NCBI RefSeq assembly: GCF_000183135.1 | Contig: NC_014734.1 | Coordinates: 2,046,001 to 2,110,000 of the forward strand | Direction: 5' to 3' | Origin: Paludibacter propionicigenes WB4 | Lineage (GTDB): Bacteria; Bacteroidota; Bacteroidia; Bacteroidales; Paludibacteraceae | DNA: 64,000 bases | In this document: positions 1-64,000 of the stretch, piece by piece | Layout of the letters: every line of letters begins with the position of its first letter | Numbering within the stretch: the first letter of the stretch is position 1 | Translations under genes and position numbers: made by a program | The notes under the pieces: model-generated | The model's input: only the letters and a program-made list of their open reading frames with translations | Databases searched by the model: none | What the model was told of the DNA's origin: nothing

Positions 1-605
1 GTGGTCGTGAATTTGCCGGTTCAGATACTTTAGCAACTTCTTATGCATTGGCTTGTGCTATTCGCAAAATAGGAAAAGTTGATTTAATTGTTTGCGGTCG
101 TCAGGCTATCGATGGTGACACTGCTCAGGTTGGACCACAAGTTGCAGAAAAGCTGGGTTTACCTCAAATTACCTATGCAGAAGAAATTCTCGATCTATCA
201 AATAATAAAATTACCGTAAAACGTCGTTTGGAACGTGGAGTAGAGGTAGTAAAAGGTTCTTTGCCAATGCTGGTAACCGTAAACGGGTCTGCGGCTAACT
301 GTCGTCCTCGCCACGCTAAACTCACTCTCAAATACAAACATGCTGCAACCCCTTCTGAAAAACAAGAAGCCGGTTCTGATTATACCGATTTGTATGACTC
401 ACATCCATACCTGAATATCACTGAATGGGGTGTGAACGACATTGAGCACGATATTCAATGGCTAGGACTTACTGGTTCGCCAACCAAAGTAAAACAAATC
501 GAAAATGTAGTATTTACAGCAAAAGAAAGCAAACGCCTGACTGCTGCCGATACCGAAATAGAAGATTTGATGAAAGAATTAATTGCTAACCATACGATAG
601 GATAA
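1..605 (+). CDS. etfB: Electron transfer flavoprotein beta subunit (5' end outside window)
   Basis: This is the C-terminal part of EtfB, the AMP-binding small subunit of the heterodimeric electron transfer flavoprotein, which takes electrons from acyl-CoA dehydrogenases in the cytoplasm. The reading frame is open from base 3 and the gene begins upstream of the window. The visible start of the fragment carries the family signature AGSDTLATSYALA, followed by VCGRQAIDGDTAQVGPQ, which contributes to nucleotide binding. The stop is 6 bases before etfA, so the two subunits are co-transcribed and probably translationally coupled. An acyl-CoA dehydrogenase follows, which names the likely electron donor. 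Roughly 200 codons are present of a family length near 260-290. Identification is secure; the partner dehydrogenase is inferred from adjacency. Confidence 0.95.
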   Translation, partial: GREFAGSDTLATSYALACAIRKIGKVDLIVCGRQAIDGDTAQVGPQVAEKLGLPQITYAEEILDLSNNKITVKRRLERGVEVVKGSLPMLVTVNGSAANCRPRHAKLTLKYKHAATPSEKQEAGSDYTDLYDSHPYLNITEWGVNDIEHDIQWLGLTGSPTKVKQIENVVFTAKESKRLTAADTEIEDLMKELIANHTIG

Positions 606-611
606 TTTACC

Positions 612-1631
612 ATGAACAATATATTTGTATATCTTGAAATTGAAGATGGAATTGTAGGCGATGTTAGCCTGGAATTGCTAACCAAAGGTCGCAGTCTGGC
701 CAAACAACTGAATTGTAAATTAGAAGCTGTAGCAGCCGGTCATGAACTGGATGGTATTGGAGCTCAGGTTTTTCCATACGGGGTTGACATATTGCACCTT
801 GCCGACGACAAACGTTTGAGCCCATATACCTCACTGCCACACACATCTTTATTGGTAAATCTTTTTAAAGAAGAAAAACCGCAAATTGCTTTAATGGGAG
901 CTACTTCCATTGGTCGTGACTTAGGTCCTCGTGTTTCTTCAGCCTTGTTTAGCGGTTTAACTGCCGACTGTACTTCGCTTGAAATTGGAACTTATGAAGA
1001 CAAAAAGGCTGGAAAAGTATATGAAAATTTGCTTTACCAGATTCGTCCTGCTTTTGGTGGAAACATTGTTGCCACTATCGTAAACCCTGACTGCCGCCCG
1101 CAAATGGCAACAGTGCGCGAGGGAGTAATGAAGAAAGAAATCAAAGATCCTAAATTTGTAGGTAAAACCCGCAAACTGGACGTTTCTAAATATGTAGCCG
1201 ATACTGATTTTGTGATTGAGGTGATTGAACGTCACATGGAAAAATCAAAATTAAATATCAAAGGTTCTCCAATTATTGTTTCCGGAGGTTACGGAGTAGG
1301 AAGTGCCGAAAATTTCAAATTATTACACGAGTTAGCTGCTACATTAGGTGGCGAAGTTGGAGCTTCACGTGCAGCAGTTGATGCAGGATTCTCGGAACAT
1401 GAACGTCAAATCGGTCAGACCGGAACCACCGTTCGTCCTAAACTGTACATTGCTTGCGGTATTTCTGGTCAAATCCAGCACATTGCCGGTATGCAGGAAA
1501 GTGCCATGATTATAGCCATAAACAACGATCCTAAAGCACCAATCAACGCAATTGCCGACTATGTAATTACAGGAACAGTAGAAGAAGTACTTCCAAAAAT
1601 GATTAAGTATTACAAAAAGAACTCGAAATAA
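612..1631 (+). CDS. etfA: Electron transfer flavoprotein alpha subunit
   Basis: EtfA is the FAD-carrying large subunit of the electron transfer flavoprotein. The 339-residue length is normal. The C-terminal FAD domain is clear: GASRAAVDAG near residue 250, then QIGQTG, then LYIACGISGQIQHIAGM and a late ADYVITG segment, all typical of ETF alpha. The N-terminal half is the Rossmann-like domain that packs against EtfB. The ATG lies 6 bases after the etfB stop. Its own stop is followed after a single base by the ATG of the acyl-CoA dehydrogenase, so the three genes form a tight operon. No internal promoter is visible. Whether this is an ordinary or an electron-bifurcating ETF cannot be settled by eye. 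Confidence 0.96.
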   Translation: MNNIFVYLEIEDGIVGDVSLELLTKGRSLAKQLNCKLEAVAAGHELDGIGAQVFPYGVDILHLADDKRLSPYTSLPHTSLLVNLFKEEKPQIALMGATSIGRDLGPRVSSALFSGLTADCTSLEIGTYEDKKAGKVYENLLYQIRPAFGGNIVATIVNPDCRPQMATVREGVMKKEIKDPKFVGKTRKLDVSKYVADTDFVIEVIERHMEKSKLNIKGSPIIVSGGYGVGSAENFKLLHELAATLGGEVGASRAAVDAGFSEHERQIGQTGTTVRPKLYIACGISGQIQHIAGMQESAMIIAINNDPKAPINAIADYVITGTVEEVLPKMIKYYKKNSK

Positions 1632-1632
1632 C

Positions 1633-3345
1633 ATGAACTTTTTTAACGACAATCCCGCAATAAAATTTCAACTGTCTCATCCATTGATGACAAAAATAGT
1701 TGCCCTCAAGGAGCGCAATTTTGTTGAAAAAGATAAATATGATTATGCATCCCGCGATTTTGAGGATGCAATTGACAACTACGAAAAAGTACTTGAAATT
1801 ATCGGGGAAGTTTGTGGTGAAATTATTGCTCCTAATGCTGAGAGCGTTGACCATGATGGTCCTGAAGTTATCAACAGCCGTGTAAAATACGCTCGCGGAA
1901 CACAGGAAAACCACGATGCACTGACTCAGGCTGGTGTTTATGGTATTACTTTACCTCGTCAGTATGGCGGTTTAAATTTCCCAATGGTGGCTTATGTTAT
2001 GTCGGGCGAAATGGTTTCGCGCGCCGATGCCGGATTTGCCAATATCTGGGGACTTCAGGACTGTGCCGAAACAATTTCTGAATTTGCCTCAGATGAGATA
2101 AAAGCTGAATTTCTTCCTCGGGTAGCCGAAGGAGCTACTTGCTCGATGGACCTTACAGAGCCCGATGCAGGATCTGATTTACAAGCCGTGCAATTGAAAG
2201 CCACTTATAACGAAAACGACGGACTGTGGTATCTGAACGGAGTAAAACGCTTTATTACCAACGGAGATGCTCAAATTAAACTTGTTTTAGCCCGTTCGGA
2301 AGAAGGCACCAGCGATGGTCGTGGACTTTCGTACTTTGTGGCCGAAAACAAACATGATAACACTGTTTTGGTACGTCGTATCGAAAACAAACTGGGTATC
2401 AAAGGATCTCCAACTTGCGAACTTGTATTCAACAATACACCTGCAAAACTGGTTGGAACACGTCGTTTAGGACTTATCAAATACGTAATGTCTTTGATGA
2501 ATGGCGCTCGTTTGGGCATCGGTGCTCAGTCTGTGGGACTTTCGGCAGCTGCATACAACGAGGCATTGGCTTACGCCCGTGATCGTCGTCAGTTCGGTAA
2601 AGCCATTATTGAATTCCCAGCTGTATTTGAAATGGTATCAATTATCAAGGCTAAACTTGATGCTTCTCGTGCTCTACTTTACGAAACAACACGCTTTGTA
2701 GATATTTATAAAGCTTACGAGGCTATAGAAAATGAAAGAAAGCTTGAAGCTGACGAAAAAGCTGACTATAAGGAATATTCTAAACTGGCCGATGCATTGA
2801 CTCCTATGCTCAAGATGTTTACCAGCGAATATGCCAACCAAAATGCTTACGACTGTATTCAGGTTCACGGAGGTTCAGGCTTTATGAAAGATTATGCCTG
2901 CGAACGCTTATTCCGTGATGCCCGTATCATGACAATCTACGAAGGAACTTCTCAATTGCAGGTAGTGGCTGCTATCCGTCACGTAACGACAGGCAATTAC
3001 CTGAAAATAATTCGTGATTATGATGCTCAACCTATCAAACCAGAATTTACATCGTTCCGCAAACGCTTGCAGATTATGACCAACCTGTATGCTAACGCGG
3101 TTGCACGTGTAACCGAAGCTAAAAATCAGGAATATCTGGATTTTCAAGCTCGTCGTCTGGTAGAAATGGCAGGACACATCGTTATGAGTTACCTGTTAAT
3201 CATTGATGCTTCGCGCGATACCGAAGATTTGTTCCGTAAATCTGCGGAGGTTTACCTGAATTATGGCGAAGTAGAAGTGCGCAGACATGCTGCATTTATC
3301 AAAACATTTGATGTTGAAAATGTTGATGTTTATAAAGTAGTTTAA
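1633..3345 (+). CDS. Acyl-CoA dehydrogenase family protein with C-terminal extension
   Basis: A 570-residue FAD-dependent acyl-CoA dehydrogenase, which introduces the alpha-beta double bond into acyl-CoA and passes electrons to ETF. The first family signature, LTEPDAGSDLQA, lies near residues 174-185. The catalytic-base region IYEGTSQLQ near residues 435-443 keeps the glutamate (about E437) used by short- and medium-chain enzymes. Typical family members have about 380-400 residues; here an insertion around 355-395 and about 100 extra C-terminal helical residues make it resemble the longer group often seen in Bacteroidetes. The gene starts one base after etfA and ends before a strong hairpin at 3366-3404. 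The acyl substrate cannot be told from sequence. Confidence 0.9.
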   Translation: MNFFNDNPAIKFQLSHPLMTKIVALKERNFVEKDKYDYASRDFEDAIDNYEKVLEIIGEVCGEIIAPNAESVDHDGPEVINSRVKYARGTQENHDALTQAGVYGITLPRQYGGLNFPMVAYVMSGEMVSRADAGFANIWGLQDCAETISEFASDEIKAEFLPRVAEGATCSMDLTEPDAGSDLQAVQLKATYNENDGLWYLNGVKRFITNGDAQIKLVLARSEEGTSDGRGLSYFVAENKHDNTVLVRRIENKLGIKGSPTCELVFNNTPAKLVGTRRLGLIKYVMSLMNGARLGIGAQSVGLSAAAYNEALAYARDRRQFGKAIIEFPAVFEMVSIIKAKLDASRALLYETTRFVDIYKAYEAIENERKLEADEKADYKEYSKLADALTPMLKMFTSEYANQNAYDCIQVHGGSGFMKDYACERLFRDARIMTIYEGTSQLQVVAAIRHVTTGNYLKIIRDYDAQPIKPEFTSFRKRLQIMTNLYANAVARVTEAKNQEYLDFQARRLVEMAGHIVMSYLLIIDASRDTEDLFRKSAEVYLNYGEVEVRRHAAFIKTFDVENVDVYKVV

Positions 3346-3365
3346 ACACATACAAATCCAGATAT

Positions 3366-3404
3366 AAAATGCCCCAAAGAAACAAATTTCTTTGGGGCAT
3401 TTTT
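3366..3404 (+). terminator. Rho-independent terminator of the etfBA-acyl-CoA dehydrogenase operon
   Basis: A 17-bp perfect stem (arms 3366-3382 and 3387-3403, core GCCCCAAAG/CTTTGGGGC) with a four-base loop and a T-run. It sits 20 bases after the dehydrogenase stop. Confidence 0.92.
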
Positions 3405-3490
3405 ATGTTTGACATATCAATTTCGAAAAATCAATCAAGATACTGATATATTATCAGAGGCATTGCTATAAATTCGGGAGAACAAGACAT

Positions 3491-3520
3491 AAAAAAAGCC
3501 TACCTGAACGATAGACTTTT
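3491..3520 (-). terminator. Terminator downstream of the cold-shock gene
   Basis: On the minus strand a 9-bp stem, AAAAGTCTA pairing with TAGGCTTTT through one wobble, is followed by further T residues. It lies about 30 bases after the cold-shock gene stop. Confidence 0.65.
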
Positions 3521-3550
3521 CAATGCGTGACAAAAGTCAATTAGTATATA

Positions 3551-3742
3551 CTAAATTACTTTCACATTTACTGCATTTAATCCTTTTTTGCCTTCCTGCA
3601 AATCAAATTCGACGGTATCGCCTTCACGAATTTGATCGATTAATCCAGAAATGTGTACAAAATGTTCTTTTTTTGAACCATCTTCGCTGATGAATCCAAA
3701 GCCTTTAGATTCATTGAAGAATTTAACTGTTCCTTTGCTCAT
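3551..3742 (-). CDS. Cold-shock domain protein (CspA family)
   Basis: A 63-residue single cold-shock domain, a small beta-barrel that binds single-stranded RNA and DNA and acts as an RNA chaperone. RNP1 is seen as KGFGFI at residues 13-18. RNP2 is seen as HFVHIS at residues 27-32; the usual Asp of DVFVH is replaced, giving KKEHFVH, which is a little unusual. Length and the C-terminal GLNAVNVKVI fit the family. The gene is monocistronic: it has its own -7 box at 3771-3778, a leader of about 25 bases and a terminator at 3491-3520. Cold induction cannot be judged from sequence, as many such proteins are constitutive. Confidence 0.95.
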   Translation of the reverse strand: MSKGTVKFFNESKGFGFISEDGSKKEHFVHISGLIDQIREGDTVEFDLQEGKKGLNAVNVKVI

Positions 3743-3770
3743 TGTTGATATTTATTATTTTAATGTCCTG

Positions 3771-3778
3771 CAAAGATA
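3771..3778 (-). promoter_or_regulatory. Bacteroidetes-type -7 box for the cold-shock gene
   Basis: TATCTTTG on the minus strand matches the Bacteroidetes primary-sigma -7 consensus TAnnTTTG and lies 28 bases before the start codon. No convincing -33 TTTG is seen. Confidence 0.6.
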
Positions 3779-3905
3779 ATGTTATATAATTATAAACCAC
3801 CGTTTTTTGAAAAATAATTTACAAACAAGTAAATTATTTCTTTAAATATTATTTATTCTGTTAGAAAACAGTGAAAACATCAAGCTTTCAGACACTAAAA
3901 GAATT

Positions 3906-4898
3906 TTATAAATCATGGTTAGGATAGACAATTCCACATTGATGTCTGATTTCATCCATAGCTCTGACTAATTCCAGGCTGTGCTCCAAACTCCACTTAT
4001 CACTTTGCTTTTGTTCGTTTAAAACGCAATGAACGACTTCCTGTGCTTCAAGCTCATAACCGTTCCCGTTTATTTCAAAATCAAAAATTTGCTCAACTCC
4101 TGTATCAGAAATCAGTTTCACATTACCGGGACAAAACCACATATGCTCCAGTATTATTTTTCCTTTCGTACCATGAATTTCAGCCACAACCGGCAAATCT
4201 GCCAAAAAAGAAGAATACATCACCGCCAGCTTTTCTTTTCCATAATTAAAGACATAGCTGCTATTTGTATCGCACCCCTGATCGTTCAATCCCGCAACAG
4301 CAACCATTTTATCCGGCTTGCCCAGAAGAAATAAAGACAGGAAGATATTATAGATTCCGATATCCAATGTAGTACCACCACACAGATCAATATTAAAATG
4401 TCGGTATTGCTGAGCACCACTGGAACGTATGCAAAATGACGCCTTTAAAAAGTTTACTTCTCCAATCTGACCTTCGGTTATCAGATCTTTAGCTTTAATA
4501 ATATTCGGAAGAAAACGACTCCACAGGGCTTCCATTAAAAAGAGATTTTTCTCTTTAGCCTTATCAATCATTATGTTCACCTCACGCTCATTCACCCCCA
4601 TAGGTTTCTCACAAAGCACATTCTTGTTATGATTCAAAGCCAACAGAGTATTCTCAAGATGAAGATTATGCGGTGTGCCTATGTAAATTACGTCGACGTC
4701 GATATCTTTTACGAGTTCTTCATAACTTCCATATGCCTTGGGGATATTAAACTCAGAGGCAAAACTTAACGCTGACTCTAAGTTTCTGGAACCAACAGCG
4801 CATATTTCACAGTTGTCTACAACCTGAAGCGCTGTAGCAAATTTATGCGCAATCCACCCGGTACTTAATATGCCCCATTTTATTTTTTTGTTTTCCAT
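3906..4898 (-). CDS. Gfo/Idh/MocA family NAD(P)-dependent oxidoreductase
   Basis: A 330-residue two-domain oxidoreductase. The N-terminal Rossmann fold opens with KWGILSTGWIA at residues 7-17, a variant of the GxGxxA dinucleotide loop. The catalytic lysine motif CEKPMG is at residues 96-101 with K98. The C-terminal domain starts near 125. Overall pattern (TGWIA, EKP, LWSRFLP) is closest to the dihydrodiol/xylose dehydrogenase-like branch, which oxidises sugars or related diols. It is the last gene of a probable minus-strand operon with the GNAT acetyltransferase 24 bases upstream. The substrate is unknown; no sugar-metabolism neighbours help. Confidence 0.88.
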   Translation of the reverse strand: MENKKIKWGILSTGWIAHKFATALQVVDNCEICAVGSRNLESALSFASEFNIPKAYGSYEELVKDIDVDVIYIGTPHNLHLENTLLALNHNKNVLCEKPMGVNEREVNIMIDKAKEKNLFLMEALWSRFLPNIIKAKDLITEGQIGEVNFLKASFCIRSSGAQQYRHFNIDLCGGTTLDIGIYNIFLSLFLLGKPDKMVAVAGLNDQGCDTNSSYVFNYGKEKLAVMYSSFLADLPVVAEIHGTKGKIILEHMWFCPGNVKLISDTGVEQIFDFEINGNGYELEAQEVVHCVLNEQKQSDKWSLEHSLELVRAMDEIRHQCGIVYPNHDL

Positions 4899-4922
4899 AT
4901 CTCTTTTTTTAATCTTAATACT

Positions 4923-5450
4923 TTATTCTTCGGTTGGAACTTCTGGAGTTTTAAGTAGTAACTGATAAAACGCAGCATCGAGCCATCGCCCAAATTTGTA
5001 ACCGGCTTCCTTCAGAACTCCCGTAAGAACAAATCCTTCATTCTCATGCAGCTTTATGCTAACTGTATTATCAGCATCAATAACACCTATCAACGAATGA
5101 TAATTTTGCTCCTGAGCTCTTTTTATAATATCAAGCAGCAACACTTTCCCCAATCCACGACCACGCATGTCACTACGCACATAAACCGAATGCTCAACAG
5201 TATATTTATAAGCAGGTTGCACGCGAAACATTCCATAAGTCGAAAAGCCCAATAACTTTCCATCTTGCGCAAATGCACCAACTACAGGATAATCACCTTT
5301 TATTTTATCGGCGTACCACGCATTCATTCGTTCTAAAGTACGAACCTTATATTCGTACAAAGCCGTTGAATTAAGTATTGCATCATTGAAAATGGCTAAT
5401 ATTTCTGGTAATTGGGCTTCGGTGCAGGGTTTTAATTGAAATTCTATCAT
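4923..5450 (-). CDS. GNAT family N-acetyltransferase (phosphinothricin acetyltransferase-like)
   Basis: A 175-residue GNAT enzyme that transfers an acetyl group from acetyl-CoA to an amine. The acetyl-CoA pyrophosphate loop is RGRGLGK at residues 96-102, preceded by the beta-strand EHSVYVRSDM typical of the PAT/YncA branch, whose known substrates include phosphinothricin, methionine sulfoximine and related amino-acid analogues. The C-terminal GRWLDAAFYQ segment also matches that branch. It lies between the Gfo/Idh gene (24 bases) and the broken DUF421 gene (36 bases) in the same orientation. The exact substrate is not predictable; detoxification of an amino-acid analogue is a family-based guess. 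Confidence 0.88.
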   Translation of the reverse strand: MIEFQLKPCTEAQLPEILAIFNDAILNSTALYEYKVRTLERMNAWYADKIKGDYPVVGAFAQDGKLLGFSTYGMFRVQPAYKYTVEHSVYVRSDMRGRGLGKVLLLDIIKRAQEQNYHSLIGVIDADNTVSIKLHENEGFVLTGVLKEAGYKFGRWLDAAFYQLLLKTPEVPTEE

Positions 5451-5486
5451 CTCTTTTTCTTTACAAATTATTTTTCAATCAGCAAA

Positions 5487-6013
5487 CTAACTTTCTTGTT
5501 TGGTAATGACCTTATGAGATTTTCGTCGTTTGGTAGTTCTTTTCTGATACTGATTGGAAAGGACACTGATACTTCCATCCACTTCCAGAATGGCTAAATC
5601 TACTTCCTTGACGGTGGCAACTCCATGTTCACGCACAGCCTCCATAAGCTCTTCGGATGTAATTTTCGCTTTCTTCATGTGCGATTCTATCATTTTTCCT
5701 TTATAAACAAGCATCGTCGCGTCTCCTTCAATCGCTTTATTAAACTTTGGAAACCGATACTGGAGATACTTTAAGCCGTAATTCACCACAAATAAAGTTG
5801 ATGCAGCTACCAGTCGCCCATTAGCGTCGAATCCGGTCCGACCATTGCATTTTGTACAGCGTTACTTATCAGCAAAATAAACACCAAGTCAACTACAGAG
5901 AGTTGAGCCAATTCTTTTTTCCCAAACAGCCGGATAGCAATAACAATAAAAAGATAAATTACAAAAGTACTGAATACAATTCGTACATAATTATTACTTA
6001 TTAGCTCGCTCAT
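5487..6013 (-). pseudogene. DUF421/YetF-like membrane protein interrupted by a frameshift
   Basis: Two adjacent reading frames together make one DUF421 protein. The first part (6013 down to 5807) is 68 residues with membrane segments around residues 11-28 and 40-55, plus the family stretch FGKKELAQLSVVDLVF. It ends GPDSTLMGDW then TAG. In the next frame the expected continuation NGRLVAASTLFVVNYGLKYL is present and runs on through RFPKFNKAIEGDATMLVYKG to a stop at 5487. Restoring one base near 5820-5824 joins them into a protein of about 175 residues, normal for short YetF-like proteins. It is therefore either a real single-base deletion or a sequence error. No slippery heptamer is visible at the junction. 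It sits inside the hydrolase-GNAT-oxidoreductase operon. Confidence 0.85.
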
Positions 6014-6025
6014 AACATTTCTATT

Positions 6026-6814
6026 TTATTGCAGTTTAGTAATATCAAGCCATTCTTTAATCAACTGTAAGGTCGATACTTCAGCTTCTTTACGAGGTGT
6101 ATGTCCGGCACATGGTATTTCCGAAACACGAACAGAACCCGAAATTTCTCTTTTCAACACATATAGTTGCTCCACACTCCCGAACTCATCAGACTCTCCC
6201 TGAAAAGCAAGTACCGGACATGCGATGTTCCGAAGTAAAGGTACTATTGTCCATTCAGCAAAATAATCACTTAACCATGTTTCGTGCCAAAGTCGGAAAA
6301 GCTCAGAAGTCTTAGCCCCATGATATTTGATCAGGCTTTCAAGTAAACTCGTAGTCTTTGCGCGCTCACGGGTTTCGAGCACAGCAGCTTTACCTGAATC
6401 CTCTATAAAACTATGAGCACCTTCCAGTATCAATCCCTTGACTCTGGCGGGATAAAACGATGCTGTAAGCAGTGCTATTGTAGCACCATCGCTGTGACCA
6501 TAGATAATTACATCATTGATATTCAAAGAATCAAGAATCCGAACTAACTCATGAGCCTCATCATGTAAATAAAACTCAGTACGCTGAGTCACAGCAAACG
6601 GTGAAGACTGCCCATAACCGCGTCGGTCATATAACAATGCATTGAGTCCGGTCATACCTATTAACACCTCCGGAAAATTGCCCCACATTTCCACACAGCC
6701 CCACGAGTCATGCAAAAAAACTAAAGTTGGTTTATTTCCGTTCTTTGGAAACGTATCTATTTGCCTAATAAATAGGTGATAATCTTCTTGCTGCAAATAA
6801 AAATCTTTCATCAA
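6026..6814 (-). CDS. Alpha/beta-fold hydrolase
   Basis: A 262-residue serine hydrolase of the alpha/beta fold, cytoplasmic, with no signal peptide. The oxyanion region is LVFLHDSWG at residues 31-39. The nucleophile elbow is GHSDG with S108. The acid is probably the Asp in GESDEFG, and the catalytic His is in CAGHTPRKE near the C-terminus. The strand before the elbow (ALLYDRRGYGQS) is classical. Length and motifs fit small esterases, haloperoxidase-like or C-C bond hydrolases; the substrate cannot be named. It is the first gene of a minus-strand group, 12 bases ahead of the DUF421 gene, and diverges from the sirtuin gene with a -7 box at 6838-6845. Confidence 0.88.
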   Translation of the reverse strand: MMKDFYLQQEDYHLFIRQIDTFPKNGNKPTLVFLHDSWGCVEMWGNFPEVLIGMTGLNALLYDRRGYGQSSPFAVTQRTEFYLHDEAHELVRILDSLNINDVIIYGHSDGATIALLTASFYPARVKGLILEGAHSFIEDSGKAAVLETRERAKTTSLLESLIKYHGAKTSELFRLWHETWLSDYFAEWTIVPLLRNIACPVLAFQGESDEFGSVEQLYVLKREISGSVRVSEIPCAGHTPRKEAEVSTLQLIKEWLDITKLQ

Positions 6815-6837
6815 ATCCCTTGTTAATTCCTGATTTA

Positions 6838-6845
6838 CAAATGTA
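6838..6845 (-). promoter_or_regulatory. -7 box for the hydrolase operon
   Basis: TACATTTG on the minus strand fits TAnnTTTG and lies 23 bases before the hydrolase ATG. The -33 element is not clear. Confidence 0.5.
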
Positions 6846-6886
6846 GAAAAAAAGCGTCAATTCATCACTGACTCTCAATTATTTTA

Positions 6887-6894
6887 TACCTTTG
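6887..6894 (+). promoter_or_regulatory. -7 box for the sirtuin gene
   Basis: TACCTTTG fits TAnnTTTG and lies 23 bases before the sirtuin ATG, back to back with the hydrolase promoter. Confidence 0.5.
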
Positions 6895-6917
6895 TAGGAA
6901 CTAATAAAAACGAAATA

Positions 6918-7613
6918 ATGAAAAAGCTAGTGGTGCTTACCGGTGCCGGAATGAGCGCCGAAAGTGGAATCAGCACATTCCGCGATGCAGGAGGACTTTG
7001 GGAACAACATAGAGTAGAAGATGTGGCAACTCCTCAGGGCTGGTCGCGTAATCCTGCATTAGTGTTGGACTTTTACAATCAACGGAGAAAACAGCTACTG
7101 GAATGCAAGCCCAATGCAGGTCATTTGGCATTGGCCGAACTGGAGAAAAGCTACGAAGTCCGAATCATCACTCAAAATGTAGACAATTTGCATGAACAAG
7201 CTGGAAGTAGCCATGTTTTGCACTTACATGGGGAATTAATGAAAGTTCGCTCCACCTCACCATCCGAAGAAGTATTTGAATTAGATACTGACAACTACGA
7301 AACGCATTTAGGAGATAAATGTCCTAAAGGATTTCAACTTCGTCCGCACATAGTTTGGTTCGGAGAAGCAGTACCCGAAATTGAGAACGCGATCCGCTTG
7401 ACAGAGAAAGCTGATATATTAGTGATTATCGGAACATCCATGCAAGTGTATCCGGCGGCGAGCCTGATAAATTACATTAAACCGAATACTCCTGTTTATC
7501 TTATCGACCCTCACGAAGTAAATGTATTTTCAAGTAATGTTACCGTAATAAAAAAAGGAGCTTCAGTAGGAATGAAAGAATTAAGCTCTATTCTCATAAA
7601 CGCTTCTGTCTGA
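6918..7613 (+). CDS. NAD-dependent protein deacylase (Sir2/CobB-like, SIRT5-type)
   Basis: A 231-residue sirtuin that removes acyl groups from lysines while consuming NAD. NAD-binding GAGMSAESGISTFRD is at residues 9-23, TQNVDNLHEQAG at 85-96, the catalytic His is in LHLHGEL (H104) and PHIVWFGE follows. Y53 and R56 (FYNQRR) reproduce the YxxR pair that in CobB and SIRT5 favours succinyl- and malonyl-lysine, so desuccinylase activity is likely. The usual four zinc-ribbon cysteines are absent; only two Cys occur in the whole protein, one of them in DKCPKG. The zinc-ribbon stretch (about 110-135) is replaced by an acidic segment. A single-gene unit with its own promoter and the terminator at 7625-7660. 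Confidence 0.93.
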   Translation: MKKLVVLTGAGMSAESGISTFRDAGGLWEQHRVEDVATPQGWSRNPALVLDFYNQRRKQLLECKPNAGHLALAELEKSYEVRIITQNVDNLHEQAGSSHVLHLHGELMKVRSTSPSEEVFELDTDNYETHLGDKCPKGFQLRPHIVWFGEAVPEIENAIRLTEKADILVIIGTSMQVYPAASLINYIKPNTPVYLIDPHEVNVFSSNVTVIKKGASVGMKELSSILINASV

Positions 7614-7624
7614 CAGCAGAGATC

Positions 7625-7660
7625 AAAAAAGCCCGTAACTTATAAGTCACGGGCTTTTTT
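7625..7660. terminator. Bidirectional terminator between the sirtuin and lipoprotein genes
   Basis: A near-perfect palindrome, AAAAAAGCCCGT to ACGGGCTTTTTT, with one mismatch in the inner stem. It serves the convergent genes on both sides. Confidence 0.92.
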
Positions 7661-7676
7661 GAATTATCTACCACTT

Positions 7677-8738
7677 CTATTTACGCTCTTCCTGATTGCT
7701 TTGTTCATTTCTGGAACCGGCACTTCTGCTACTTCTTGAGTCTGTTGAAGGAGTACGCGTTTCCTGACGCATCTGTTTTTCAACCTTCACCGGCTGCCCG
7801 ATAGTTCTGCCATAATAATTGGTACCACGGGTAGTCCTACCGGCATCGGTATTCCCTGTTTGCGGCTGACGACTACCAGGCTCAGTTCCTGCAGAGCGGG
7901 TTGGAGTCGAATTATTCCCTGTATTTTGAGGTTGAGGAGCTACATTGTTTTCTCTACCCCAAGGGTTAGTTGTGGGATTACTCTTATTTCCCCCGTTTTG
8001 AGGTTGATTTCTTGAATTATCATCACCTGCCGACCTGTTGGAGTTATCATCCCTTCTCCTATCGTTCTGCGATGGGTATGTATTGTTATTTGATGGCCGG
8101 TTATTATTGTTTCCATTCCAGTTGTTTTGCTGAGAGTTTCTTCCTCTGTCGTCCGATGAGTGGTTTGAGTTACCTTTCCCATTCCAACTGTTTTGCTGCC
8201 TACGATCCTCTGGGGTATATTTAAACTGACGATTTGACTTCAAACCATCATTATCCCATCTACGAGCACGATATCTTTGGTTTTCAGGCCAGTAAATCGC
8301 ACTTCTGCTATTTTCATTAAATCCTCTAACGTATGGTATATTACTGTGATCATAATAATCCCTGTAATAATAGCGAGGATAATGTGAAACATAATATTGA
8401 TGGTGCATCCAGGGTTGATATACTTTTACATCCAGTGCGATTGCAAAACAATTGTCCAAATCAAATCCTGCATAAATTGTCGGACACTCATATGAATCAT
8501 ACCATCTTCCGTTAGAAAGATACACGAATTGCCGTGTTGAAAGATCATAGTAAGCCTCAATATCCGGCAAATAATAATAGCGAACACCCTGATAATACGT
8601 AGGAGCCCACGAAGGATTTTCATATCGGGCTACAACAACCTGTTGTTGACCAACATAGCCGTAAGTACCACAACCGGAAAATACAGATACGAAAAGGACT
8701 GTGAGCAGTACTAATGCTAAACTCTTAAATCGTTTCAT
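7677..8738 (-). CDS. Asn/Gln/Arg-rich lipoprotein of unknown function
   Basis: A 353-residue protein with a lipoprotein signal peptide (lipobox FSGC, C23), so it is predicted to be lipid-anchored in the envelope. Residues about 24-150 are rich in Tyr, Trp and Pro (PDIEAYYDLSTRQFVYL, RYYYRDYY) and look folded, resembling YXY-repeat envelope proteins of Bacteroidetes. From about 165 to the end the sequence is low-complexity Asn, Gln, Arg, Ser and Gly, including two copies of a QQN-WNG motif, and is probably disordered and surface exposed. The function is not recognised. The gene stands alone, convergent with the sirtuin gene. The C-terminal tail is prone to repeat-length variation. Confidence 0.75.
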   Translation of the reverse strand: MKRFKSLALVLLTVLFVSVFSGCGTYGYVGQQQVVVARYENPSWAPTYYQGVRYYYLPDIEAYYDLSTRQFVYLSNGRWYDSYECPTIYAGFDLDNCFAIALDVKVYQPWMHHQYYVSHYPRYYYRDYYDHSNIPYVRGFNENSRSAIYWPENQRYRARRWDNDGLKSNRQFKYTPEDRRQQNSWNGKGNSNHSSDDRGRNSQQNNWNGNNNNRPSNNNTYPSQNDRRRDDNSNRSAGDDNSRNQPQNGGNKSNPTTNPWGRENNVAPQPQNTGNNSTPTRSAGTEPGSRQPQTGNTDAGRTTRGTNYYGRTIGQPVKVEKQMRQETRTPSTDSRSSRSAGSRNEQSNQEERK

Positions 8739-9074
8739 ATGCTTTGTTTTAAAGTTATTAATCTCTCAAAATACAAATATAATGCCATACAAATTTTAGG
8801 AACATACACAGCAGATCGTTACGGTTAGTTGTCGGATTTATTGCATGCCAACACCTGGTGCTCACGAACGATAAACAACACAAAACTGCATCTCTACAAC
8901 CACTATGACAAACAGACAAATGTAGTACAGAAAGACGATTCAACAACTAAATTTTCAGCATTATTTTGGCAGACCCAGAAAAAGATAAAAAAATATTGGA
9001 TATTCCAAAATGATTATCTATCTTTGCAGTCCAAAATTAAAACAGAAATAAAACACATTAAATAATTAATAGTT
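8739..9074 (+). other. Intergenic region upstream of rpsU
   Basis: About 336 bases between divergent genes. The only clear elements are the rpsU promoter at 8996-9026 and an AT-rich stretch before it. An open frame at 8829-9065 overlaps the promoter, has no family features and is not called. Confidence 0.6.
8996..9026 (+). promoter_or_regulatory. Promoter of rpsU
   Basis: TTG (8996-8998), a 20-base spacer and TATCTTTG (9019-9026) match the Bacteroidetes -33/-7 layout. The predicted start of transcription is about 40 bases before the rpsU ATG. Confidence 0.75.
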
Positions 9075-9266
9075 ATGATCGTAGTTCCAGTAAAAGAAGG
9101 CGAAAACATCGAAAGAGCATTGAAAAAATTCAAACGTAAATTTGAAAAAACAGGCGTTGTAAAAGAACTTCGTCGTCGTCAATGTTTTGACAAGCCTTCT
9201 ATCGTAGGTCGCGAAGAAAAAATGCACGCGATTTATGTTCAAAAGAAGAATCTAAGCGAAGAATAG
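9075..9266 (+). CDS. rpsU: 30S ribosomal protein S21
   Basis: A 63-residue basic S21, a small-subunit protein near the platform that helps base-pairing between mRNA and the 3' end of 16S rRNA. The hallmark sequences are MIVVPVKEGENIERALKKFK at the N-terminus, then ELRRRQCFDKP. Length is normal for Bacteroidetes. The gene has its own promoter with a short AT-rich leader and no purine-rich Shine-Dalgarno, fitting the weak Shine-Dalgarno usage of this phylum. A recombinase gene and hpf follow in the same direction after 73 bases, with no obvious terminator between, so read-through into them is possible. Confidence 0.97.
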   Translation: MIVVPVKEGENIERALKKFKRKFEKTGVVKELRRRQCFDKPSIVGREEKMHAIYVQKKNLSEE

Positions 9267-9339
9267 GAAAATAACAGCAGGAAATCTTGTTTTCCTGATT
9301 TATTTAAACTATTTTCGTTGCAGAATTGAACATACGGTT

Positions 9340-10221
9340 ATGATGAACGAATTTCTGCAATATTTACAGTATGAGAAGAACTACTCCTCTCATACTGTTT
9401 TGTCATATAATACAGACCTGATTCAATTTTGCAATTTCCTCAATGTTACGCCCGATGAGTTTGACCCCAATTCAGTAAACTCTCAACAAATTCAGCAATG
9501 GATTCTATCGCTCATGTCCGTTGATTTATCGGCAAGAACTCTATCCCGCAAAATCTCGACTTTAAAATCTTTCTGGCATTTTCTGCTTTCGCGGAGGTTA
9601 TCAAAACACAACCCCACGTTAAAAATCATTTTGCCAAAAACAAAGAAACCGATTCCGGCGTTTTTTAAGGAAAATGAGATGACTGCCGCGCTAGACAACT
9701 CCATGAAACCGGATAGCTTCGAATATACCAGAAACAGACTGATTTTAGAAACTTTTTATCTGACAGGAATCAGACTCTCTGAACTATTAAATATTCAGGA
9801 CAAAGACATTGATCATTCTGCCGGCACCATAAGAGTCATTGGAAAACGAAACAAAGAACGAATTATTCCTATTGACAAATCACTTATTAATGATATAGAG
9901 CGCTATATCACATTACGAAATGAATCCATAGATATTTTCGAGCCAAATTTGTTTGTTCGAAACAATGGAAAAAAAATGTATCCGAAGATGTTATACAATA
10001 TTGTACATGAAAACATGTCGGAAGTAAGCAGTCTACATAAAAGAAGCCCGCATGTGCTTCGCCACACTTTTGCTACAAGCCTATTAAACGGAGGAGCCGA
10101 TATCAACGCCGTAAAAGAGTTACTCGGTCACAGCAGCCTGTCAGCAACACAAGTGTACACACATACAAGCTTCGAAGAACTATACAATATATATAAACAC
10201 GCTCATCCCAGAGCAAAATAA
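9340..10221 (+). CDS. Tyrosine recombinase XerC/XerD-type
   Basis: A 293-residue tyrosine recombinase of normal Xer length, which resolves chromosome dimers at dif together with FtsK. The N-terminal SAM-like core-binding domain spans about residues 1-88. The catalytic set is complete: R145 in TGIRLSELL, K169 in VIGKRNK, H238 and R241 in PHVLRHTFAT, H264 in LLGHSSL and the nucleophile Y273 in QVYTH. Placement next to rpsU and hpf, with no integrase-style flanking repeats, argues for a housekeeping Xer enzyme and against an integrase. Whether it is XerC or XerD cannot be decided without comparison to its paralogue. It sits 14 bases before hpf. Confidence 0.92.
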   Translation: MMNEFLQYLQYEKNYSSHTVLSYNTDLIQFCNFLNVTPDEFDPNSVNSQQIQQWILSLMSVDLSARTLSRKISTLKSFWHFLLSRRLSKHNPTLKIILPKTKKPIPAFFKENEMTAALDNSMKPDSFEYTRNRLILETFYLTGIRLSELLNIQDKDIDHSAGTIRVIGKRNKERIIPIDKSLINDIERYITLRNESIDIFEPNLFVRNNGKKMYPKMLYNIVHENMSEVSSLHKRSPHVLRHTFATSLLNGGADINAVKELLGHSSLSATQVYTHTSFEELYNIYKHAHPRAK

Positions 10222-10235
10222 AAAAGGAGGCTATT

Positions 10236-10535
10236 ATGAAACTACGGATTCAATCCATCAATTTTGATGCAACTACTGCGCTAGAATCGTACATCAACAA
10301 AAAAGCACTAAAACTAGAAAAGTTTTTTGACGAAATAATAAACATAGAAGTATACCTAAAGGTAGTAAAACCCGAAACATCCACTAACAAAGAAGCCGAA
10401 ATCAAAGTGTCAATTCCAAATGTTGATTTTTTCGCATCAAAAACCTGTGATTCTTTCGAAGAAGCAGTTGACCTAACTCTCGATGCCTTAGACAAACAGA
10501 TACGCAAATACAAGGAAAAAGCCACTAAAAACTAA
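10236..10535 (+). CDS. hpf: Ribosome hibernation-promoting factor (short HPF/RaiA family)
   Basis: A 99-residue protein of the short HPF/YfiA family that binds the 30S decoding site and silences ribosomes in stationary phase. The beta-alpha-beta-beta-beta-alpha pattern is readable: KLRIQSINFDAT, then the helix ESYINKKALKLEKFF, then strands IEVYLKVV and AEIKVSIP, then the helix SFEEAVDLTLDALDKQIRKYKEK. It lacks the C-terminal dimerisation domain of long HPF, so 100S formation would need another factor. An AAAAAAGGAGG sequence precedes the ATG, an unusually good Shine-Dalgarno for this phylum, and suggests re-initiation after the recombinase gene. A hairpin at 10584-10618 probably ends the transcript. 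Confidence 0.93.
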   Translation: MKLRIQSINFDATTALESYINKKALKLEKFFDEIINIEVYLKVVKPETSTNKEAEIKVSIPNVDFFASKTCDSFEEAVDLTLDALDKQIRKYKEKATKN

Positions 10536-10571
10536 AATATTTCGGGAAATGTTTTGTAGTCCGAAATATTT
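10535..10571 (+). repeat. 11-bp inverted repeat just after hpf
   Basis: Arms AAATATTTCGG (10535-10545) and CCGAAATATTT (10561-10571) are perfectly complementary around a 15-base loop that contains TTTTG. The first arm overlaps the last base of the hpf stop. It could be a weak terminator or a 3' stabilising hairpin. Confidence 0.6.
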
Positions 10572-10583
10572 CCGTACATTTGC

Positions 10584-10618
10584 AAGCCGTTTGAATCAGA
10601 GTGTTCAAACGGCTTTTT
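10584..10618 (+). terminator. Terminator between hpf and the tRNA cluster
   Basis: A 12-bp perfect stem, AAGCCGTTTGAA pairing with TTCAAACGGCTT, closes an eight-base loop and is followed by TTTAA. A TACATTTG sequence directly upstream (10575-10582) resembles a -7 box, so an attenuator role cannot be excluded. Confidence 0.75.
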
Positions 10619-10649
10619 AAACGCCAAAAATACTATATATTAGCACATT

Positions 10650-10723
10650 GCCTCTTTAGCTCAGTTGGCCAGAGCACGTGATTTGTAATCTCGGGGTCGT
10701 TGGTTCGAATCCGACAAGAGGCT
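10650..10723 (+). tRNA. tRNA-Thr (anticodon TGT)
   Basis: Cloverleaf with acceptor arms GCCTCTT and AAGAGGC, D-arm GCTCAGTTGGCCAGAGC and T-loop TTCGAAT. The anticodon loop TTTGTAA gives TGT. The anticodon stem has one T:T mismatch. No CCA is encoded. First of four tRNA genes leading into tuf. Confidence 0.95.
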
Positions 10724-10757
10724 CAGCGATCTTTATTTAAGAATATCGTAATGAAAT

Positions 10758-10840
10758 GGGCAGTTACCAAAGTGGCCAACTGGGGCTGACTGTAACTCAG
10801 CTGTCTTTCGACTTCGGAGGTTCGAATCCTTCACTGCCCA
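10758..10840 (+). tRNA. tRNA-Tyr (anticodon GTA)
   Basis: Acceptor arms GGGCAGT and ACTGCCC. The anticodon loop CTGTAAC gives GTA. A long class II variable arm (about 10802-10817) is typical of bacterial tRNA-Tyr. Confidence 0.95.
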
Positions 10841-10845
10841 CTATG

Positions 10846-10899
10846 ACCCCCGCCCCTAAAGGGGAGTCATCATTTAATTCCCCTTTAGGGGTTAGGGGT
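10846..10899. repeat. Palindromic CCCCTAAAGGGG repeat element between tRNA genes
   Basis: Two imperfect inverted arms of about 22 bases (10846-10867 and 10877-10899), each itself containing a CCCCTAAAGGGG-like palindrome, lie between the tRNA-Tyr and tRNA-Gly genes. A related but diverged sequence is at 44861-44883. It looks like a dispersed intergenic palindromic repeat. It may also fold in the tRNA precursor and affect processing. Confidence 0.65.
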
Positions 10900-10905
10900 A
10901 AATTT

Positions 10906-10978
10906 GCGGAAGTAGCTCAGTTGATAGAGCATTAGCCTTCCAAGCTGAGGGTCGCGGGTTTGAGTCCCGTCTTCCGCT
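10906..10978 (+). tRNA. tRNA-Gly (anticodon TCC)
   Basis: Acceptor arms GCGGAAG and CTTCCGC. The anticodon loop CTTCCAA gives TCC. The CCA end appears to be encoded at 10979-10981, unlike the other tRNAs of the cluster. Confidence 0.95.
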
Positions 10979-11022
10979 CCAATAATGGAGCATTAAATCG
11001 CAGGATTTTTGAATCCATTTTC

Positions 11023-11094
<72 letters not shown>

Positions 11095-11150
11095 CAACTT
11101 TGTAAGCTTTTATAAAACATATAAATTAATTATTAAATAATCTTTGAGTT

Positions 11151-12338
11151 ATGGCAAAAGAAAAATTTGACAGGTCAAAACCCCACGTTAACGTAGGTAC
11201 CATTGGACACGTTGACCACGGTAAAACTACCTTGACCGCTGCAATTACTACTGTACTTGCAAAAAAAGGGCTTTCTGAATTGCGTTCATTCGATTCAATC
11301 GATAATGCTCCTGAAGAAAAAGAACGTGGTATTACTATTAACACTGCACACGTAGAATATCAAACAGCTGCTCGTCACTATGCACACGTTGACTGTCCGG
11401 GTCACGCTGACTACGTTAAGAACATGGTTACTGGTGCTGCTCAAATGGATGGTGCTATCATTGTAGTTGCTGCAACTGATGGTCCTATGCCACAAACACG
11501 CGAACACATCCTTCTTGCTCGTCAGGTAAACGTACCTCGCTTGGTTATCTTCATGAACAAATGTGATCAAGTTGATGACGAAGAAATGTTGGAATTGGTA
11601 GAAATGGAAATGCGTGAATTGCTTTCATTCTATGAATTCGACGGCGACAACACTCCAGTTATCCGTGGATCTGCTCTTGGTGGATTGAATGGTGTTCCGG
11701 AATGGGAAGATAAGATTATGGAATTAATGGATGCAGTTGATACTTGGATTGAATTACCTCCACGTGCTGTTGACAAACCATTCTTGATGCCAGTTGAAGA
11801 CGTATTCTCTATCACAGGTCGTGGTACAGTTGCTACAGGTCGTATCGAAACAGGTATTATCAAAACTGGTGAAGAAGTTCAGATTATCGGTTTAGGTCAC
11901 GAAGCTAAAAAATCAGTTGTTACAGGTGTGGAAATGTTCCGCAAAATTCTTGACGAAGGTCAGGCTGGTGATAACGTAGGTTTATTGTTACGTGGTATCG
12001 ATAAAGAAGAAATCAAACGTGGTATGGTTATTACCCACCCGGGAAAAGTAACTCCTCACACTACTTTCAAAGCAGCTGCTTATATCTTGAAAAAAGAAGA
12101 AGGTGGTCGTCACACTCCATTCCACAACCGCTACCGTCCTCAGTTCTATATCCGTACATTGGATGTAACAGGTGAAATCACTTTGCCAGAAGGAACTGAA
12201 ATGGTAATGCCAGGTGACAACTTAGAATTAACTGTAACATTAATCTATCCAGTAGCTTGTAACATTGGTTTACGTTTTGCTATTCGTGAAGGTGGACGTA
12301 CAGTAGGTTCAGGACAAATCACAGAACTTCTTGACTAA
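11151..12338 (+). CDS. tuf: Elongation factor Tu
   Basis: EF-Tu delivers aminoacyl-tRNA to the ribosome as a GTP complex. The 395-residue length is standard. The G-motifs are all present: GHVDHGKT at residues 19-26, the switch I region [21 protein letters not shown] and NKCD. Domains 2 and 3 follow with [13 protein letters not shown] and the C-terminal [15 protein letters not shown]. The gene lies directly behind tRNA-Thr(GGT) and ahead of tRNA-Trp, secE and nusG, the same arrangement as the E. coli thrU-tyrU-glyT-thrT-tufB cluster, so tRNAs and tuf are probably one transcript. Only this copy is in the window. Codon use is strongly biased, as expected for high expression. Confidence 0.99.
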
Positions 12339-12414
12339 TACTAATCTCTCCCAACCTCCCATGAGGTGAGTAGTAAGATTGAAAAGTAATTTAAGAAGTT
12401 TTTCAACAATAAAA

Positions 12415-12444
12415 AAGTCGTTTCCCTGTTTTGGGAAACGACTT
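12415..12444. other. Strong 12-bp hairpin between tuf and tRNA-Trp
   Basis: Arms AAGTCGTTTCCC and GGGAAACGACTT pair perfectly around a six-base loop, five bases before the tRNA-Trp 5' end. There is no T-run on the plus side, so it is a poor plus-strand terminator. An RNA-processing or 3'-stabilising hairpin separating tuf mRNA from the tRNA is equally likely. Confidence 0.7.
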
Positions 12445-12449
12445 GAAAT

Positions 12450-12522
12450 ACGGGCGTAGCTCAGTTGGTAGAGCACTGGTCTCCAAAACCAGGTGTCGGG
12501 AGTTCGAGTCTCTCTGCCCGTG
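12450..12522 (+). tRNA. tRNA-Trp (anticodon CCA)
   Basis: Acceptor arms ACGGGCG and TGCCCGT, with one terminal G:T pair. The anticodon stem CTGGT/ACCAG holds the loop CTCCAAA, giving CCA. It lies 17 bases before secE. Confidence 0.95.
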
Positions 12523-12539
12523 CAAATTCTATTTAAAAC

Positions 12540-12731
12540 ATGAAGATAATTAACTATATCAAAGAGTCTTATTCAGAACTTGTTCAGAAAGTATCCTGGC
12601 CTTCAAAGTCAGAACTTACTAACAGTGCGATAGTGGTATTGATTGCTTCCATCATTCTTGCATTGATAGTATGGCTTATGGATGTAAGTTTTGAACGTAT
12701 CATGAAATTTATTTACGGACTTTTGTCTTAA
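12540..12731 (+). CDS. secE: Preprotein translocase subunit SecE
   Basis: A 63-residue, single-membrane-span SecE, the clamp subunit of the SecYEG channel in the inner membrane. The amphipathic helix YIKESYSELVQKVSWPSKSEL is the family hallmark (KVSWPS). One transmembrane helix follows at about residues 29-48, and the length is normal for short bacterial SecE. It begins 17 bases after tRNA-Trp and ends 22 bases before nusG, the conserved secE-nusG-rplKAJL-rpoBC order. Co-transcription with both tRNA-Trp and nusG is likely because no terminator intervenes. Confidence 0.95.
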   Translation: MKIINYIKESYSELVQKVSWPSKSELTNSAIVVLIASIILALIVWLMDVSFERIMKFIYGLLS

Positions 12732-12753
12732 TTTAATCAGGGAGGTCATTAAA

Positions 12754-13302
12754 GTGTCTGAGTCAACTAATTTTAAATGGTACGTTATGCGTGCTATTAG
12801 CGGAAAAGAGAACAAGGTTAAAGAATATATTGATGCAGAAATCAAAAATTCAGATCTTGGTCAGTTTGTTGCTCAGGTATTAATACCCACTGAGAAAGTT
12901 TATCAAATTCGTAATGGCAAGAAAATTACAAAAGAACGTAGTTGCATGCCCGGATATGTATTAATAGAGGCTTATCTTATCGGTGAAATATCTCATCGCC
13001 TGCGCAATACCCCAAACGTTATCGGATTCCTAGGTGAAAAAAACAACGTACCAACTCCAATTCGTCCTTCGGAAGTGAATAGGATATTGGGAAGTGTTGA
13101 TGAACTTCAGGAAACAGCAGAAGAAATGTTAACTCCTTTCTATGTTGGTGAAAACGTGAAAGTGATCTTTGGTCCTTTCAGCGGATTCAGTGGGCTTATT
13201 GAGGAAGTAAACTCCGAAAAGAAAAAACTTAAAGTTATGGTTATGATTTTCGGTCGGAAAACTCCGCTCGAACTTGCTTTCACACAAGTAGAAAAGGAAT
13301 AG
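12754..13302 (+). CDS. nusG: Transcription termination/antitermination factor NusG
   Basis: A 182-residue NusG. The N-terminal NGN domain (KWYVMRAISGKENKVKEYI) binds the RNA polymerase clamp. The C-terminal KOW domain, about residues 135-165 (VKVIFGPFSGFSGLIEEV), contacts Rho or ribosomal S10. The start is a GTG at 12754, supported by the strong Shine-Dalgarno GGGAGG seven to eight bases upstream (12740-12745), one of very few in this window, and by the family N-terminus. No in-frame ATG fits as well. It lies between secE and rplK in the universal order. Confidence 0.96.
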   Translation: MSESTNFKWYVMRAISGKENKVKEYIDAEIKNSDLGQFVAQVLIPTEKVYQIRNGKKITKERSCMPGYVLIEAYLIGEISHRLRNTPNVIGFLGEKNNVPTPIRPSEVNRILGSVDELQETAEEMLTPFYVGENVKVIFGPFSGFSGLIEEVNSEKKKLKVMVMIFGRKTPLELAFTQVEKE

Positions 13303-13357
13303 TTGGTTATTGTTACAAATCGACAATTCCATTTAAACAACAAAAATTAAAATTATT

Positions 13358-13804
13358 ATGGCTAAAGAGATTGCTGGACTTATTAAATTACAGATTAAAG
13401 GAGGCGCGGCAAACCCATCTCCCCCGGTAGGACCTGCATTGGGTTCTAAAGGGATCAATATTATGGAGTTTTGCAAACAATTTAATGCCAGAACCCAAGA
13501 CAAGCCGGGCAAAGTTTTACCCGCTGTCATCACCTACTATACTGACAAATCTTTCGACTTTGTTGTAAAAACTCCGCCAGTTGCGATTCAATTGTTAGAA
13601 ATAACAAAACTGAAAAGTGGTTCGGCTGAGCCTAACCGTAAAAAAGTAGCAGAAATTACTTGGGAACAAGTACAAGCTATTGCAACGGACAAAATGGTCG
13701 ATCTGAATTGTTTTGAATTAGAGGCAGCTATGAAAATGGTTGCCGGTACAGCTAGAAGTATGGGTATTACCGTAAAAGGTACTTTTCCAAATAAGAATAA
13801 TTAA
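13358..13804 (+). CDS. rplK: 50S ribosomal protein L11
   Basis: L11, a 148-residue protein of the GTPase-associated centre, binds 23S rRNA together with L10 and L12. The N-terminal [23 protein letters not shown] with its conserved prolines is the site that interacts with thiopeptide antibiotics and with RelA-linked signalling. The C-terminal RNA-binding domain ends with [13 protein letters not shown]. It is followed by rplA after 15 bases. The first gene of the rplKA pair, in which the L1 protein usually represses its own mRNA; the L1-binding leader was not identified here. Confidence 0.98.
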
Positions 13805-13819
13805 TAAACTTCAATTAAA

Positions 13820-14515
13820 ATGAGTAAACTGACAAAAAATCAAAGGTTAGCTTTAGAAAAAATTGAAGCAGGAAAAACCTATTCTCTGAAAGAAGCAGCT
13901 GCATTGGTAAAAGAAATTACCAATACAAAATTTGATGCTTCTGTTGATATAGATGTGCGCTTAGGTGTTGATCCACGTAAAGCCAACCAGATGGTACGCG
14001 GCGTAGTGTCGTTACCAAACGGAACCGGAAAACAAGTAAAGGTTCTTGCATTATGTACTCCCGACCAAGAAGCTGCGGCCAAAGAAGCCGGAGCTGATTT
14101 CGTAGGTCTCGATGAATATATCGAAAAAATCAAGGGTGGTTGGACAGATGTTGATGTTATCATCACACAACCTGCTATCATGGGTAAATTGGGTGCTTTA
14201 GGACGCGTATTAGGCCCTCGTGGTTTAATGCCAAACCCTAAAAGTGGTACGGTTACCAACGAAGTTGGTAAAGCTGTAAAAGAAGTAAAACAAGGAAAAA
14301 TCGACTTTAAAGTTGATAAATATGGTATTGTTCACACTTCGGTAGGAAAAGTTTCTTTTACTGCTGAGCAAATTGTGGAAAATGCAAAAGAATTTGTTTC
14401 TACTTTGATGAAACTAAAACCGACAGCCGCAAAAGGTACTTATGTAAAGAGCATTTATCTTTCAAGCACAATGAGTTCGGGTATTAAGATTGAACCCAAA
14501 TCAATTGAAGAATAA
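13820..14515 (+). CDS. rplA: 50S ribosomal protein L1
   Basis: L1, 231 residues, forms the mobile stalk at the E-site and helps eject deacylated tRNA. Recognisable blocks are [20 protein letters not shown], the central [20 protein letters not shown] loop and the C-terminal [16 protein letters not shown]. The length is the family norm. It is separated from rplK by 15 bases and from rplJ by 12 bases, so all four ribosomal genes appear co-transcribed. L1 commonly acts as translational repressor of rplKA; that is family knowledge, not something visible here. Confidence 0.98.
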
Positions 14516-14527
14516 AATTAAAAGTTT

Positions 14528-15055
14528 ATGAAAAAGGAAGATAAAAGCGCTATTATAAAACAACTTGAGTCAACTCTTGGAGAGTATGCTCACTTCTACT
14601 TGGCAGATATAGGCGGCTTAAACGCTGCTCAAACCAGCGAATTAAGAAGAGTTTGCTACAAAGAGAACGTTAAACTCGTAGTTGTAAAAAATACATTGCT
14701 ACAAAAAGCACTTGATAACTCATCGGTAGATTTCAGTGAACTTTATGGCTCGCTTAAAGGCGAAACTTCATTAATGCTTTCGAATACGGCTAATGTGCCT
14801 GCAAAAGTTATTAATGACTTCAGTAAACTTAAGACCAACAAGCTTAAAAAACCTATTTTGAAAGCGGCTTATGTTGAAGAAAGTTTCTATATTGGCGAAA
14901 ACAACCTGGAGGCACTTATCCACGTGAAGAGCAAAAACGAACTTATTGGCGAAATCATCGGCTTATTGCAATCGCCTGCTAAGAACGTTGTGTCCGCACT
15001 CCAATCAGGAGGTTCAACTATCCACGGCGTGTTGAAAACATTGTCGGAAAGATAA
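14528..15055 (+). CDS. rplJ: 50S ribosomal protein L10
   Basis: L10, 175 residues, anchors L7/L12 dimers to the ribosome at the base of the stalk. The N-terminal rRNA-binding region includes YLADIGGLNAAQTSELRR and LVVVKNTLLQKAL. The C-terminal helix, from about residue 135, would bind L12 dimers. The gene begins 12 bases after rplA and ends 48 bases before rplL. The L10-L12 complex usually represses its own operon by binding the leader; no leader structure is called here because the space before rplJ is only 12 bases. Confidence 0.97.
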   Translation: MKKEDKSAIIKQLESTLGEYAHFYLADIGGLNAAQTSELRRVCYKENVKLVVVKNTLLQKALDNSSVDFSELYGSLKGETSLMLSNTANVPAKVINDFSKLKTNKLKKPILKAAYVEESFYIGENNLEALIHVKSKNELIGEIIGLLQSPAKNVVSALQSGGSTIHGVLKTLSER

Positions 15056-15103
15056 ATTTATCGTAAAATAAAAAATAAAATAAAATCATAAAAAATAAGT
15101 AAA

Positions 15104-15478
15104 ATGGCAGATTTGAAAGCTTTTGCAGAACAATTGGTTAACTTAACAGTTAAAGAAGTAAATGAGTTAGCTCAAATTTTGAAAGACGAATATGGTATCG
15201 AACCAGCTGCTGCAGCTGTTGCTGTTGCCGCAGGTCCTGCTGCTGCTGCTGAAGTAGTAGAAGAAAAAACATCTTTCGACGTAGTATTGAAAGCAGCCGG
15301 TGCTAATAAATTAGCGATCGTTAAATTAGTAAAAGAACTTACTGGTCTTGGTTTGAAAGAAGCTAAAGATATGGTAGATGCTGCTCCTTCAGTAATTAAA
15401 GAAGGTGCATCAAAAGACGAAGCTGAAGCCTTGAAAAAACAACTCGTTGAAGGCGGAGCTGAAGTTGAACTTAAATAA
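15104..15478 (+). CDS. rplL: 50S ribosomal protein L7/L12
   Basis: L7/L12, 124 residues, is the multicopy acidic stalk protein that recruits translational GTPases. The N-terminal dimerisation domain (about 1-33) is followed by the Ala-rich flexible hinge (about 36-54). The C-terminal domain is recognised by [20 protein letters not shown] and [20 protein letters not shown], the factor-binding surface. It sits between rplJ and a strong hairpin at 15502-15541 that lies before rpoB, the classical position for attenuation that sets the excess of L12 over RNA polymerase. Confidence 0.98.
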
Positions 15479-15501
15479 TAAAACCTGATAATCAGGTCTT
15501 T

Positions 15502-15541
15502 GGTTTAGATTCCCTCATATCGAGGGATTCTAAACCTTTTT
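15502..15541 (+). terminator. Terminator/attenuator between rplL and rpoB
   Basis: A 15-base stem with a single mismatch (arms 15502-15516 and 15522-15536, GGTTTAGA/TCTAAACC outer part) and a five-base loop is followed by TTTTT. It probably allows partial read-through into rpoB, since no separate promoter is obvious. Confidence 0.85.
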
Positions 15542-15590
15542 CTGTCTATAAAATAATTGAGTTCACCGCACCCAAAAAACCTCTTTGAAA

Positions 15591-18500
15591 ATGTCGTCAT
15601 TAACTAAAGCTCAAAGAATAAATTTTGCTTCTATCAAAAATCAGTTGGAATATCCTGACTTTTTGGAAGTACAATTAAAATCTTTCCAGGACTTTTTTCA
15701 AATGGACACCGCTCCTGAAAAAAGAAAATCAGAAGGTTTGTATAAAGTTTTTTCCGAAAACTTTCCAATTGCTGATACCCGAAATAATTTCATCCTCGAA
15801 TTTCTCGATTACTACGTTGACCCTCCACGTTATTCGATAGATGAGTGTGTAGAACGCGGCTTAACTTATAGCGTGCCGCTTAAAGCCAAACTAAAACTAT
15901 ATTGCACCGATCCGGATCATGAAGATTTTGATACGGTGATTCAAGATGTCTATCTGGGACCAATCCCATATATGACAGCTAAAGGAACCTTCGTTATCAA
16001 TGGCGCCGAACGTGTTATTGTATCGCAGCTTCACCGTTCACCCGGTGTATTCTTCGGACAAAGTACACATGCCAACGGAACGAAACTTTATTCCGCTCGT
16101 ATCATTCCTTTCCGCGGATCTTGGATTGAATTTGCTACCGACATCAACAACGTGATGTACGCTTATATCGATCGTAAGAAAAAATTGCCTGTTACAACAT
16201 TACTTCGTGCCATTGGTTTCGAAAGTGATAAAGATATATTAGAAATTTTCAACCTTGCTGAAGAAATTAAGGTTAGCAAGACCAGTTTGAAAAAAGCTAT
16301 CGGCCAAAAATTAGCTGCCCGTGTATTGAAAACCTGGGTGGAAGATTTTGTGGACGAAGATACCGGTGAAGTAGTAACCATTGAGCGTAACGAAGTAATT
16401 ATCGACCGTGAAACTATTTTAGAAAATAGTCACATCGACGAAATTATTGAAGCAGGTACGCCTACTATCTTACTACATAAGGCAGATGCAAATCAAAATG
16501 ACTATGCCATTATTTACAATACTCTTCAGAAAGACCCTAGTAATTCTGAAAAAGAGGCTGTATTGTATATTTACCGTCAATTACGTAACGCTGTCCCAGC
16601 AGATGATTCGACAGCTCGTGAGGTTATCAATAACTTATTCTTCCCTGAAAAACGTTACGATTTAGGTAATGTAGGTCGTTTCCGTATAAACCGGAAATTG
16701 AACCTTACTACCAGCATGGATACAAAAGTACTGACCAAAGAAGATATTATTGAAATCATCAAATACCTGATTGAGTTAATAAACTCAAAAGCGGATGTTG
16801 ATGATATTGACCACTTGAGCAACCGTCGTGTTCGTACAGTTGGTGAACAATTATATAATCAATTCGGTGTAGGACTTTCGCGTATGGCTCGTACCATTCG
16901 TGAGCGAATGAATGTTCGTGATAACGAAGTCTTCACTCCTATTGACCTGATTAATGCCAAAAGTATTTCGTCAGTAATCAATTCGTTCTTCGGAACCAAT
17001 GCTCTTTCTCAATTCATGGATCAACAGAATCCATTGGCTGAGATTACGCACAAACGCCGTATGTCTGCCCTCGGGCCTGGTGGTTTGTCACGTGAGCGTG
17101 CAGGTTTTGAGGTTCGTGACGTACACTATACTCACTACGGACGTTTATGTCCGATTGAAACTCCTGAAGGTCCAAACATTGGTTTGATTTCTTCGCTTTG
17201 TATCTATGCTAAAATCAATGAACTTGGTTTTATAGAAACTCCTTACCGTAAAGTTACGGACTCTGTAGTTGATATTTCAGAAGCCGGTATTGAATACTTT
17301 ACTGCTGAAGAAGAAGAAAATCTGATTATTGCTCAAGGAAATGCTCCTTTGAACGATGATGGTGGTTTCATTCGGACAAAAGTAAAATCGCGTCTTGGCG
17401 CCGATTTCCCAGTAGTAGCACCCGATGAGGTGAACTTAATGGATGTTTCTCCATCACAGATTGCTTCGATTGCGGCAGCATTGATTCCCTTCCTGGAACA
17501 TGATGATGCTAACCGTGCGTTGATGGGATCTAACATGATGCGCCAGGCAGTGCCATTATTGCGCTGCGAAGCTCCTATTGTGGGTACAGGTATCGAAGCT
17601 CAGTTGATTCGCGATTCTCGTACACAAGTAGCAGCTGAAGGTGAAGGAGAAGTTGAATTTGTTGATGCAACTTGTATTAAAATACGCTACGACAGAACAG
17701 AAGACGAAGAATTTGTAAGCTTCGAATCTGCCGTAAAAGAATATAAATTACCTAAGTTCCAAAAAACCAATCAAAACACGACTATCGACTTACGTCCTAT
17801 CGTGAAAAAAGGCGAACGTGTTACTAATGGTCAGATTATGACTGAAGGTTACGCTACGCAAAATGGTGAATTGGCTATTGGTAAGAACCTGAAAGTAGCT
17901 TTCATGCCTTGGAAAGGTTATAACTTTGAGGATGCTATTGTAATCAATGAACGTGTGGTACGTGAAGATATTTTCACATCTATCCATGTTGTTGAACAAT
18001 TGCTAGACGTTCGTGAAACCAAACGTGGTATTGAAGAATTTACTTCGGATATACCTAACGTAAGCGAAGAAGCAACAAAAGATTTGGATGAAAATGGTAT
18101 TATCCGCATCGGTGCCCGCATCGAACCGGGAGATATCATTATCGGTAAGATTACTCCAAAAGGAGAATCAGATCCTTCACCGGAAGAAAAACTGCTTCGT
18201 GCTATCTTCGGAGATAAAGCCGGGGATGTGAAAGATGCTTCACTGAAAGCAACTCCATCATTATCGGGTGTTGTTATCGGTAAACGTCTATTCTCAAAAG
18301 CGCAAAAGAACAGAAAATCGAAACTTGCAGATAAAGCTGTACTTCCAAAACTGGATGAGGAATTTGAAAATCAGGCAGCTATTTTGCGCGATACATTAGT
18401 TGAAAAACTAATCGTATTACTTGGTGATAAAACTTCGGCCGGTGTTAAAGATTTCTTAGGTGCTGATGTAATATCTCGTAACAGCAAGTTTACAATCGAA

Positions 18501-19403
18501 AGATTGCGTGAAATCGACTATACTGCGGTTCAACTAAGCAAGTGGACTACTGATTCTCACAAAAATGAATTAGTAAAACAATTGATAATGAATTATCTGA
18601 GAAAATACAAGGAATTGGATGCTCAGATAAAACGTCAGAAATTCAATATTACTATCGGTGATGAATTGCCAAACGGTATTGTACAGATAGCTAAAGTCTA
18701 TATTGCTAAAAAACGTAAGATTCGTGTTGGAGATAAAATGGCAGGTCGTCACGGGAATAAAGGTATCGTGTCACGTATCGTTCGTCAGGAGGATATGCCA
18801 TTCCTTGAAGATGGAACTCCGGTAGATATAGTATTGAACCCACTGGGTGTGCCTTCGCGTATGAACCTTGGACAGATTTTTGAAACCGTTTTAGGATGGG
18901 CAGGAAAAGAATTAGGTTTGCGTTTTGCAACTCCTATCTTCGACGGAGCCAGCTTAGATGATTTGAACGCATGGACAGACAAAGCCGGTGTTCCAAATTA
19001 CGGAAAAACATATTTGTACGATGGTGGAACCGGCGAACGTTTTGACCAGACTGCCACAGTAGGTGTTATTTATATGTTGAAACTGGGTCACATGGTTGAA
19101 GATAAAATGCACGCGCGTTCTATCGGACCATACTCACTCATTACTCAACAGCCTCTTGGTGGTAAAGCTCAATTCGGGGGTCAACGTTTCGGAGAAATGG
19201 AAGTTTGGGCACTTGAAGCATTCGGTGCTGCTCACATTCTTCAAGAAATTCTGACTGTAAAATCGGATGACGTTATGGGACGTGCTCGTACTTACGAAGC
19301 AATTGTAAAAGGCGATCCTATGCCAACACCCGGAATTCCGGAATCGCTCAACGTATTGTTGCACGAACTCCGCGGATTGGGTCTGAGCATCAGTTTAGAT
19401 TAA
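15591..19403 (+). CDS. rpoB: DNA-directed RNA polymerase beta subunit
   Basis: RpoB, 1270 residues from the ATG at 15591 ([14 protein letters not shown]). A TTG six bases upstream is in frame but less likely, because the family starts at this ATG. The rifampicin pocket reads [22 protein letters not shown], matching the wild-type, sensitive-type residues at the Asp, His and Ser positions where resistance usually arises. [17 protein letters not shown] and the catalytic-core segments [17 protein letters not shown] and [10 protein letters not shown] are intact. The C-terminus ([15 protein letters not shown]) contacts beta'. The gene is preceded by an attenuator hairpin and followed by another (19420-19454) before rpoC. 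Confidence 0.99.
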
Positions 19404-19419
19404 AATATAAAAATCTTAG

Positions 19420-19454
19420 GTTTATATCCGGTATAAAACCGGATATAAACTTTT
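19420..19454 (+). terminator. Hairpin with T-run between rpoB and rpoC
   Basis: A 13-bp perfect stem (GTTTATATCCGGT, 19420-19432, with ACCGGATATAAAC, 19438-19450) and a TTTT tail. It lies in the 120-base gap between the two large RNA polymerase genes, where a full terminator would be surprising, so partial termination or RNA processing is likely. Confidence 0.7.
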
Positions 19455-19523
19455 GATTATAAATTTATTCTAAATTGAACTTTCAAAAAATGTAAATCTT
19501 ATAACTCTTTATAAAACAGAGAT

Positions 19524-22500
19524 ATGGCTTTTAAAAATGATAATAAGGTAAAGAGTAATTTTAATAAAATTTCGATTGGTCTTGCATCACCCGAAGAGAT
19601 ATTAAAATTATCGAGTGGCGAGGTTCTCAAACCCGAAACCATTAATTATCGTACCTACAAACCAGAGCGTGATGGTCTGTTCTGCGAACGCATTTTCGGT
19701 CCAACTAAGGATTTTGAATGTCATTGCGGAAAATATAAACGTATCCGTTACAAAGGCATTGTCTGCGACCGTTGTGGTGTAGAAGTGACTGAGAAAAAAG
19801 TTCGTCGTGAACGTATGGGACACATCCAATTGGTTGTACCTGTAGCCCACATCTGGTATTTCCGCTCATTGCCGAACAAAATCGGTTACCTGCTTGGAAT
19901 GCCAACCAAGAAACTTGATTCAATTATTTATTACGAAAAATATGTCATCATTCAGGGAGGAATTCTTGAAAATGGCGAAAACATTACGCAAGGCGAATTA
20001 CTTTCAGAAGACGAATATCTTGATATTCTGGAAGCACTTCCACGTGAAAATCAATTGTTGGATGACAACGACCCAGAAAAGTTCATTGCTAAAATGGGGG
20101 CTGATGCTATCTACGATTTATTGAGTCGCTTGGATTTGGATGTTTTATCATACGACCTACGTCATAAAGCTAATAACGACACTTCGCAACAACGTAAAAA
20201 CGAAGCCTTGAAACGTCTGCAAATTGTAGAATCTTTCCGTGCTTCTAAGTTACGTAACAAACCTGAGTGGATGATCATTAAGATTGTTCCGGTTATTCCA
20301 CCTGAATTGCGTCCATTGGTACCACTTGATGGTGGTCGTTTCGCTACTTCGGATTTGAATGACCTGTATCGTCGTGTTATTATTCGTAACAATCGTTTGA
20401 AACGATTAATTGAAATCAAAGCTCCGGAAGTAATTTTACGTAACGAAAAACGTATGCTTCAGGAAGCTGTGGATTCATTGTTCGACAATTCACGTAAATC
20501 GAGTGCTGTTAAAACCGACGCAAACCGTCCGTTGAAATCGCTTTCAGATTCGTTGAAAGGTAAACAAGGACGTTTCCGTCAGAACTTGTTAGGTAAACGT
20601 GTGGATTACTCGGCTCGTTCGGTAATCGTCGTTGGTCCTGAATTAAAAATGCACGAGTGCGGTATCCCTAAGGATATGGCCGCAGAACTTTATAAACCGT
20701 TTGTAATCCGCAAATTGATCGAACGCGGAATTGTAAAAACGGTAAAATCGGCAAAGAAAATTGTTGATCGCAAAGACCCGGTAATCTGGGATATTTTAGA
20801 GTACGTGATGAAAGGACATCCCGTATTACTAAACCGTGCCCCTACTCTTCACCGTTTAGGTATTCAGGCTTTCCAACCAAAAATGATTGAAGGAAAAGCA
20901 ATTCAACTTCACCCATTGGCATGTACGGCTTTCAACGCCGACTTTGATGGTGACCAGATGGCTGTTCACTTACCGCTGGGTAATGAGGCTATATTGGAAG
21001 CTCAGATGTTAATGTTGGGATCGCATAATATTCTTAATCCTGCTAACGGTGCTCCTATTACTGTACCTTCGCAGGACATGGTTCTTGGTTTGTATTATAT
21101 TACCAAACCACGTCCGGGAGCTTTGGGTGAAGGTCTTATATTCTATTCGCCCGAAGAAGCAGAAATAGCTTACAACGAAAAGAAAGTTGCTTTACATGCT
21201 CCGATCAAAGTAAAAACTTTGGATCTGAATGCTGAAGGCGATCTTGAGTTGCAATTAATTGAGACTACAGTTGGACGTATATTGTTTAACAAGTGTGTTC
21301 CGCCTCAAGTAGGTTATATAAATGAACTTCTTTCTAAAAAATCATTGCGCGACATTATTGGTAACGTAATTGATATTTGTGGAGTTGCCCGTACTACCCA
21401 ATTTTTGGATGATATCAAAGATTTGGGTTACTACATGGCATTCAAAGGTAGTTTGTCGTTTAACTTAGCCGACGTTATTATTCCACCGGAAAAAGAAACA
21501 TTGGTAAAAGAAGGTAATGCTGAAGTAGAAGAAATTTTGAATAACTATAACATGGGATTCATTACCTTCAACGAACGTTATAACCAAATTATTGATACTT
21601 GGACACACGTAAACTCGAAATTGTCGAATATTTTGATGAAGCAACTTTCGAGTGATAATCAAGGGTTCAACTCTGTTTATATGATGTTGGATTCAGGTGC
21701 TCGTGGTTCTAAAGAACAGATTCGTCAGCTTTCAGGTATGCGTGGTTTGATGGCAAAACCTCAAAAATCAGGTGCAGAAGGTGGACAGATTATTGAAAAC
21801 CCAATTCTTTCGAACTTTAAAGAAGGACTTTCGGTATTGGAATACTTTATTTCTACCCACGGTGCTCGTAAAGGTTTGGCGGATACGGCTCTTAAAACGG
21901 CTGATGCCGGATACTTAACCCGTCGTTTGGTTGACGTTTCACAAGATGTGATTATCAATGAAGACGATTGTGGTACATTACGTGGTTTGATCGCTACCGA
22001 AATGAAAAACAACGAAGAAGTAATTTCGTCTCTTTACGAACGTATTCTTGGTCGTGTTTCGGTTCATGATATTTATCATCCGCTTACAGCTGAATTATTA
22101 GTTGCTTCGGGTGAACAAATTACAGAAGTTCATGCACGAAAAATTCAAGATTCTCCAATCGAACGTGTTGAAATCCGTTCGGTATTGACTTGCGAATCTA
22201 AAAAAGGTGTTTGTGCTAAATGTTACGGACGTAACCTGGCAACAGGAAAAATGGTACACATTGGTGAAGCTGTAGGTGTTATTGCCGCTCAGTCAATCGG
22301 TGAACCGGGAACTCAGTTGACACTTCGTACTTTCCACGTCGGTGGGGTTGCTTCGAACGTCGGTGCAGAATCTAAAATAACTTTACGTTACGATGGACGC
22401 CTTGAATTTGAAGAGCTTCGTACGGTTGATGCTGTTGAAGACAATAAAGACACTTATCAGGTGGTAGTAAGCCGTTTGGCTGAAATGCGTGTAGTTGATG

Positions 22501-23819
22501 TTAATACCGGAATTGCTCTCACCACACAGAATATTCCTTACGGTTCTAAACTGTATGTGAAAGATGGAGATCTTGCAACTAAAGGTCAGGTTGTCTGTGA
22601 GTGGGATCCATTTAACGCGGTAATTATTTCGGAAACTGATGGTAAGATTGAATTTGAAGATGTAATTGAAGGTGTTACTTTCAAAACTGAAACAGATGAT
22701 GCTACCGGATTACGTGAAAAAATTCTTATTGAATCAAAAGATCGTAATAAAGTTCCAAGTGCTCACATTGTGTCAAAAGATGGTTCTATTCTTCGTACAT
22801 ACAACTTACCGGTGGGTGCCCACTTGGTCTTGGACAACGGTGATAAGATTAAAACCGGTCAAATGTTGGTAAAGATTCCACGTGCTGTTGGTAAAGCGGG
22901 TGATATCACCGGTGGTCTTCCACGTGTAACTGAATTATTCGAAGCTCGTAACCCATCGAATCCAGCTGTTGTAGCTGAAATCGACGGTGAAGTAACCTTC
23001 GGAAAAATCAAACGTGGTAACCGCGAATTGACTGTAACTTCGAAAACAGGTGAAATCAAAAAGTATATGATTCCATTATCTCGTCAGATTTTGGTTCAGG
23101 AAAATGACTTTGTACGTGCAGGAACTCCGCTTTCGGATGGAGCAACCACACCTTCAGATATTTTATTAATCAAAGGACCTACTGCGGTTCAGGATTATAT
23201 TGTAAATGAAGTTCAGGACGTTTACCGCTTACAAGGTGTAAAAATCAATGATAAACACTTTGAGGTAATTGTACGTCAGATGATGCGTAAAGTTGAAATT
23301 CTGGAACAAGGCGATACTCGCTTCCTTGAAAAGCAAATTGTTGACAAACATGACTTTATGGAAGAAAATGATCGTATCTGGGGTAAAAAAGTAATTCTTG
23401 ATGCAGGCGATTCAGCTACGTTGAAACCCGGTCAGATTATTACTGCCCGTAAGTTACGTGATGAAAACAGTATGCTTAAACGCCGTGATATGAAATTAGT
23501 AGAAACACGCGATGCAATTGCTGCTACTTCTAATCAGATATTACAAGGAATTACTCGTGCTGCTCTTCAAACCAATAGCTTTATGTCGGCTGCTTCTTTC
23601 CAGGAAACTACGAAAGTGCTAAACGACGCTGCTATCAACGGAAAAGTAGACCGCTTGGAAGGATTGAAAGAAAACGTTATTTGCGGACATTTGATTCCAG
23701 CCGGAACAGGACAACGCGACTTCGACAAAATAGTAGTTTACTCACGCGATGAGTACGACAAGAAGGTTGATGCCCGTAAAAATGTACTGGATATAGAAGA
23801 AAGTGAAACAGAAGAATAA
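19524..23819 (+). CDS. rpoC: DNA-directed RNA polymerase beta' subunit
   Basis: RpoC, 1431 residues. The N-terminal zinc ribbon [19 protein letters not shown] begins near residue 66. The catalytic magnesium loop NADFDGD, holding the three aspartates, is at about residues 471-477. The trigger-loop and bridge-helix region is readable around [19 protein letters not shown], and the second zinc site is [13 protein letters not shown]. The C-terminal region ends in an acidic tail ([11 protein letters not shown]). The gene is followed by a strong terminator at 23848-23886. Reading frame is intact with no inteins or insertions of note. Confidence 0.99.
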
Positions 23820-23847
23820 TTAATCTTCTTGCCTAAAACTATTTATA

Positions 23848-23886
23848 AACGAGCTTGTTTTCTTTTTGAAGACAAGCTCGTTTTTT
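23848..23886 (+). terminator. Terminator of the rpo operon
   Basis: A 15-base stem (AACGAGCTTGTTTTC with GAAGACAAGCTCGTT, one wobble) and a TTTTTT run, 28 bases after the rpoC stop. Confidence 0.93.
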
Positions 23887-23898
23887 GTAGTAGCAACT

Positions 23899-23930
23899 TT
23901 TGGTATGCTCAAAAAAACACAGTATCTTAG
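23899..23930 (+). promoter_or_regulatory. Promoter of manC
   Basis: TTTG (23899-23902), a 20-base spacer and TATCTTAG (23923-23930, one mismatch to TAnnTTTG) directly after the rpoC terminator. A leader of about 45 bases then leads to the manC ATG. Confidence 0.7.
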
Positions 23931-23979
23931 CATTAATTTTGAAATTAATCCGAGTCAAGAACTCAAACCTATCATTAAA

Positions 23980-25053
23980 ATGGAAAACAATTATTGTATC
24001 ATCATGGCCGGTGGCGTTGGAAGCCGCTTTTGGCCTTTCAGTCGTAATAACCGCCCTAAACAATTCCTGGACTTCTTTGGAACCGGACGTTCCCTCCTAC
24101 AACTCACTTTTGACAGAATAAATCATCTTGTACCTGCTGAAAATATAATAATAGTATCCAATATTATTTATAAAGATTTGATATTGGAACAACTCCCCAA
24201 AATTAAAGCCGATCAGGTATTACTTGAACCTAACAGACGTAACACCGCTCCTTGTATTGCTTATGCTATCAATCGCATCAAAGCTATGACCGACAAAGCA
24301 AACATTATAGTTGCCCCTTCGGATCATTTGATTTTGAAAGAAACTGACTTTTTGGATACCATTAAAACAGGTCTTGATTTTGTAGATAAAAATGATTGTA
24401 TTCTAACGTTGGGTATTAAGCCTAGCAGACCGGAAACTGGTTATGGCTATATCCAAATATCGGAAGGTGAAACTAACCTCCGTAAAGTAAAAACATTTAC
24501 AGAAAAACCAAACGCTGAACTCGCTCAGGTTTTTTATGAAACAGGCGAGTTTTTCTGGAACTCAGGTATATTTTTGTGGAACCTTCAAACGATAGTCAAG
24601 GCTTTTGATGAATTATTGCCGGAAGTTGCCAACAAATTCAATGCTGGAGAAAAATTTTATAACACCGCTAACGAACAGGCCTTTATAGATGAAATGTATG
24701 CTTCATGTCCTAATATCTCTATTGACTATGGTATTATGGAAAAAGCGAAAGATGTACATGTTCTATGTTCAGATTTTGGCTGGACCGACTTGGGAACATG
24801 GGGTTCATTGTATGAAATGTCTCCAAAAGATGAAAACGAAAATGTAGCACTGAAGTGCAAAACTGCTTTTTACGAAAGCGAAGGCAACATAGTGGTACTT
24901 CCTCCTGAAAAGTTGGCTGTAATTCAGGATTTGAAAGGCTACATTGTAGCTGAATCCGACAATGTTTTACTAATATGCAAACTGGAAGAAGAACAACGCA
25001 TTCGTCAGTTTGTCAATGATATGAATGTAACTTTTGACGGGAAATTTAATTAA
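23980..25053 (+). CDS. manC: Mannose-1-phosphate guanylyltransferase
   Basis: This enzyme makes GDP-mannose from mannose 1-phosphate and GTP, feeding polysaccharide and glycoprotein sugar synthesis. The nucleotide-binding signature AGGVGSRFWPFSR followed by PKQFLD is at residues 9-29. Sugar-binding TFTEKPN and NSGIFLW follow in the usual order. The protein has 357 residues, so it is the monofunctional form without the phosphomannose isomerase domain. The start at 23980 is chosen because longer in-frame starts lie inside the rpoC terminator and the promoter. It has its own promoter at 23899-23930 and is not linked to other sugar genes here. Confidence 0.95.
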   Translation: MENNYCIIMAGGVGSRFWPFSRNNRPKQFLDFFGTGRSLLQLTFDRINHLVPAENIIIVSNIIYKDLILEQLPKIKADQVLLEPNRRNTAPCIAYAINRIKAMTDKANIIVAPSDHLILKETDFLDTIKTGLDFVDKNDCILTLGIKPSRPETGYGYIQISEGETNLRKVKTFTEKPNAELAQVFYETGEFFWNSGIFLWNLQTIVKAFDELLPEVANKFNAGEKFYNTANEQAFIDEMYASCPNISIDYGIMEKAKDVHVLCSDFGWTDLGTWGSLYEMSPKDENENVALKCKTAFYESEGNIVVLPPEKLAVIQDLKGYIVAESDNVLLICKLEEEQRIRQFVNDMNVTFDGKFN

Positions 25054-25054
25054 A

Positions 25055-25132
25055 AGTTGATAATCTACAGTTGGCACTTGGCAGTCTTTAATTATCGAAA
25101 GTATCGTAATTAGAAGCTATCAACTGCCAACT
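25055..25132. repeat. Short mixed direct/inverted repeats between manC and mutL
   Basis: AGTTGATA (25055-25062) is complementary to TATCAACT (25118-25125), and AGTTGGCA (25069-25076) to TGCCAACT (25125-25132). The segment resembles degenerate AGTTGGCA-type intergenic repeats. It may fold as a weak terminator after manC. Confidence 0.45.
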
Positions 25133-25145
25133 TTCAGTTAATATA

Positions 25146-26990
25146 ATGAGCGATATAATTCATCTTTTACCCGATTCTGTAGCCAATCAAATTGCAGCCG
25201 GAGAAGTTATACAACGTCCGGCTTCTGTACTAAAAGAGTTGGTAGAGAATTCAATTGATGCCGGAGCCACTTTTATTCAGATACTGATAAAAGATGCCGG
25301 GCGTACGTTGATTCAGGTTGTTGATAACGGGAAAGGAATGAGCGAAACAGATGCGCGCATGGCATTTGAACGTCACGCTACCTCGAAAATAAAAAATGCT
25401 GACGATTTATTTTCATTACGTACCATGGGATTCCGGGGCGAAGCCCTAGCATCAATAGCAGCCGTAGCGCAAGTAGAGTTGCGGACACGAAGAGCAGAAG
25501 ACGAACTTGGCGTATTAGTAGAAATTGCAGGCACGCGGGTGTTTAAACAAGAATCTGTTCAGTGCGATCTGGGAACTTCTTTTCAGGTAAAGAATTTATT
25601 TTTCAATGTACCTGCCCGAAGACGATTTCTGAAAAGCGACAATGTAGAAAAGAGTCATATTCTGACGGAGTTTTACAGAATAGCCCTGGTTAACACTTCT
25701 GTCGCTTTTTCATTTTTCGATGGGGATGAAGAGATTTTTCAGCTACCTGCATCCAACAATAAAATCCGTATTGAGAATATATTTGGGAAAAGTGCAAAAA
25801 AACGCTGGCAACAGCAACTTCTTAGCATTGAGACTTCCACTAATCTGGTTAGCATATTTGGTTATGTGGGCAAACCTGAATATGCGCAAAAATCTGCAAC
25901 CCAGTATTTCTTTGTAAACGGGAGATATATGCGCCATCCATACTTCCATAAAGCGGTATTGCTGGCATATAATCAAATGATTCAGGCATCGGAGAGTCCG
26001 AATTATTTCATATATTTTGATGTTGATCCGCAAACTATTGACGTCAATATTCATCCAACAAAAACTGAAATTAAGTTTGAAAACGAACAGGCTATCTGGT
26101 CGATATTAACTGCAGCCGTCAAAGAAGCATTGGGCAAATTCAATGTTATTCCTTCTATTGATTTTGATCAGGAAGGCGCCGTGGATATACCCACTACTAT
26201 TTCGGTTGAGAATGTACGCCCACCTCAAACAAACTTCAATCCAAATTACAATCCTTTCGGCACTTCAAATTACAAAAGGCCTGTACTGGATTGGGAGGAT
26301 TTATACGGAGGGTTCGAGAAAAAAGAGGAACCTTCAGAATCGGTTATCGATTGGGAGCCTGAAACAGAAATAATCATAACCCCCTCATTCACTCAGCAAG
26401 AACAACAAAAGGTAATTGAAAATCTGGAAACCAGAGCCGAAAATTATCAATATAAGAATCGCTTTATTCTTACCGGACTTAAATCCGGTTTATTAATGAT
26501 AGATCAGCATCGGGCACATACCCGTATCTTATTTGATCTGTTTCTTAGTCAGATAGAGAATTCCAAAGGATCGTCTCAGCAAGTACTATTCCCCGAGATA
26601 CTGGAGCTAAGTGCTGATGACGCTTTGTTTTTCGAGCAAATCATACCGGATTTACAACACGTGGGATTTGAGTTTGAAACCATGGAGAACCATACTTATA
26701 GCGTTAAAGGAGTTTCTTCGCATGTGGGCACCGGTAGCGTTATTGATTTGCTGCTGGAAATGCTGGACAAAGCAAAAACCACAGCTCAGGATCCCACAGC
26801 CAGCATCCACGAAACCATTTCGCTATCGCTGGCAGAGGCTTCTTCAATAAAATCGGGTCAACGCCTATCTTCCGAAGAAATGAGTGATCTGATTGACCGT
26901 CTGTTTGCTTGTTCTAATCATAATTTTACTCCGGATGGAAAAAAGATTATGACCATTTTCTCTCAGGATGAGCTTGAGAAACGCTTTTGA
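25146..26990 (+). CDS. mutL: DNA mismatch repair protein MutL
   Basis: MutL, 614 residues, links MutS mismatch recognition to downstream repair. The GHKL ATPase motifs are intact: LVENSIDAGAT, VDNGKGM and TMGFRGEAL, followed by the transducer domain up to about residue 330 with VNIHPTK. A variable linker spans about 340-430. In the C-terminal dimerisation domain the endonuclease motif DQHAxxExxxxE is degenerate, reading DQHRAHTRILFD from about D453, and no CPHGRP-type cysteine motif is visible. The metal-dependent nicking seen in many MutL proteins is therefore uncertain. It is separated from manC by 92 bases and from the HAD gene by 25 bases. mutS lies 15 kb away. Confidence 0.97.
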   Translation: MSDIIHLLPDSVANQIAAGEVIQRPASVLKELVENSIDAGATFIQILIKDAGRTLIQVVDNGKGMSETDARMAFERHATSKIKNADDLFSLRTMGFRGEALASIAAVAQVELRTRRAEDELGVLVEIAGTRVFKQESVQCDLGTSFQVKNLFFNVPARRRFLKSDNVEKSHILTEFYRIALVNTSVAFSFFDGDEEIFQLPASNNKIRIENIFGKSAKKRWQQQLLSIETSTNLVSIFGYVGKPEYAQKSATQYFFVNGRYMRHPYFHKAVLLAYNQMIQASESPNYFIYFDVDPQTIDVNIHPTKTEIKFENEQAIWSILTAAVKEALGKFNVIPSIDFDQEGAVDIPTTISVENVRPPQTNFNPNYNPFGTSNYKRPVLDWEDLYGGFEKKEEPSESVIDWEPETEIIITPSFTQQEQQKVIENLETRAENYQYKNRFILTGLKSGLLMIDQHRAHTRILFDLFLSQIENSKGSSQQVLFPEILELSADDALFFEQIIPDLQHVGFEFETMENHTYSVKGVSSHVGTGSVIDLLLEMLDKAKTTAQDPTASIHETISLSLAEASSIKSGQRLSSEEMSDLIDRLFACSNHNFTPDGKKIMTIFSQDELEKRF

Positions 26991-27015
26991 TACGCTTGAT
27001 TTTTAGTAGAAAGAA

Positions 27016-27666
27016 ATGAAAACTTTAGTTATATTCGATTTGGATGGCACGCTGCTCGATACGGTTGCCGACTTAGCTGCCAGTACCAATTATGCTTTAG
27101 AACAGTGTGGATTTCCAACCCACGAAGCGGAGGCTTATAAATTTTTTGTGGGAAATGGCATTAATAAACTATTTGAAAGAGCATTGCCCGATGGAGCTAA
27201 AGACCAGGAGACTATTTTGAAAATCAGAAAGTATTTCATTGAATACTACAACGATCACAATTCAGAACTAACAGTTCCCTATCCGGGAATATCTGAATTA
27301 CTTGGCACATTGCAATCCAAAAACATTCAACTTGCCGTAGCCTCTAATAAATACCAGCAAGCCACTACAGAATTAATACAGCATTTTTTCCCTGATATCA
27401 ATTTTGCGGCTGTTTTTGGACAACGTGAAAACGTACCGATAAAACCAAATCCTGCAATAGTAAATGATATTCTGGCTATAACCGGAACTGAACGAAAAGA
27501 TGTCTTGTATATCGGTGATTCAGGAGTAGATATGCAAACTGCTCAAAATGCAGGTGTCGATGCTGCCGGAGTTACCTGGGGTTTTCGTCCCAGAGCAGAA
27601 CTCGAACAATTCGAACCAAAATATATTATAGATAATACAAGCAAAATTCTTGAAATCATAGCATAA
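27016..27666 (+). CDS. HAD-superfamily phosphatase, phosphoglycolate phosphatase-like
   Basis: A 216-residue haloacid dehalogenase phosphatase. Motif I is DLDGTLLDT with nucleophile D8 and acid D10. A helical C1 cap follows (residues about 15-80). Motif II is AVASNK, motif III is the lysine in IKPNP and motif IV is YIGDSGVDMQTA. The pattern matches Gph/PGP-type enzymes that clear phosphoglycolate formed during DNA repair. Substrate assignment within this branch is unreliable from sequence. It follows mutL by 25 bases and could be co-transcribed. It converges on rprY through a shared hairpin at 27667-27696. Confidence 0.88.
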   Translation: MKTLVIFDLDGTLLDTVADLAASTNYALEQCGFPTHEAEAYKFFVGNGINKLFERALPDGAKDQETILKIRKYFIEYYNDHNSELTVPYPGISELLGTLQSKNIQLAVASNKYQQATTELIQHFFPDINFAAVFGQRENVPIKPNPAIVNDILAITGTERKDVLYIGDSGVDMQTAQNAGVDAAGVTWGFRPRAELEQFEPKYIIDNTSKILEIIA

Positions 27667-27696
27667 AAAAAACCGCCATATTGGCGGTTTTTTTTA
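27667..27696. terminator. Bidirectional terminator between the HAD gene and rprY
   Basis: A perfect stem, AAAAAACCGCCA with TGGCGGTTTTTT, around a TAT loop. It starts directly after the HAD stop and serves both converging genes. Confidence 0.92.
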
Positions 27697-27714
27697 TGCT
27701 ATCTAAATCTGCGG

Positions 27715-28422
27715 CTATTCTTCTTTCACCTGAGGGGTAATAAGTTTGTAACCTTTACCGTGAATATTGATAATAGCTACGTTTTCATCGTCTTTCAACA
27801 ATTTGCGTAATTTAGTGATATACACATCCATGCTACGTGCATTGAAGTAATTATCATCAACCCATATTGTTTTCAGCGCAAAATTGCGTTCTAAAATACT
27901 ATTGGCATTAGCAGCCAAAAGGTTCAGTAATTCTGATTCTTTGGTTGTAAGCTTTTTAGATTCGCCTTCGTATGTAAGCATCTGTTTTTGAGCATCAAAA
28001 ACAAACTCTCCGATTTGATAGGTAACAACATCTTTCGCACGTTTACCTTTTACTCTACGCAAGATAGATTCAATGCGGTAAAGTAATTCCTCCATGCTGA
28101 ATGGTTTTGATAAATAATCATCAGCACCTAATTTAAATCCTTGCAAAATATCTTCTTTCATCGATTTTGCTGTAAGGAAAATAATAGGCACTTCAGAATT
28201 TAATGAGCGCACGTCGGCAGCCAATGCGAATCCGTCTTTCTTAGGCATCATCACATCAAAAACACATAAGTCATATTTGTTCTTAGAAAAAGCTCTGTAG
28301 CCGGCTTCACCATCAGGTTGTAAGTCTGCATCGTAACCTTTTGTCTGCAAATATTCTCTGAGAAGCATGCCAAGATTTTCATCATCTTCGCACAACAAAA
28401 TTTTTACTTTTTCGTCAGTCAT
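27715..28422 (-). CDS. rprY: Response regulator, OmpR/PhoB family (RprY-like)
   Basis: A 235-residue response regulator. The receiver domain has the acidic pair in CEDDE near residues 11-15, the phospho-acceptor D56 in VFDVMMPKKDGF and the conserved Lys in YLSKPF near residue 108. A winged-helix DNA-binding domain follows, with TTKESELLNLLAANANSIL and RSMDVYITKLRKLLK. The sequence resembles Bacteroides RprY, which controls genes including envelope and redox functions. Its ATG overlaps the stop of the upstream histidine kinase by four bases, so the pair is translationally coupled. The name is based on remembered similarity and position beside a matching kinase. Confidence 0.88.
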   Translation of the reverse strand: MTDEKVKILLCEDDENLGMLLREYLQTKGYDADLQPDGEAGYRAFSKNKYDLCVFDVMMPKKDGFALAADVRSLNSEVPIIFLTAKSMKEDILQGFKLGADDYLSKPFSMEELLYRIESILRRVKGKRAKDVVTYQIGEFVFDAQKQMLTYEGESKKLTTKESELLNLLAANANSILERNFALKTIWVDDNYFNARSMDVYITKLRKLLKDDENVAIINIHGKGYKLITPQVKEE

Positions 28423-29957
28423 AATTCGTAATTTTTTAATGTTGGTATTGTAATAGTGAATTTTGTTCCAATTTTTAATTCGCTTTCCACTTTAATGGAT
28501 CCGCGATGTTCAGTAACTATCTTTTTTACGTAAGCAAGTCCCAATCCAAATCCTTTAACGTTATGCAGATTTCCGGTAGATACACGATAAAATTTTTCGA
28601 AGATTCGTCTTAAGTCGTCTTTATTGATTCCGATTCCATTGTCTTCGATACTAATAATCAAGTTATCCTTCTCATTCCATGTTTCTATTGTCAAGAGTAA
28701 TGGTTTATCGCTGTATTTTAGCGCATTGTCCATTAAATTGAAAATCACATTAGTAAAATGGACTTCATCAACCAAAGCCACATCATTGGCAGCTTTGAGG
28801 TTCGACGTAATTTTGCCTCCTTTACTGGTAACTTTCAAAGAAAAATTATTGACTATATCTGATATTAATGAGTTTATTGATATTTCGTTAAGCTTTAATA
28901 TCGATTTATCTTTTTCAAATATAGCCATTTGCAACACTTTCTCCACTTGCAAACTCAATCGTTTTGTCTCATCTTTTATCACCTTCGAAATGTGTTTCAA
29001 GGTTTCTGGTGTTTTACCTACGCCCGGATCCTGCAACATTTGTGAAGCTAACGAGATGGTCGAAATCGGAGTTTTAAGCTCATGAGTCATATTGTTGACA
29101 AAGTCATTTTTCATATTATTGAGCTTTTTCTGTCTGAAAATGATAATAATAGCTACAATAAATATGCTCAGAATAATTAGTACCAGTGCCAACGAAGGCA
29201 AAAGTAAGTTCATCGAACTTAAGATATAATTTTGCTTTGTTGGAAACGTAACCTGCAAATAGGCTGCTTTGCTCGACTCTTCAAGCGGAAACAGTTTTTG
29301 GGTATATATGTTACTCTGTATTTCTATTTCGTCCTGCTTAATATCCTTATGACAATTATAAATAACTTTTCCTTGCTTATCCACTACCGAATACGTGAAA
29401 GGAAGCGTTACTCCATTATTTACAAGTACCTTAGTCAGGATTCCATCCAAATCCTCAAAATTAACCCGTTCGTTAATCTCCTTCTGATCAATCTCTTTCA
29501 TCCAACGGAAAACCGCCTGATCTAATATCGTTTTAGAACGTGAGAAGTTTTGTTTAAATTTCTCCTGCAAATAGCGAGAAGTTTCTTCGATGGTCGACTG
29601 CCCATGACGCGTTTTTAAACGTATAGTCGGTCTGTTTATCTGCTCAGAAGTCAGTTTAAGATTTCCGGCCATGCTGTCGATGTTCTTCTTCATCTGGCTG
29701 GTCTGAGAATCCTGACTTAACAATCTGCTTTTGCTCCCTGAGTAATCATCGCCTTCGAGCGTTTGCCCCAAATACTCCAAAGCCTCATTTTCCTCTACTA
29801 AACTTACCGTCTGAAACAGACTTCGTTGAACATTGTCATTAAACTGACTTTCAATCATTTCTGCATTTATCCTTACATATCTTGCTTGCAGGAGAATAAG
29901 TCCTACAAAAGTTAATGCCATTGAGATAATAAGAATCCAGATAGTTGCTTTCTTCAT
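28419..29957 (-). CDS. rprX: Membrane-bound sensor histidine kinase (RprX-like)
   Basis: A 512-residue sensor kinase. A transmembrane helix at about residues 6-26 and another near 243-268 flank a periplasmic domain of about 215 residues that would sense an envelope signal. The HisKA phospho-acceptor is H292 in NNMTHELKTP. The ATPase domain has the N box NLMDNALKY, G1 DNGIGI, F-like FEKFYR and G2 GFGLGLAYVKK. It is encoded just ahead of rprY with a four-base overlap. A TAAATTTG box directly upstream (29965-29972) would give an almost leaderless mRNA. Confidence 0.88.
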   Translation of the reverse strand: MKKATIWILIISMALTFVGLILLQARYVRINAEMIESQFNDNVQRSLFQTVSLVEENEALEYLGQTLEGDDYSGSKSRLLSQDSQTSQMKKNIDSMAGNLKLTSEQINRPTIRLKTRHGQSTIEETSRYLQEKFKQNFSRSKTILDQAVFRWMKEIDQKEINERVNFEDLDGILTKVLVNNGVTLPFTYSVVDKQGKVIYNCHKDIKQDEIEIQSNIYTQKLFPLEESSKAAYLQVTFPTKQNYILSSMNLLLPSLALVLIILSIFIVAIIIIFRQKKLNNMKNDFVNNMTHELKTPISTISLASQMLQDPGVGKTPETLKHISKVIKDETKRLSLQVEKVLQMAIFEKDKSILKLNEISINSLISDIVNNFSLKVTSKGGKITSNLKAANDVALVDEVHFTNVIFNLMDNALKYSDKPLLLTIETWNEKDNLIISIEDNGIGINKDDLRRIFEKFYRVSTGNLHNVKGFGLGLAYVKKIVTEHRGSIKVESELKIGTKFTITIPTLKNYEL

Positions 29958-29964
29958 AACACGA

Positions 29965-29972
29965 CAAATTTA
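29965..29972 (-). promoter_or_regulatory. -7 box for the rprX-rprY operon
   Basis: TAAATTTG on the minus strand fits TAnnTTTG. It ends eight bases from the rprX ATG, so transcription would start at or within a few bases of the start codon. Confidence 0.45.
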
Positions 29973-30248
29973 CATCAAAATATATTCTTAAACATCATAT
30001 TAACAACAAAAAGGCGTTATTTTTTATCAAAAACAATATTTATTGTATTATTTTTACATAATAGCCTGATCGAATTTAAACAATAAAGATTATTTTAATA
30101 TAATTCAAGCGCAAACACCTCAAAAAACAAAGAAAAATTTAAATTTTTATATTAAAGGATGCTTATTGCCCATTAATACAGCAATTACATATTAACTATT
30201 TAACACAAAAGAACAATCTACAAGCCTGAAATGCTATTATCAGCAATT

Positions 30249-30854
30249 TCAACGTTTCTTAGCTATCAGCATAAATTGCTCGTAATCTGATATTTTTCCT
30301 TTAATTCTCTCACGCGAAAGCACATTATACGTATGAGTCGAAACAACATCAAAGCCTGCCTGCTCAAACTGTGAAGATAAATGCGCTGTGTCAAATCCGC
30401 AATGAGGAATAGGCTCGAATCTATGAAATGAACCGTCTTCAGTTCGAATATCTCCTACTATTATCACAGCATTAGGCTTCATTATTTTAGACAAGTGAAG
30501 TAAGGCTTTATCAATGTCCGGAATGTGATGAAAGGCCATGCAAGAAAAGACCAAATCAATATCTTGCTTTTGGTATTCAAAAATCTCACCATGTACAATC
30601 TCAACCAATTCATCACCATTCAATTTAGCCTTCAACACCTCTAACATGGATTGAGAAGTGTCTTCGAAAACCAAAGCATTTATTCCGTCTAATAACTGAA
30701 GACCAACCAAGCCTGTGCCCGCTCCGATTTCCAAGCCCTTCCAACTTTTCTGCAACTTTACGTTTTGCAACAGTTCACGAACAAAAATGCGAGTCATAGC
30801 TATCTTTTCAGGACTATCCCATTCAGCAGCCCTCGCAGCAAAATTATCAATCAT
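30249..30854 (-). CDS. Class I SAM-dependent methyltransferase
   Basis: A 201-residue class I methyltransferase. The SAM-binding motif I is LEIGAGTGLVG near residues 41-51, with an acidic residue at the end of the next strand (ALVFEDTS). Motif post I and the helix typical of UbiE-like small-molecule methyltransferases (SCMAFHHIPDIDKALLHLSKIMKPNAV, given here only as its key part FHHIPD) follow, and the C-terminus is short. No signal peptide. The substrate is unknown. It is an isolated minus-strand gene divergent from the S9 peptidase gene; two palindromes lie between their starts. Confidence 0.85.
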   Translation of the reverse strand: MIDNFAARAAEWDSPEKIAMTRIFVRELLQNVKLQKSWKGLEIGAGTGLVGLQLLDGINALVFEDTSQSMLEVLKAKLNGDELVEIVHGEIFEYQKQDIDLVFSCMAFHHIPDIDKALLHLSKIMKPNAVIIVGDIRTEDGSFHRFEPIPHCGFDTAHLSSQFEQAGFDVVSTHTYNVLSRERIKGKISDYEQFMLIAKKR

Positions 30855-30881
30855 ACTTATTATCCTCTATATTCTTTTAAA

Positions 30882-30906
30882 TTAAAACAGTATAACTCTG
30901 TTTTAA
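30882..30906. promoter_or_regulatory. Palindrome TTAAAACAG-N7-CTGTTTTAA in the divergent intergenic region
   Basis: Perfect 9-bp arms (30882-30890 and 30898-30906) with a seven-base spacer, 28 bases upstream of the methyltransferase start. It looks like a dimeric regulator site or a 5' hairpin. Confidence 0.5.
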
Positions 30907-30910
30907 ACCA

Positions 30911-30927
30911 ATTTGTTTAAAACAAAT
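30911..30927. promoter_or_regulatory. Palindrome ATTTGTTTAAAACAAAT
   Basis: Eight-base arms around one central base, four bases beyond the previous palindrome. The two together form a tandem operator-like array between divergent genes. Confidence 0.45.
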
Positions 30928-30977
30928 AAACCAAACTCATCACTTAATTTTAATCGTATAATGATACAAAAAAGCAC

Positions 30978-30985
30978 TATATTTG
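30978..30985 (+). promoter_or_regulatory. -7 box for the S9 peptidase gene
   Basis: TATATTTG fits TAnnTTTG and is 46 bases before the chosen ATG. No clear -33 TTTG. Confidence 0.5.
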
Positions 30986-31031
30986 TACTCATAAAGCTTA
31001 TTTTAAAATTAAAACGGTTCAGTTAGTGAAA

Positions 31032-33110
31032 ATGAAAAACCTATTAAAAACAAGTATTATGGCAATAGCTGTTGTAGCAGCAAGCGGAGCTGCAAACGCC
31101 GAAACTCCTGTTATAGGAAAACAGCACCCAACTATAACAAACAGACTCATGACTCCTGAGGTTCTATGGTCGTTCGGTCGCGTAGGCGGAGTACAAATTT
31201 CTCCCGATAAAACCAAAGTTCTGTATAGCGTGTCCTATTACAGCATAACCGAGAACAAAGGAAATTCAGAGCTTTTTGTTATGAACACCGATGGTTCGGA
31301 CAAAAAACAAATTACCAAAACCGCCACTCGCGAAGCAGCAGCAAAATGGATGAAAGACGGCCAGCACATCGCTTTTTTATCGTCGGAAACCGGAAGCATG
31401 CAACTGTGGACGATGAAAGCCGATGGTAGCGAACGCAAACAAATAACCGACGTAAAAGATGGAATCAATGATTTCGCTTTATCGCCGGACGAAACAAAAC
31501 TTCTTTTTGTAGCCGATGTGAAGTACGGAGAAAGCACCGTAGATAAATACCCCGATCTGCCAAAATCGAGCGGTATAATCGTAACGGATTTAATGTACAA
31601 ACACTGGGACGAATGGACAAAAACCGTTCCACATCCTTTCGTGGCAGATATAAAAGAGGGCAAAATTGCAAATATTATTGACATATTAAACGGTGAACCC
31701 TATGAAAGTCCTATGAAACCCTTTGGTGGAATAGAACAACTTGCCTGGAGCCCCGATGGAAAAACCGTGGCCTACACTTGTAGAAAGAAAACCGGGAAAG
31801 AATATGCTCTTTCAACTAACTCCGATATCTACTTCTACACCCTGTCTACCGGCAAAACAGAGAATAAAACTCAAGGCATGATGGGATACGACCAGAATCC
31901 GACATTCTCGCCCGACGGCAAATGGCTGGCATGGGAAAGCATGGAACGGGATGGATACGAAGCGGATAAAAACCGTTTGTTTGTCATGAATCTGCAAACC
32001 GGCGAAAAGACCGATCTTTCAGCCAACTTCGATCAGAATTCGGGCTCACTGATTTGGACTCCCGACAGCAAATCCATTTATTTTGTAAGCTGCTGGCATG
32101 CTGTCACTCAGATTTACCGTGCAGATATAGCTTCAAAAAAGATAGTACAAATTACAAAAGGAGATCATGACTACTCCTTTGTGGCTCCGATAAAGGACAA
32201 ACTTATTGGCGTAAAACATTCGCTGAGCAAACCCGACGAAATTTATGCTATAAACCCAAAGACAGGAGTTGAAACAGAAATTTCATTTGAGAATAAAGAA
32301 ATTCTGTCTCAACTAGACATGGGAAAGGTAGAAGAACGCTGGATTACCACTACCGACAATAAACAAATGCTTACGTGGGTGGTTTATCCACCTAACTTCG
32401 ATAAGAATAAGAAATATCCAACATTGCTTTTCTGCGAAGGCGGACCACAATCGACAGTGAGCCAGTTTTGGTCGTATCGCTGGAACCTACAGCTCATGGC
32501 GGCCAACGGCTATATAGTAGTTGCACCTAACCGTCGCGGACTTCCAAGCTTTGGTAAAGAATGGCTGGAGCAAATTAGCGGTGATTATGGCGGTCAAAAT
32601 ATGAAAGATTATTTCTCAGCCATCGACGCATTGGCCAAAGAACCCTATGTAAATAAAGATAAGTTGGGTTGCGTAGGTGCAAGCTATGGTGGATTTTCGG
32701 TTTACTGGCTCGCAGGCCATCATGAAAAACGCTTCAAAGCTTTCTTGGCACACGATGGCATGTTCAACTTACCGCAACAATACCTTGAAACAGAAGAGAT
32801 GTGGTTTGTAAACTGGGATTTGGGTGGCGCATACTGGGACAAAGCAAATGCTATTGCACAGCGTTCGTACGCCAACTCTCCGCACTTGTTTGTGGACAAA
32901 TGGGACACTCCTATTTTAGTTATTCACGGCGAAAAAGATTACCGCATTCTGGCTTCACAAGGTATGGCAGCTTTCAATGCAGCTATATTGCGTGGTGTTC
33001 CGGCTGAGATGTTGATCTTCCCCGACGAAAATCACTGGGTACTACAACCTCAAAATGGTATTCTTTGGCAACGTACATTCTACTCGTGGCTGGATAAATG
33101 GTTGAAATAA
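31032..33110 (+). CDS. Secreted S9 prolyl-oligopeptidase family peptidase (dipeptidyl peptidase 5-like)
   Basis: A 692-residue exported serine exopeptidase. A Sec signal peptide (residues 1-24, ending ASGAANA) directs it to the periplasm. The N-terminal beta-propeller carries WD40-like TolB repeats such as ISPDKTKV, AWSPDGKTVAY and TFSPDGKWLAW. The C-terminal alpha/beta-hydrolase domain has the full triad: S551 in GASYGGFS, D636 in HGEKDYRI and H668 in DENHW. The arrangement matches DPP5-like enzymes of Bacteroidales, which release dipeptides from short peptides during amino-acid fermentation. The ATG at 31032 is preferred to a GTG two codons earlier. Monocistronic, ended by the hairpin at 33144-33175. 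Confidence 0.9.
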   Translation: MKNLLKTSIMAIAVVAASGAANAETPVIGKQHPTITNRLMTPEVLWSFGRVGGVQISPDKTKVLYSVSYYSITENKGNSELFVMNTDGSDKKQITKTATREAAAKWMKDGQHIAFLSSETGSMQLWTMKADGSERKQITDVKDGINDFALSPDETKLLFVADVKYGESTVDKYPDLPKSSGIIVTDLMYKHWDEWTKTVPHPFVADIKEGKIANIIDILNGEPYESPMKPFGGIEQLAWSPDGKTVAYTCRKKTGKEYALSTNSDIYFYTLSTGKTENKTQGMMGYDQNPTFSPDGKWLAWESMERDGYEADKNRLFVMNLQTGEKTDLSANFDQNSGSLIWTPDSKSIYFVSCWHAVTQIYRADIASKKIVQITKGDHDYSFVAPIKDKLIGVKHSLSKPDEIYAINPKTGVETEISFENKEILSQLDMGKVEERWITTTDNKQMLTWVVYPPNFDKNKKYPTLLFCEGGPQSTVSQFWSYRWNLQLMAANGYIVVAPNRRGLPSFGKEWLEQISGDYGGQNMKDYFSAIDALAKEPYVNKDKLGCVGASYGGFSVYWLAGHHEKRFKAFLAHDGMFNLPQQYLETEEMWFVNWDLGGAYWDKANAIAQRSYANSPHLFVDKWDTPILVIHGEKDYRILASQGMAAFNAAILRGVPAEMLIFPDENHWVLQPQNGILWQRTFYSWLDKWLK

Positions 33111-33143
33111 ACCAATATTCCCCGAATAAAAAGATTTATACTT

Positions 33144-33175
33144 CAAAGGGCTTTACATTATATGTGAAGCCCTTT
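33144..33175 (+). terminator. Hairpin after the S9 peptidase gene
   Basis: A 14-bp stem, CAAAGGGCTT...AAGCCCTTTG with one wobble, around a short TATA loop. There is no T-run, so it is a weak or Rho-assisted terminator. Confidence 0.6.
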
Positions 33176-33287
33176 GTGCATCAAAGCAAACTTCCAATTA
33201 GCTCTTACCGTAAAGCTAACTAAAATATCGCAACAGCTTAGTATATTAATCGGCATCAATTAATTCATTCGTAAGTATCAATTATAT

Positions 33288-33349
33288 TTATGCTGTACAG
33301 CTCAACAAAATATACTGTACAGCATAATAAGTTATACTGTACAGTATAA
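33288..33349. promoter_or_regulatory. Three CTGTACAG palindromes with exact 22-bp spacing
   Basis: CTGTACAG occurs at 33293-33300, 33315-33322 and 33337-33344, with centres exactly 22 bp apart. The third is inside the perfect 18-bp palindrome TTATACTGTACAGTATAA (33332-33349). The second copy shares TATACTGTACAG with the third as a direct repeat. The first and second also form a 13-bp inverted repeat (33288-33300 and 33315-33327). Two-turn phasing would put three bound dimers on one face of the helix. The regulator is unknown. Confidence 0.75.
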
Positions 33350-33573
33350 ATATCTATAGTCTACATATCAATCTTAAAGTAACTCAAAGACTCAGCTAAT
33401 CGATCAGTATACTTCAATTAATTCCTCGAAAGAAACGGAATAGATTATAGAAACTCCTACGGATTCCTAAAATGATTGAAATAAGAAACCTGCATTTATC
33501 TACAGAATTGTCTCCGAATTTGGGAAGAAAACAACATATAGGCATTCAATATAAATTTCTTGCCAGAATGTTG

Positions 33574-33581
33574 TAATTTTG
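33574..33581 (+). promoter_or_regulatory. -7 box for the ECF sigma factor operon
   Basis: TAATTTTG fits TAnnTTTG and lies 70 bases before the chosen sigma factor ATG. The -33 region is not convincing. An autoregulated ECF promoter could lie elsewhere. Confidence 0.4.
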
Positions 33582-33651
33582 GTGATTATTAAACTTTATA
33601 TTGAAAAGAGATGCAACAAAAACAACCTGGTTTGCATCATCAAAAAAGAAT

Positions 33652-34233
33652 ATGGAATTAAGGACTGCGATAACTGACGAACAACAATTGATTGCCGGAT
33701 GCAAAGCGGGTAAATCGTGGGCTCAAAAAAGGGTTTACGAATTACATGCTCCAGCCATGATGAGCGTTTGTGTGCGGTATGTAAACGATCGGGAAACGGC
33801 CCGCGACTTATTACAGGATGGTTTCATTAAGCTATTTACAAAGATAGATTCATATTCAGGAACAGGGTCATTCGGCGGTTGGATAAGACGAATCTTCGTC
33901 ACCACAGCATTGGAATATCTCAGGCAAAACGATGCATTGAAACAGAGTGAAAGTATTGAAGAATACAGCAATTATATTGAAAATAATGATGTCGGGGTAT
34001 TGGAAAAAATTTCAGTTGATGATTTAATGGCTTGCATTTCAGAATTATCAGACGGATATAGAATCATATTCAATTTATATGCTATCGAAGGTTATTCACA
34101 CGCCGAAATAGCGGAAATACTAAACATAGCTGAAGCCACCTCGCGATCGCAATTTATGAGAGCCCGAAGAATTCTTCAAAAAAACGTACAATCACTTATT
34201 GGACAAGATCATGCAAAACAATATAAACAATAA
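33652..34233 (+). CDS. ECF-family RNA polymerase sigma factor
   Basis: A 193-residue alternative sigma factor. Region 2 is seen in ARDLLQDGFIKLFTKIDSY (about residues 50-68) and the GSFGGWIRRIFVTTALEYLR block that melts the promoter. Region 4 is seen in LSDGYRIIFNLYAIEGYSHAEIAEIL and the recognition helix EATSRSQFMRARRIL. No region 1 or 3, so it belongs to the extracytoplasmic function class, activated on envelope signals. The ATG at 33652 is preferred because the longer frame begins with TTG and lacks family similarity. Its 3' end overlaps the next gene by 23 bases, the usual position of an anti-sigma or sensor gene. Confidence 0.92.
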   Translation: MELRTAITDEQQLIAGCKAGKSWAQKRVYELHAPAMMSVCVRYVNDRETARDLLQDGFIKLFTKIDSYSGTGSFGGWIRRIFVTTALEYLRQNDALKQSESIEEYSNYIENNDVGVLEKISVDDLMACISELSDGYRIIFNLYAIEGYSHAEIAEILNIAEATSRSQFMRARRILQKNVQSLIGQDHAKQYKQ

Positions 34234-35494
34234 CGAACAAGATGCTTTCAATGATATTTTCAGGCAAAAGCTTGAAAATCATCAGCTGCCCGTCGATGCC
34301 GAATGCTGGAACGAGATAGAAGCACGCCTGAACTCCAAGAAAAGAAGGATTATCCCGTTCTGGTTTTGGCTAACAACCGGGGGCACTGCCGTTGCCTTCC
34401 TGGCATTGCTGTTTACTTTGCGTTTGCCTTCCGCGTCTACTGACTTTGCCAGAGACTCTAAACAGATTAAAACCAAACAAATAAACGTACAAAATAAAAT
34501 TGCCGGCAAACAAGCGAGTCATTCTATTTCAACAAAAAAGTCCGCTGAGACGAACCACAAAAATTATCAGACATCTAAAAACAACAAAGTGGAAGATGTT
34601 GTAATTAAAGAACCAAACTTAACGGAAACTGCTACCAAAGAGAATATTAAGATCGAAAACAACGGTGCAAACGAACAACAGTTAGCTCAGGTAACAGACA
34701 ATCGGGAGGCTCCGGCAACAACGAATTCCGTATCTGCTCGTGATTCCGCAAAGAATAATTCTGATAATGTTTTCCAAGACAGATTACTGGCTAAAAACGC
34801 TGAAAGCGAAAAGCCTGCCAAAAAGCCAAAAAAGAAACAAGACCTGTTGCTGGCAGCTGCATTTAGCACCGGTGGAGGCATGAATTTTAGCGGGAACAAT
34901 GGTCTGGTATTTGACAATCCCATTGGAAAGTCATATTTGACGAATGGAATGACAGATTACAGCAACATACTGTCTCAACAGGATTTTTCAGAAAAAAACT
35001 ATATGGCTCCCGTTTCGTTTGGAATCATCGTACGGAAACAGCTAAACAAGGCTATCGGCATTGAGAGTGGACTTGTGTACACTTACTTACTGTCAACATT
35101 TTCTAATTCCGGCATGCAACATCCTGACGCTAAATTGCATCTTCATTATGTAGGCGTTCCTATCAACTTTGTGGGTCTGCTTTGGGATAACCCAACATGG
35201 GAGATCTACTTATCAGGGGGTGGTATGGTGGAAAAAGGAATTCAATCGGTTTATAGTCAGAACCAGTATTCCGGCAACAGGATAATCACTACCATTGCCA
35301 AAACCAATATCAATGGTCTTCAATGGTCGGTAAACGGAGCAATCGGAGTAACGTATAAGGTGCAACGAAACTGGGGAATATATTTCGAACCCAAGCTCTC
35401 TTATTTCTTCGACAATAATCAACCCGCCAGCGCCCGAACCGAAGACCCTGTAGTAATAGGAATATCGGCAGGAGTAAGATTTAGAATCAAATAA
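34211..35494 (+). CDS. Inner-membrane-anchored protein with C-terminal outer-membrane beta-barrel (putative anti-sigma/sensor)
   Basis: A 427-residue protein with an odd layout. Residues 1-40 are cytoplasmic and resemble the short segment (DAECWNEIEARL) found at the start of Bacteroidetes proteins paired with ECF factors. One transmembrane helix is at about 45-66. A charged, Lys/Asn/Glu-rich linker runs to about 215. The last 210 residues are a PorT-like beta-barrel with alternating hydrophobic strands, GxSxGxxY-type turns and a C-terminal aromatic/Arg end. If all parts fold as predicted, one chain would span inner membrane, periplasm and outer membrane. The start is the ATG at 34211, overlapping the sigma gene. 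Binding to the sigma factor is inferred from position only. Confidence 0.75.
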   Translation: MQNNINNNEQDAFNDIFRQKLENHQLPVDAECWNEIEARLNSKKRRIIPFWFWLTTGGTAVAFLALLFTLRLPSASTDFARDSKQIKTKQINVQNKIAGKQASHSISTKKSAETNHKNYQTSKNNKVEDVVIKEPNLTETATKENIKIENNGANEQQLAQVTDNREAPATTNSVSARDSAKNNSDNVFQDRLLAKNAESEKPAKKPKKKQDLLLAAAFSTGGGMNFSGNNGLVFDNPIGKSYLTNGMTDYSNILSQQDFSEKNYMAPVSFGIIVRKQLNKAIGIESGLVYTYLLSTFSNSGMQHPDAKLHLHYVGVPINFVGLLWDNPTWEIYLSGGGMVEKGIQSVYSQNQYSGNRIITTIAKTNINGLQWSVNGAIGVTYKVQRNWGIYFEPKLSYFFDNNQPASARTEDPVVIGISAGVRFRIK

Positions 35495-35509
35495 TAAAAC
35501 TCAATCGTT

Positions 35510-36751
35510 ATGAGAAAGTATTTATCAGTATTTGCACTTGCTATCCTAATGGCGAGCTGCAGCAATCAGAATGATCCGACAATAAAGGTTCCGACCGATG
35601 CTAAACCGATAATATTGAAGGCCGGCTGGGAAAAACGAATAAATCAGGACAATGAATTCGCTTTTGATTTACTAAAGCAAACCATTCAAAGTTCGGGTGA
35701 GACAAACGTATTCGTATCTCCGTTGAGCGTCAGCATTGCGCTAGGAATGGCATGGAACGGCGCCAATGGACAAACAAAGACCGAAATGGAAACGGCTTTG
35801 AAATTGAGTGGAATGTCAATTGCCGATATCAATGATTACTATAAAACAATGCAATCCACCCTCCCGTCAATTGATCCGACAACCAAATTGAGTATTGCTA
35901 ATTCGTTGTGGTATCGCTCAGGATTTCCTGTAAAATCTGACTTCTTAAAAGTAAACACCGATTACTTCGGATCTTATATCAAAGAATTGGATTTCAGTCA
36001 AAGCTGGGCTGTGGATACTGTAAATAACTGGTGCGCAAAGAAAACAAACAATCTGATAAAGAAACCGCTTGACATGATTCCACCGGATGCCATGATGTAT
36101 CTTGTAAACGCCATATATTTTAAAGGAATCTGGAGAAAACATTTTGAAACAAAAAATACAACGGAAGCCAACTTCACCAACGAACTGGGGAAAGCAGTAA
36201 AAGTCAATATGATGTATCAGAAAGACACCTTTTCTTATGCGCAAGACAGCTATGCTCAATATCTTGATATGCCGTATGGAAATAAAGCTTTCAGCATGAC
36301 AGTAGTATTACCTAACGAAGGAAAAACAACCGGAGAAGTATTGGACTACATGAAAACAACCGGGTGGGACAACACGCTTAAAGGTTTCTTTACAAGTCAA
36401 GTGGATGTTTATTTACCCCGATTCAAAACTCAAAACAAGTTTATACTCAACGATCCACTGAAAAATATGGGAATGAATCTGGCATTTAATGAATTTGCCG
36501 ACTTCAGGGATATCGCCAATACTCCATTGATGATCTCGAGGGTAATTCACGACACTTATGTAGAAGTGACAGAAGAAGGTACTGAAGCTGCCGCAGTAAC
36601 TATAGTTGAATTTGGAAACACCTCAGTCGGACCTCAACCTCTCCCTACTCCAATCTTCAAAGTCAACAGGCCTTTTATATTCGTAATTCGGGAGCAAAGT
36701 ACTGGTGTCATTCTCTTTATCGGAAAAATGGGAAATGTTGATAAGTTTTGA
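35510..36751 (+). CDS. Lipoprotein serpin (serine/cysteine protease inhibitor)
   Basis: A 413-residue serpin with a lipoprotein signal peptide (lipobox MASC, C17), so it is anchored in the envelope, like the miropin of Tannerella. Serpin core signatures are visible: NVFVSPLSVSIALGMAWNGA near residues 65-84, NAIYFKGIW, and the C-terminal FKVNRPFIFVIRE. The hinge EEGTEAAAV (about residues 353-361) has the small residues needed for loop insertion, so it should inhibit and not merely fold like a serpin. By the usual count the P1-P1' bond is about the T-S of EFGNTSVG, but the register is uncertain. Bacterial serpins are rare. It is 15 bases after the barrel protein. Confidence 0.94.
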   Translation: MRKYLSVFALAILMASCSNQNDPTIKVPTDAKPIILKAGWEKRINQDNEFAFDLLKQTIQSSGETNVFVSPLSVSIALGMAWNGANGQTKTEMETALKLSGMSIADINDYYKTMQSTLPSIDPTTKLSIANSLWYRSGFPVKSDFLKVNTDYFGSYIKELDFSQSWAVDTVNNWCAKKTNNLIKKPLDMIPPDAMMYLVNAIYFKGIWRKHFETKNTTEANFTNELGKAVKVNMMYQKDTFSYAQDSYAQYLDMPYGNKAFSMTVVLPNEGKTTGEVLDYMKTTGWDNTLKGFFTSQVDVYLPRFKTQNKFILNDPLKNMGMNLAFNEFADFRDIANTPLMISRVIHDTYVEVTEEGTEAAAVTIVEFGNTSVGPQPLPTPIFKVNRPFIFVIREQSTGVILFIGKMGNVDKF

Positions 36752-36791
36752 TTAAATCCAACCTTAAAATAAGGACTTAAGACGCTAGAAC

Positions 36792-37388
36792 ATGAAAAAA
36801 AGTTATTGCCTCCTATTCATTTTTGTGTTTTTCGCATCGGAAATGAAAGCCCAAAAAGCCGAAGTAGGTATCACATTCTCTGCATTAAGCGATAATAGCA
36901 TTGCCCGGTTTAACAGTGATTATATCAGTGATTCCGGTACCGATGCAGGAAAATCGCACACATTCGGGATTACTTACATTAAACCTTTAAATAAATGGCT
37001 CGGCGTTGAATCCGGTATTGAGTTCCTCCAAGGCAAAGCATCGATTCATTCAATAACGAACACAATGTATGGATTAAGCACCGTAAGTCATAGCGGGACT
37101 ATGTCTCTTATCAATATCCCTGTCGGCCTTCGTGCATCCTTTTGGAAGTATTGCTTTGTGAACGGAGGATTATTTATAGATATGGATGTAAGCTCTGACT
37201 CGCCTGTGAATTCTCAATCAGGAATAGGGAGTCAACTCGGATTTGGACTGAAATACAACTTCAAAACAGGTATCTCAGTATTCGTAAACCCCTATACTAG
37301 AATACACGCATTCCCATTATCATTTCAATCTAATCAGGAACACTTATTTGAGTCAGCCATTCGGTTTGGGATGAGTTATCAGTTATAA
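36792..37388 (+). CDS. Small PorT-like outer-membrane beta-barrel protein
   Basis: A 198-residue protein with a Sec signal peptide (about residues 1-20, cleavage near EMKAQ). The mature part alternates hydrophobic and polar residues in about eight strands (for example KWLGVESGIEFLQG, LINIPVGLRASFW, YCFVNGGLFIDMDV, QLGFGLKYNFKTGISVFVNP), with a typical barrel end RFGMSYQL. This is the short outer-membrane barrel class common in Bacteroidetes. It resembles the barrel half of the preceding gene at 34211. It lies 40 bases after the serpin, 36 before the LVIVD gene. The function is unknown; an envelope sensor or structural barrel are both possible. Confidence 0.8.
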   Translation: MKKSYCLLFIFVFFASEMKAQKAEVGITFSALSDNSIARFNSDYISDSGTDAGKSHTFGITYIKPLNKWLGVESGIEFLQGKASIHSITNTMYGLSTVSHSGTMSLINIPVGLRASFWKYCFVNGGLFIDMDVSSDSPVNSQSGIGSQLGFGLKYNFKTGISVFVNPYTRIHAFPLSFQSNQEHLFESAIRFGMSYQL

Positions 37389-37424
37389 AAGCAGATTTTA
37401 AATCACAGTTTTAAATCCAGAGAT

Positions 37425-38693
37425 ATGAAAAGAACTATGTTTTTTATCAGCCTTGCTGTTCTACTTTTGAGCAGTTGCGAATCGGTAGTAACAGAAACTG
37501 TTACCTACAAAATCAACGAGCCTGTTTTTATGTCGACCGAAGTATTTCGTAATTCGGTAAAAGTAACTTCTAAGCAACACGCCATTAGTGGTATTGGCAA
37601 AATGTGTTTCTACAACGATTACCTGTACATTTCCGAACCGGAAAAAGGGATTCACATTATTGACAATCGCGACCCTTCGAGCCCCAGAGTAGCGGGCTTT
37701 ATAGAGCTATTGGGGAATGCCGACTTAGCCATTCGCGACAACAAGCTATACGCCGATTCGTATATCGATTTGGTTTGGTTTGATATAAGCAATCCACTAT
37801 TGCCGGAACTAAAAGGAAGATTGGATTCAATATTTCCAACAGCACTGCCATCGACGCAAAACCAATATGGAATTGATTATCAACAGACTTATGCCGGTAA
37901 AAGCAAGGGCATTGTAGTTGGCTGGAAAGTAAAAGAAAGAACCGAAAATGTATCGCACTATACCGGCGGTTGGTATGGTGGAGTTACCTATGATTTTGCT
38001 ACTTTAAACAGCACAGCACCTACCGGCAGTAAAAGCACAGGTATAAACGGCTCCATGTCGCGTTTCAGTATTTACAACGATTATTTATATTCAGTTATCA
38101 ATAACTATATGAATATATTCGACTTAAGTGCTGCCAAACCAACCAAAGCCGCTCCGGATTTTTACATAGGACGCAGTGTGGAAACTATTTTCAGCTATAA
38201 GGACTATATGTATATGGGAACACCTAGCGGTATGCTAATCTATTCGGTAAAGAATCCTCTAAAACCGGAATTTCAATCATCGTTGACGCATGCCTACGGT
38301 TGCGATCCTGTAGTTGTTGAAAATGATTTAGCGTATGTGACAGTTCATTCGGGCAACCTATGTGGACAAAACACCAACGAATTATTCATTGTGGATGTAA
38401 GTAACCCCAAAAGCCCAAAACAACTTGTATCATACACTATGACTAATCCTAAAGGCCTTGGTATCGACAATGGAAAATTATTCTTGTGCGATGATGGGTT
38501 GAAAATATTCAACAACAGCAATCCGCAAACCCTCTTGGCTAACCAACTTGCTCATTTTAAGAACATAAACGGATATGATATCATTGCTCACAACAACATA
38601 GCCATGATGATTGCCGAAGACGGCATTTATCAGTACGATTATTCTGATTTAAATAATATCAAATTGTTGAGCAAATTACCGATAGTTAAGTAA
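37425..38693 (+). CDS. LVIVD-repeat beta-propeller lipoprotein
   Basis: A 422-residue lipoprotein (lipobox LSSC, C18). The mature part holds several LVIVD-type repeats, each with a phrase such as GIHIIDNRDPSSPRVAG, LVWFDISNPLLPEL, MLIYSVKNPLKPEF and LFIVDVSNPKSPKQL. These fold as blades of a propeller used for binding partners or carbohydrates on the cell surface. It is the last gene of the sigma factor-serpin group and is followed by a bidirectional terminator at 38728-38762. No enzymatic motif is visible. A partner for the serpin or the barrels is a guess from position. Confidence 0.85.
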   Translation: MKRTMFFISLAVLLLSSCESVVTETVTYKINEPVFMSTEVFRNSVKVTSKQHAISGIGKMCFYNDYLYISEPEKGIHIIDNRDPSSPRVAGFIELLGNADLAIRDNKLYADSYIDLVWFDISNPLLPELKGRLDSIFPTALPSTQNQYGIDYQQTYAGKSKGIVVGWKVKERTENVSHYTGGWYGGVTYDFATLNSTAPTGSKSTGINGSMSRFSIYNDYLYSVINNYMNIFDLSAAKPTKAAPDFYIGRSVETIFSYKDYMYMGTPSGMLIYSVKNPLKPEFQSSLTHAYGCDPVVVENDLAYVTVHSGNLCGQNTNELFIVDVSNPKSPKQLVSYTMTNPKGLGIDNGKLFLCDDGLKIFNNSNPQTLLANQLAHFKNINGYDIIAHNNIAMMIAEDGIYQYDYSDLNNIKLLSKLPIVK

Positions 38694-38727
38694 ACCGGAT
38701 ATATACGACAAATAATTATGCAATAAA

Positions 38728-38762
38728 AAAGTGAGATTGAAACAAATCAATCTCACTTTCTT
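38728..38762. terminator. Bidirectional terminator between the propeller gene and fabI
   Basis: A perfect 13-bp stem, AAAGTGAGATTGA with TCAATCTCACTTT, around AACAAA. A-rich and T-rich flanks suit both converging genes. Confidence 0.9.
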
Positions 38763-38785
38763 TATTCAAGCAACTATCTCTATGA

Positions 38786-39643
38786 TTATCCGTAGATAAT
38801 TTTTCCATTCTCGTCTTTAAATTCCTCGAAACTCTTGTTGTATTGCTCCATAGCGCGGTAACTCATAGCCATGCTGGAGAATCCACCATCGTGCAATAAG
38901 TTTTGCATGGTTACCTTGCGTGTTAAATCGCTAAACATAACAACGCAATAGTCAGCACAATCTGCAGCTGTGGCGTTGCCCAGTGGCGACATACGTTCTG
39001 AGAAATCAAGCAAACCATCCATGCCCTTTACACCGCTTCCGGCAGTTGTTACAGTTGGCGATTGAGATATTGTATTTACACGTACATTGCGTTCGCGACC
39101 GTAAATATAACCAAAACTACGAGCAATTGACTCCAGCATAGACTTGGCATCAGCCATATCGTTATACCCAAAAACAGTACGTTGAGCAGCCATATAGGAA
39201 AGAGCCACCACAGAACCATAATCGTTGATTGCATCCATTTTCTTAGCTACCTGCATCATTTTATGAAAAGAAATAGCAGAGATATCAAGAGTTGTAAGTA
39301 GCATATCATAATCAAGATCGTCATAAGGACGTTTTTTTCTTACGTTTGGTGACATGCCGATAGAATGTAGTACAAAGTCAATTTTACCACCTAACACCTC
39401 CATCGATTGTTCAAAAACTTGTTCCAAATCAGTCACACTGGTAGCATCGGCCGGAATAAGTTTAGCATTAAGCTTTTCTGCCAATTCGTTTGTAGTACCC
39501 ATGCGTACTGCCAACGGAGTGTTTGACAATGTAATAATGGCACCTTCTTCTACAGCGCGTTCTGCAACTTTCCAGGCAATGGACATGTCGTTCAATGCTC
39601 CAAAAATAATTCCTCTTTTACCTTTTAATAAATTATTACCCAT
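38786..39643 (-). CDS. fabI: Enoyl-[acyl-carrier-protein] reductase (FabI type)
   Basis: FabI, 285 residues, completes each round of type II fatty-acid elongation by reducing trans-2-enoyl-ACP with NADH. The FabI-specific nucleotide loop GALNDMSIAWKVA is at residues 15-27. The active site has Y150 and the Tyr-x6-Lys pair Y160 and K167 in VFGYNDMADAK, the target region for triclosan. The SPNVRKKRPYDDL stretch and the C-terminal lid LHDGGFSSMAMSY are typical. It is a lone minus-strand gene with a -7 box at 39720-39727 and a shared terminator. The rest of the fatty-acid genes are elsewhere. Confidence 0.94.
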   Translation of the reverse strand: MGNNLLKGKRGIIFGALNDMSIAWKVAERAVEEGAIITLSNTPLAVRMGTTNELAEKLNAKLIPADATSVTDLEQVFEQSMEVLGGKIDFVLHSIGMSPNVRKKRPYDDLDYDMLLTTLDISAISFHKMMQVAKKMDAINDYGSVVALSYMAAQRTVFGYNDMADAKSMLESIARSFGYIYGRERNVRVNTISQSPTVTTAGSGVKGMDGLLDFSERMSPLGNATAADCADYCVVMFSDLTRKVTMQNLLHDGGFSSMAMSYRAMEQYNKSFEEFKDENGKIIYG

Positions 39644-39719
39644 GATTTTATTTTAATGGTTTCTCATATCAAACAGTTCAATAGCTTAAATGTTTGATAA
39701 AAGAAACTTAATTTCGGCA

Positions 39720-39727
39720 CAAAGATA
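39720..39727 (-). promoter_or_regulatory. -7 box for fabI
   Basis: TATCTTTG on the minus strand, 76 bases before the fabI ATG. Confidence 0.55.
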
Positions 39728-39863
39728 CACAAAATGTGCATAAAATAAAAATTTATTAAGCAATAGAAAGAGTAAAAATATATTAACTGTCTATATATTA
39801 GCAATTTAGCCAATCTAACAATCAAGCTAGAATCTTAGTTCCTTTTGTCTATTATAATGCAAA

Positions 39864-39905
39864 AAAATAGCCTTATGAGCTATTGCTAGTCCATAAGGCT
39901 ATTTT
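39864..39905 (-). terminator. Terminator after serA
   Basis: A 14-bp stem, AAAATAGCCTTATG with CATAAGGCTATTTT, followed on the minus strand by more T residues, 14 bases past the serA stop. Confidence 0.88.
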
Positions 39906-39919
39906 ATTAATTCTGTCTA

Positions 39920-40840
39920 TTATTTATTTACTCTGAAACGCTCTGAACCGTTTTTGATAAAATCAACGATTTGTTTGGCAGCAGCAATACCGGCATTGAT
40001 ATTAGCTTCAGCTGTTTGAGCACCCATCTTCTTTGGAGTTGTAAAGTATCTGCCACCAACTTTTTCTTTCATTTCAGCATCGTTACCGGGCACTATGTCT
40101 GTCACATATTTAAAATCCGGACGCGATTCCATGAATTCAAGAATTTCAGTTTCGTTGATAACTTCCTTGCGAGCTGTATTTACAAGCACTGCACCTTTTG
40201 GCATCCGACCAAGCAAAGCAGCGTTGATAGACTGTTTGGTTTCAGCCGTAGCCGGAATATGCAATGAAACAATGTCAGAAACACTGTAAAGCTCTTCAAC
40301 CGAAGATACCGCTTTCACACCATCTTTTTCGATTACTTCGGCAGGACAAAAAGCATCAAATGCATACAATTCCATACCAAATCCTTTAGCTATGCGAGCC
40401 ACATTGCGACCAACATTTCCGTAGGCATGAATACCCAGTTTTTTGCCCATTAATTCGGTACCGGAAGTTCCGTTATAGAAATTACGAACGGCAAAAACAA
40501 GTAATCCGAAAACCAATTCGGCAACAGCATTGGAGTTCTGTCCCGGAGTATTCATAACGCAAACTCCTGCAGCTGTAGCAGCTTCCAGATCAACGTTGTC
40601 ATAACCGGCACCGGCACGCACTACAATTTTCAATTGTTTAGCAGCAGCAATTACTTCTGCATCGATTATATCGCTGCGAATAATGATAGCATTAGCATCG
40701 GCAACTGCATCGAGCAACTGTTGTTTTTCGGTATATTTTTCGAGCAATGCCAATTCAAATCCGGCAGCTTCTATTTCTTTGCGAATTCCGTCAACCGCAA
40801 CTTTAGCAAAGGGTTTATCAGTAGCAATAAGTACTTTCAT
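39920..40840 (-). CDS. serA: D-3-phosphoglycerate dehydrogenase, short Entamoeba/Bacteroides type
   Basis: This enzyme oxidises 3-phosphoglycerate to 3-phosphohydroxypyruvate, the first step of serine synthesis. The 306-residue length is the short form without ACT or ASB regulatory domains, so serine feedback by that route is absent. The Rossmann core has GIHAYGNVGRNVA near residue 135 and the substrate Arg in NTARKEV. At the position of the catalytic His of most family members (TPHxGAxT) the sequence reads TPKKMGAQT with K270, the hallmark of the lineage shared by Bacteroidetes and Entamoeba. It lies downstream of serC on the same strand, separated by a terminator at 40930-40946. Confidence 0.92.
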   Translation of the reverse strand: MKVLIATDKPFAKVAVDGIRKEIEAAGFELALLEKYTEKQQLLDAVADANAIIIRSDIIDAEVIAAAKQLKIVVRAGAGYDNVDLEAATAAGVCVMNTPGQNSNAVAELVFGLLVFAVRNFYNGTSGTELMGKKLGIHAYGNVGRNVARIAKGFGMELYAFDAFCPAEVIEKDGVKAVSSVEELYSVSDIVSLHIPATAETKQSINAALLGRMPKGAVLVNTARKEVINETEILEFMESRPDFKYVTDIVPGNDAEMKEKVGGRYFTTPKKMGAQTAEANINAGIAAAKQIVDFIKNGSERFRVNK

Positions 40841-40929
40841 ATAATTCTAATTCAAAGCTTATTTAATCATGAAAAACAGATTAAAATAAGTGGTTAGTAT
40901 TTTTAAATTCTGCCAATATAAACACAAAA

Positions 40930-40946
40930 CCCCTCTTTGGGAGGGG
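40930..40946 (-). terminator. Terminator between serC and serA
   Basis: On the minus strand CCCCTC pairs with GAGGGG and is followed by TTTTGTG. It lies 15 bases after the serC stop, suggesting that serA is at least partly transcribed on its own. Confidence 0.7.
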
Positions 40947-40960
40947 ATTGTATATAGTCT

Positions 40961-42031
40961 TTAGGCTTTTAGTTTTTCAAATTCCTGCATGCAATCTACT
41001 AACGCCTGGACGCTTTCAATAGGCAAAGCATTGTAGGTAGAAGCACGGAAACCACCCACAGAACGGTGACCTTTAATACCTACCATACCGCGTTCCGAAG
41101 CAAATTTCTGGAAGTCGGCTTCAAGCTCTTTATATTCTGGTTTCATTACAAAACAGATATTCATGCGAGAGCGATCTTCTTTTGCAGCCGTTCCAACAAA
41201 TATCTTGCTGTTATCGATTGCATTATAAAGCAATTCGGCCTTGGCAATGTTTCTCTTTTCCATTTCAGCCAAACCACCATTTGCTTTCAACAAACGCAAT
41301 GTTTCTAAAGCGCTGTAAATAGGCAATACCGGAGGCGTATTGAACATAGAACCATCGGCAATGTGTGTTTTATAGTTAAGCATGGTAGGGATATAACGCG
41401 ATACTTTACCAAGCAATTCGTCTTTTACAATTACGAAAGTCAATCCGGCAGGAGCCAAGTTTTTTTGAGCTCCACCGTAAATCAATCCATATTTCGAAAC
41501 ATCCATTGGACGTGAAAAAATATCGGAAGACATATCGGCTATCAAAGGCACAGGAGAGTCAATATCTGTCAATATCTCTGTACCATAAATAGTATTATTA
41601 GTTGTAATATGGAAATAATCAGCATCAGTAGGAATCACATAATCTTTGGGAATGAATGTGTAGTTTGCATCCTTTGATGATGCCACCTCTACAACTTCTC
41701 CGAAACCTTTAGCTTCTTTCATGGCTTTGTTAGCCCACACTCCTGTATTTAAAAACGCAGCTTTCTTTTCGAACAGATTAAATGGAATCATGCAAAATTG
41801 CATACTTGCTCCACCGCCTAAGAATAGAACCGAATAACCTTCCGGAATATTTAACAATTCTTTGAAAAGTGCCACTGTTTCGTTCATCACCACTTCAAAA
41901 TCTTTTGAACGGTGACTTATTTCCAATACGGACAATCCTGAACCATTAAAATCTAATACAGCCTGAGCTGTTTTTTCAATAACTTCGCGAGGTAAAATAG
42001 AAGGTCCTGCATTAAAATTATGTTTCTTCAT
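40961..42031 (-). CDS. serC: Phosphoserine aminotransferase
   Basis: SerC, 356 residues, transfers the amino group of glutamate to 3-phosphohydroxypyruvate, giving phosphoserine, and uses PLP. The N-terminus [13 protein letters not shown] and the [10 protein letters not shown] stretch are SerC hallmarks. The PLP lysine is in [12 protein letters not shown] near residue 190. The C-terminal [15 protein letters not shown] is also typical. The start at 42031 ([11 protein letters not shown]) is chosen over a longer frame beginning 18 codons earlier, because this is where family members begin. Its neighbour serA catalyses the preceding step. A -7 box is at 42083-42090. Confidence 0.96.
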
Positions 42032-42082
42032 ACTATAAATGATATATTTGTTTGATAGTTTTATCGCCAAAAAAAGAAAGCA

Positions 42083-42090
42083 CAAAAGTA
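42083..42090 (-). promoter_or_regulatory. -7 box for serC
   Basis: TACTTTTG on the minus strand fits TAnnTTTG and lies 51 bases before the serC ATG, supporting the shorter start. Confidence 0.5.
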
Positions 42091-42229
42091 CTACTTTTTT
42101 TAGTTTTGACCATCAGAAAATGTGTTTTTATAACATTTATGGGCTGAAAATTTATAGTCATGCATTTACACAATTCAAAATGTATGAATATGCATATTTA
42201 ATGACACACATATCGCGGGAGTGTGCAAA

Positions 42230-44842
42230 TTATTTGCCTGTAATGATGCGCTTCACCTCATTCAATTTATTTAACGCTTCGACGGGAGTCAGATTATTAA
42301 TATCAAGATTTTTTATTTCATCACGAATTTGCTCCAATACAGGATCATCCAATTTGAAGAAACTTAGTTGAAAACCTTCTCGTTGTTCTGCAATTTCGCC
42401 TACCGGTTTAGAAATTCCCGATTGACGATTATCCGTTTCCAGCTGCTTGAGTATTTGTTCGGATCTTTTCACTATGCTTTGAGGCATGCCGGCCATTTTA
42501 GCAACATGAATACCAAAACTATGCTCACTGCCACCACGTACCAGTTTCCGAAGAAAAATAACTTTTTTATCTACTTCCTTCACCGACACATTATAGTTTT
42601 TTATGCGATGAAATGATTTTTCCATCTCATTTAATTCGTGGTAGTGCGTTGCAAAAAGAGTTTTAGCTTTACAGCTTACCTGCTCGTGAATGTATTCTAC
42701 AATCGCCCAGGCAATGGAGATACCATCATAAGTACTTGTGCCCCGACCCAACTCATCAAAAAGCACCAAACTACGATTGGACAAGTTATTCAAGATACTG
42801 GCAGCTTCGTTCATTTCCACCATAAAAGTAGATTCCCCCTGCGAAATATTATCGCTTGCTCCTACCCGGGTAAAAATTTTATCAACCACTCCTATACTGG
42901 CACTTTCAGCCGGAACAAAACATCCAATTTGCGCCATAAGTGTAATAATGGCTGTCTGCCTTAGCAAGGCCGACTTACCGGACATATTGGGTCCGGTGAT
43001 AATGATGATTTGCTGGGTTTCATTGTCCAGATACACATCGTTGGCAATATAAGACTCACCGATGGGCAGTTGTTTTTCGATCACCGGATGCCGCCCCTGC
43101 TTTATTTCCAACACATCAGTATCGGTGACCTGTGGTCGTACATATTTATTTTCGGAGGAAACACGGGTAAATGACAACAGACAATCCAACTGCGCAATCA
43201 GATTGGAATCCAACTGAATGGCCGTAATGTAATCTACCAAACTCAACACCAAATCGTTGAAAAGGCGTATTTCAATTGATAGAATTTTTTCTTCGGCACC
43301 TAATATCTTTTCTTCATACACCTTCAGCTCTTGCGTAATGTATCGCTCTGCATTGACCAACGTTTGCTTCCTGATCCAGGTTTCGGGCACCTTATCTTTG
43401 TGCATGTTTCTTACTTCAATGTAATATCCAAACACATTATTAAAACTGATCTTCAGACTTGGTATTCCTGTTTCGGCACTTTCGCGTTCCTGAATTTTTT
43501 GCAGAAAATCCTTTCCTGAATACGCCAATTGGCGCAATTCATCTAACTCCGCATCGACACCGGATTTCAAAACTCCCCCCCGATGAATAAAGTTTGGAGG
43601 ATCATTATCGATTTCTTTGTCAATCTTTTCGGAAATTACAGCACAAGCATTCAACTGATCTGCAATTTTTCTCAACGTATCATTATCAGATTGTGAGCAA
43701 GCCAGCTTAATCGGCTCAATAGCTTTGAGGGCTACTTTAAGTTGCACCACCTCCCGCGGATTTATACGTCCGACCGCAACTTTTGAAATAATACGCTCCA
43801 AATCTCCAATGAGCGCTACATTTTGCTCAAGAAGCAGTTTCAAATCAGGATTTTTGAAGAAATGCTCAACTACACTCAACCTTTCATTAATAGGTTTGAC
43901 ATCTTTCAACGGAAAAGCAATCCAGCGTTTCAGCATGCGGGCACCCATCGGACTGATAGTCTTATCAATCACATCGAGCAATGTACGCGCACCTTCATTA
44001 ATAGAGCCGTACAATTCCAGGTTACGAACCGTAAAGCGATCAAGCCAAACAAAACGCTCCTCTTCTATACGCGACAACTGCGTGATATGACCTGTTTGCT
44101 GATGGTGCGTCTGATCCAGATAATGCATAATGGCTCCGGCAGCTACAACTCCATTGGGGAGATTATCGACCCCAAATCCTTTCAGATTCTTTATTTCAAA
44201 ATGTTTCAGCAGCCTTTCATTAGCCGAATCGGGCGAATAAGCCCAATCTTCGAGAGCATAGGTAAAGAACTTTGTACCGAAAAAAGCTTCAAAATCCTTC
44301 TTCTTAGAACGATCATAAAGCACTTCTTTCGGTCCGAAGCTATTCAAGAGCTTATCGACATATTCAGCATTTCCTTCGGCAACAAGAAATTCGCCTGTAG
44401 ATATATCCAGAAACGAAACACCTACATGATTTTTATTTAAATGTACGCTTGCAAGAAACGTATTCTCTTTGTGGTTAAGCGTTGTGTCACTATACGAAAC
44501 ACCGGGAGTAACCAGTTCCGTCACACCACGTTTTACAATTTTTTTGGTAAGTTTCGGATCTTCAAGCTGATCGCAAATGGCAACCCGCCTTCCCGCACGC
44601 ACTAACTTCGGCAAATACGTATCAAGTGCGTGATGAGGGAAACCTGCCAGCTCGACAGTTTTTCCGGCACCGTTAGCTCGTTTAGTGAGAGTAATTCCCA
44701 GTATTTGAGATGCCTGGATTGCATCGGTTGAAAAAGTTTCGTAAAAATCACCACAACGAAAGAGCAAAATAGCATCGGGATGTTTTGCTTTAATCTCGTT
44801 GAATTGCTTCATCATTGGCGTTTCTACTATATCTGAGCCCAT
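42230..44842 (-). CDS. mutS: DNA mismatch repair protein MutS
   Basis: MutS, 870 residues, recognises base mismatches and small loops and recruits MutL. The mismatch-wedging FxE is present as F33-Y34-E35 in CGDFYETF. The connector, lever and clamp regions follow. The ATPase has Walker A GPNMSGKS near residues 617-624, the Walker B region [15 protein letters not shown], and a STHYHELNE-like ATHYHELNE. The length is the full bacterial MutS1. It lies 198 bases downstream of serC on the same strand. mutL is not adjacent, which is common in this phylum. No terminator is seen after it. Confidence 0.97.
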
Positions 44843-44860
44843 ATATTTATATAAAGAACT

Positions 44861-44883
44861 CCTAATCCCTTGTAAGGGAATTT
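44861..44883. repeat. Diverged palindromic repeat upstream of mutS
   Basis: CCTAATCCCTTGTAAGGGAATTT has the same layout (ATTCCC, short gap, GGGATTAGG read on the other strand) as the palindromic repeat at 10877-10899, with several substitutions. Confidence 0.4.
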
Positions 44884-44988
44884 GGTTTATTCTATGAATT
44901 TTTTATTAAACGTTATTTTTTAAAATCACCCAAACCTATTCTCGTTCGTGAAATACAGATTCTTGAAATCAATCGGGTTCGGGACTAA

Positions 44989-46113
44989 TTACTTAAACAG
45001 ACCATCAATTGCTGCTGTCATTCTTGACCACAGGAATTTTTGCTTTTCTATTTTTATATTCTCAATCATACTTTTGGAACGTTGGTTGGAGAAAAAGTCG
45101 ACAAGCGCATCGGCTATCTGAGCCGGCTCTACCGGGACAACATAACCAACTTTACCGTTGGGAATAGTTTCGGCTAAGCCACCAACATTAGTCACCAACA
45201 TGGGTATTTCAAAATGATATGCAATCTGACTCACACCACTTTGCGTCGCTGTTCTGTAAGGTTGAGCAATAATGTCGGCAAGGCTAAAATAATTCCTCAC
45301 CTCGTTATCCGGTATAAAACCAGTTCGTAGTTCTACCAATCCTTCCAGCTTCAATTTCATAATCAGTTCAAAATATGGCTGCGGATTTTCGTAAAATTCT
45401 CCGGCTATCACTAAACTAACAGGAAACTGACGTAATCGTTCATCTGCAAAAGCCTCCATTAGCAAATCCAGTCCTTTGTAGTGACGAATAAAACCAAAAA
45501 ACAGAATGTATTGTTTATGCTCCCGAAGCCCAAGTTTCATGGCAGCCTCCTTTTTTGTCAATGCCGAACCGTAGTGGTCGTAAATGGGGTGTGGCGATAC
45601 TACTTTCGGCTTGCCGTCATGGTCAAATTTTTCGATGTCTGCCGTAACCGATTCTGCCATCGACACAAAACCATCCATTGCTTTCACAAAATATTGCGGG
45701 AAAAGTTTATCCAAAATAGTAGGTTCGTGCGGAATCATATTGTGAATAAGTCCTATCATCTTTGTTTTAGGCGAACGGGCATAACGGGCAATAGTTCCAT
45801 AGCATGGAGCCATAAATGCCATCCAATAGCTGAAAATAACTATGTCAGGAGACTTCTTCTTAATTGCACGACCAACTTTAATCCAATTCAGCGGACTTAC
45901 TGAATGGATCTTTCGGTTAATTTTTAAGTCCTTAGGTGCAGGTTCGCTTGAAAACTGCGATTTACCCGGGAACAAAAACGCAGGATATTGAAGGGAAAAT
46001 GTAATAATCTCCACTTCATTTCCCTCTTTCACATATTCACGGGCTAAACGCTCGTTGTATGCTGCCAAACCACCACGATAAGGGAACGCCGTACCAACTA
46101 TAATTATTTTCAT
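44989..46113 (-). CDS. GT4-family glycosyltransferase
   Basis: A 374-residue retaining glycosyltransferase of the GT4 family. The N-terminal acceptor domain starts with KIIIVGTAFPYRGGLAAYNERLA, including the Gly-rich loop. The C-terminal donor domain has ILFFGFIRHYKGLDLLMEAF and the E-x7-E-like segment around EIPMLVTNVGGLAE. It would move a sugar from a nucleotide sugar to an envelope glycan or lipid carrier. The start at 46113 is chosen because the family begins at MKIIIV, ten codons after an upstream in-frame ATG. It stands alone on the minus strand. The donor and acceptor are unknown. Confidence 0.9.
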   Translation of the reverse strand: MKIIIVGTAFPYRGGLAAYNERLAREYVKEGNEVEIITFSLQYPAFLFPGKSQFSSEPAPKDLKINRKIHSVSPLNWIKVGRAIKKKSPDIVIFSYWMAFMAPCYGTIARYARSPKTKMIGLIHNMIPHEPTILDKLFPQYFVKAMDGFVSMAESVTADIEKFDHDGKPKVVSPHPIYDHYGSALTKKEAAMKLGLREHKQYILFFGFIRHYKGLDLLMEAFADERLRQFPVSLVIAGEFYENPQPYFELIMKLKLEGLVELRTGFIPDNEVRNYFSLADIIAQPYRTATQSGVSQIAYHFEIPMLVTNVGGLAETIPNGKVGYVVPVEPAQIADALVDFFSNQRSKSMIENIKIEKQKFLWSRMTAAIDGLFK

Positions 46114-46236
46114 GCTAGTATAAATTACAAGATTGATAAACAAAAGGATAGAGGCAACAAAATGTAGCCCGACTTAGGACATTCAGCATGAAAAATTTCA
46201 TGAAAATGAGCTTGTTAACTTTTTGCTTAGTACCTG

Positions 46237-46244
46237 CAAAAGTA
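46237..46244 (-). promoter_or_regulatory. -7 box for the glycosyltransferase gene
   Basis: TACTTTTG on the minus strand fits TAnnTTTG and gives a leader of about 115 bases. Confidence 0.4.
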
Positions 46245-46314
46245 CAAAATTATTCAATGGGGTTATTGTTTTTTCGGACAATTTTTTCTGAATGAAAAGC
46301 AATAGCCGGATTTA

Positions 46315-46917
46315 TTATAAACTACAAAAGAATGTGACCAAAAACGGAACCGTGAAGTCAACAATGAATCCCTGATAAATGGAAACGATAGCAAAATCCT
46401 TTCCAGAACACTTAACGATAATTGGGAAAGTGGTATCCATGGTAGTAGCTCCACCGGCAGAAATCGGTGCTAAATTGCCAAAATACCGGACCATCCATGG
46501 AGCTAACAACAACGTAATGACTTCACGCATGATATTAGAAAGCAGCGCAATAGTCCCCAGCTCAGCACCTTTACACTGAGTAATGAGAATACTCGAAAGT
46601 GAATAGTATCCAAAACCTGAGCCTACAGCCAAGCAATCGGCCAGACTTCTGTTTCGAAGAAAAAGACTCACTGTAATTACACCAAGCCAGGTTCCTGCAA
46701 CAGTCATCACGGGTAGAAGTATCAATCTGTTATCCAAACTTCTAAACTGGCGGAATGAGTCCGGATCACATCCAATGCTGACACCCACCATAAACATGAG
46801 AGCACAGAGCACATAAAAGCTCACATTATAATCCAACAACGATGGCGGCAACCAACGAAATGCACCAAGCAATAAGCCCGTTGCGAAAAAAGAAAGTATA
46901 ATTAGACTCCCTTTCAT
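46315..46917 (-). CDS. lysO: LysO-type lysine exporter, C-terminal part (separate gene)
   Basis: A 200-residue membrane protein with about five to six helices, matching the C-terminal two thirds of LysO (YbjE, DUF340), which exports lysine in E. coli. The recognisable portions are MVGVSIGCDPDSF, the VGSGFGYYSLSSI segment near the middle and the SAGGATTMDTTFPII motif. The start is the ATG at 46917, which overlaps the stop of the preceding gene as ATGA, so the two halves are translated together. An earlier in-frame ATG at 46950 exists but would extend into the other half. A split LysO is common in Bacteroidetes and is not a fresh mutation. Confidence 0.82.
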   Translation of the reverse strand: MKGSLIILSFFATGLLLGAFRWLPPSLLDYNVSFYVLCALMFMVGVSIGCDPDSFRQFRSLDNRLILLPVMTVAGTWLGVITVSLFLRNRSLADCLAVGSGFGYYSLSSILITQCKGAELGTIALLSNIMREVITLLLAPWMVRYFGNLAPISAGGATTMDTTFPIIVKCSGKDFAIVSIYQGFIVDFTVPFLVTFFCSL

Positions 46918-47192
46918 CGGCTTAGTGATTTTTTTCGTACGACAAGCCAAAGCATCCAGGCTAGCAACACACTCCCCAATGTACCTCCAAAGGCCAGCAA
47001 AAATGCTTCGAAGCCTAGTTTAGCAAACTGACTGACAACAGTTTCATTTGAACCAACTTCCAACCCCAACAAAAACAATAGCACCCAGATAAGTGTTAGT
47101 ATAGTTCGATGAACTTGACCAAGTTTACGACGGCGAAACATATAACCTGTAGCCATTCCGGCAAGCATACAGGCGATAACAATAAACATCAT
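46914..47192 (-). CDS. LysO-type lysine exporter, N-terminal part (separate gene)
   Basis: A 92-residue membrane protein with about three helices (residues about 2-16, 30-48 and 62-85). LLFLGLEVGSNETVV near the middle is the LysO/DUF340 N-terminal signature. It corresponds to the first third of single-chain LysO and presumably pairs with the product of the next gene to form the exporter. The stop codon overlaps the ATG of that gene by four bases (ATGA). A -7 box, TATCTTTG at 47210-47217, gives a very short leader. Export of lysine is family knowledge; substrate not proven here. Confidence 0.8.
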   Translation of the reverse strand: MMFIVIACMLAGMATGYMFRRRKLGQVHRTILTLIWVLLFLLGLEVGSNETVVSQFAKLGFEAFLLAFGGTLGSVLLAWMLWLVVRKKSLSR

Positions 47193-47209
47193 TCGAGTAT
47201 TTTTTTGTA

Positions 47210-47217
47210 CAAAGATA
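47210..47217 (-). promoter_or_regulatory. -7 box for the split lysO operon
   Basis: TATCTTTG on the minus strand, 17 bases before the ATG of the N-terminal half. Confidence 0.6.
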
Positions 47218-47300
47218 AAAGAAATGAACTAAAGTGCGAATCTGTAATGTAATTAGAGAAAAAACAGAAACATAAACCAATGAAAACACTAAAAAATTCG

Positions 47301-47308
47301 TAAATTTG
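47301..47308 (+). promoter_or_regulatory. -7 box for gpmI
   Basis: TAAATTTG fits TAnnTTTG and lies 56 bases before the gpmI ATG. Confidence 0.55.
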
Positions 47309-47364
47309 CGCTTCAAAAAAAACAACGGTATTAGAAAGTATAAAATAATAAATTTCAAAATAAT

Positions 47365-48888
47365 ATGAGCAAAAAAGCATTACTTATGATTTTGGATGGC
47401 TGGGGAATTGGAAATCATTCTCACGCGGATGTCATCTACAGCACACCAACCCCTTACATTGATTCGTTGGTAGCAAATTATCCTAATTCGCAACTTCTTG
47501 CTTCAGGTGAAGATGTTGGTCTGCCTGAAGGACAAATGGGGAACTCGGAAGTAGGCCACCTGAATATTGGCGCTGGACGCGTAGTTTATCAGGATTTAGT
47601 AAAAATAAATATCGCCTGTCGCGACAATAGCATACTACAAAATCCTGAAATTATCAATGCTTATTCTTATGCCCGCGACAACAAGAAAAAAATTCACTTC
47701 TTAGGTTTGGTTTCAGATGGTGGGGTTCACAGTTCGTTGGATCATTTGTTGAAATTAATAGACATTGCCAAGGAGTACAATGCCGAGGCATTTGTTCACT
47801 GCTTTATGGATGGCCGCGATACCGACCCGAAAAGCGGTAAAGGTTTTATTGAACAATTAGATACTTACACCAAAGGAACTACCACTAAAATTGCATCCAT
47901 CATTGGACGTTACTACGCCATGGATCGCGACAAACGTTGGGATCGCGTAAAAAAATCGTATGACTTAATGGTTAACGGAACGGGCGAACCGACAACCAAT
48001 GTTGTGGCTGCAATGCAAGCATCTTACGATGCTGGTGTAACAGACGAATTTGTCAATCCAATAGTTAGCGTTGATGCAGCAGGAAAACCGCTGGCAACTA
48101 TCGAAGCAGGCGATGTGGTTATTTTCTTCAACTACCGTAACGACCGCGCAAAAGAACTAACCGTAGTTTTGACCCAACAAGATATGCCGGAAGAAGGAAT
48201 GCATACCATACCATTGGAATATTATTGCATGACTCCTTATGACTCAAGCTACAAAGGATTGCACATTTTGTTTGATAAAGACAATGTCCAAAACACCCTA
48301 GGCGAATATGTTTCCAGCCTCGGATTGAAACAATTACGCATAGCCGAAACCGAAAAATTTGCTCACGTAACATTTTTCTTCTCAGGTGGCCGCGAAAGTG
48401 AATTCGAAGGTGAAGAACGCATCCTGGTTGCTTCTCCAAAAGTGGCAACATACGACCTTCAACCCGAAATGAGCGCGCCCGAAGTAGCAGACAAACTGGT
48501 GGCAGCATTGAATACAAAGAAATTTGATTTTATTGCCCTCAACTTTGCCAATGGGGATATGGTTGGCCACACTGGCGTTTACGAAGCTATTCAAAAAGCT
48601 GTGACAACTGTTGACAACTGCGTGAATAAGGTTGTTGAAACTGCAAAAGCCAACGATTACGAAGTAATTATCATTGCCGACCACGGTAATGCTGACTTTG
48701 CCGAGAATGCCGATGGATCGCCTAACACTGCACACTCTCTTAATCCAGTGCCGTTTATATACGTAACCGAAAACAAAAATGCAAAAGTAGAAAACGGTAT
48801 TTTGGCCGATGTTGCACCGTCTATTTGTCAGATTTTAGGTATTCCGCAACCAAAAGAAATGACCGGACACGGGCTTATTAAAGCATAA
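47365..48888 (+). CDS. gpmI: 2,3-bisphosphoglycerate-independent phosphoglycerate mutase
   Basis: GpmI, 507 residues, interconverts 3- and 2-phosphoglycerate in glycolysis through a phosphoserine intermediate and two manganese ions. The metal ligand D11 is in LILDGWGIG. The phosphorylated serine is S61 in [13 protein letters not shown]. The [13 protein letters not shown] motif, the [11 protein letters not shown] segment and the metal-binding IADHGNADF near the C-terminus are all intact. It is a single-gene unit with its own promoter and the terminator at 48912-48946. No other glycolytic genes are close by. Confidence 0.98.
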
Positions 48889-48911
48889 TTCTTTATGTAC
48901 AATTTATAATT

Positions 48912-48946
48912 AAAACGCCGTGGAATTTTTTCTACGGCGTTTTTTA
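48912..48946 (+). terminator. Terminator after gpmI
   Basis: A stem of AAAACGCCGTGGA with TCTACGGCGTTTT, one wobble, and a T-run, 24 bases after the stop. Confidence 0.9.
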
Positions 48947-48997
48947 TTGAATTATTCTTCTCCAAAAAATCATAGAAAGCACTAATAATCTGCTTAA

Positions 48998-49038
48998 AAT
49001 TCAAAATTATGAATTATGAATTACAAATTATGAATTGA
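48998..49038. repeat. Short AT-rich tandem repeat, AATTATGAATT type
   Basis: Four degenerate copies of an ATTATGAATT-like unit lie just before the metH -7 box. It is a low-complexity repeat that could vary in copy number and shift the -33 region. Confidence 0.55.
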
Positions 49039-49045
49039 TTAGCAT

Positions 49046-49053
49046 TATCTTTG
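49046..49053 (+). promoter_or_regulatory. -7 box for metH
   Basis: TATCTTTG, 18 bases before the metH ATG. It shows that a TTG in the same frame at 49051 cannot be the start. Confidence 0.65.
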
Positions 49054-49071
49054 CATTTCAAAACCCAACAT

Positions 49072-51804
49072 ATGAATTTAAGAACTATACTCGAAAACCG
49101 CATCCTTATTTTGGATGGTGCAATGGGAACCATGATTCAGCGTCACAAACTGAACGAAGCTGATTATCGTGGCACACGCTTTGCAAATTGCGAAATTCTT
49201 CAGAAAGGCAATAACGATTTGCTCGTACTGACACAACCGGACATTATTTATGGTATTCACAACCAATACCTTGAAGCCGGTGCAGATATCATCGAAACTA
49301 ATACGTTCAACGCGCAACGGATTTCGATGGAAGATTACGGTATGTGCGACTTAGTCCGCGAAATAAATATAGAAGCAGCCAAACTTGCCCGAAAAGCTGC
49401 CGATGAGTTTACAGCAAAGAATCTTGCCAAACCTCGTTTTGTTGCCGGAGCTGTGGGTCCAACAAACAAAACGGCATCCATGTCGCCCGACGTAAACAAT
49501 CCGGCATTCAGAGCCGTGAGTTTTGACGACCTGGTAGCAGCCTATAAAGAACAAATTCTGGCGTTGATTGAAGGTGGTGTAGATGCACTGCTCATCGAAA
49601 CAATTTTTGATACATTGAATGCTAAAGCCGCTATTTTTGCCGCCGAAGAAGCTATGAGTGAACTCGGCAAACGAGTCGAAATAATGCTTTCGGCGACTGT
49701 AGCCGACACCAGCGGTCGAACGTTATCCGGTCAAACCATTCGCGCTTTCTTAGCGTCAATCGGTCATGCCAATATATTATCGGTTGGGCTGAATTGCTCT
49801 TTTGGAGCTAAAGACTTGAAGCCATACTTACACGAAATCAACGAACATTCACCTTGGTTTGTAAGCGCCTATCCAAACGCCGGATTACCTAATCAATTTG
49901 GTGAGTATGACGAAACACCTGAAACAATGGCTATTCAGGTAAAAGAATATTTCGACGAGAAACTAGTTAATATCATTGGAGGTTGCTGCGGAACTTCACC
50001 GGATCATATTGCCACATATAGTGCTTTAATTGAAAACAAGGAGGTTCGAAAACCCGGTCTTGCTTCTAAAAAATTAGAACTTTCCGGCCTTGAAGAATTA
50101 GAGATAGAGGATTCATCCTTATTCGTCAATATCGGTGAGCGATGCAATGTAGCCGGCTCTCGCATGTTTTTACGTTTGATAAACGAAAAGAAATACGAAG
50201 AAGCCCTCAGTATTGCCCGTAAACAAGTAGAAGATGGCGCGCAGGTTATTGATATCAACATGGACGATGCCATGTTGGAATCGAAAGAAGAAATGGTTAC
50301 CTTCCTTAATTATGTGGCTGCCGAACCGGAGATTTCGCGCGTGCCTATCATGATTGATTCTTCGAAATGGGAAGTGATAGAAGCCGGACTGAAATGTGTA
50401 CAAGGAAAATGTATCGTCAATTCAATCAGTCTGAAAGAAGGAGAAGAAGAATTTCTATATAAAGCCCGCAAAATCCGTGCTTACGGAGCAGCTGTAGTGG
50501 TTATGGCTTTTGATGAGCAAGGACAAGCAGATAGTTTTGATCGCAAAACACAAATTTGTAGTCGGGCATATCACTTGTTAGTAGATAAAATCGGCTTTCC
50601 TCCGCAAGATATTATTTTCGATCCGAATGTGCTTGCCATTGCCACCGGAATTGAAGAACATAACAACTACGGTGTTGATTTTATCAATGCCACCCGTTGG
50701 ATCAAACAAAATTTACCATACGCCAAAATCAGTGGAGGTGTGAGCAATCTTTCGTTTTCATTCCGTGGAAACAATGTAGTTCGTGAAGCCATTCACTCGG
50801 TATTTCTGTATTATGCCATCAAAGAGGGAATGGATATGGGAATTGTGAATGCCGGTATGCTACAGATTTATCAGGACATTGAACCTGAACTGCTTGAGCA
50901 TGTAGAAGACATTGTGCTGAATCGACGTCCCGATGCCACCGAACGAATGATCGAACTGGCGGAGAAAGTCAAGAATCAGGCTTCGGGCGAAAAAGTGGAG
51001 AAAGTGGACGAATGGCGTTCTCGCACGTTACAAGGCAGACTGGAACATGCATTGATCAAAGGGATCAGCGAGTTTTTGGAAGAAGATTTGTCAGAAGCAT
51101 TGACACAGTTTGATACAGCCATCGAGATTATTGAAGGTCCGTTGATGAGTGGAATGAATATCGTTGGTGAACTTTTCGGAGAAGGGAAAATGTTTTTGCC
51201 ACAAGTAGTAAAAACGGCCCGTACCATGAAAAAAGCCGTGGCTATACTGCAACCTGAGATTGAGAAACAAAAAGTCCCCGGACAAAGCTCTTCGGCCGGA
51301 AAATTCCTTATTGCCACCGTAAAAGGTGATGTTCATGATATTGGAAAAAACATCGTGGCTGTTGTTTTGGCATGCAATAACTTTGAAGTAATCGATTTGG
51401 GCGTAATGACTCCAACCGAGAAAATCATTCAAACAGCTATCGATGAGAAAGTGGATATGGTAGGATTGAGTGGATTAATTACACCATCACTCGAAGAAAT
51501 GGCGCACGTTGCCACAGAAATGCAAAAAGCCGGACTTAGTATCCCGTTGCTGATTGGTGGAGCCACCACTTCAAAAGTTCATACAGCTGTAAAGATTGCT
51601 CCAAATTATGGCGGTCCGGTAGTATATGTAAAAGATGCATCGGTCAATACACACGTGGTTGCTCAACTTATGAGCAAAACGCAACATGTGGCGTATGAAG
51701 CTGGCATTGCTGCCGAGTATCAGGCTTTACGCGAGAAACAGACCAAAAAGGCTGATTTATTGAGTTTGGACGAAGCGAAAAAACGAAAACCAAATTTATT
51801 TTAA
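49072..51804 (+). CDS. metH: Cobalamin-dependent methionine synthase lacking the reactivation domain
   Basis: MetH, 910 residues, moves a methyl group from methyltetrahydrofolate through cobalamin to homocysteine. The homocysteine domain has the zinc cysteines in GLNCSFG (about C241) and GGCCGT (about 305-306). The folate domain begins near [12 protein letters not shown] and includes IMIDSS. The cap helices are followed by the B12 site GDVHDIGKN with H755. The protein stops with [14 protein letters not shown], just where E. coli MetH passes into its roughly 330-residue AdoMet-binding reactivation domain. The chain appears complete, so the reactivation function must come from a separate protein or be lost. 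A TATCTTTG box lies 18 bases before the ATG. Confidence 0.95.
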
Positions 51805-51850
51805 GTAAACACCAGATTGTTGAATGCCTTATTTGTAACTTTTTGTAAGT

Positions 51851-52357
51851 ATGGAATTACAGATTATTCAAAACAAGATTTTCGAAATACGCGGACAACG
51901 TGTTATGCTTGATTTTGATCTTGCTGAACTTTATGAGGTTGAAACCAGAGCATTAAATCAAGCCGTTAAAAGAAACCTAAAGCGATTTCCTTCCGATTTT
52001 ATGTTTCAACTCACCAACAAGGAGTTTGAAAACTTGAAATCACAATCTGTGATATCAAGTTGGGGTGGGTTACGAAAATTGCCTTATGCTTTTACTGAAC
52101 ATGGGGTTACAATGCTGGCAAGTGTATTAAGGAGCGAAAGAGCCATAGAAATCAATATACAAATTGTACGTGCATTTATTGCGCTTCGACAATTTGTACT
52201 TGGATATGCTGAGCTCAATCAAAAACTTGAAAATTTTATGATAGAATCAAATTTACAATTCAGTGATATTTATCAGGCTCTTACTGAAATGGCAAACAAA
52301 GATGAGCAGGACAAGAAACCTCTAAATCCTGTAGGATATCTGGCTTATGAAAAATAG
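51851..52357 (+). CDS. ORF6N-domain protein
   Basis: A 168-residue protein with an ORF6N domain at residues about 5-90: IFEIRGQRVMLDFDLAELY, then RNLKRFPSDFMFQLT and a LRKLPYAFTEHGVTMLASVL stretch. This KilA-N-related DNA-binding domain is found in phage antirepressor-like and mobile-element proteins and is also abundant in Bacteroidetes chromosomes. The C-terminal part is helical and its partner function unknown. It begins 46 bases after metH without a clear terminator, and ends at a bidirectional hairpin at 52359-52399. It may be a relic of mobile DNA; no integrase, transposase or repeats flank it. Confidence 0.85.
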   Translation: MELQIIQNKIFEIRGQRVMLDFDLAELYEVETRALNQAVKRNLKRFPSDFMFQLTNKEFENLKSQSVISSWGGLRKLPYAFTEHGVTMLASVLRSERAIEINIQIVRAFIALRQFVLGYAELNQKLENFMIESNLQFSDIYQALTEMANKDEQDKKPLNPVGYLAYEK

Positions 52358-52358
52358 T

Positions 52359-52399
52359 ATAGAAACGGCTGATTTTCTTTAAAATTCAGCCGTTTCTAT
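52359..52399. terminator. Bidirectional terminator between the ORF6N gene and the helicase gene
   Basis: A perfect 14-bp stem, ATAGAAACGGCTGA with TCAGCCGTTTCTAT, plus an inner TTTT/AAAA pairing. Both converging genes end here. Confidence 0.88.
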
Positions 52400-55300
52400 T
52401 TAAACCGTCTCTATCTTCCCCAAGCTCACATAACATACAAATCCGTTGGTTTGGTAGCCCATTTCGGCAATGAGGTTCATGTATTGTTTTACCTGCTGAA
52501 TGTAAGTTTTACTTTCTTTATCTCCGAATTTATAGTCCACAATGGTTGCTTTGTTGCCATTAATCACAACCCGGTCCGGGCGATATTGTTCTCCACGAGG
52601 TGTGAGGATGGTTATTTCGTTTAGCACGCGAGTGTCGGTTGCAAACCAATCGTTTGTTTGAGGTAAGTTCCAGAATTTTTCCATTTCCACTTCAACTGTT
52701 TCGGCTTCTGACTCACTGATGCGTCCTTCGCGAATCATGGAAAGAATGGCCTTTTGCTGGTCGGCTTTGTGCGTAATGTTGCGCAGAATATCGTGCATGA
52801 TTAGTCCGTAATTCAGGCGACTGTCAGTGAGTTGTTGATTTTCCAATAAATAATCCAGGCTTTGGTGGCGAATGCGTAAGCGGTCGGTGCTGCTAACGGA
52901 TGGATAGCTGTTTATCTTCTCGTTGTTGTCCGCACCTTTGGCATCGTTGTATGCGGCCTGTGTTGGTTCGCCCAGCGAGAATACCTTTGTCGTGCCGTCG
53001 TAGAATTTTGATAAGGGTATAATCTCGTTGTCCAATCCCGGAGTTTCTACCGTGAAGCAAGTCGTGAGCAGAGCCGACAGCGAATTGATGTTGGACAGAC
53101 TTTCCAATTCCTTTTTTGGAGCTGGAGCCATGCATATCAATTCATTTTTTGCCCGGGTAAATGCTACATAAACTATATTTAAACTATCAATAAACAGGTG
53201 CATTTGTTCGTCGAAATAGTTTTCGGCAAAAATGGATTTCCCGAGCTTTGAACCATACTCGATGGGCAGCAGCGGTAGTTCGTTGAAGGGTGCCACGGTT
53301 GGTTCGCACCATAGGATGTTGCGCATACGGCTATCCAAATCCCAGTCGCAAAATGGCATTATCACCACCTTAAAGTCCAGCCCTTTCGATTTATGCACAG
53401 TCATAATACGCATAGCATTTTGGTTGTCGGGCGTAGAAATACATTGTTTGCCGCCGTTCTTTTTCCACCAGGTAAGGAAGCTGTTCAGGTCGGCAGTTTT
53501 GCCGGTGGTGTAGCGGAACACCACATCTTGAAATGCCTGTACAAAAACCGCTTCGTTGTGCCAGCTGCCAATACCAAACAGCGAAATAATTTGCTCCACC
53601 ATATCAAAAAGCGAGCTGTGTTGCACTTGTTTGAGACGTTCGTTTTCTTCGTCGGAGAATAATGCTGATAAGATGTTCTCGTTTGAGTTTTCGGTCACGA
53701 AGCAAGCATTAAGCGCTTCGTTTTCCGATTTGTGCTGACGACCACGCGCGTATTCGTAGTTTACAATGGTGCGTTGAATGCTATCGGCCGGGTTGACAAA
53801 CAGCTGCAAAATACCCAGCACAAAACGTACCGAGGCAGCCGCACCAATCAGTAAGCCTTCGTTACCCATAATATCGTAACAAAATCCGGGTTTGGCCTCG
53901 GCGGTGGTTTTGTAACTTAGTAAGCGGTGAATAACCTGCTGCTCTTCGTCGTTTTTCCGCACCAAAATACAAATATCCGCCGGACGGTAACCGCGACTTT
54001 GCAGGTCTTCGAGCATGGCGGGTAATCGTTGCAAACTCTCTGCTTTCCATCCAGCCTCGTTTTCATCGGAATCAATAAAGTTGATTTGCACGCTGCCGGT
54101 GCCAGCTTTGGGCGAAGTTTGTTGGTGAATATTGGCGTAGGCATGTTCAATTTTGTGCTTCAGAGCTTCCAACGACGGATAAACCGGCAGCACGGCTTCA
54201 AGGTTTTCGTTCAACTTACTTTGCAGCAGACTTGCTGCCCGGCGGAAAAACGAATTATTGAAATCAATAATGTTTTTATCGCTTCGCCAGTTGGTTTCCA
54301 GGTTTTCTTCGTGAATTTGCTCCGGCCTGAAATCGTTGAGGATTTGTTCGTCGAGCAGTTTCCAATCGGAGTTTCGCCAGCGGTAAATACTTTGCTTCAC
54401 GTCGCCCACTACGAGGTTGAATTTGCCGGCCGACAAACTATTTGCCATCAGCGGATGGAAGTTCTTCCATTGCAGCGTGGAAGTATCCTGAAACTCATCG
54501 ATCATGAAGTTATCGATGGTAATGCCTGTTTTCTCGTACACAAAAGGCGTGTCGCTGTTGTCTATAATTTTGTTGAGCAACATGTTGGAGTCCGAAATCA
54601 ACATGGTGTTTTGCTCGTCGGTGAGTTTTTTTATCTGCACGGCCAGGTCGGACAAAATACCGAGCGTATTGATATGTTTTAGCACCATTAGCGCCGAGTT
54701 GTATTCCACGATGCCCACGTTCAGCAGTTCTACAATTTGTTGGAAGCATTTTCCCAGGCCGTTACTGTACGCTGACTCAATGGCCGATTTTACCTCCTGC
54801 GGTTTGGATTTGGTGTAGCAGTTCGTTACATCGTCGGCAAAGCCGGTGAAGCGAGCGCTTATTTCCAGTTTACCTTTTACCAGTTTTTCCAGTGTGGTGG
54901 TGGTTTTGTAGGCAAAGTCATCGTGCGTCAGGCCGTTGCGTGCCATGATGTTTAAACCGTCGGTGGCAGTTTGTTTTACCTTGGCCTCGAATGTGGTCTT
55001 TATTTCGCGCAGGCTCTTGCGGTAGTTGGTCAGGAACTCGCGTTCGTGCAACTTGCGGTTGGTGTCTTCGGCTTTGTGTTGGTAACTTTCCTTGAAAATT
55101 TCGCGCCCCAACTCCATAATGTTGTTGCGCATATTCCAACTTTCCGATTGCTCAATACGTTCCTCAGCATAAGCCGTAAGCCATTGCAGCAGTTGTTTGT
55201 TTTCGTCCTTCGACAGATCCAGGAATAGGTTATCGACCGATTGTTCGAGCGTGGCCGTGTTGTCCAGTTCCAGGTTGTAACCGCCATGGACACCAATGTC

Positions 55301-55660
55301 GCGTGCAAAAGAACGAATAACCTGTTGAAAAAAACGGTCGATAGTGCTTATGGAAAAAGAAGAATAATCGTGCAAAATGCCGGTGAGAATCTTTTTAGCC
55401 TTTGCATTTACTCCTTCATCTGTTGGATAATCCTTTGAAATTAATCCTGCTCTATAATCCGATTTTTCTCCTTGCGACAACGCGAGCAACTCTTTCAGAA
55501 TGCGCGTTTTCATCTCGTCAGTGGCTTTGTTCGTAAACGTTACGGCCAGGATACGACGATGTGTCCGCTCCCGTCGAGCGTCGAACAGCAAGTGGATATA
55601 GTCTTGCGTAAGTCGGTATGTTTTGCCCGAACCGGCAGAGGCGCGATAGATATTGAGCAT
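52400..55660 (-). CDS. AddA-like UvrD-family helicase-nuclease
   Basis: A 1086-residue double-strand-break repair helicase. Walker A ASAGSGKTYRL lies at residues 7-17, and LAVTFTNKATDEMKTRI is motif Ia. Motif II has DEFQDTS, and VGDVKQSIYRWR is motif III. MTVHKSKGLDFKVVIMPF, motif V, and VYVAFTRAKNEL, motif VI, complete the SF1A set. The C-terminal PD-(D/E)xK nuclease carries RPDRVVINGNKATIVDYKFG with D1042 and K1044. This is the AddA/RecB-like architecture; the AddB partner is not in the window. The ATG at 55660 is chosen because a longer start uses TTG. Sampled stretches near 54900 have about 50% GC, above neighbouring genes. Confidence 0.9.
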   Translation of the reverse strand: MLNIYRASAGSGKTYRLTQDYIHLLFDARRERTHRRILAVTFTNKATDEMKTRILKELLALSQGEKSDYRAGLISKDYPTDEGVNAKAKKILTGILHDYSSFSISTIDRFFQQVIRSFARDIGVHGGYNLELDNTATLEQSVDNLFLDLSKDENKQLLQWLTAYAEERIEQSESWNMRNNIMELGREIFKESYQHKAEDTNRKLHEREFLTNYRKSLREIKTTFEAKVKQTATDGLNIMARNGLTHDDFAYKTTTTLEKLVKGKLEISARFTGFADDVTNCYTKSKPQEVKSAIESAYSNGLGKCFQQIVELLNVGIVEYNSALMVLKHINTLGILSDLAVQIKKLTDEQNTMLISDSNMLLNKIIDNSDTPFVYEKTGITIDNFMIDEFQDTSTLQWKNFHPLMANSLSAGKFNLVVGDVKQSIYRWRNSDWKLLDEQILNDFRPEQIHEENLETNWRSDKNIIDFNNSFFRRAASLLQSKLNENLEAVLPVYPSLEALKHKIEHAYANIHQQTSPKAGTGSVQINFIDSDENEAGWKAESLQRLPAMLEDLQSRGYRPADICILVRKNDEEQQVIHRLLSYKTTAEAKPGFCYDIMGNEGLLIGAAASVRFVLGILQLFVNPADSIQRTIVNYEYARGRQHKSENEALNACFVTENSNENILSALFSDEENERLKQVQHSSLFDMVEQIISLFGIGSWHNEAVFVQAFQDVVFRYTTGKTADLNSFLTWWKKNGGKQCISTPDNQNAMRIMTVHKSKGLDFKVVIMPFCDWDLDSRMRNILWCEPTVAPFNELPLLPIEYGSKLGKSIFAENYFDEQMHLFIDSLNIVYVAFTRAKNELICMAPAPKKELESLSNINSLSALLTTCFTVETPGLDNEIIPLSKFYDGTTKVFSLGEPTQAAYNDAKGADNNEKINSYPSVSSTDRLRIRHQSLDYLLENQQLTDSRLNYGLIMHDILRNITHKADQQKAILSMIREGRISESEAETVEVEMEKFWNLPQTNDWFATDTRVLNEITILTPRGEQYRPDRVVINGNKATIVDYKFGDKESKTYIQQVKQYMNLIAEMGYQTNGFVCYVSLGKIETV

Positions 55661-55724
55661 GAAAATCAACTATTAATTCAGTTAAGCATTGCTTCGACTA
55701 TCAATACAGCCCTAAACAATATAG

Positions 55725-55732
55725 CAAATGTA
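55725..55732 (-). promoter_or_regulatory. -7 box for the AddA-like gene
   Basis: TACATTTG on the minus strand, 64 bases before the chosen ATG; TTG lies about 23 bases further upstream. Confidence 0.45.
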
Positions 55733-55850
55733 GCTAAAAACAATGATTAATAAAACAAGTCACATTTATTCATTGCAATGCTCATGATATTTCTAAAGTG
55801 AGTAATACTTATATCGGATCAATTAACTTTCATTGCTGAATTCCTAACAA

Positions 55851-55884
55851 TAAAAAAAACCACAATCTTTAGTAAGTTGTGGTT
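55851..55884 (-). terminator. Minus-strand terminator downstream of the small gene
   Basis: On the minus strand AACCACAA pairs with TTGTGGTT, extended by CTT/AAG, and is followed by a run of eight T. The most likely upstream transcript is the small gene at 56051-56170. Confidence 0.75.
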
Positions 55885-55922
55885 CAACGAAATCGAGAAA
55901 ACTTCCCTTTTAACCTTGACAG

Positions 55923-55946
55923 AAGTTATCGAGGCTTCGATAACTT
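55923..55946. other. Perfect 10-bp hairpin AAGTTATCGA/TCGATAACTT
   Basis: A four-base loop separates the arms. It lies between the small gene and the terminator at 55851-55884, so the transcript would end in two stacked hairpins, which is compatible with a stable small RNA or a protected 3' end. Confidence 0.55.
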
Positions 55947-56050
55947 TTGCCTAGGTGTTGAGGTACTTTGTAAAAACAGATTAACATGTAAGGTTTGATA
56001 TGTTCATAACACTATAAAATATTAAAGCCAAACAAATATAAAAATAAATG

Positions 56051-56170
56051 TCACTTTTTAGGAGGATCAATCACAACTGGATTATCATCTTTAGGATCAT
56101 CTGTCGGTTTTTCAATATTCATAAATTGAACTGTTTTTCCTGACTCAAAAATAAAATTAATTGCATTCAT
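56051..56170 (-). CDS. Putative small protein of 39 residues
   Basis: An ATG-to-TGA frame of 40 codons. The N-terminal half, MNAINFIFESGKTVQF, is mildly hydrophobic and the C-terminal half is acidic then Pro/Lys-rich (DDPKDDNPVVIDPPKK). There is no signal peptide or recognised domain. Support for a real gene comes from an internal-stop-free frame in an otherwise AT-rich gap, a TTACTTTG box upstream at 56197-56204 (one mismatch to TAnnTTTG) and a strong terminator downstream. It lies between the AddA-like gene and the TPR/LuxR-like regulator gene on the same strand. No homologue is recognised. Chance occurrence is possible for a frame this short. Confidence 0.45.
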   Translation of the reverse strand: MNAINFIFESGKTVQFMNIEKPTDDPKDDNPVVIDPPKK

Positions 56171-56367
56171 ATTTATTTTGATTTATTATTATGTTGCAAA
56201 GTAACGCAAAAAAGAAACGCAAAATACGGAAACAGCAATATTTATTTTATATACATCGGCGTTTTTTAAGTGTATTTATACATCTGATAATAAACAAATT
56301 ACATACATAAAAAAAAGTGGCTATATATACATCCACTTTTTATATTAATAATTAACCTGAAAAACAC

Positions 56368-57978
56368 TCAAAATGAGCGAAGGAATTGGAGAAGGTTATC
56401 TTGATTCTGCAAATTGAGCTTCTTTCGTAGACGCCCTCTATGTATGTTAATAGACTCCGACTGCACATCGAGAATAGTTGCAATCATACCGGTATCAAAG
56501 TTAGCTAGAAGCAAGCAACAAATCAAAATATCCCTCTTTGTCAAGTTTGGATAAGCAGCTTCTAAACGGCTAGAAATATTGCGATGAGTCAAATCTATGT
56601 GACTCATTAGTTCTTCATAAAATGTGTCTAGCTGAGAATTTCTAACTCCAACAGTCTTTTCAACTTCAGATGCTGATGATCTCTTTATGGCGCGCGATCT
56701 GTATTGCTCAACATTCTTTAGTAATAAATGCTGCATTTTCATTTGTTGTTGCAGTAAGAAGTTATTTTCCTTCTCTTTTTCCTTTAAGGATCTTTCTTGC
56801 TCTAACATCTGATTTTGAACTATCAACTTCCGTTTATTAGATTTGATCCTCCAAAATAATAGTACAATACATAAAATACTTAGCAATAAAAGTGCGACTA
56901 AAAGAATAATTCCGTTCTGCTTATTTTCAATTATAAGACTCTTATTTTCAACAGATAATCGCTCAAATCTGTACTTTTTTTCCATTCCTGCAAAACTGGT
57001 ATTTAGTGCCTGATTCTGAATCGAATCCTTTAGTATTGCCACTTTCTTTGCATAATACAAAGATTCGGCTAAACGCCCTTGCTTCTCGTATAGCTCTTGC
57101 CAAAGCTTATAATAATCAACAATCATTACTCCCGGGCTCTTTACTTTGTTGAGATATATTCTAGCTGAATCCAATTGCCCTGATTTGACAAACATTCTTC
57201 CAATCAGGTACCATTTATTGTAGTCGTATAATGTGTCGTGGGTTATTGGTACTAATCTAAGATAATCCAATGCCTGTTTGAAATTCTTCTGTTTATAAGC
57301 TACAACACTCAGATTTCTATAAATTGATGACGTGAGTAAATTTTCATGAAGTGGAATAGCCATTTTTTCGGCAAGCGAGTAGTAATAAGTTGCGCTATCA
57401 TAGCTATTATTTAACCTTTCTCCACATCCGATTCCTATAAGAGTTAAGACTGAATTCCTAAGATCACTTGCTTTTTGAAAAGCTTTAAGGCCTAACTTGT
57501 TATAAACTATACAACTATCATTATTTCCCTGGCTCTGATACATATCTGCCTTGTCAGTGTATACAAGACCTTGTAATTTGGGATCATTACACTTCAATGC
57601 AAAATCCTGAGCTTTTAATAAAGCCATGGCCTGATTTCGAGTATTTCCCTGATTCTTCTCATAACGAGCAAGGTACAAATAAGCATAAGCTGCACGTACA
57701 GGCTCATTTTCATCATAATAAGCAGTAGCTATTTTAATCAGAGAGTCAGATTCAACCTTAATTTCATTTTTATCCAAAGCCTGGCTCATCAAAAGAGCAT
57801 ACAAAGCACGATTTTGCTTTAGCTTATATTTTTCGAGTTTAATTGCTCTTAGTATGCTTAAAGCAGAATCTGGAGCTGTTTCCATTAGTTTATCTGCTCG
57901 TATCAATTCTCTATCTGTAGAAGAACATGACACAAGAAATATACAGAGTAAGAATAGAACAAGCCGTACAAACTTCAT
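56368..57978 (-). CDS. Membrane-anchored TPR protein with C-terminal LuxR-like DNA-binding domain
   Basis: A 536-residue protein of a class common in Bacteroidales. The lipoprotein-like N-terminus (LVSCSS, about residue 18) is followed by several TPR-type helical repeats to about residue 340. A transmembrane helix lies at about 353-375 and a charged coiled coil follows to about 430. The last 65 residues contain a helix-turn-helix in NLTKRDILICCLLLAN, the linker MIATILDVQSESINIHRGRLRKKL, resembling LuxR-type DNA-binding domains. The layout suggests sensing by the TPR part outside the cytoplasm and transcription control inside. No cognate target is visible; the small gene 197 bases downstream is a candidate. 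A -7 box is at 58028-58035. Confidence 0.82.
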   Translation of the reverse strand: MKFVRLVLFLLCIFLVSCSSTDRELIRADKLMETAPDSALSILRAIKLEKYKLKQNRALYALLMSQALDKNEIKVESDSLIKIATAYYDENEPVRAAYAYLYLARYEKNQGNTRNQAMALLKAQDFALKCNDPKLQGLVYTDKADMYQSQGNNDSCIVYNKLGLKAFQKASDLRNSVLTLIGIGCGERLNNSYDSATYYYSLAEKMAIPLHENLLTSSIYRNLSVVAYKQKNFKQALDYLRLVPITHDTLYDYNKWYLIGRMFVKSGQLDSARIYLNKVKSPGVMIVDYYKLWQELYEKQGRLAESLYYAKKVAILKDSIQNQALNTSFAGMEKKYRFERLSVENKSLIIENKQNGIILLVALLLLSILCIVLLFWRIKSNKRKLIVQNQMLEQERSLKEKEKENNFLLQQQMKMQHLLLKNVEQYRSRAIKRSSASEVEKTVGVRNSQLDTFYEELMSHIDLTHRNISSRLEAAYPNLTKRDILICCLLLANFDTGMIATILDVQSESINIHRGRLRKKLNLQNQDNLLQFLRSF

Positions 57979-58027
57979 AAACTGGAAATTAGGATTGAAA
58001 ATAAATTCCCTACATGATTGGGAGTTA

Positions 58028-58056
58028 CAAAATTATCAAAAAATATCGACGCGCAA
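58028..58056 (-). promoter_or_regulatory. Promoter of the TPR regulator gene with nearby direct repeat
   Basis: TAATTTTG (58028-58035) and TTG (58054-58056) on the minus strand are 18 bases apart. GCAATTCA occurs twice (58053-58060 and 58063-58070), overlapping the -33 region, and may be an operator. Confidence 0.45.
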
Positions 58057-58070
58057 TTCATTGCAATTCA

Positions 58071-58283
58071 AAAGTTTCATAAAGATGTAATACAAAAGCG
58101 TTTATTTATTGAAAATACCAATGAAGAATCCAATTTACCTACATATTCCGATTTTTAAATGCTATCTTTGTTGAAAACAGCAATTTACAAATATGAGATA
58201 CTGGACGGTGTGTTTAAAAGTCCCTGTTTAGGGATTATCTGTCTTGTTTTTAATACGAAAATTCCATTAAATTCGAATTTTAT
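58071..58283 (+). other. Intergenic region with ppk1 leader
   Basis: The region between divergent genes holds the ppk1 -7 box at 58163-58170 and a leader of about 105 bases containing a small hairpin, TCCCTGTTTAGGGA, at about 58224-58237. No other gene is seen. Confidence 0.5.
58163..58170 (+). promoter_or_regulatory. -7 box for ppk1-ppx
   Basis: TATCTTTG fits TAnnTTTG. The resulting leader is about 105 bases, longer than most in this window. Confidence 0.6.
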
Positions 58284-60374
58284 ATGATTAGAAAAGTACG
58301 AAAAAATTACATCGTAAACAGGGATGTCAGTTGGATGTATTTCAATCGAAGGATATTGGATGAGGCTGCCAATAAAACTAATCCGTTACTTGAACGATTG
58401 AGCTTCCTGGGCATCTACTCCAATAATTTAGATGAGTTTTTTCGTGTGCGCATAGCAACTCTTCGTCGCATGGTAGAAATAGAAGAAAATATCCATCATG
58501 TAAACGTAGATTCAAATAAAACTCTCAAGAAGGTTCTTAGATTAAATGAAACATACAACAAAGATTTTGAAGCCACTTTTCTGGAACTCCGGAAAGAGCT
58601 TCAGCAGGAGAATATCTATTTATTAAATGAATCGCAACTATCAGTTGAACAAGAAGAATTTGTTGATGCTTTTTATCGTGAAGAGTTGATGAACTCACTT
58701 TTCCCAATTTTGGTTACGCGTATGTTGGTTCAACCGGAGCTAAATGACAAAAGTATTTATCTGGCTGTAAAGATCTCTGATATTGTGAAATCCGACAAAA
58801 AAAACAGAAAAGAATATGCTTTAATTGAAATTCCTACCGGTGAATTCTCCCGATTTTTAGTCTTACCGAAAGAAGATGGTAAAGATTGTATAATGTTTCT
58901 AGACGATGTAATTCGTTTTTGTTTGCCACGTATTTTTGCTCAATTCAACCATGACAAATACGAAGCTTACACAATTAAAATTACGCGGGATGCTGAAATG
59001 GAACTGGACAACAGAGCGTATCAAAGTGTTTTAGACAAGGTCTCGAAAGCTGTGAAGAGCAGAAAAAGCGGACTCCCTGTACGTTTTGTTTATGATAGAG
59101 AAATACCCGCAGACCTTCTTAGGTTCACCCAAAAACTACTCAAAATAAGTAAAAACGATGTGCATGTTTGCAGTGGAAGGTATCATAATCTAAAAGATTT
59201 GATGTCTTTTCCGTCACTCAAACGAAAAGAATTAAAATATAGCAACCATCCTCCAATACCAATACTTGCGTTTGATGAGTCGGTAAGTTTGATTTCACTT
59301 ATTCGCAGAAAAGATCAGTATCTGCATTTTCCATATCATAGCTTCGATAATTTTATTCGGCTTCTGCGCGAGTCGGCTATAAATCCGGATGTAAAGGAAA
59401 TTAAAATAAGCATTTACCGTTTAGCTAAAAACTCGAAAGTAATAAAAGCGTTGATGTGTGCCGCCCTAAATGGTAAAAAGGTGACGGCTATGGTTGAATT
59501 GTTGGCGAGGTTTGACGAGTCATCGAATATCAATTGGGCAAAAAAAATGCAAGATGCCGGGATTAAGGTGATATTGGGAGTAGAGGGTCTTAAAGTACAT
59601 TCAAAACTGGCTCACATTACAGCTAGGAAAGGAAATATAGCTTGTATCGGTACAGGTAATTTTCATGAAGGTACGGCAACAGTCTATACCGATTTTACCT
59701 TGATGACAGCTCATAAAGCCATTGTTGATGAAGTGGAAAGCATTTTTGAATTTCTGGAACAACCGTATCTCAATCCTACGTTTAAACAATTAATTGTTGC
59801 ACCGCAATACATGCGCAAGAAAATCATCAGTTTAATAAAAACGGAGATAGATAATGCAAAAAAAGGCAAACCTGCTTATATATATTGTAAGATAAACCAC
59901 ATTGTTGATGAAAAAATAGTGGAAAAATTGTATGAAGCATCCGGTGCGGGCGTTAAAATAAAACTGCTGGTGAGAGGCAATTGCTCAATCACTACGGGCA
60001 TTAAAGGCATTAGTGAAAACATTCGGGCACTCGGTATCATCGATCGTCATCTGGAACATTCCAGAATACTGATCTTTGCCAATGGAGGCGAAGAGCGGTA
60101 TTATATCGGCTCAGCCGATTGGATGTCGCGGAATCTGGACAACCGGGTGGAAGTATACACCCCAATTTATGATCGGGAAATTCAGAAACAGCTCAAAACA
60201 ATTATAGAATTTGGGCTGAGAGACAACGTGAAAGCACGAATTATTGATGGGTCAGGCAAAAACAATATAAACGGCTCCGATGACGAATCACCTTTCAGGT
60301 CGCAAGAGGAACTATACCTGCTGTACAAAAACAATTATGAAAAGAGCTTGTTTGATGAACAGTCAAGCTTATAA
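58284..60374 (+). CDS. ppk1: Polyphosphate kinase 1
   Basis: PPK1, 696 residues, makes polyphosphate from ATP reversibly at the membrane periphery. The N-terminal domain starts NRDVSWMYFNRRILDEA and includes NNLDEFFRVR. Two phospholipase-D-like domains follow. The autophosphorylated His is H439 in KVHSKLAH, and the second is H592 in EHSRILIFANGG. GTGNFHEGTATVYTDF and the WMSRNLDNRVEVYTP segment are hallmarks. The length is normal. The ppx gene follows after 23 bases, so synthesis and breakdown of polyphosphate are co-expressed. A degenerate CHAD-like gene converges on them. Confidence 0.97.
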   Translation: MIRKVRKNYIVNRDVSWMYFNRRILDEAANKTNPLLERLSFLGIYSNNLDEFFRVRIATLRRMVEIEENIHHVNVDSNKTLKKVLRLNETYNKDFEATFLELRKELQQENIYLLNESQLSVEQEEFVDAFYREELMNSLFPILVTRMLVQPELNDKSIYLAVKISDIVKSDKKNRKEYALIEIPTGEFSRFLVLPKEDGKDCIMFLDDVIRFCLPRIFAQFNHDKYEAYTIKITRDAEMELDNRAYQSVLDKVSKAVKSRKSGLPVRFVYDREIPADLLRFTQKLLKISKNDVHVCSGRYHNLKDLMSFPSLKRKELKYSNHPPIPILAFDESVSLISLIRRKDQYLHFPYHSFDNFIRLLRESAINPDVKEIKISIYRLAKNSKVIKALMCAALNGKKVTAMVELLARFDESSNINWAKKMQDAGIKVILGVEGLKVHSKLAHITARKGNIACIGTGNFHEGTATVYTDFTLMTAHKAIVDEVESIFEFLEQPYLNPTFKQLIVAPQYMRKKIISLIKTEIDNAKKGKPAYIYCKINHIVDEKIVEKLYEASGAGVKIKLLVRGNCSITTGIKGISENIRALGIIDRHLEHSRILIFANGGEERYYIGSADWMSRNLDNRVEVYTPIYDREIQKQLKTIIEFGLRDNVKARIIDGSGKNNINGSDDESPFRSQEELYLLYKNNYEKSLFDEQSSL

Positions 60375-60397
60375 CTAACAACCAATAATAGATAAAT

Positions 60398-61330
60398 ATG
60401 AGTAGTATCCAATTTGCAGCCATAGACATAGGTTCTAACGCTGTTCGCCTTTTGATAAAAAGCATAGAGCCCGGAGATTCGACAGAAACATTTACGAAAG
60501 TATTAATGGTTCGCGTTCCGCTGCGTCTAGGTCAGGAGTCATTCGTCACAGGGAAAATAAGTAATGATAAAGCCAAGCAATTAGTAAGACTCATGAAAGC
60601 CTTCAAACAATTGATAAAGATCTACGATATTGAAGATTACAGAGCCTGTGCCACCGCAGCAATGCGAGATGCAAAAAATACTAAAGAATTAGTCAAAGAA
60701 ATCAATAAAGAGACAAATATAAAAATAGAAATTATATCGGGGCAAGAAGAAGCCGCGATTATTTACGAAAGTCATTTTGCAGACAGCTTAAATAAAGAGT
60801 TGAATTACATATATGTAGACGTGGGCGGAGGTAGCACCGAGATAAGTGTGATAACAAAAGGAGAACTGATTGAATCTAAATCCTACGATATCGGGACGGT
60901 TAGACTGCTCAATAATAAAGTAAAAAGTGAAGAGTACGAGAGATTAAACGCCGATCTATCGGAACTAAAAGTCTTGTATAAATTCAATGATATTATAGGC
61001 TCAGGCGGAAACATCATAAAATTAAACACTCTGGCCAAAGTTCGCAAAAACAACAAGCTCTCCCTCGTAAAACTGGAAGAATTAAACACCCAACTGAAAG
61101 CTCTTACAGTAGATGAGCGCAAAGCCACTTTCAAATTAAAACCAGACAGGGCGGACGTGATAACGCTGGCAGCAGACATTTATACTGATGTGGCAAAGGG
61201 CGTAGGTGCCGGTAGCATAATCGTACCAACAATCGGATTGAGCGATGGGATTATACACATGCTTTACATGAAATGGAAAGATAAAAATCTGGTTAACCAG
61301 AGTTCAGAATTGGAAGATAATCAATCATAA
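60398..61330 (+). CDS. ppx: Exopolyphosphatase (Ppx/GppA family)
   Basis: A 310-residue protein of the Ppx/GppA phosphatase fold, which removes terminal phosphate from polyphosphate, and in some members from pppGpp. The actin-like phosphate-binding loops are AAIDIGSNAVRLLI at the N-terminus and VDVGGGSTEISVI near residues 136-148; GSGGNI follows further on. It has only the two-domain catalytic core and lacks the C-terminal HD and extra domains of long E. coli Ppx, giving the short form common in Bacteroidetes. It begins 23 bases after ppk1. Whether it prefers polyphosphate or pppGpp cannot be told, though its place beside ppk1 supports polyphosphate. Confidence 0.93.
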   Translation: MSSIQFAAIDIGSNAVRLLIKSIEPGDSTETFTKVLMVRVPLRLGQESFVTGKISNDKAKQLVRLMKAFKQLIKIYDIEDYRACATAAMRDAKNTKELVKEINKETNIKIEIISGQEEAAIIYESHFADSLNKELNYIYVDVGGGSTEISVITKGELIESKSYDIGTVRLLNNKVKSEEYERLNADLSELKVLYKFNDIIGSGGNIIKLNTLAKVRKNNKLSLVKLEELNTQLKALTVDERKATFKLKPDRADVITLAADIYTDVAKGVGAGSIIVPTIGLSDGIIHMLYMKWKDKNLVNQSSELEDNQS

Positions 61331-61341
61331 ACGACTCAACA

Positions 61342-61384
61342 AACCCCGTTAAGCAGATTAGAATCAGCTTGACGGGGTTGTTTT
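61342..61384. terminator. Bidirectional terminator between ppx and the CHAD-like gene
   Basis: A 13-bp stem, AACCCCGTTAAGC with GCTTGACGGGGTT, one wobble, followed by GTTTT. The converging genes share it. Confidence 0.85.
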
Positions 61385-61391
61385 AATCATA

Positions 61392-62141
61392 TTATTTCAG
61401 AAGAATGACAGCTCTGCAATCTGCTATTAATTCCTCTTTCTGACTATCTAATCTTTCGATTAATATATTTTGATTGAGCTCAAGAGTTTCAGTAACATTC
61501 TCTTCTGTAAGCTTTTCTTTTTTGTAGAATTTTTTCATATTCTGAATCAATGCTTCGAAATAAAGTATTTCTTCGAAAGCTTCCTGATAAAGCCTCAACT
61601 TCACAAGCTTGGATCTATCAATATTATCAATGTACGACAAAACATCCACAATAGTTTGAAACTTATTGAATTTCACCTGAACGCTTAATATATCCTCTGC
61701 ATCCTCGATACTCTCTATCGACAAACGCTCAATAATTTTGTAGAAGTATTTATCAAATTTTCTATATATCTTGTCCTTGTCTATTTCCTTCTTTTTTATT
61801 GCAGGAAACTTAAGCTTTTTCCTTTTACTGAATTTATGCAACTTTTCCTCTAATTTCAGTTTCCGTTTAACGAGAATGTCAAGATATTCTTTCGCCTCTA
61901 ACGAGCTTTCCACACTTTGTAGCTTTACTATCTGAGCCTGAATACACTTTGTTTTTTCTAATAATTTATGCGCGAGTACGGCATTCTTTACCTGAGCAGG
62001 CTTAATTTGACAGGAAGCAAGTATAGAAAAGATGCTGGATAAAATTTCTCTTTTCTTCTGAATATCAGCTTCTGTCAGACTATCTTCAATTAACTGATAA
62101 TCATTAACCAACAGGTTGTAGTTTTGAATAATCATGTTCAT
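61392..62141 (-). CDS. Helical protein, possible degenerate CHAD domain
   Basis: A 249-residue, almost entirely helical, Lys- and Glu-rich protein without signal peptide or membrane span. It is not clearly recognised. Its second half, with a helix at VKFNKFQTIVDVLSY and then KLVKLRLYQEAFEEILYFEA, has the spacing of the second repeat of CHAD domains, which bind polyphosphate and are often encoded beside ppk and ppx. The first half may hold a matching repeat near VKNAVLAHKLLEK. However, only two histidines are found, so the family name is stretched. It converges on the ppk1-ppx operon. Start at 62141 is the first ATG after a TTG-led frame; the next, 62135, is also possible. Confidence 0.4.
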   Translation of the reverse strand: MNMIIQNYNLLVNDYQLIEDSLTEADIQKKREILSSIFSILASCQIKPAQVKNAVLAHKLLEKTKCIQAQIVKLQSVESSLEAKEYLDILVKRKLKLEEKLHKFSKRKKLKFPAIKKKEIDKDKIYRKFDKYFYKIIERLSIESIEDAEDILSVQVKFNKFQTIVDVLSYIDNIDRSKLVKLRLYQEAFEEILYFEALIQNMKKFYKKEKLTEENVTETLELNQNILIERLDSQKEELIADCRAVILLK

Positions 62142-62150
62142 AATTCGGGT

Positions 62151-62158
62151 CAAAGCTA
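62151..62158 (-). promoter_or_regulatory. -7 box for the CHAD-like gene
   Basis: TAGCTTTG on the minus strand fits TAnnTTTG. It ends about ten bases from the chosen ATG, implying a leader of only a few bases. Confidence 0.45.
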
Positions 62159-62455
62159 AATGATAAAATAAATTCGTTTGGGTTTTGAGCTTTTCAATGT
62201 CAGGAATCGCAATTTTGCTGTTTTAATGGAGATTTTTTTCATTATATCATCACAAAGAAAAACTTACAGAAACCTGAAAAACAAATATAACAACAATAAC
62301 CACTCGGTCATTAAAATTTTGCGCAAGTATAGGCAAAAGAGCCATTTATATAGCAAAACACGATAAAATAAGTCCCGATTTGTAACCTTATTATAACATC
62401 GCTGCTAGGGTGGCTACTAATCGGAGCTTAAATTGATATCGGCAAAAGAATGACT
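62159..62455. other. Intergenic region before the CHAD-like gene
   Basis: About 300 AT-rich bases with no supported gene, repeat or hairpin. An open frame at 62178-62366 has no domain, promoter or codon bias and is not called. Confidence 0.5.
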
Positions 62456-63079
62456 TTATTTTTTACTCAATGCAAAAACTACCCAACTTTTTCCCCATGT
62501 AGGTGTCAGCAACATTGAATCCTGCGCTGCAAACAGAGCTGAAGCTTTCTCTATGTCTTTCGGAAAGTTATCGTACGTTTGTTGGAGATACTTTGCCATG
62601 TCATTTTTAAATAAAGCAGACAGAATAATAGCTCTGGGATTATTCGGGTTTATTGCCAACGCTGTTGCGTACGCACTGACTATTTCTCCCGAGTACTTCG
62701 GTCCATTGATTTGAGGATCAAGAGCCATAAGCGCATAAAGTCTCAATCCTTTCAATGTAAAAAACTCCGATTTATCAATATCTTTCAATTCAGAAAATTT
62801 ATTCAAATAAGTTTCGGCTTCGGCAAGATATTTAGTTTTTTTGTCAACATCCGGAGTAACCAAAGATAACTGAATATCCACATAAGCCAGATAATAAGTT
62901 GCAAGTGACAACTGAGGCTGAGCTAACAAGAACCTTTCAAGTTGGCTCCTGACTTGAATATAGTCAGAAACACGCTGTGCCTTGTTTACATTTTGAACCA
63001 CAGGCGCAAAATCCTGTGCAGAAAGAACAATCGAGAACAATAATAATAAGCTGGTCAAAAAACATTTAATTGATTTCAT
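62456..63079 (-). CDS. Exported TPR-like protein of unknown function
   Basis: A 207-residue protein with a signal peptide (about residues 1-21, ending LSAQ), predicted periplasmic. The mature part is helical and TPR-like: LERFLLAQPQLSLATYYLAYVD, LAEAETYLNKFSELKDIDKS and AYATALAINPNNPRAIILSA are paired helices with typical repeat spacing. No catalytic motif is visible. It lies 27 bases downstream of a TonB-dependent receptor gene on the same strand, so it is probably made with that receptor; in Bacteroidetes such proteins often accompany outer-membrane transporters. The function is unknown. Confidence 0.75.
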   Translation of the reverse strand: MKSIKCFLTSLLLLFSIVLSAQDFAPVVQNVNKAQRVSDYIQVRSQLERFLLAQPQLSLATYYLAYVDIQLSLVTPDVDKKTKYLAEAETYLNKFSELKDIDKSEFFTLKGLRLYALMALDPQINGPKYSGEIVSAYATALAINPNNPRAIILSALFKNDMAKYLQQTYDNFPKDIEKASALFAAQDSMLLTPTWGKSWVVFALSKK

Positions 63080-63106
63080 TTTAATTGGATTTTAAATATT
63101 AATAAT

Positions 63107-64000
63107 TTAGAAATTTGAAACATCGTAAGCTGTTTTTCCACTGAGAGTGATAAATATTCCTATGTAGAAGAAATGTTTACTGGGGTCGGTCACTGGCGTT
63201 TTCACATACCTATCCGGATTAGTTGCATCATTAGCAAAATTGTAATTATAGGTATTTTGTCGTCCAAGCAGATTGGTTGCAGAAGTATAAATAATCACCT
63301 TCTGACTCACCAGATAGGTAAGACTCAGATCCACACTATTATAAAATCCGGTAGTCGAATTCATAACACCGCTTTTTGACGGATCATGGTATGGTCTGCC
63401 ACTGGCGAATCTATTGGTCACGCCCAAAATACTTTTCAATGCAGGTATATTATACTTTATCGAAACAGTAGCATTGTGAATAGTAGCATATTGAGGGGTT
63501 GATAGCTCGGTATAGTCCAGGTACTTCCTTTTAGACAGATTGAAAGAATAGGCAAGCATATATTCAAAACCCTTGAACAGTGCCCTGTCATTAAAGAACA
63601 AATCCAGCCCTTTACTATAACCATATCCGTCCGACGTGAGTGCAGTTGATTGTTGCAGTACAAGATCATTGTATTTTTTATAATAAGTTTCAGCTCTATA
63701 AACTTTATTTTTTGTTTCGTAGTAAACACCACCTACATATTGCATACAATTCTCGGTACGTAAATTACTATTTGTCAGCAAAAATTTATTGTCCGGAAGT
63801 TGGGTATACTGACCCACAACTCCCGAAAAGTGAACTCCATTCATATTATAAGTTAGAGACAAACGCGGATTTGACCTCCACATACTATTGATGCTTGTAT
63901 ATTCCACTCTGTCCGATAACTCCGCATAGAGATTGGAATTAATGTTGAAAATGGCGGATGCAAATAATGCACTGATTGAATGATTTATTGAGTCCGTATG
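63107..64000 (-). CDS. TonB-dependent outer-membrane receptor, C-terminal part (gene runs past window end)
   Basis: The frame is open to the end of the window, giving about 297 C-terminal residues of a TonB-dependent beta-barrel. Long alternating strands are visible (RLSLTYNMNGVHFSGVVGQY, YAELSDRVEYTS, ATVSIKYNIPAL, SVDLSLTYLVSQKVIIYTSAT). Features such as NLLGRQNTYNYNF near the end are typical of Bacteroidetes receptors with carboxypeptidase-like N-terminal domains. The C-terminal residue is Phe, favoured for BAM recognition. An apparent start at 63907 (GTG) is not real because the frame continues upstream. The substrate cannot be named. The TPR gene follows on the same strand. Confidence 0.85.
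   Translation of the reverse strand, partial: HTDSINHSISALFASAIFNINSNLYAELSDRVEYTSINSMWRSNPRLSLTYNMNGVHFSGVVGQYTQLPDNKFLLTNSNLRTENCMQYVGGVYYETKNKVYRAETYYKKYNDLVLQQSTALTSDGYGYSKGLDLFFNDRALFKGFEYMLAYSFNLSKRKYLDYTELSTPQYATIHNATVSIKYNIPALKSILGVTNRFASGRPYHDPSKSGVMNSTTGFYNSVDLSLTYLVSQKVIIYTSATNLLGRQNTYNYNFANDATNPDRYVKTPVTDPSKHFFYIGIFITLSGKTAYDVSNF

Follow-up and report, generated by a model that had tools for sequence, protein, structure and literature searches.

A phased palindrome array ahead of a sigma/serpin locus in Paludibacter propionicigenes and its probable link to a distant HU-HIG gene

The 64-kb stretch of the P. propionicigenes genome analyzed here (the window) carries a short run of identical palindromes ahead of an ECF sigma factor and serpin locus, and the question it raises is what reads these palindromes and to what end. 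The palindrome CTGTACAG occurs at positions 33293, 33315 and 33337 and nowhere else in the window, with the centre-to-centre step of exactly 22 bp that a sequence-only reading of this DNA had described. The sites, to which no strand is assigned, are TGCTGTACAGCT (33291..33302), TACTGTACAGCA (33313..33324, 22 bp after the first) and TACTGTACAGTA (33335..33346, 22 bp after the second). The perfect 18-bp palindrome reported around the third copy can be read directly at 33332-33349, and the perfect 13-bp inverted repeat formed by the first two copies was found at 33288-33300 paired with 33315-33327. Three copies are indeed exact, but the reading had missed a decayed fourth, TAGTCTACATAT (33357..33368, no strand), which lies in register with the others. 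It had also equated the spacing with two helical turns, which 22 bp slightly exceeds. Alignment of 29 copies of CTGTACAG-type sites gave an extended palindrome of about 20 bp, so that neighbouring sites nearly abut.

Three or more CTGTACAG copies anywhere in the sequence were found in 3 of 100 dinucleotide shuffles of the window. The whole genome, a single contig of 3,685,504 bp, contained 46 copies versus 15 for the reversed control, and from 46 copies in this length about 7e-9 triplets with 22-22 spacing would be expected by chance genome-wide. When the 46 copies were compared with mechanically called ORFs of at least 80 aa, 39 were inside; those outside were six array copies and a single site (L023). 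Pairs of CTGTACAG 10-18 bp apart were present at two loci genome-wide, the window array and positions 930296-930347, where three exact copies at 22 bp are joined by one degenerate copy. A palindrome-array detector applied to 2,006 sliding 300-bp windows of the genome scored above 30 solely at these two arrays, with AT-rich places (L013 and L018) reaching 30. As the genome holds only two arrays, the second of them beside an HU-HIG gene, a dispersed REP-like repeat was rejected, and with it the scattered repetitive element that the sequence-only reading had named as an outcome against its proposal.

The second array is 1.15 Mb from the window array and is followed, after about 90 bp, by an HU-HIG gene coding for 132 aa (G000:C1:930438-930836); of the arrays compared, this one is what the window array resembles most. 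The HU-HIG protein family was reportedly described by Burroughs and colleagues in 2017; the product of this gene matched PF18291 at 5.1e-22 with 78.7 bits (cut-off 26.2) over residues 1-127 of 132, which places it within the Pfam family. The other strong HU-HIG gene of this genome (L112) had no array at threshold. The link was out of sight of the sequence-only reading. It would turn the window array from an element of the local promoter into one of the sites at which an HU-HIG protein acts in trans. Close to the HU-HIG locus stands a group of genes that we read as hydroxylamine reductase, ferredoxin, cupin and Crp-like (L020:10742-14664), and this group is partly retained beside the same HU-HIG in three other genomes. 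The Crp-like gene was rejected as the array binder, as it is common to four loci only.

The first gene after the window array encodes the ECF sigma factor (33652..34233, + strand; Pfam Sigma70_r2 and r4_2). On the same strand there follow a gene for a protein with an outer-membrane beta-barrel-like C-terminus (34199..35494; OMP_b-brl match just below cut-off), whose position we read as anti-sigma-like, a serpin gene (35510..36751; Pfam Serpin 2.3e-107) and an LVIVD-repeat protein gene (37425..38693), which belongs to the same cluster in genome G033 as well. The gene-free stretch around the array, previously given as 420 bases, really spans about 490-540 bp depending on the choice of sigma start codon. 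The Bacteroidetes -7 box has the consensus TAnnTTTG, and by eye the likely -7 box of the sigma gene is TAATTTTG (33574..33581, + strand). It had been called the only visible one, which needs the qualification that a weaker look-alike, TATATTTA (33283..33290, + strand), abuts the array and can equally be read as a -7 box or as the outer arm of the extended palindrome, which it overlaps. TAnnTTTG was found 8 bp, or 8 bp plus a multiple of 22 bp, ahead of the array and in the same register in all five CTGTACAG-type HU-HIG upstream regions. As its TTTG overlaps the palindrome arm, the -7 box was dropped as an independent part of the array.

Conservation of the array at orthologous sigma loci, which the sequence-only reading had proposed to look for, was not observed at most of them. 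From 39 sigma matches, 30 were fetched and 28 scored, and 2 of the 28 were positive, the P. propionicigenes locus included. Genome G032 has both the HU-HIG and the sigma gene and no array at the sigma locus, the contig of G044 stops 2 bp ahead of its sigma match, and the sigma/serpin locus of G033 carries an array of a different motif, TATATA. The two outcomes that had been named as refuting, non-conservation and a scattered repeat, do not settle the question. GC skew across the window gave no clear replication switch point and was uninformative.

We then compared relatives within the genus. The exact two-site CTGTACAG pattern was confined to P. propionicigenes among 48 same-genus genomes, yet a CTGTACAG-like 22-bp array lay upstream of each of the four close HU-HIG orthologues found in the genus (68-74% identity), the arrays of G038 and G033 being partly degenerate. 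More distant relatives had other palindromes, namely GCATATATATGC or GGTATATACC types and AGATGTACATCT, all at 23 bp, and ATGCGCAT at 22 bp. Seven array sequences of the CTGTACAG type, that of the window among them, went into a profile (R1), which matched strongly in 5 of the 48 genomes, exactly those with a CTGTACAG-type HU-HIG. The places matched were each HU-HIG gene, the window array and two new arrays, G032:C27 (6.5e-12) and G038:C375 (3e-7), which makes one strong place beyond the HU-HIG gene in three of the five genomes. A weak reverse-strand match of R1 (3.7e-4) also spans the fourth site in the window. The best R1 match outside the five genomes was 7.3e-4, and across 295 genomes of the order, P. 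propionicigenes alone was found at 1e-4 under strict filters with 17 candidates scored per genome. Profiles of two other motifs, R2 and R3, each gave one extra strong array outside their training sets, in G041 (3.9e-18) and G025 (1.2e-11) respectively, and the matching HU-HIG was present in both genomes. Weak matches of R1 (G045:C61, 7.3e-4; G012:C108, 0.0017; and weaker), R2 (G034:C46, 4.2e-4) and R3 (G036:C293, 2.1e-4; G020:C176, 9.6e-4) were taken as chance.

For the wider survey, PF18291 was searched in 119 genomes of the order, 16 of which were positive at 1e-14, some with 13-18 copies (13-18 HU-HIG paralogues per genome in G070, G077 and G106). Both flanks were scored for 105 genes, 39 from the genus and 66 from the order, after exact duplicates and genes with a flank shorter than 250 bp had been left out; each near-identical paralogue was counted on its own. 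The genus genes were matches of at least 58 bits (45 genes, 39 kept), the weaker, ordinary-HU-like ones being left out, and 11 of the 91 listed order matches were not among the genes taken. At a threshold of 0/200 shuffles and z of at least 3.2, an array adjoined 55 of the 105 genes (30 upstream, 24 downstream, 1 both) and 50 had none, while 3 of 273 control windows, taken from the P. propionicigenes genome only and held to 0/100 shuffles and the same z, were positive, all with period 21. The filter on length and duplicates dropped further array-bearing genes, for example L269, L270, L294 and L307 (upstream) and L282 (downstream), and L345 fell under the length limit; some array-negative genes, such as L055 and L250, were positive under a looser cut. 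Periods of 20-25 bp were allowed, and the 56 arrays had periods of 21 bp (6), 22 bp (39) or 23 bp (11), with none at 20, 24 or 25. The typical array consists of about four palindromes, nearly always 22-23 bp apart, beside about half of the scored HU-HIG genes.

A scan with periods of 14-34 was positive in 28 of 110 upstream regions versus 14 of 223 control windows. Downstream arrays were discovered because 11 of these 14 control windows sat just downstream of an HU-HIG gene (two on one array); the 105-gene survey with its 273 windows is the cleaner control. The upstream layout expected for autoregulation was seen in P. propionicigenes and 30 other cases, one of which also had a downstream array, and the array was downstream only in 24 genes, in some facing a convergent gene (for example L106, L242 and L245). 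On a tree of 104 HU-HIG rows array position was clustered, with 30 changes versus 45.6 in shuffles (0/200 as low) and several switches. Close paralogues in one genome can differ in motif, as with TACCTTAAGGTA and TTTAGTACTAAA in G077, where several HU-HIG genes also lie within 1 kb of a contig end, a hint of adjacent repeats. Some single arrays were unusual. At two loci of G025 (L141 and L142), AGWTGCCCAWCT copies 3' of the HU-HIG genes continue, without loss of register, into a tandem set of AAGTCCTGTTYT-like copies, and these make up the array beside the paralogue in G022 (L143). At L257 (G127:C18) an ORF with what we read as a Cas9-like start follows the downstream array, ACCACNNGTGGT, at about 400 bp, and the HU-HIG upstream region at L263 (G058:C155) has a 34-bp period with two exact and one weak copy of ACACGTACGTGT, outside the 21-23 bp rule.

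With respect to the protein that reads the arrays, motif distance tracked HU-HIG protein distance, although modestly (Mantel r 0.37, 0/9,999 permutations, 23 hand-chosen arrays). Mean motif distance was 0.46 for eight same-genome pairs with different HU-HIG, versus 0.37 for 110 different-genome pairs sharing more than 40% identity and 0.44 for the 135 less similar pairs; the registers of the motifs in this comparison were assigned automatically, with L148 scored out of register. The three HU-HIG genes of genome G033 each have a motif of their own, and the array at that genome's sigma locus is nearest to the TATATA type (distance 0.07 versus 0.45 and 0.50), whose HU-HIG gene is apparently split across two contigs. 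An AlphaFold model of the G044 orthologue (74% identical) showed an HU core with an extra N-terminal beta hairpin (pLDDT 87.7, pTM 0.70), and Foldseek returned 4fmr (BVU_2165, Bacteroides vulgatus) as the best match followed by many HU/IHF chains, in agreement with an HU fold. A symmetric HU-HIG dimer covering about 20 bp would fit sites every 22-23 bp. From linkage and co-variation we infer that HU-HIG is the probable binder. In line with the sequence-only reading, which knew of no Bacteroidetes regulator with this site, none was found in the open-licence literature searched.

Five extra arrays other than that of the window were located away from HU-HIG genes, with strong extra copies numbering at most one per motif and genome. 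Ahead of the sigma/serpin locus they occur in P. propionicigenes and, with the TATATA motif, in G033. The G032 array lies between convergent glyS and EF-G-like genes, that of G038 lies 110-190 bp ahead of an MFS/amylase operon, and that of G041 (C150) precedes both a secreted endonuclease I gene, by about 260-350 bp, and a divergent type III modification gene. The G025 array (C13) is flanked by a sulfatase gene and, about 450-530 bp further on, by a gene for an exported protein; this array rests on R3 and reading of the sequence, as the detector picked another place (score 27) in that slice. Except where Pfam was run, gene names at these arrays are readings of translations. The G041 array (L234), of the AGATGTACATCT type, separates a type III restriction-modification gene pair from the endonuclease gene.

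Taken together, we consider it fairly probable that the window array is a second, distant site array of the P. propionicigenes HU-HIG protein, whose dimers would tile the palindromes and control the sigma/serpin locus. HU-HIG homodimers, each reading a palindrome of about 20 bp, would line up next to one another every 22-23 bp and form a bent nucleoprotein block of 90 bp. At the HU-HIG gene the block may control its own expression or mark the locus; in the window it may control the sigma/serpin locus through a change to a promoter at the block edge, through a DNA loop to the HU-HIG array or as the seed of a silent domain. Upstream arrays at a promoter suggest autoregulation. The downstream class and the convergent placements mean that autoregulation is not the whole story, and the array may mark a block affecting neighbours on either side. 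Control of the sigma/serpin locus by HU-HIG made elsewhere would be the most likely role of the window array. Against this explanation stand the 50 of 105 HU-HIG genes without an array at threshold, L112 of P. propionicigenes, the scarcity of arrays among the scored sigma orthologues, the modest Mantel correlation, draft genomes hiding copies, and G169, where a related HU-HIG with an upstream TGTACAG-like array gave no R1 match at 1e-4.

Other binders were weighed against this. The sequence-only reading had offered cooperative binding of a dimeric regulator or three RNA hairpins; the dimeric DNA-binding regulator, with several sites in register, was retained and the hairpins were rejected. Perfect palindromes are able to pair, but over the 40 arrays tested of 56 complementarity was 0.751 within copies and 0.767 between copies; as pairing within a copy is no higher than across copies, half-sites vary independently, as they would for a protein dimer on DNA. 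In many motifs the complementarity moreover runs right across the centre, leaving none of the unpaired bases that a hairpin loop requires, and Rfam gave nothing near cut-offs over 33000-33700, so that action as hairpins in a transcript or small RNA appears extremely unlikely. A different, unlinked regulator could bind the arrays and control both the HU-HIG genes and the sigma locus, given that HU-HIG is connected to them by linkage and co-variation only. We regard this as highly improbable, since several motifs coexist in one genome, each beside its own HU-HIG type (G033, G020, G038 and G044), many arrays are downstream of the HU-HIG gene, and HU-HIG, with a frame antisense to it, was the sole gene common to all 14 loci compared in this clade (flanks up to 5 kb where the contig allowed). 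A LexA/SOS operator was likewise rejected, as the array site fits neither of the Bacteroidetes SOS repressor motifs, GGA-N5-TCC and CTAA-N5-TTAG, given in the excerpted text of PMC8565304.

Granting HU-HIG as the binder, the sites could serve chromosome structure or segregation, as a centromere-like or domain-boundary mark, in place of transcription control; this overlaps with the preferred explanation as to binder, and the two likelihoods are not exclusive. In its favour, arrays were seen both 5' (30 genes with upstream arrays alone) and 3' (24 with downstream arrays alone), some of them between convergent genes, and no motif had more than one extra strong copy in a genome; the downstream arrays and the G032 placement do not fit a simple promoter operator. 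Gene control is better suited by the sigma/serpin locus having an array in two species with different motifs and by three other extra arrays lying about 110-530 bp ahead of transporter or exported-protein genes, and the window GC skew has no clear switch point; we judge a purely structural role unlikely. Because many arrays are downstream of the gene, a transcription operator and a nucleoid-structuring site both stand. The window array might also be a functionless relic, a former HU-HIG locus or a stray copy idle at the sigma gene, as most scored sigma orthologues lack an array and extra arrays occur at unrelated places in different species. This seems improbable: after long neglect three 8-bp cores would not be expected to be still intact and in register, the corresponding locus in G033 bears an array of another motif, and no trace of an HU-HIG gene came up around the six extra arrays in tblastn with genus HU-HIG sequences (E up to 0.05), on which ground that origin for them was rejected.

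Returning to the preferred explanation, in which HU-HIG binds the arrays, its sequence evidence points to an unrecognised family of sequence-reading, DNA-organising proteins. Tentatively, and with some doubt, HU-HIG may be a nucleoid family in which each member has a private array of about four 22-23-bp palindromes, distinct motifs coexisting in a genome, and in which dimers tile the array into a nucleosome-like block marking their own and one or a few distant loci such as sigma/serpin. While HU is the textbook case of non-specific DNA packaging, a large Bacteroidales branch of its fold appears tied to private, precisely spaced and variously spelled arrays. If binding is confirmed, the arrays would provide matched protein-site pairs for learning how the HU fold reads sequence, a function for the HU-HIG family, for which we found none published, and a set of orthogonal parts for organising DNA over long range; the sigma/serpin locus of P. 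propionicigenes is predicted to be under HU-HIG control.

Among known systems the closest is the HU-HIG family itself (PF18291, 4fmr), which the linked product matches in Pfam and the G044 model in structure; the open-licence literature searched gave no description of a binding site or adjacent array for HU-HIG, and nothing on such arrays for HU. The DNA-bending DNABII proteins IHF, HU and Hbb share the fold of the HU-HIG model. They are dimeric, with a footprint compatible with about 20 bp per dimer, and several of the matched PDB entries carry, by title, 19-20 bp DNA. An IHF site stands alone and lacks symmetry, and HU binds mostly without sequence preference, whereas HU-HIG-linked sites are symmetric, repeated at fixed spacing and different in each clade. 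In the lambda CI operators OR and OL, palindromic sites come in two separate groups of three or four, spaced by about two turns, and one group is next to the regulator's gene; likewise one of two palindrome clusters here adjoins the gene of the candidate regulator. The protein folds are unrelated, however, the distance between the HU-HIG clusters is 1.15 Mb, and the array of other members can be downstream of the gene. ParB/parS, plasmid iterons and RAYT/REP each have a gene with its own repeated palindromic DNA alongside and few copies elsewhere, as HU-HIG does, but HU-HIG has no constant partition, replication or transposase partner and is the only gene that the loci compared have in common. 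Finally, an HU protein of the Bacteroidales, P. gingivalis PG0121, is linked to inverted-repeat DNA close to genes under its influence, the 77-bp inverted repeat of the capsule operon, in an excerpted source whose introduction gives the sequence-specificity of its binding as unknown (PMC3969353); there a single long inverted repeat is involved (PMC3969353, excerpted text), in contrast to the phased array of HU-HIG.
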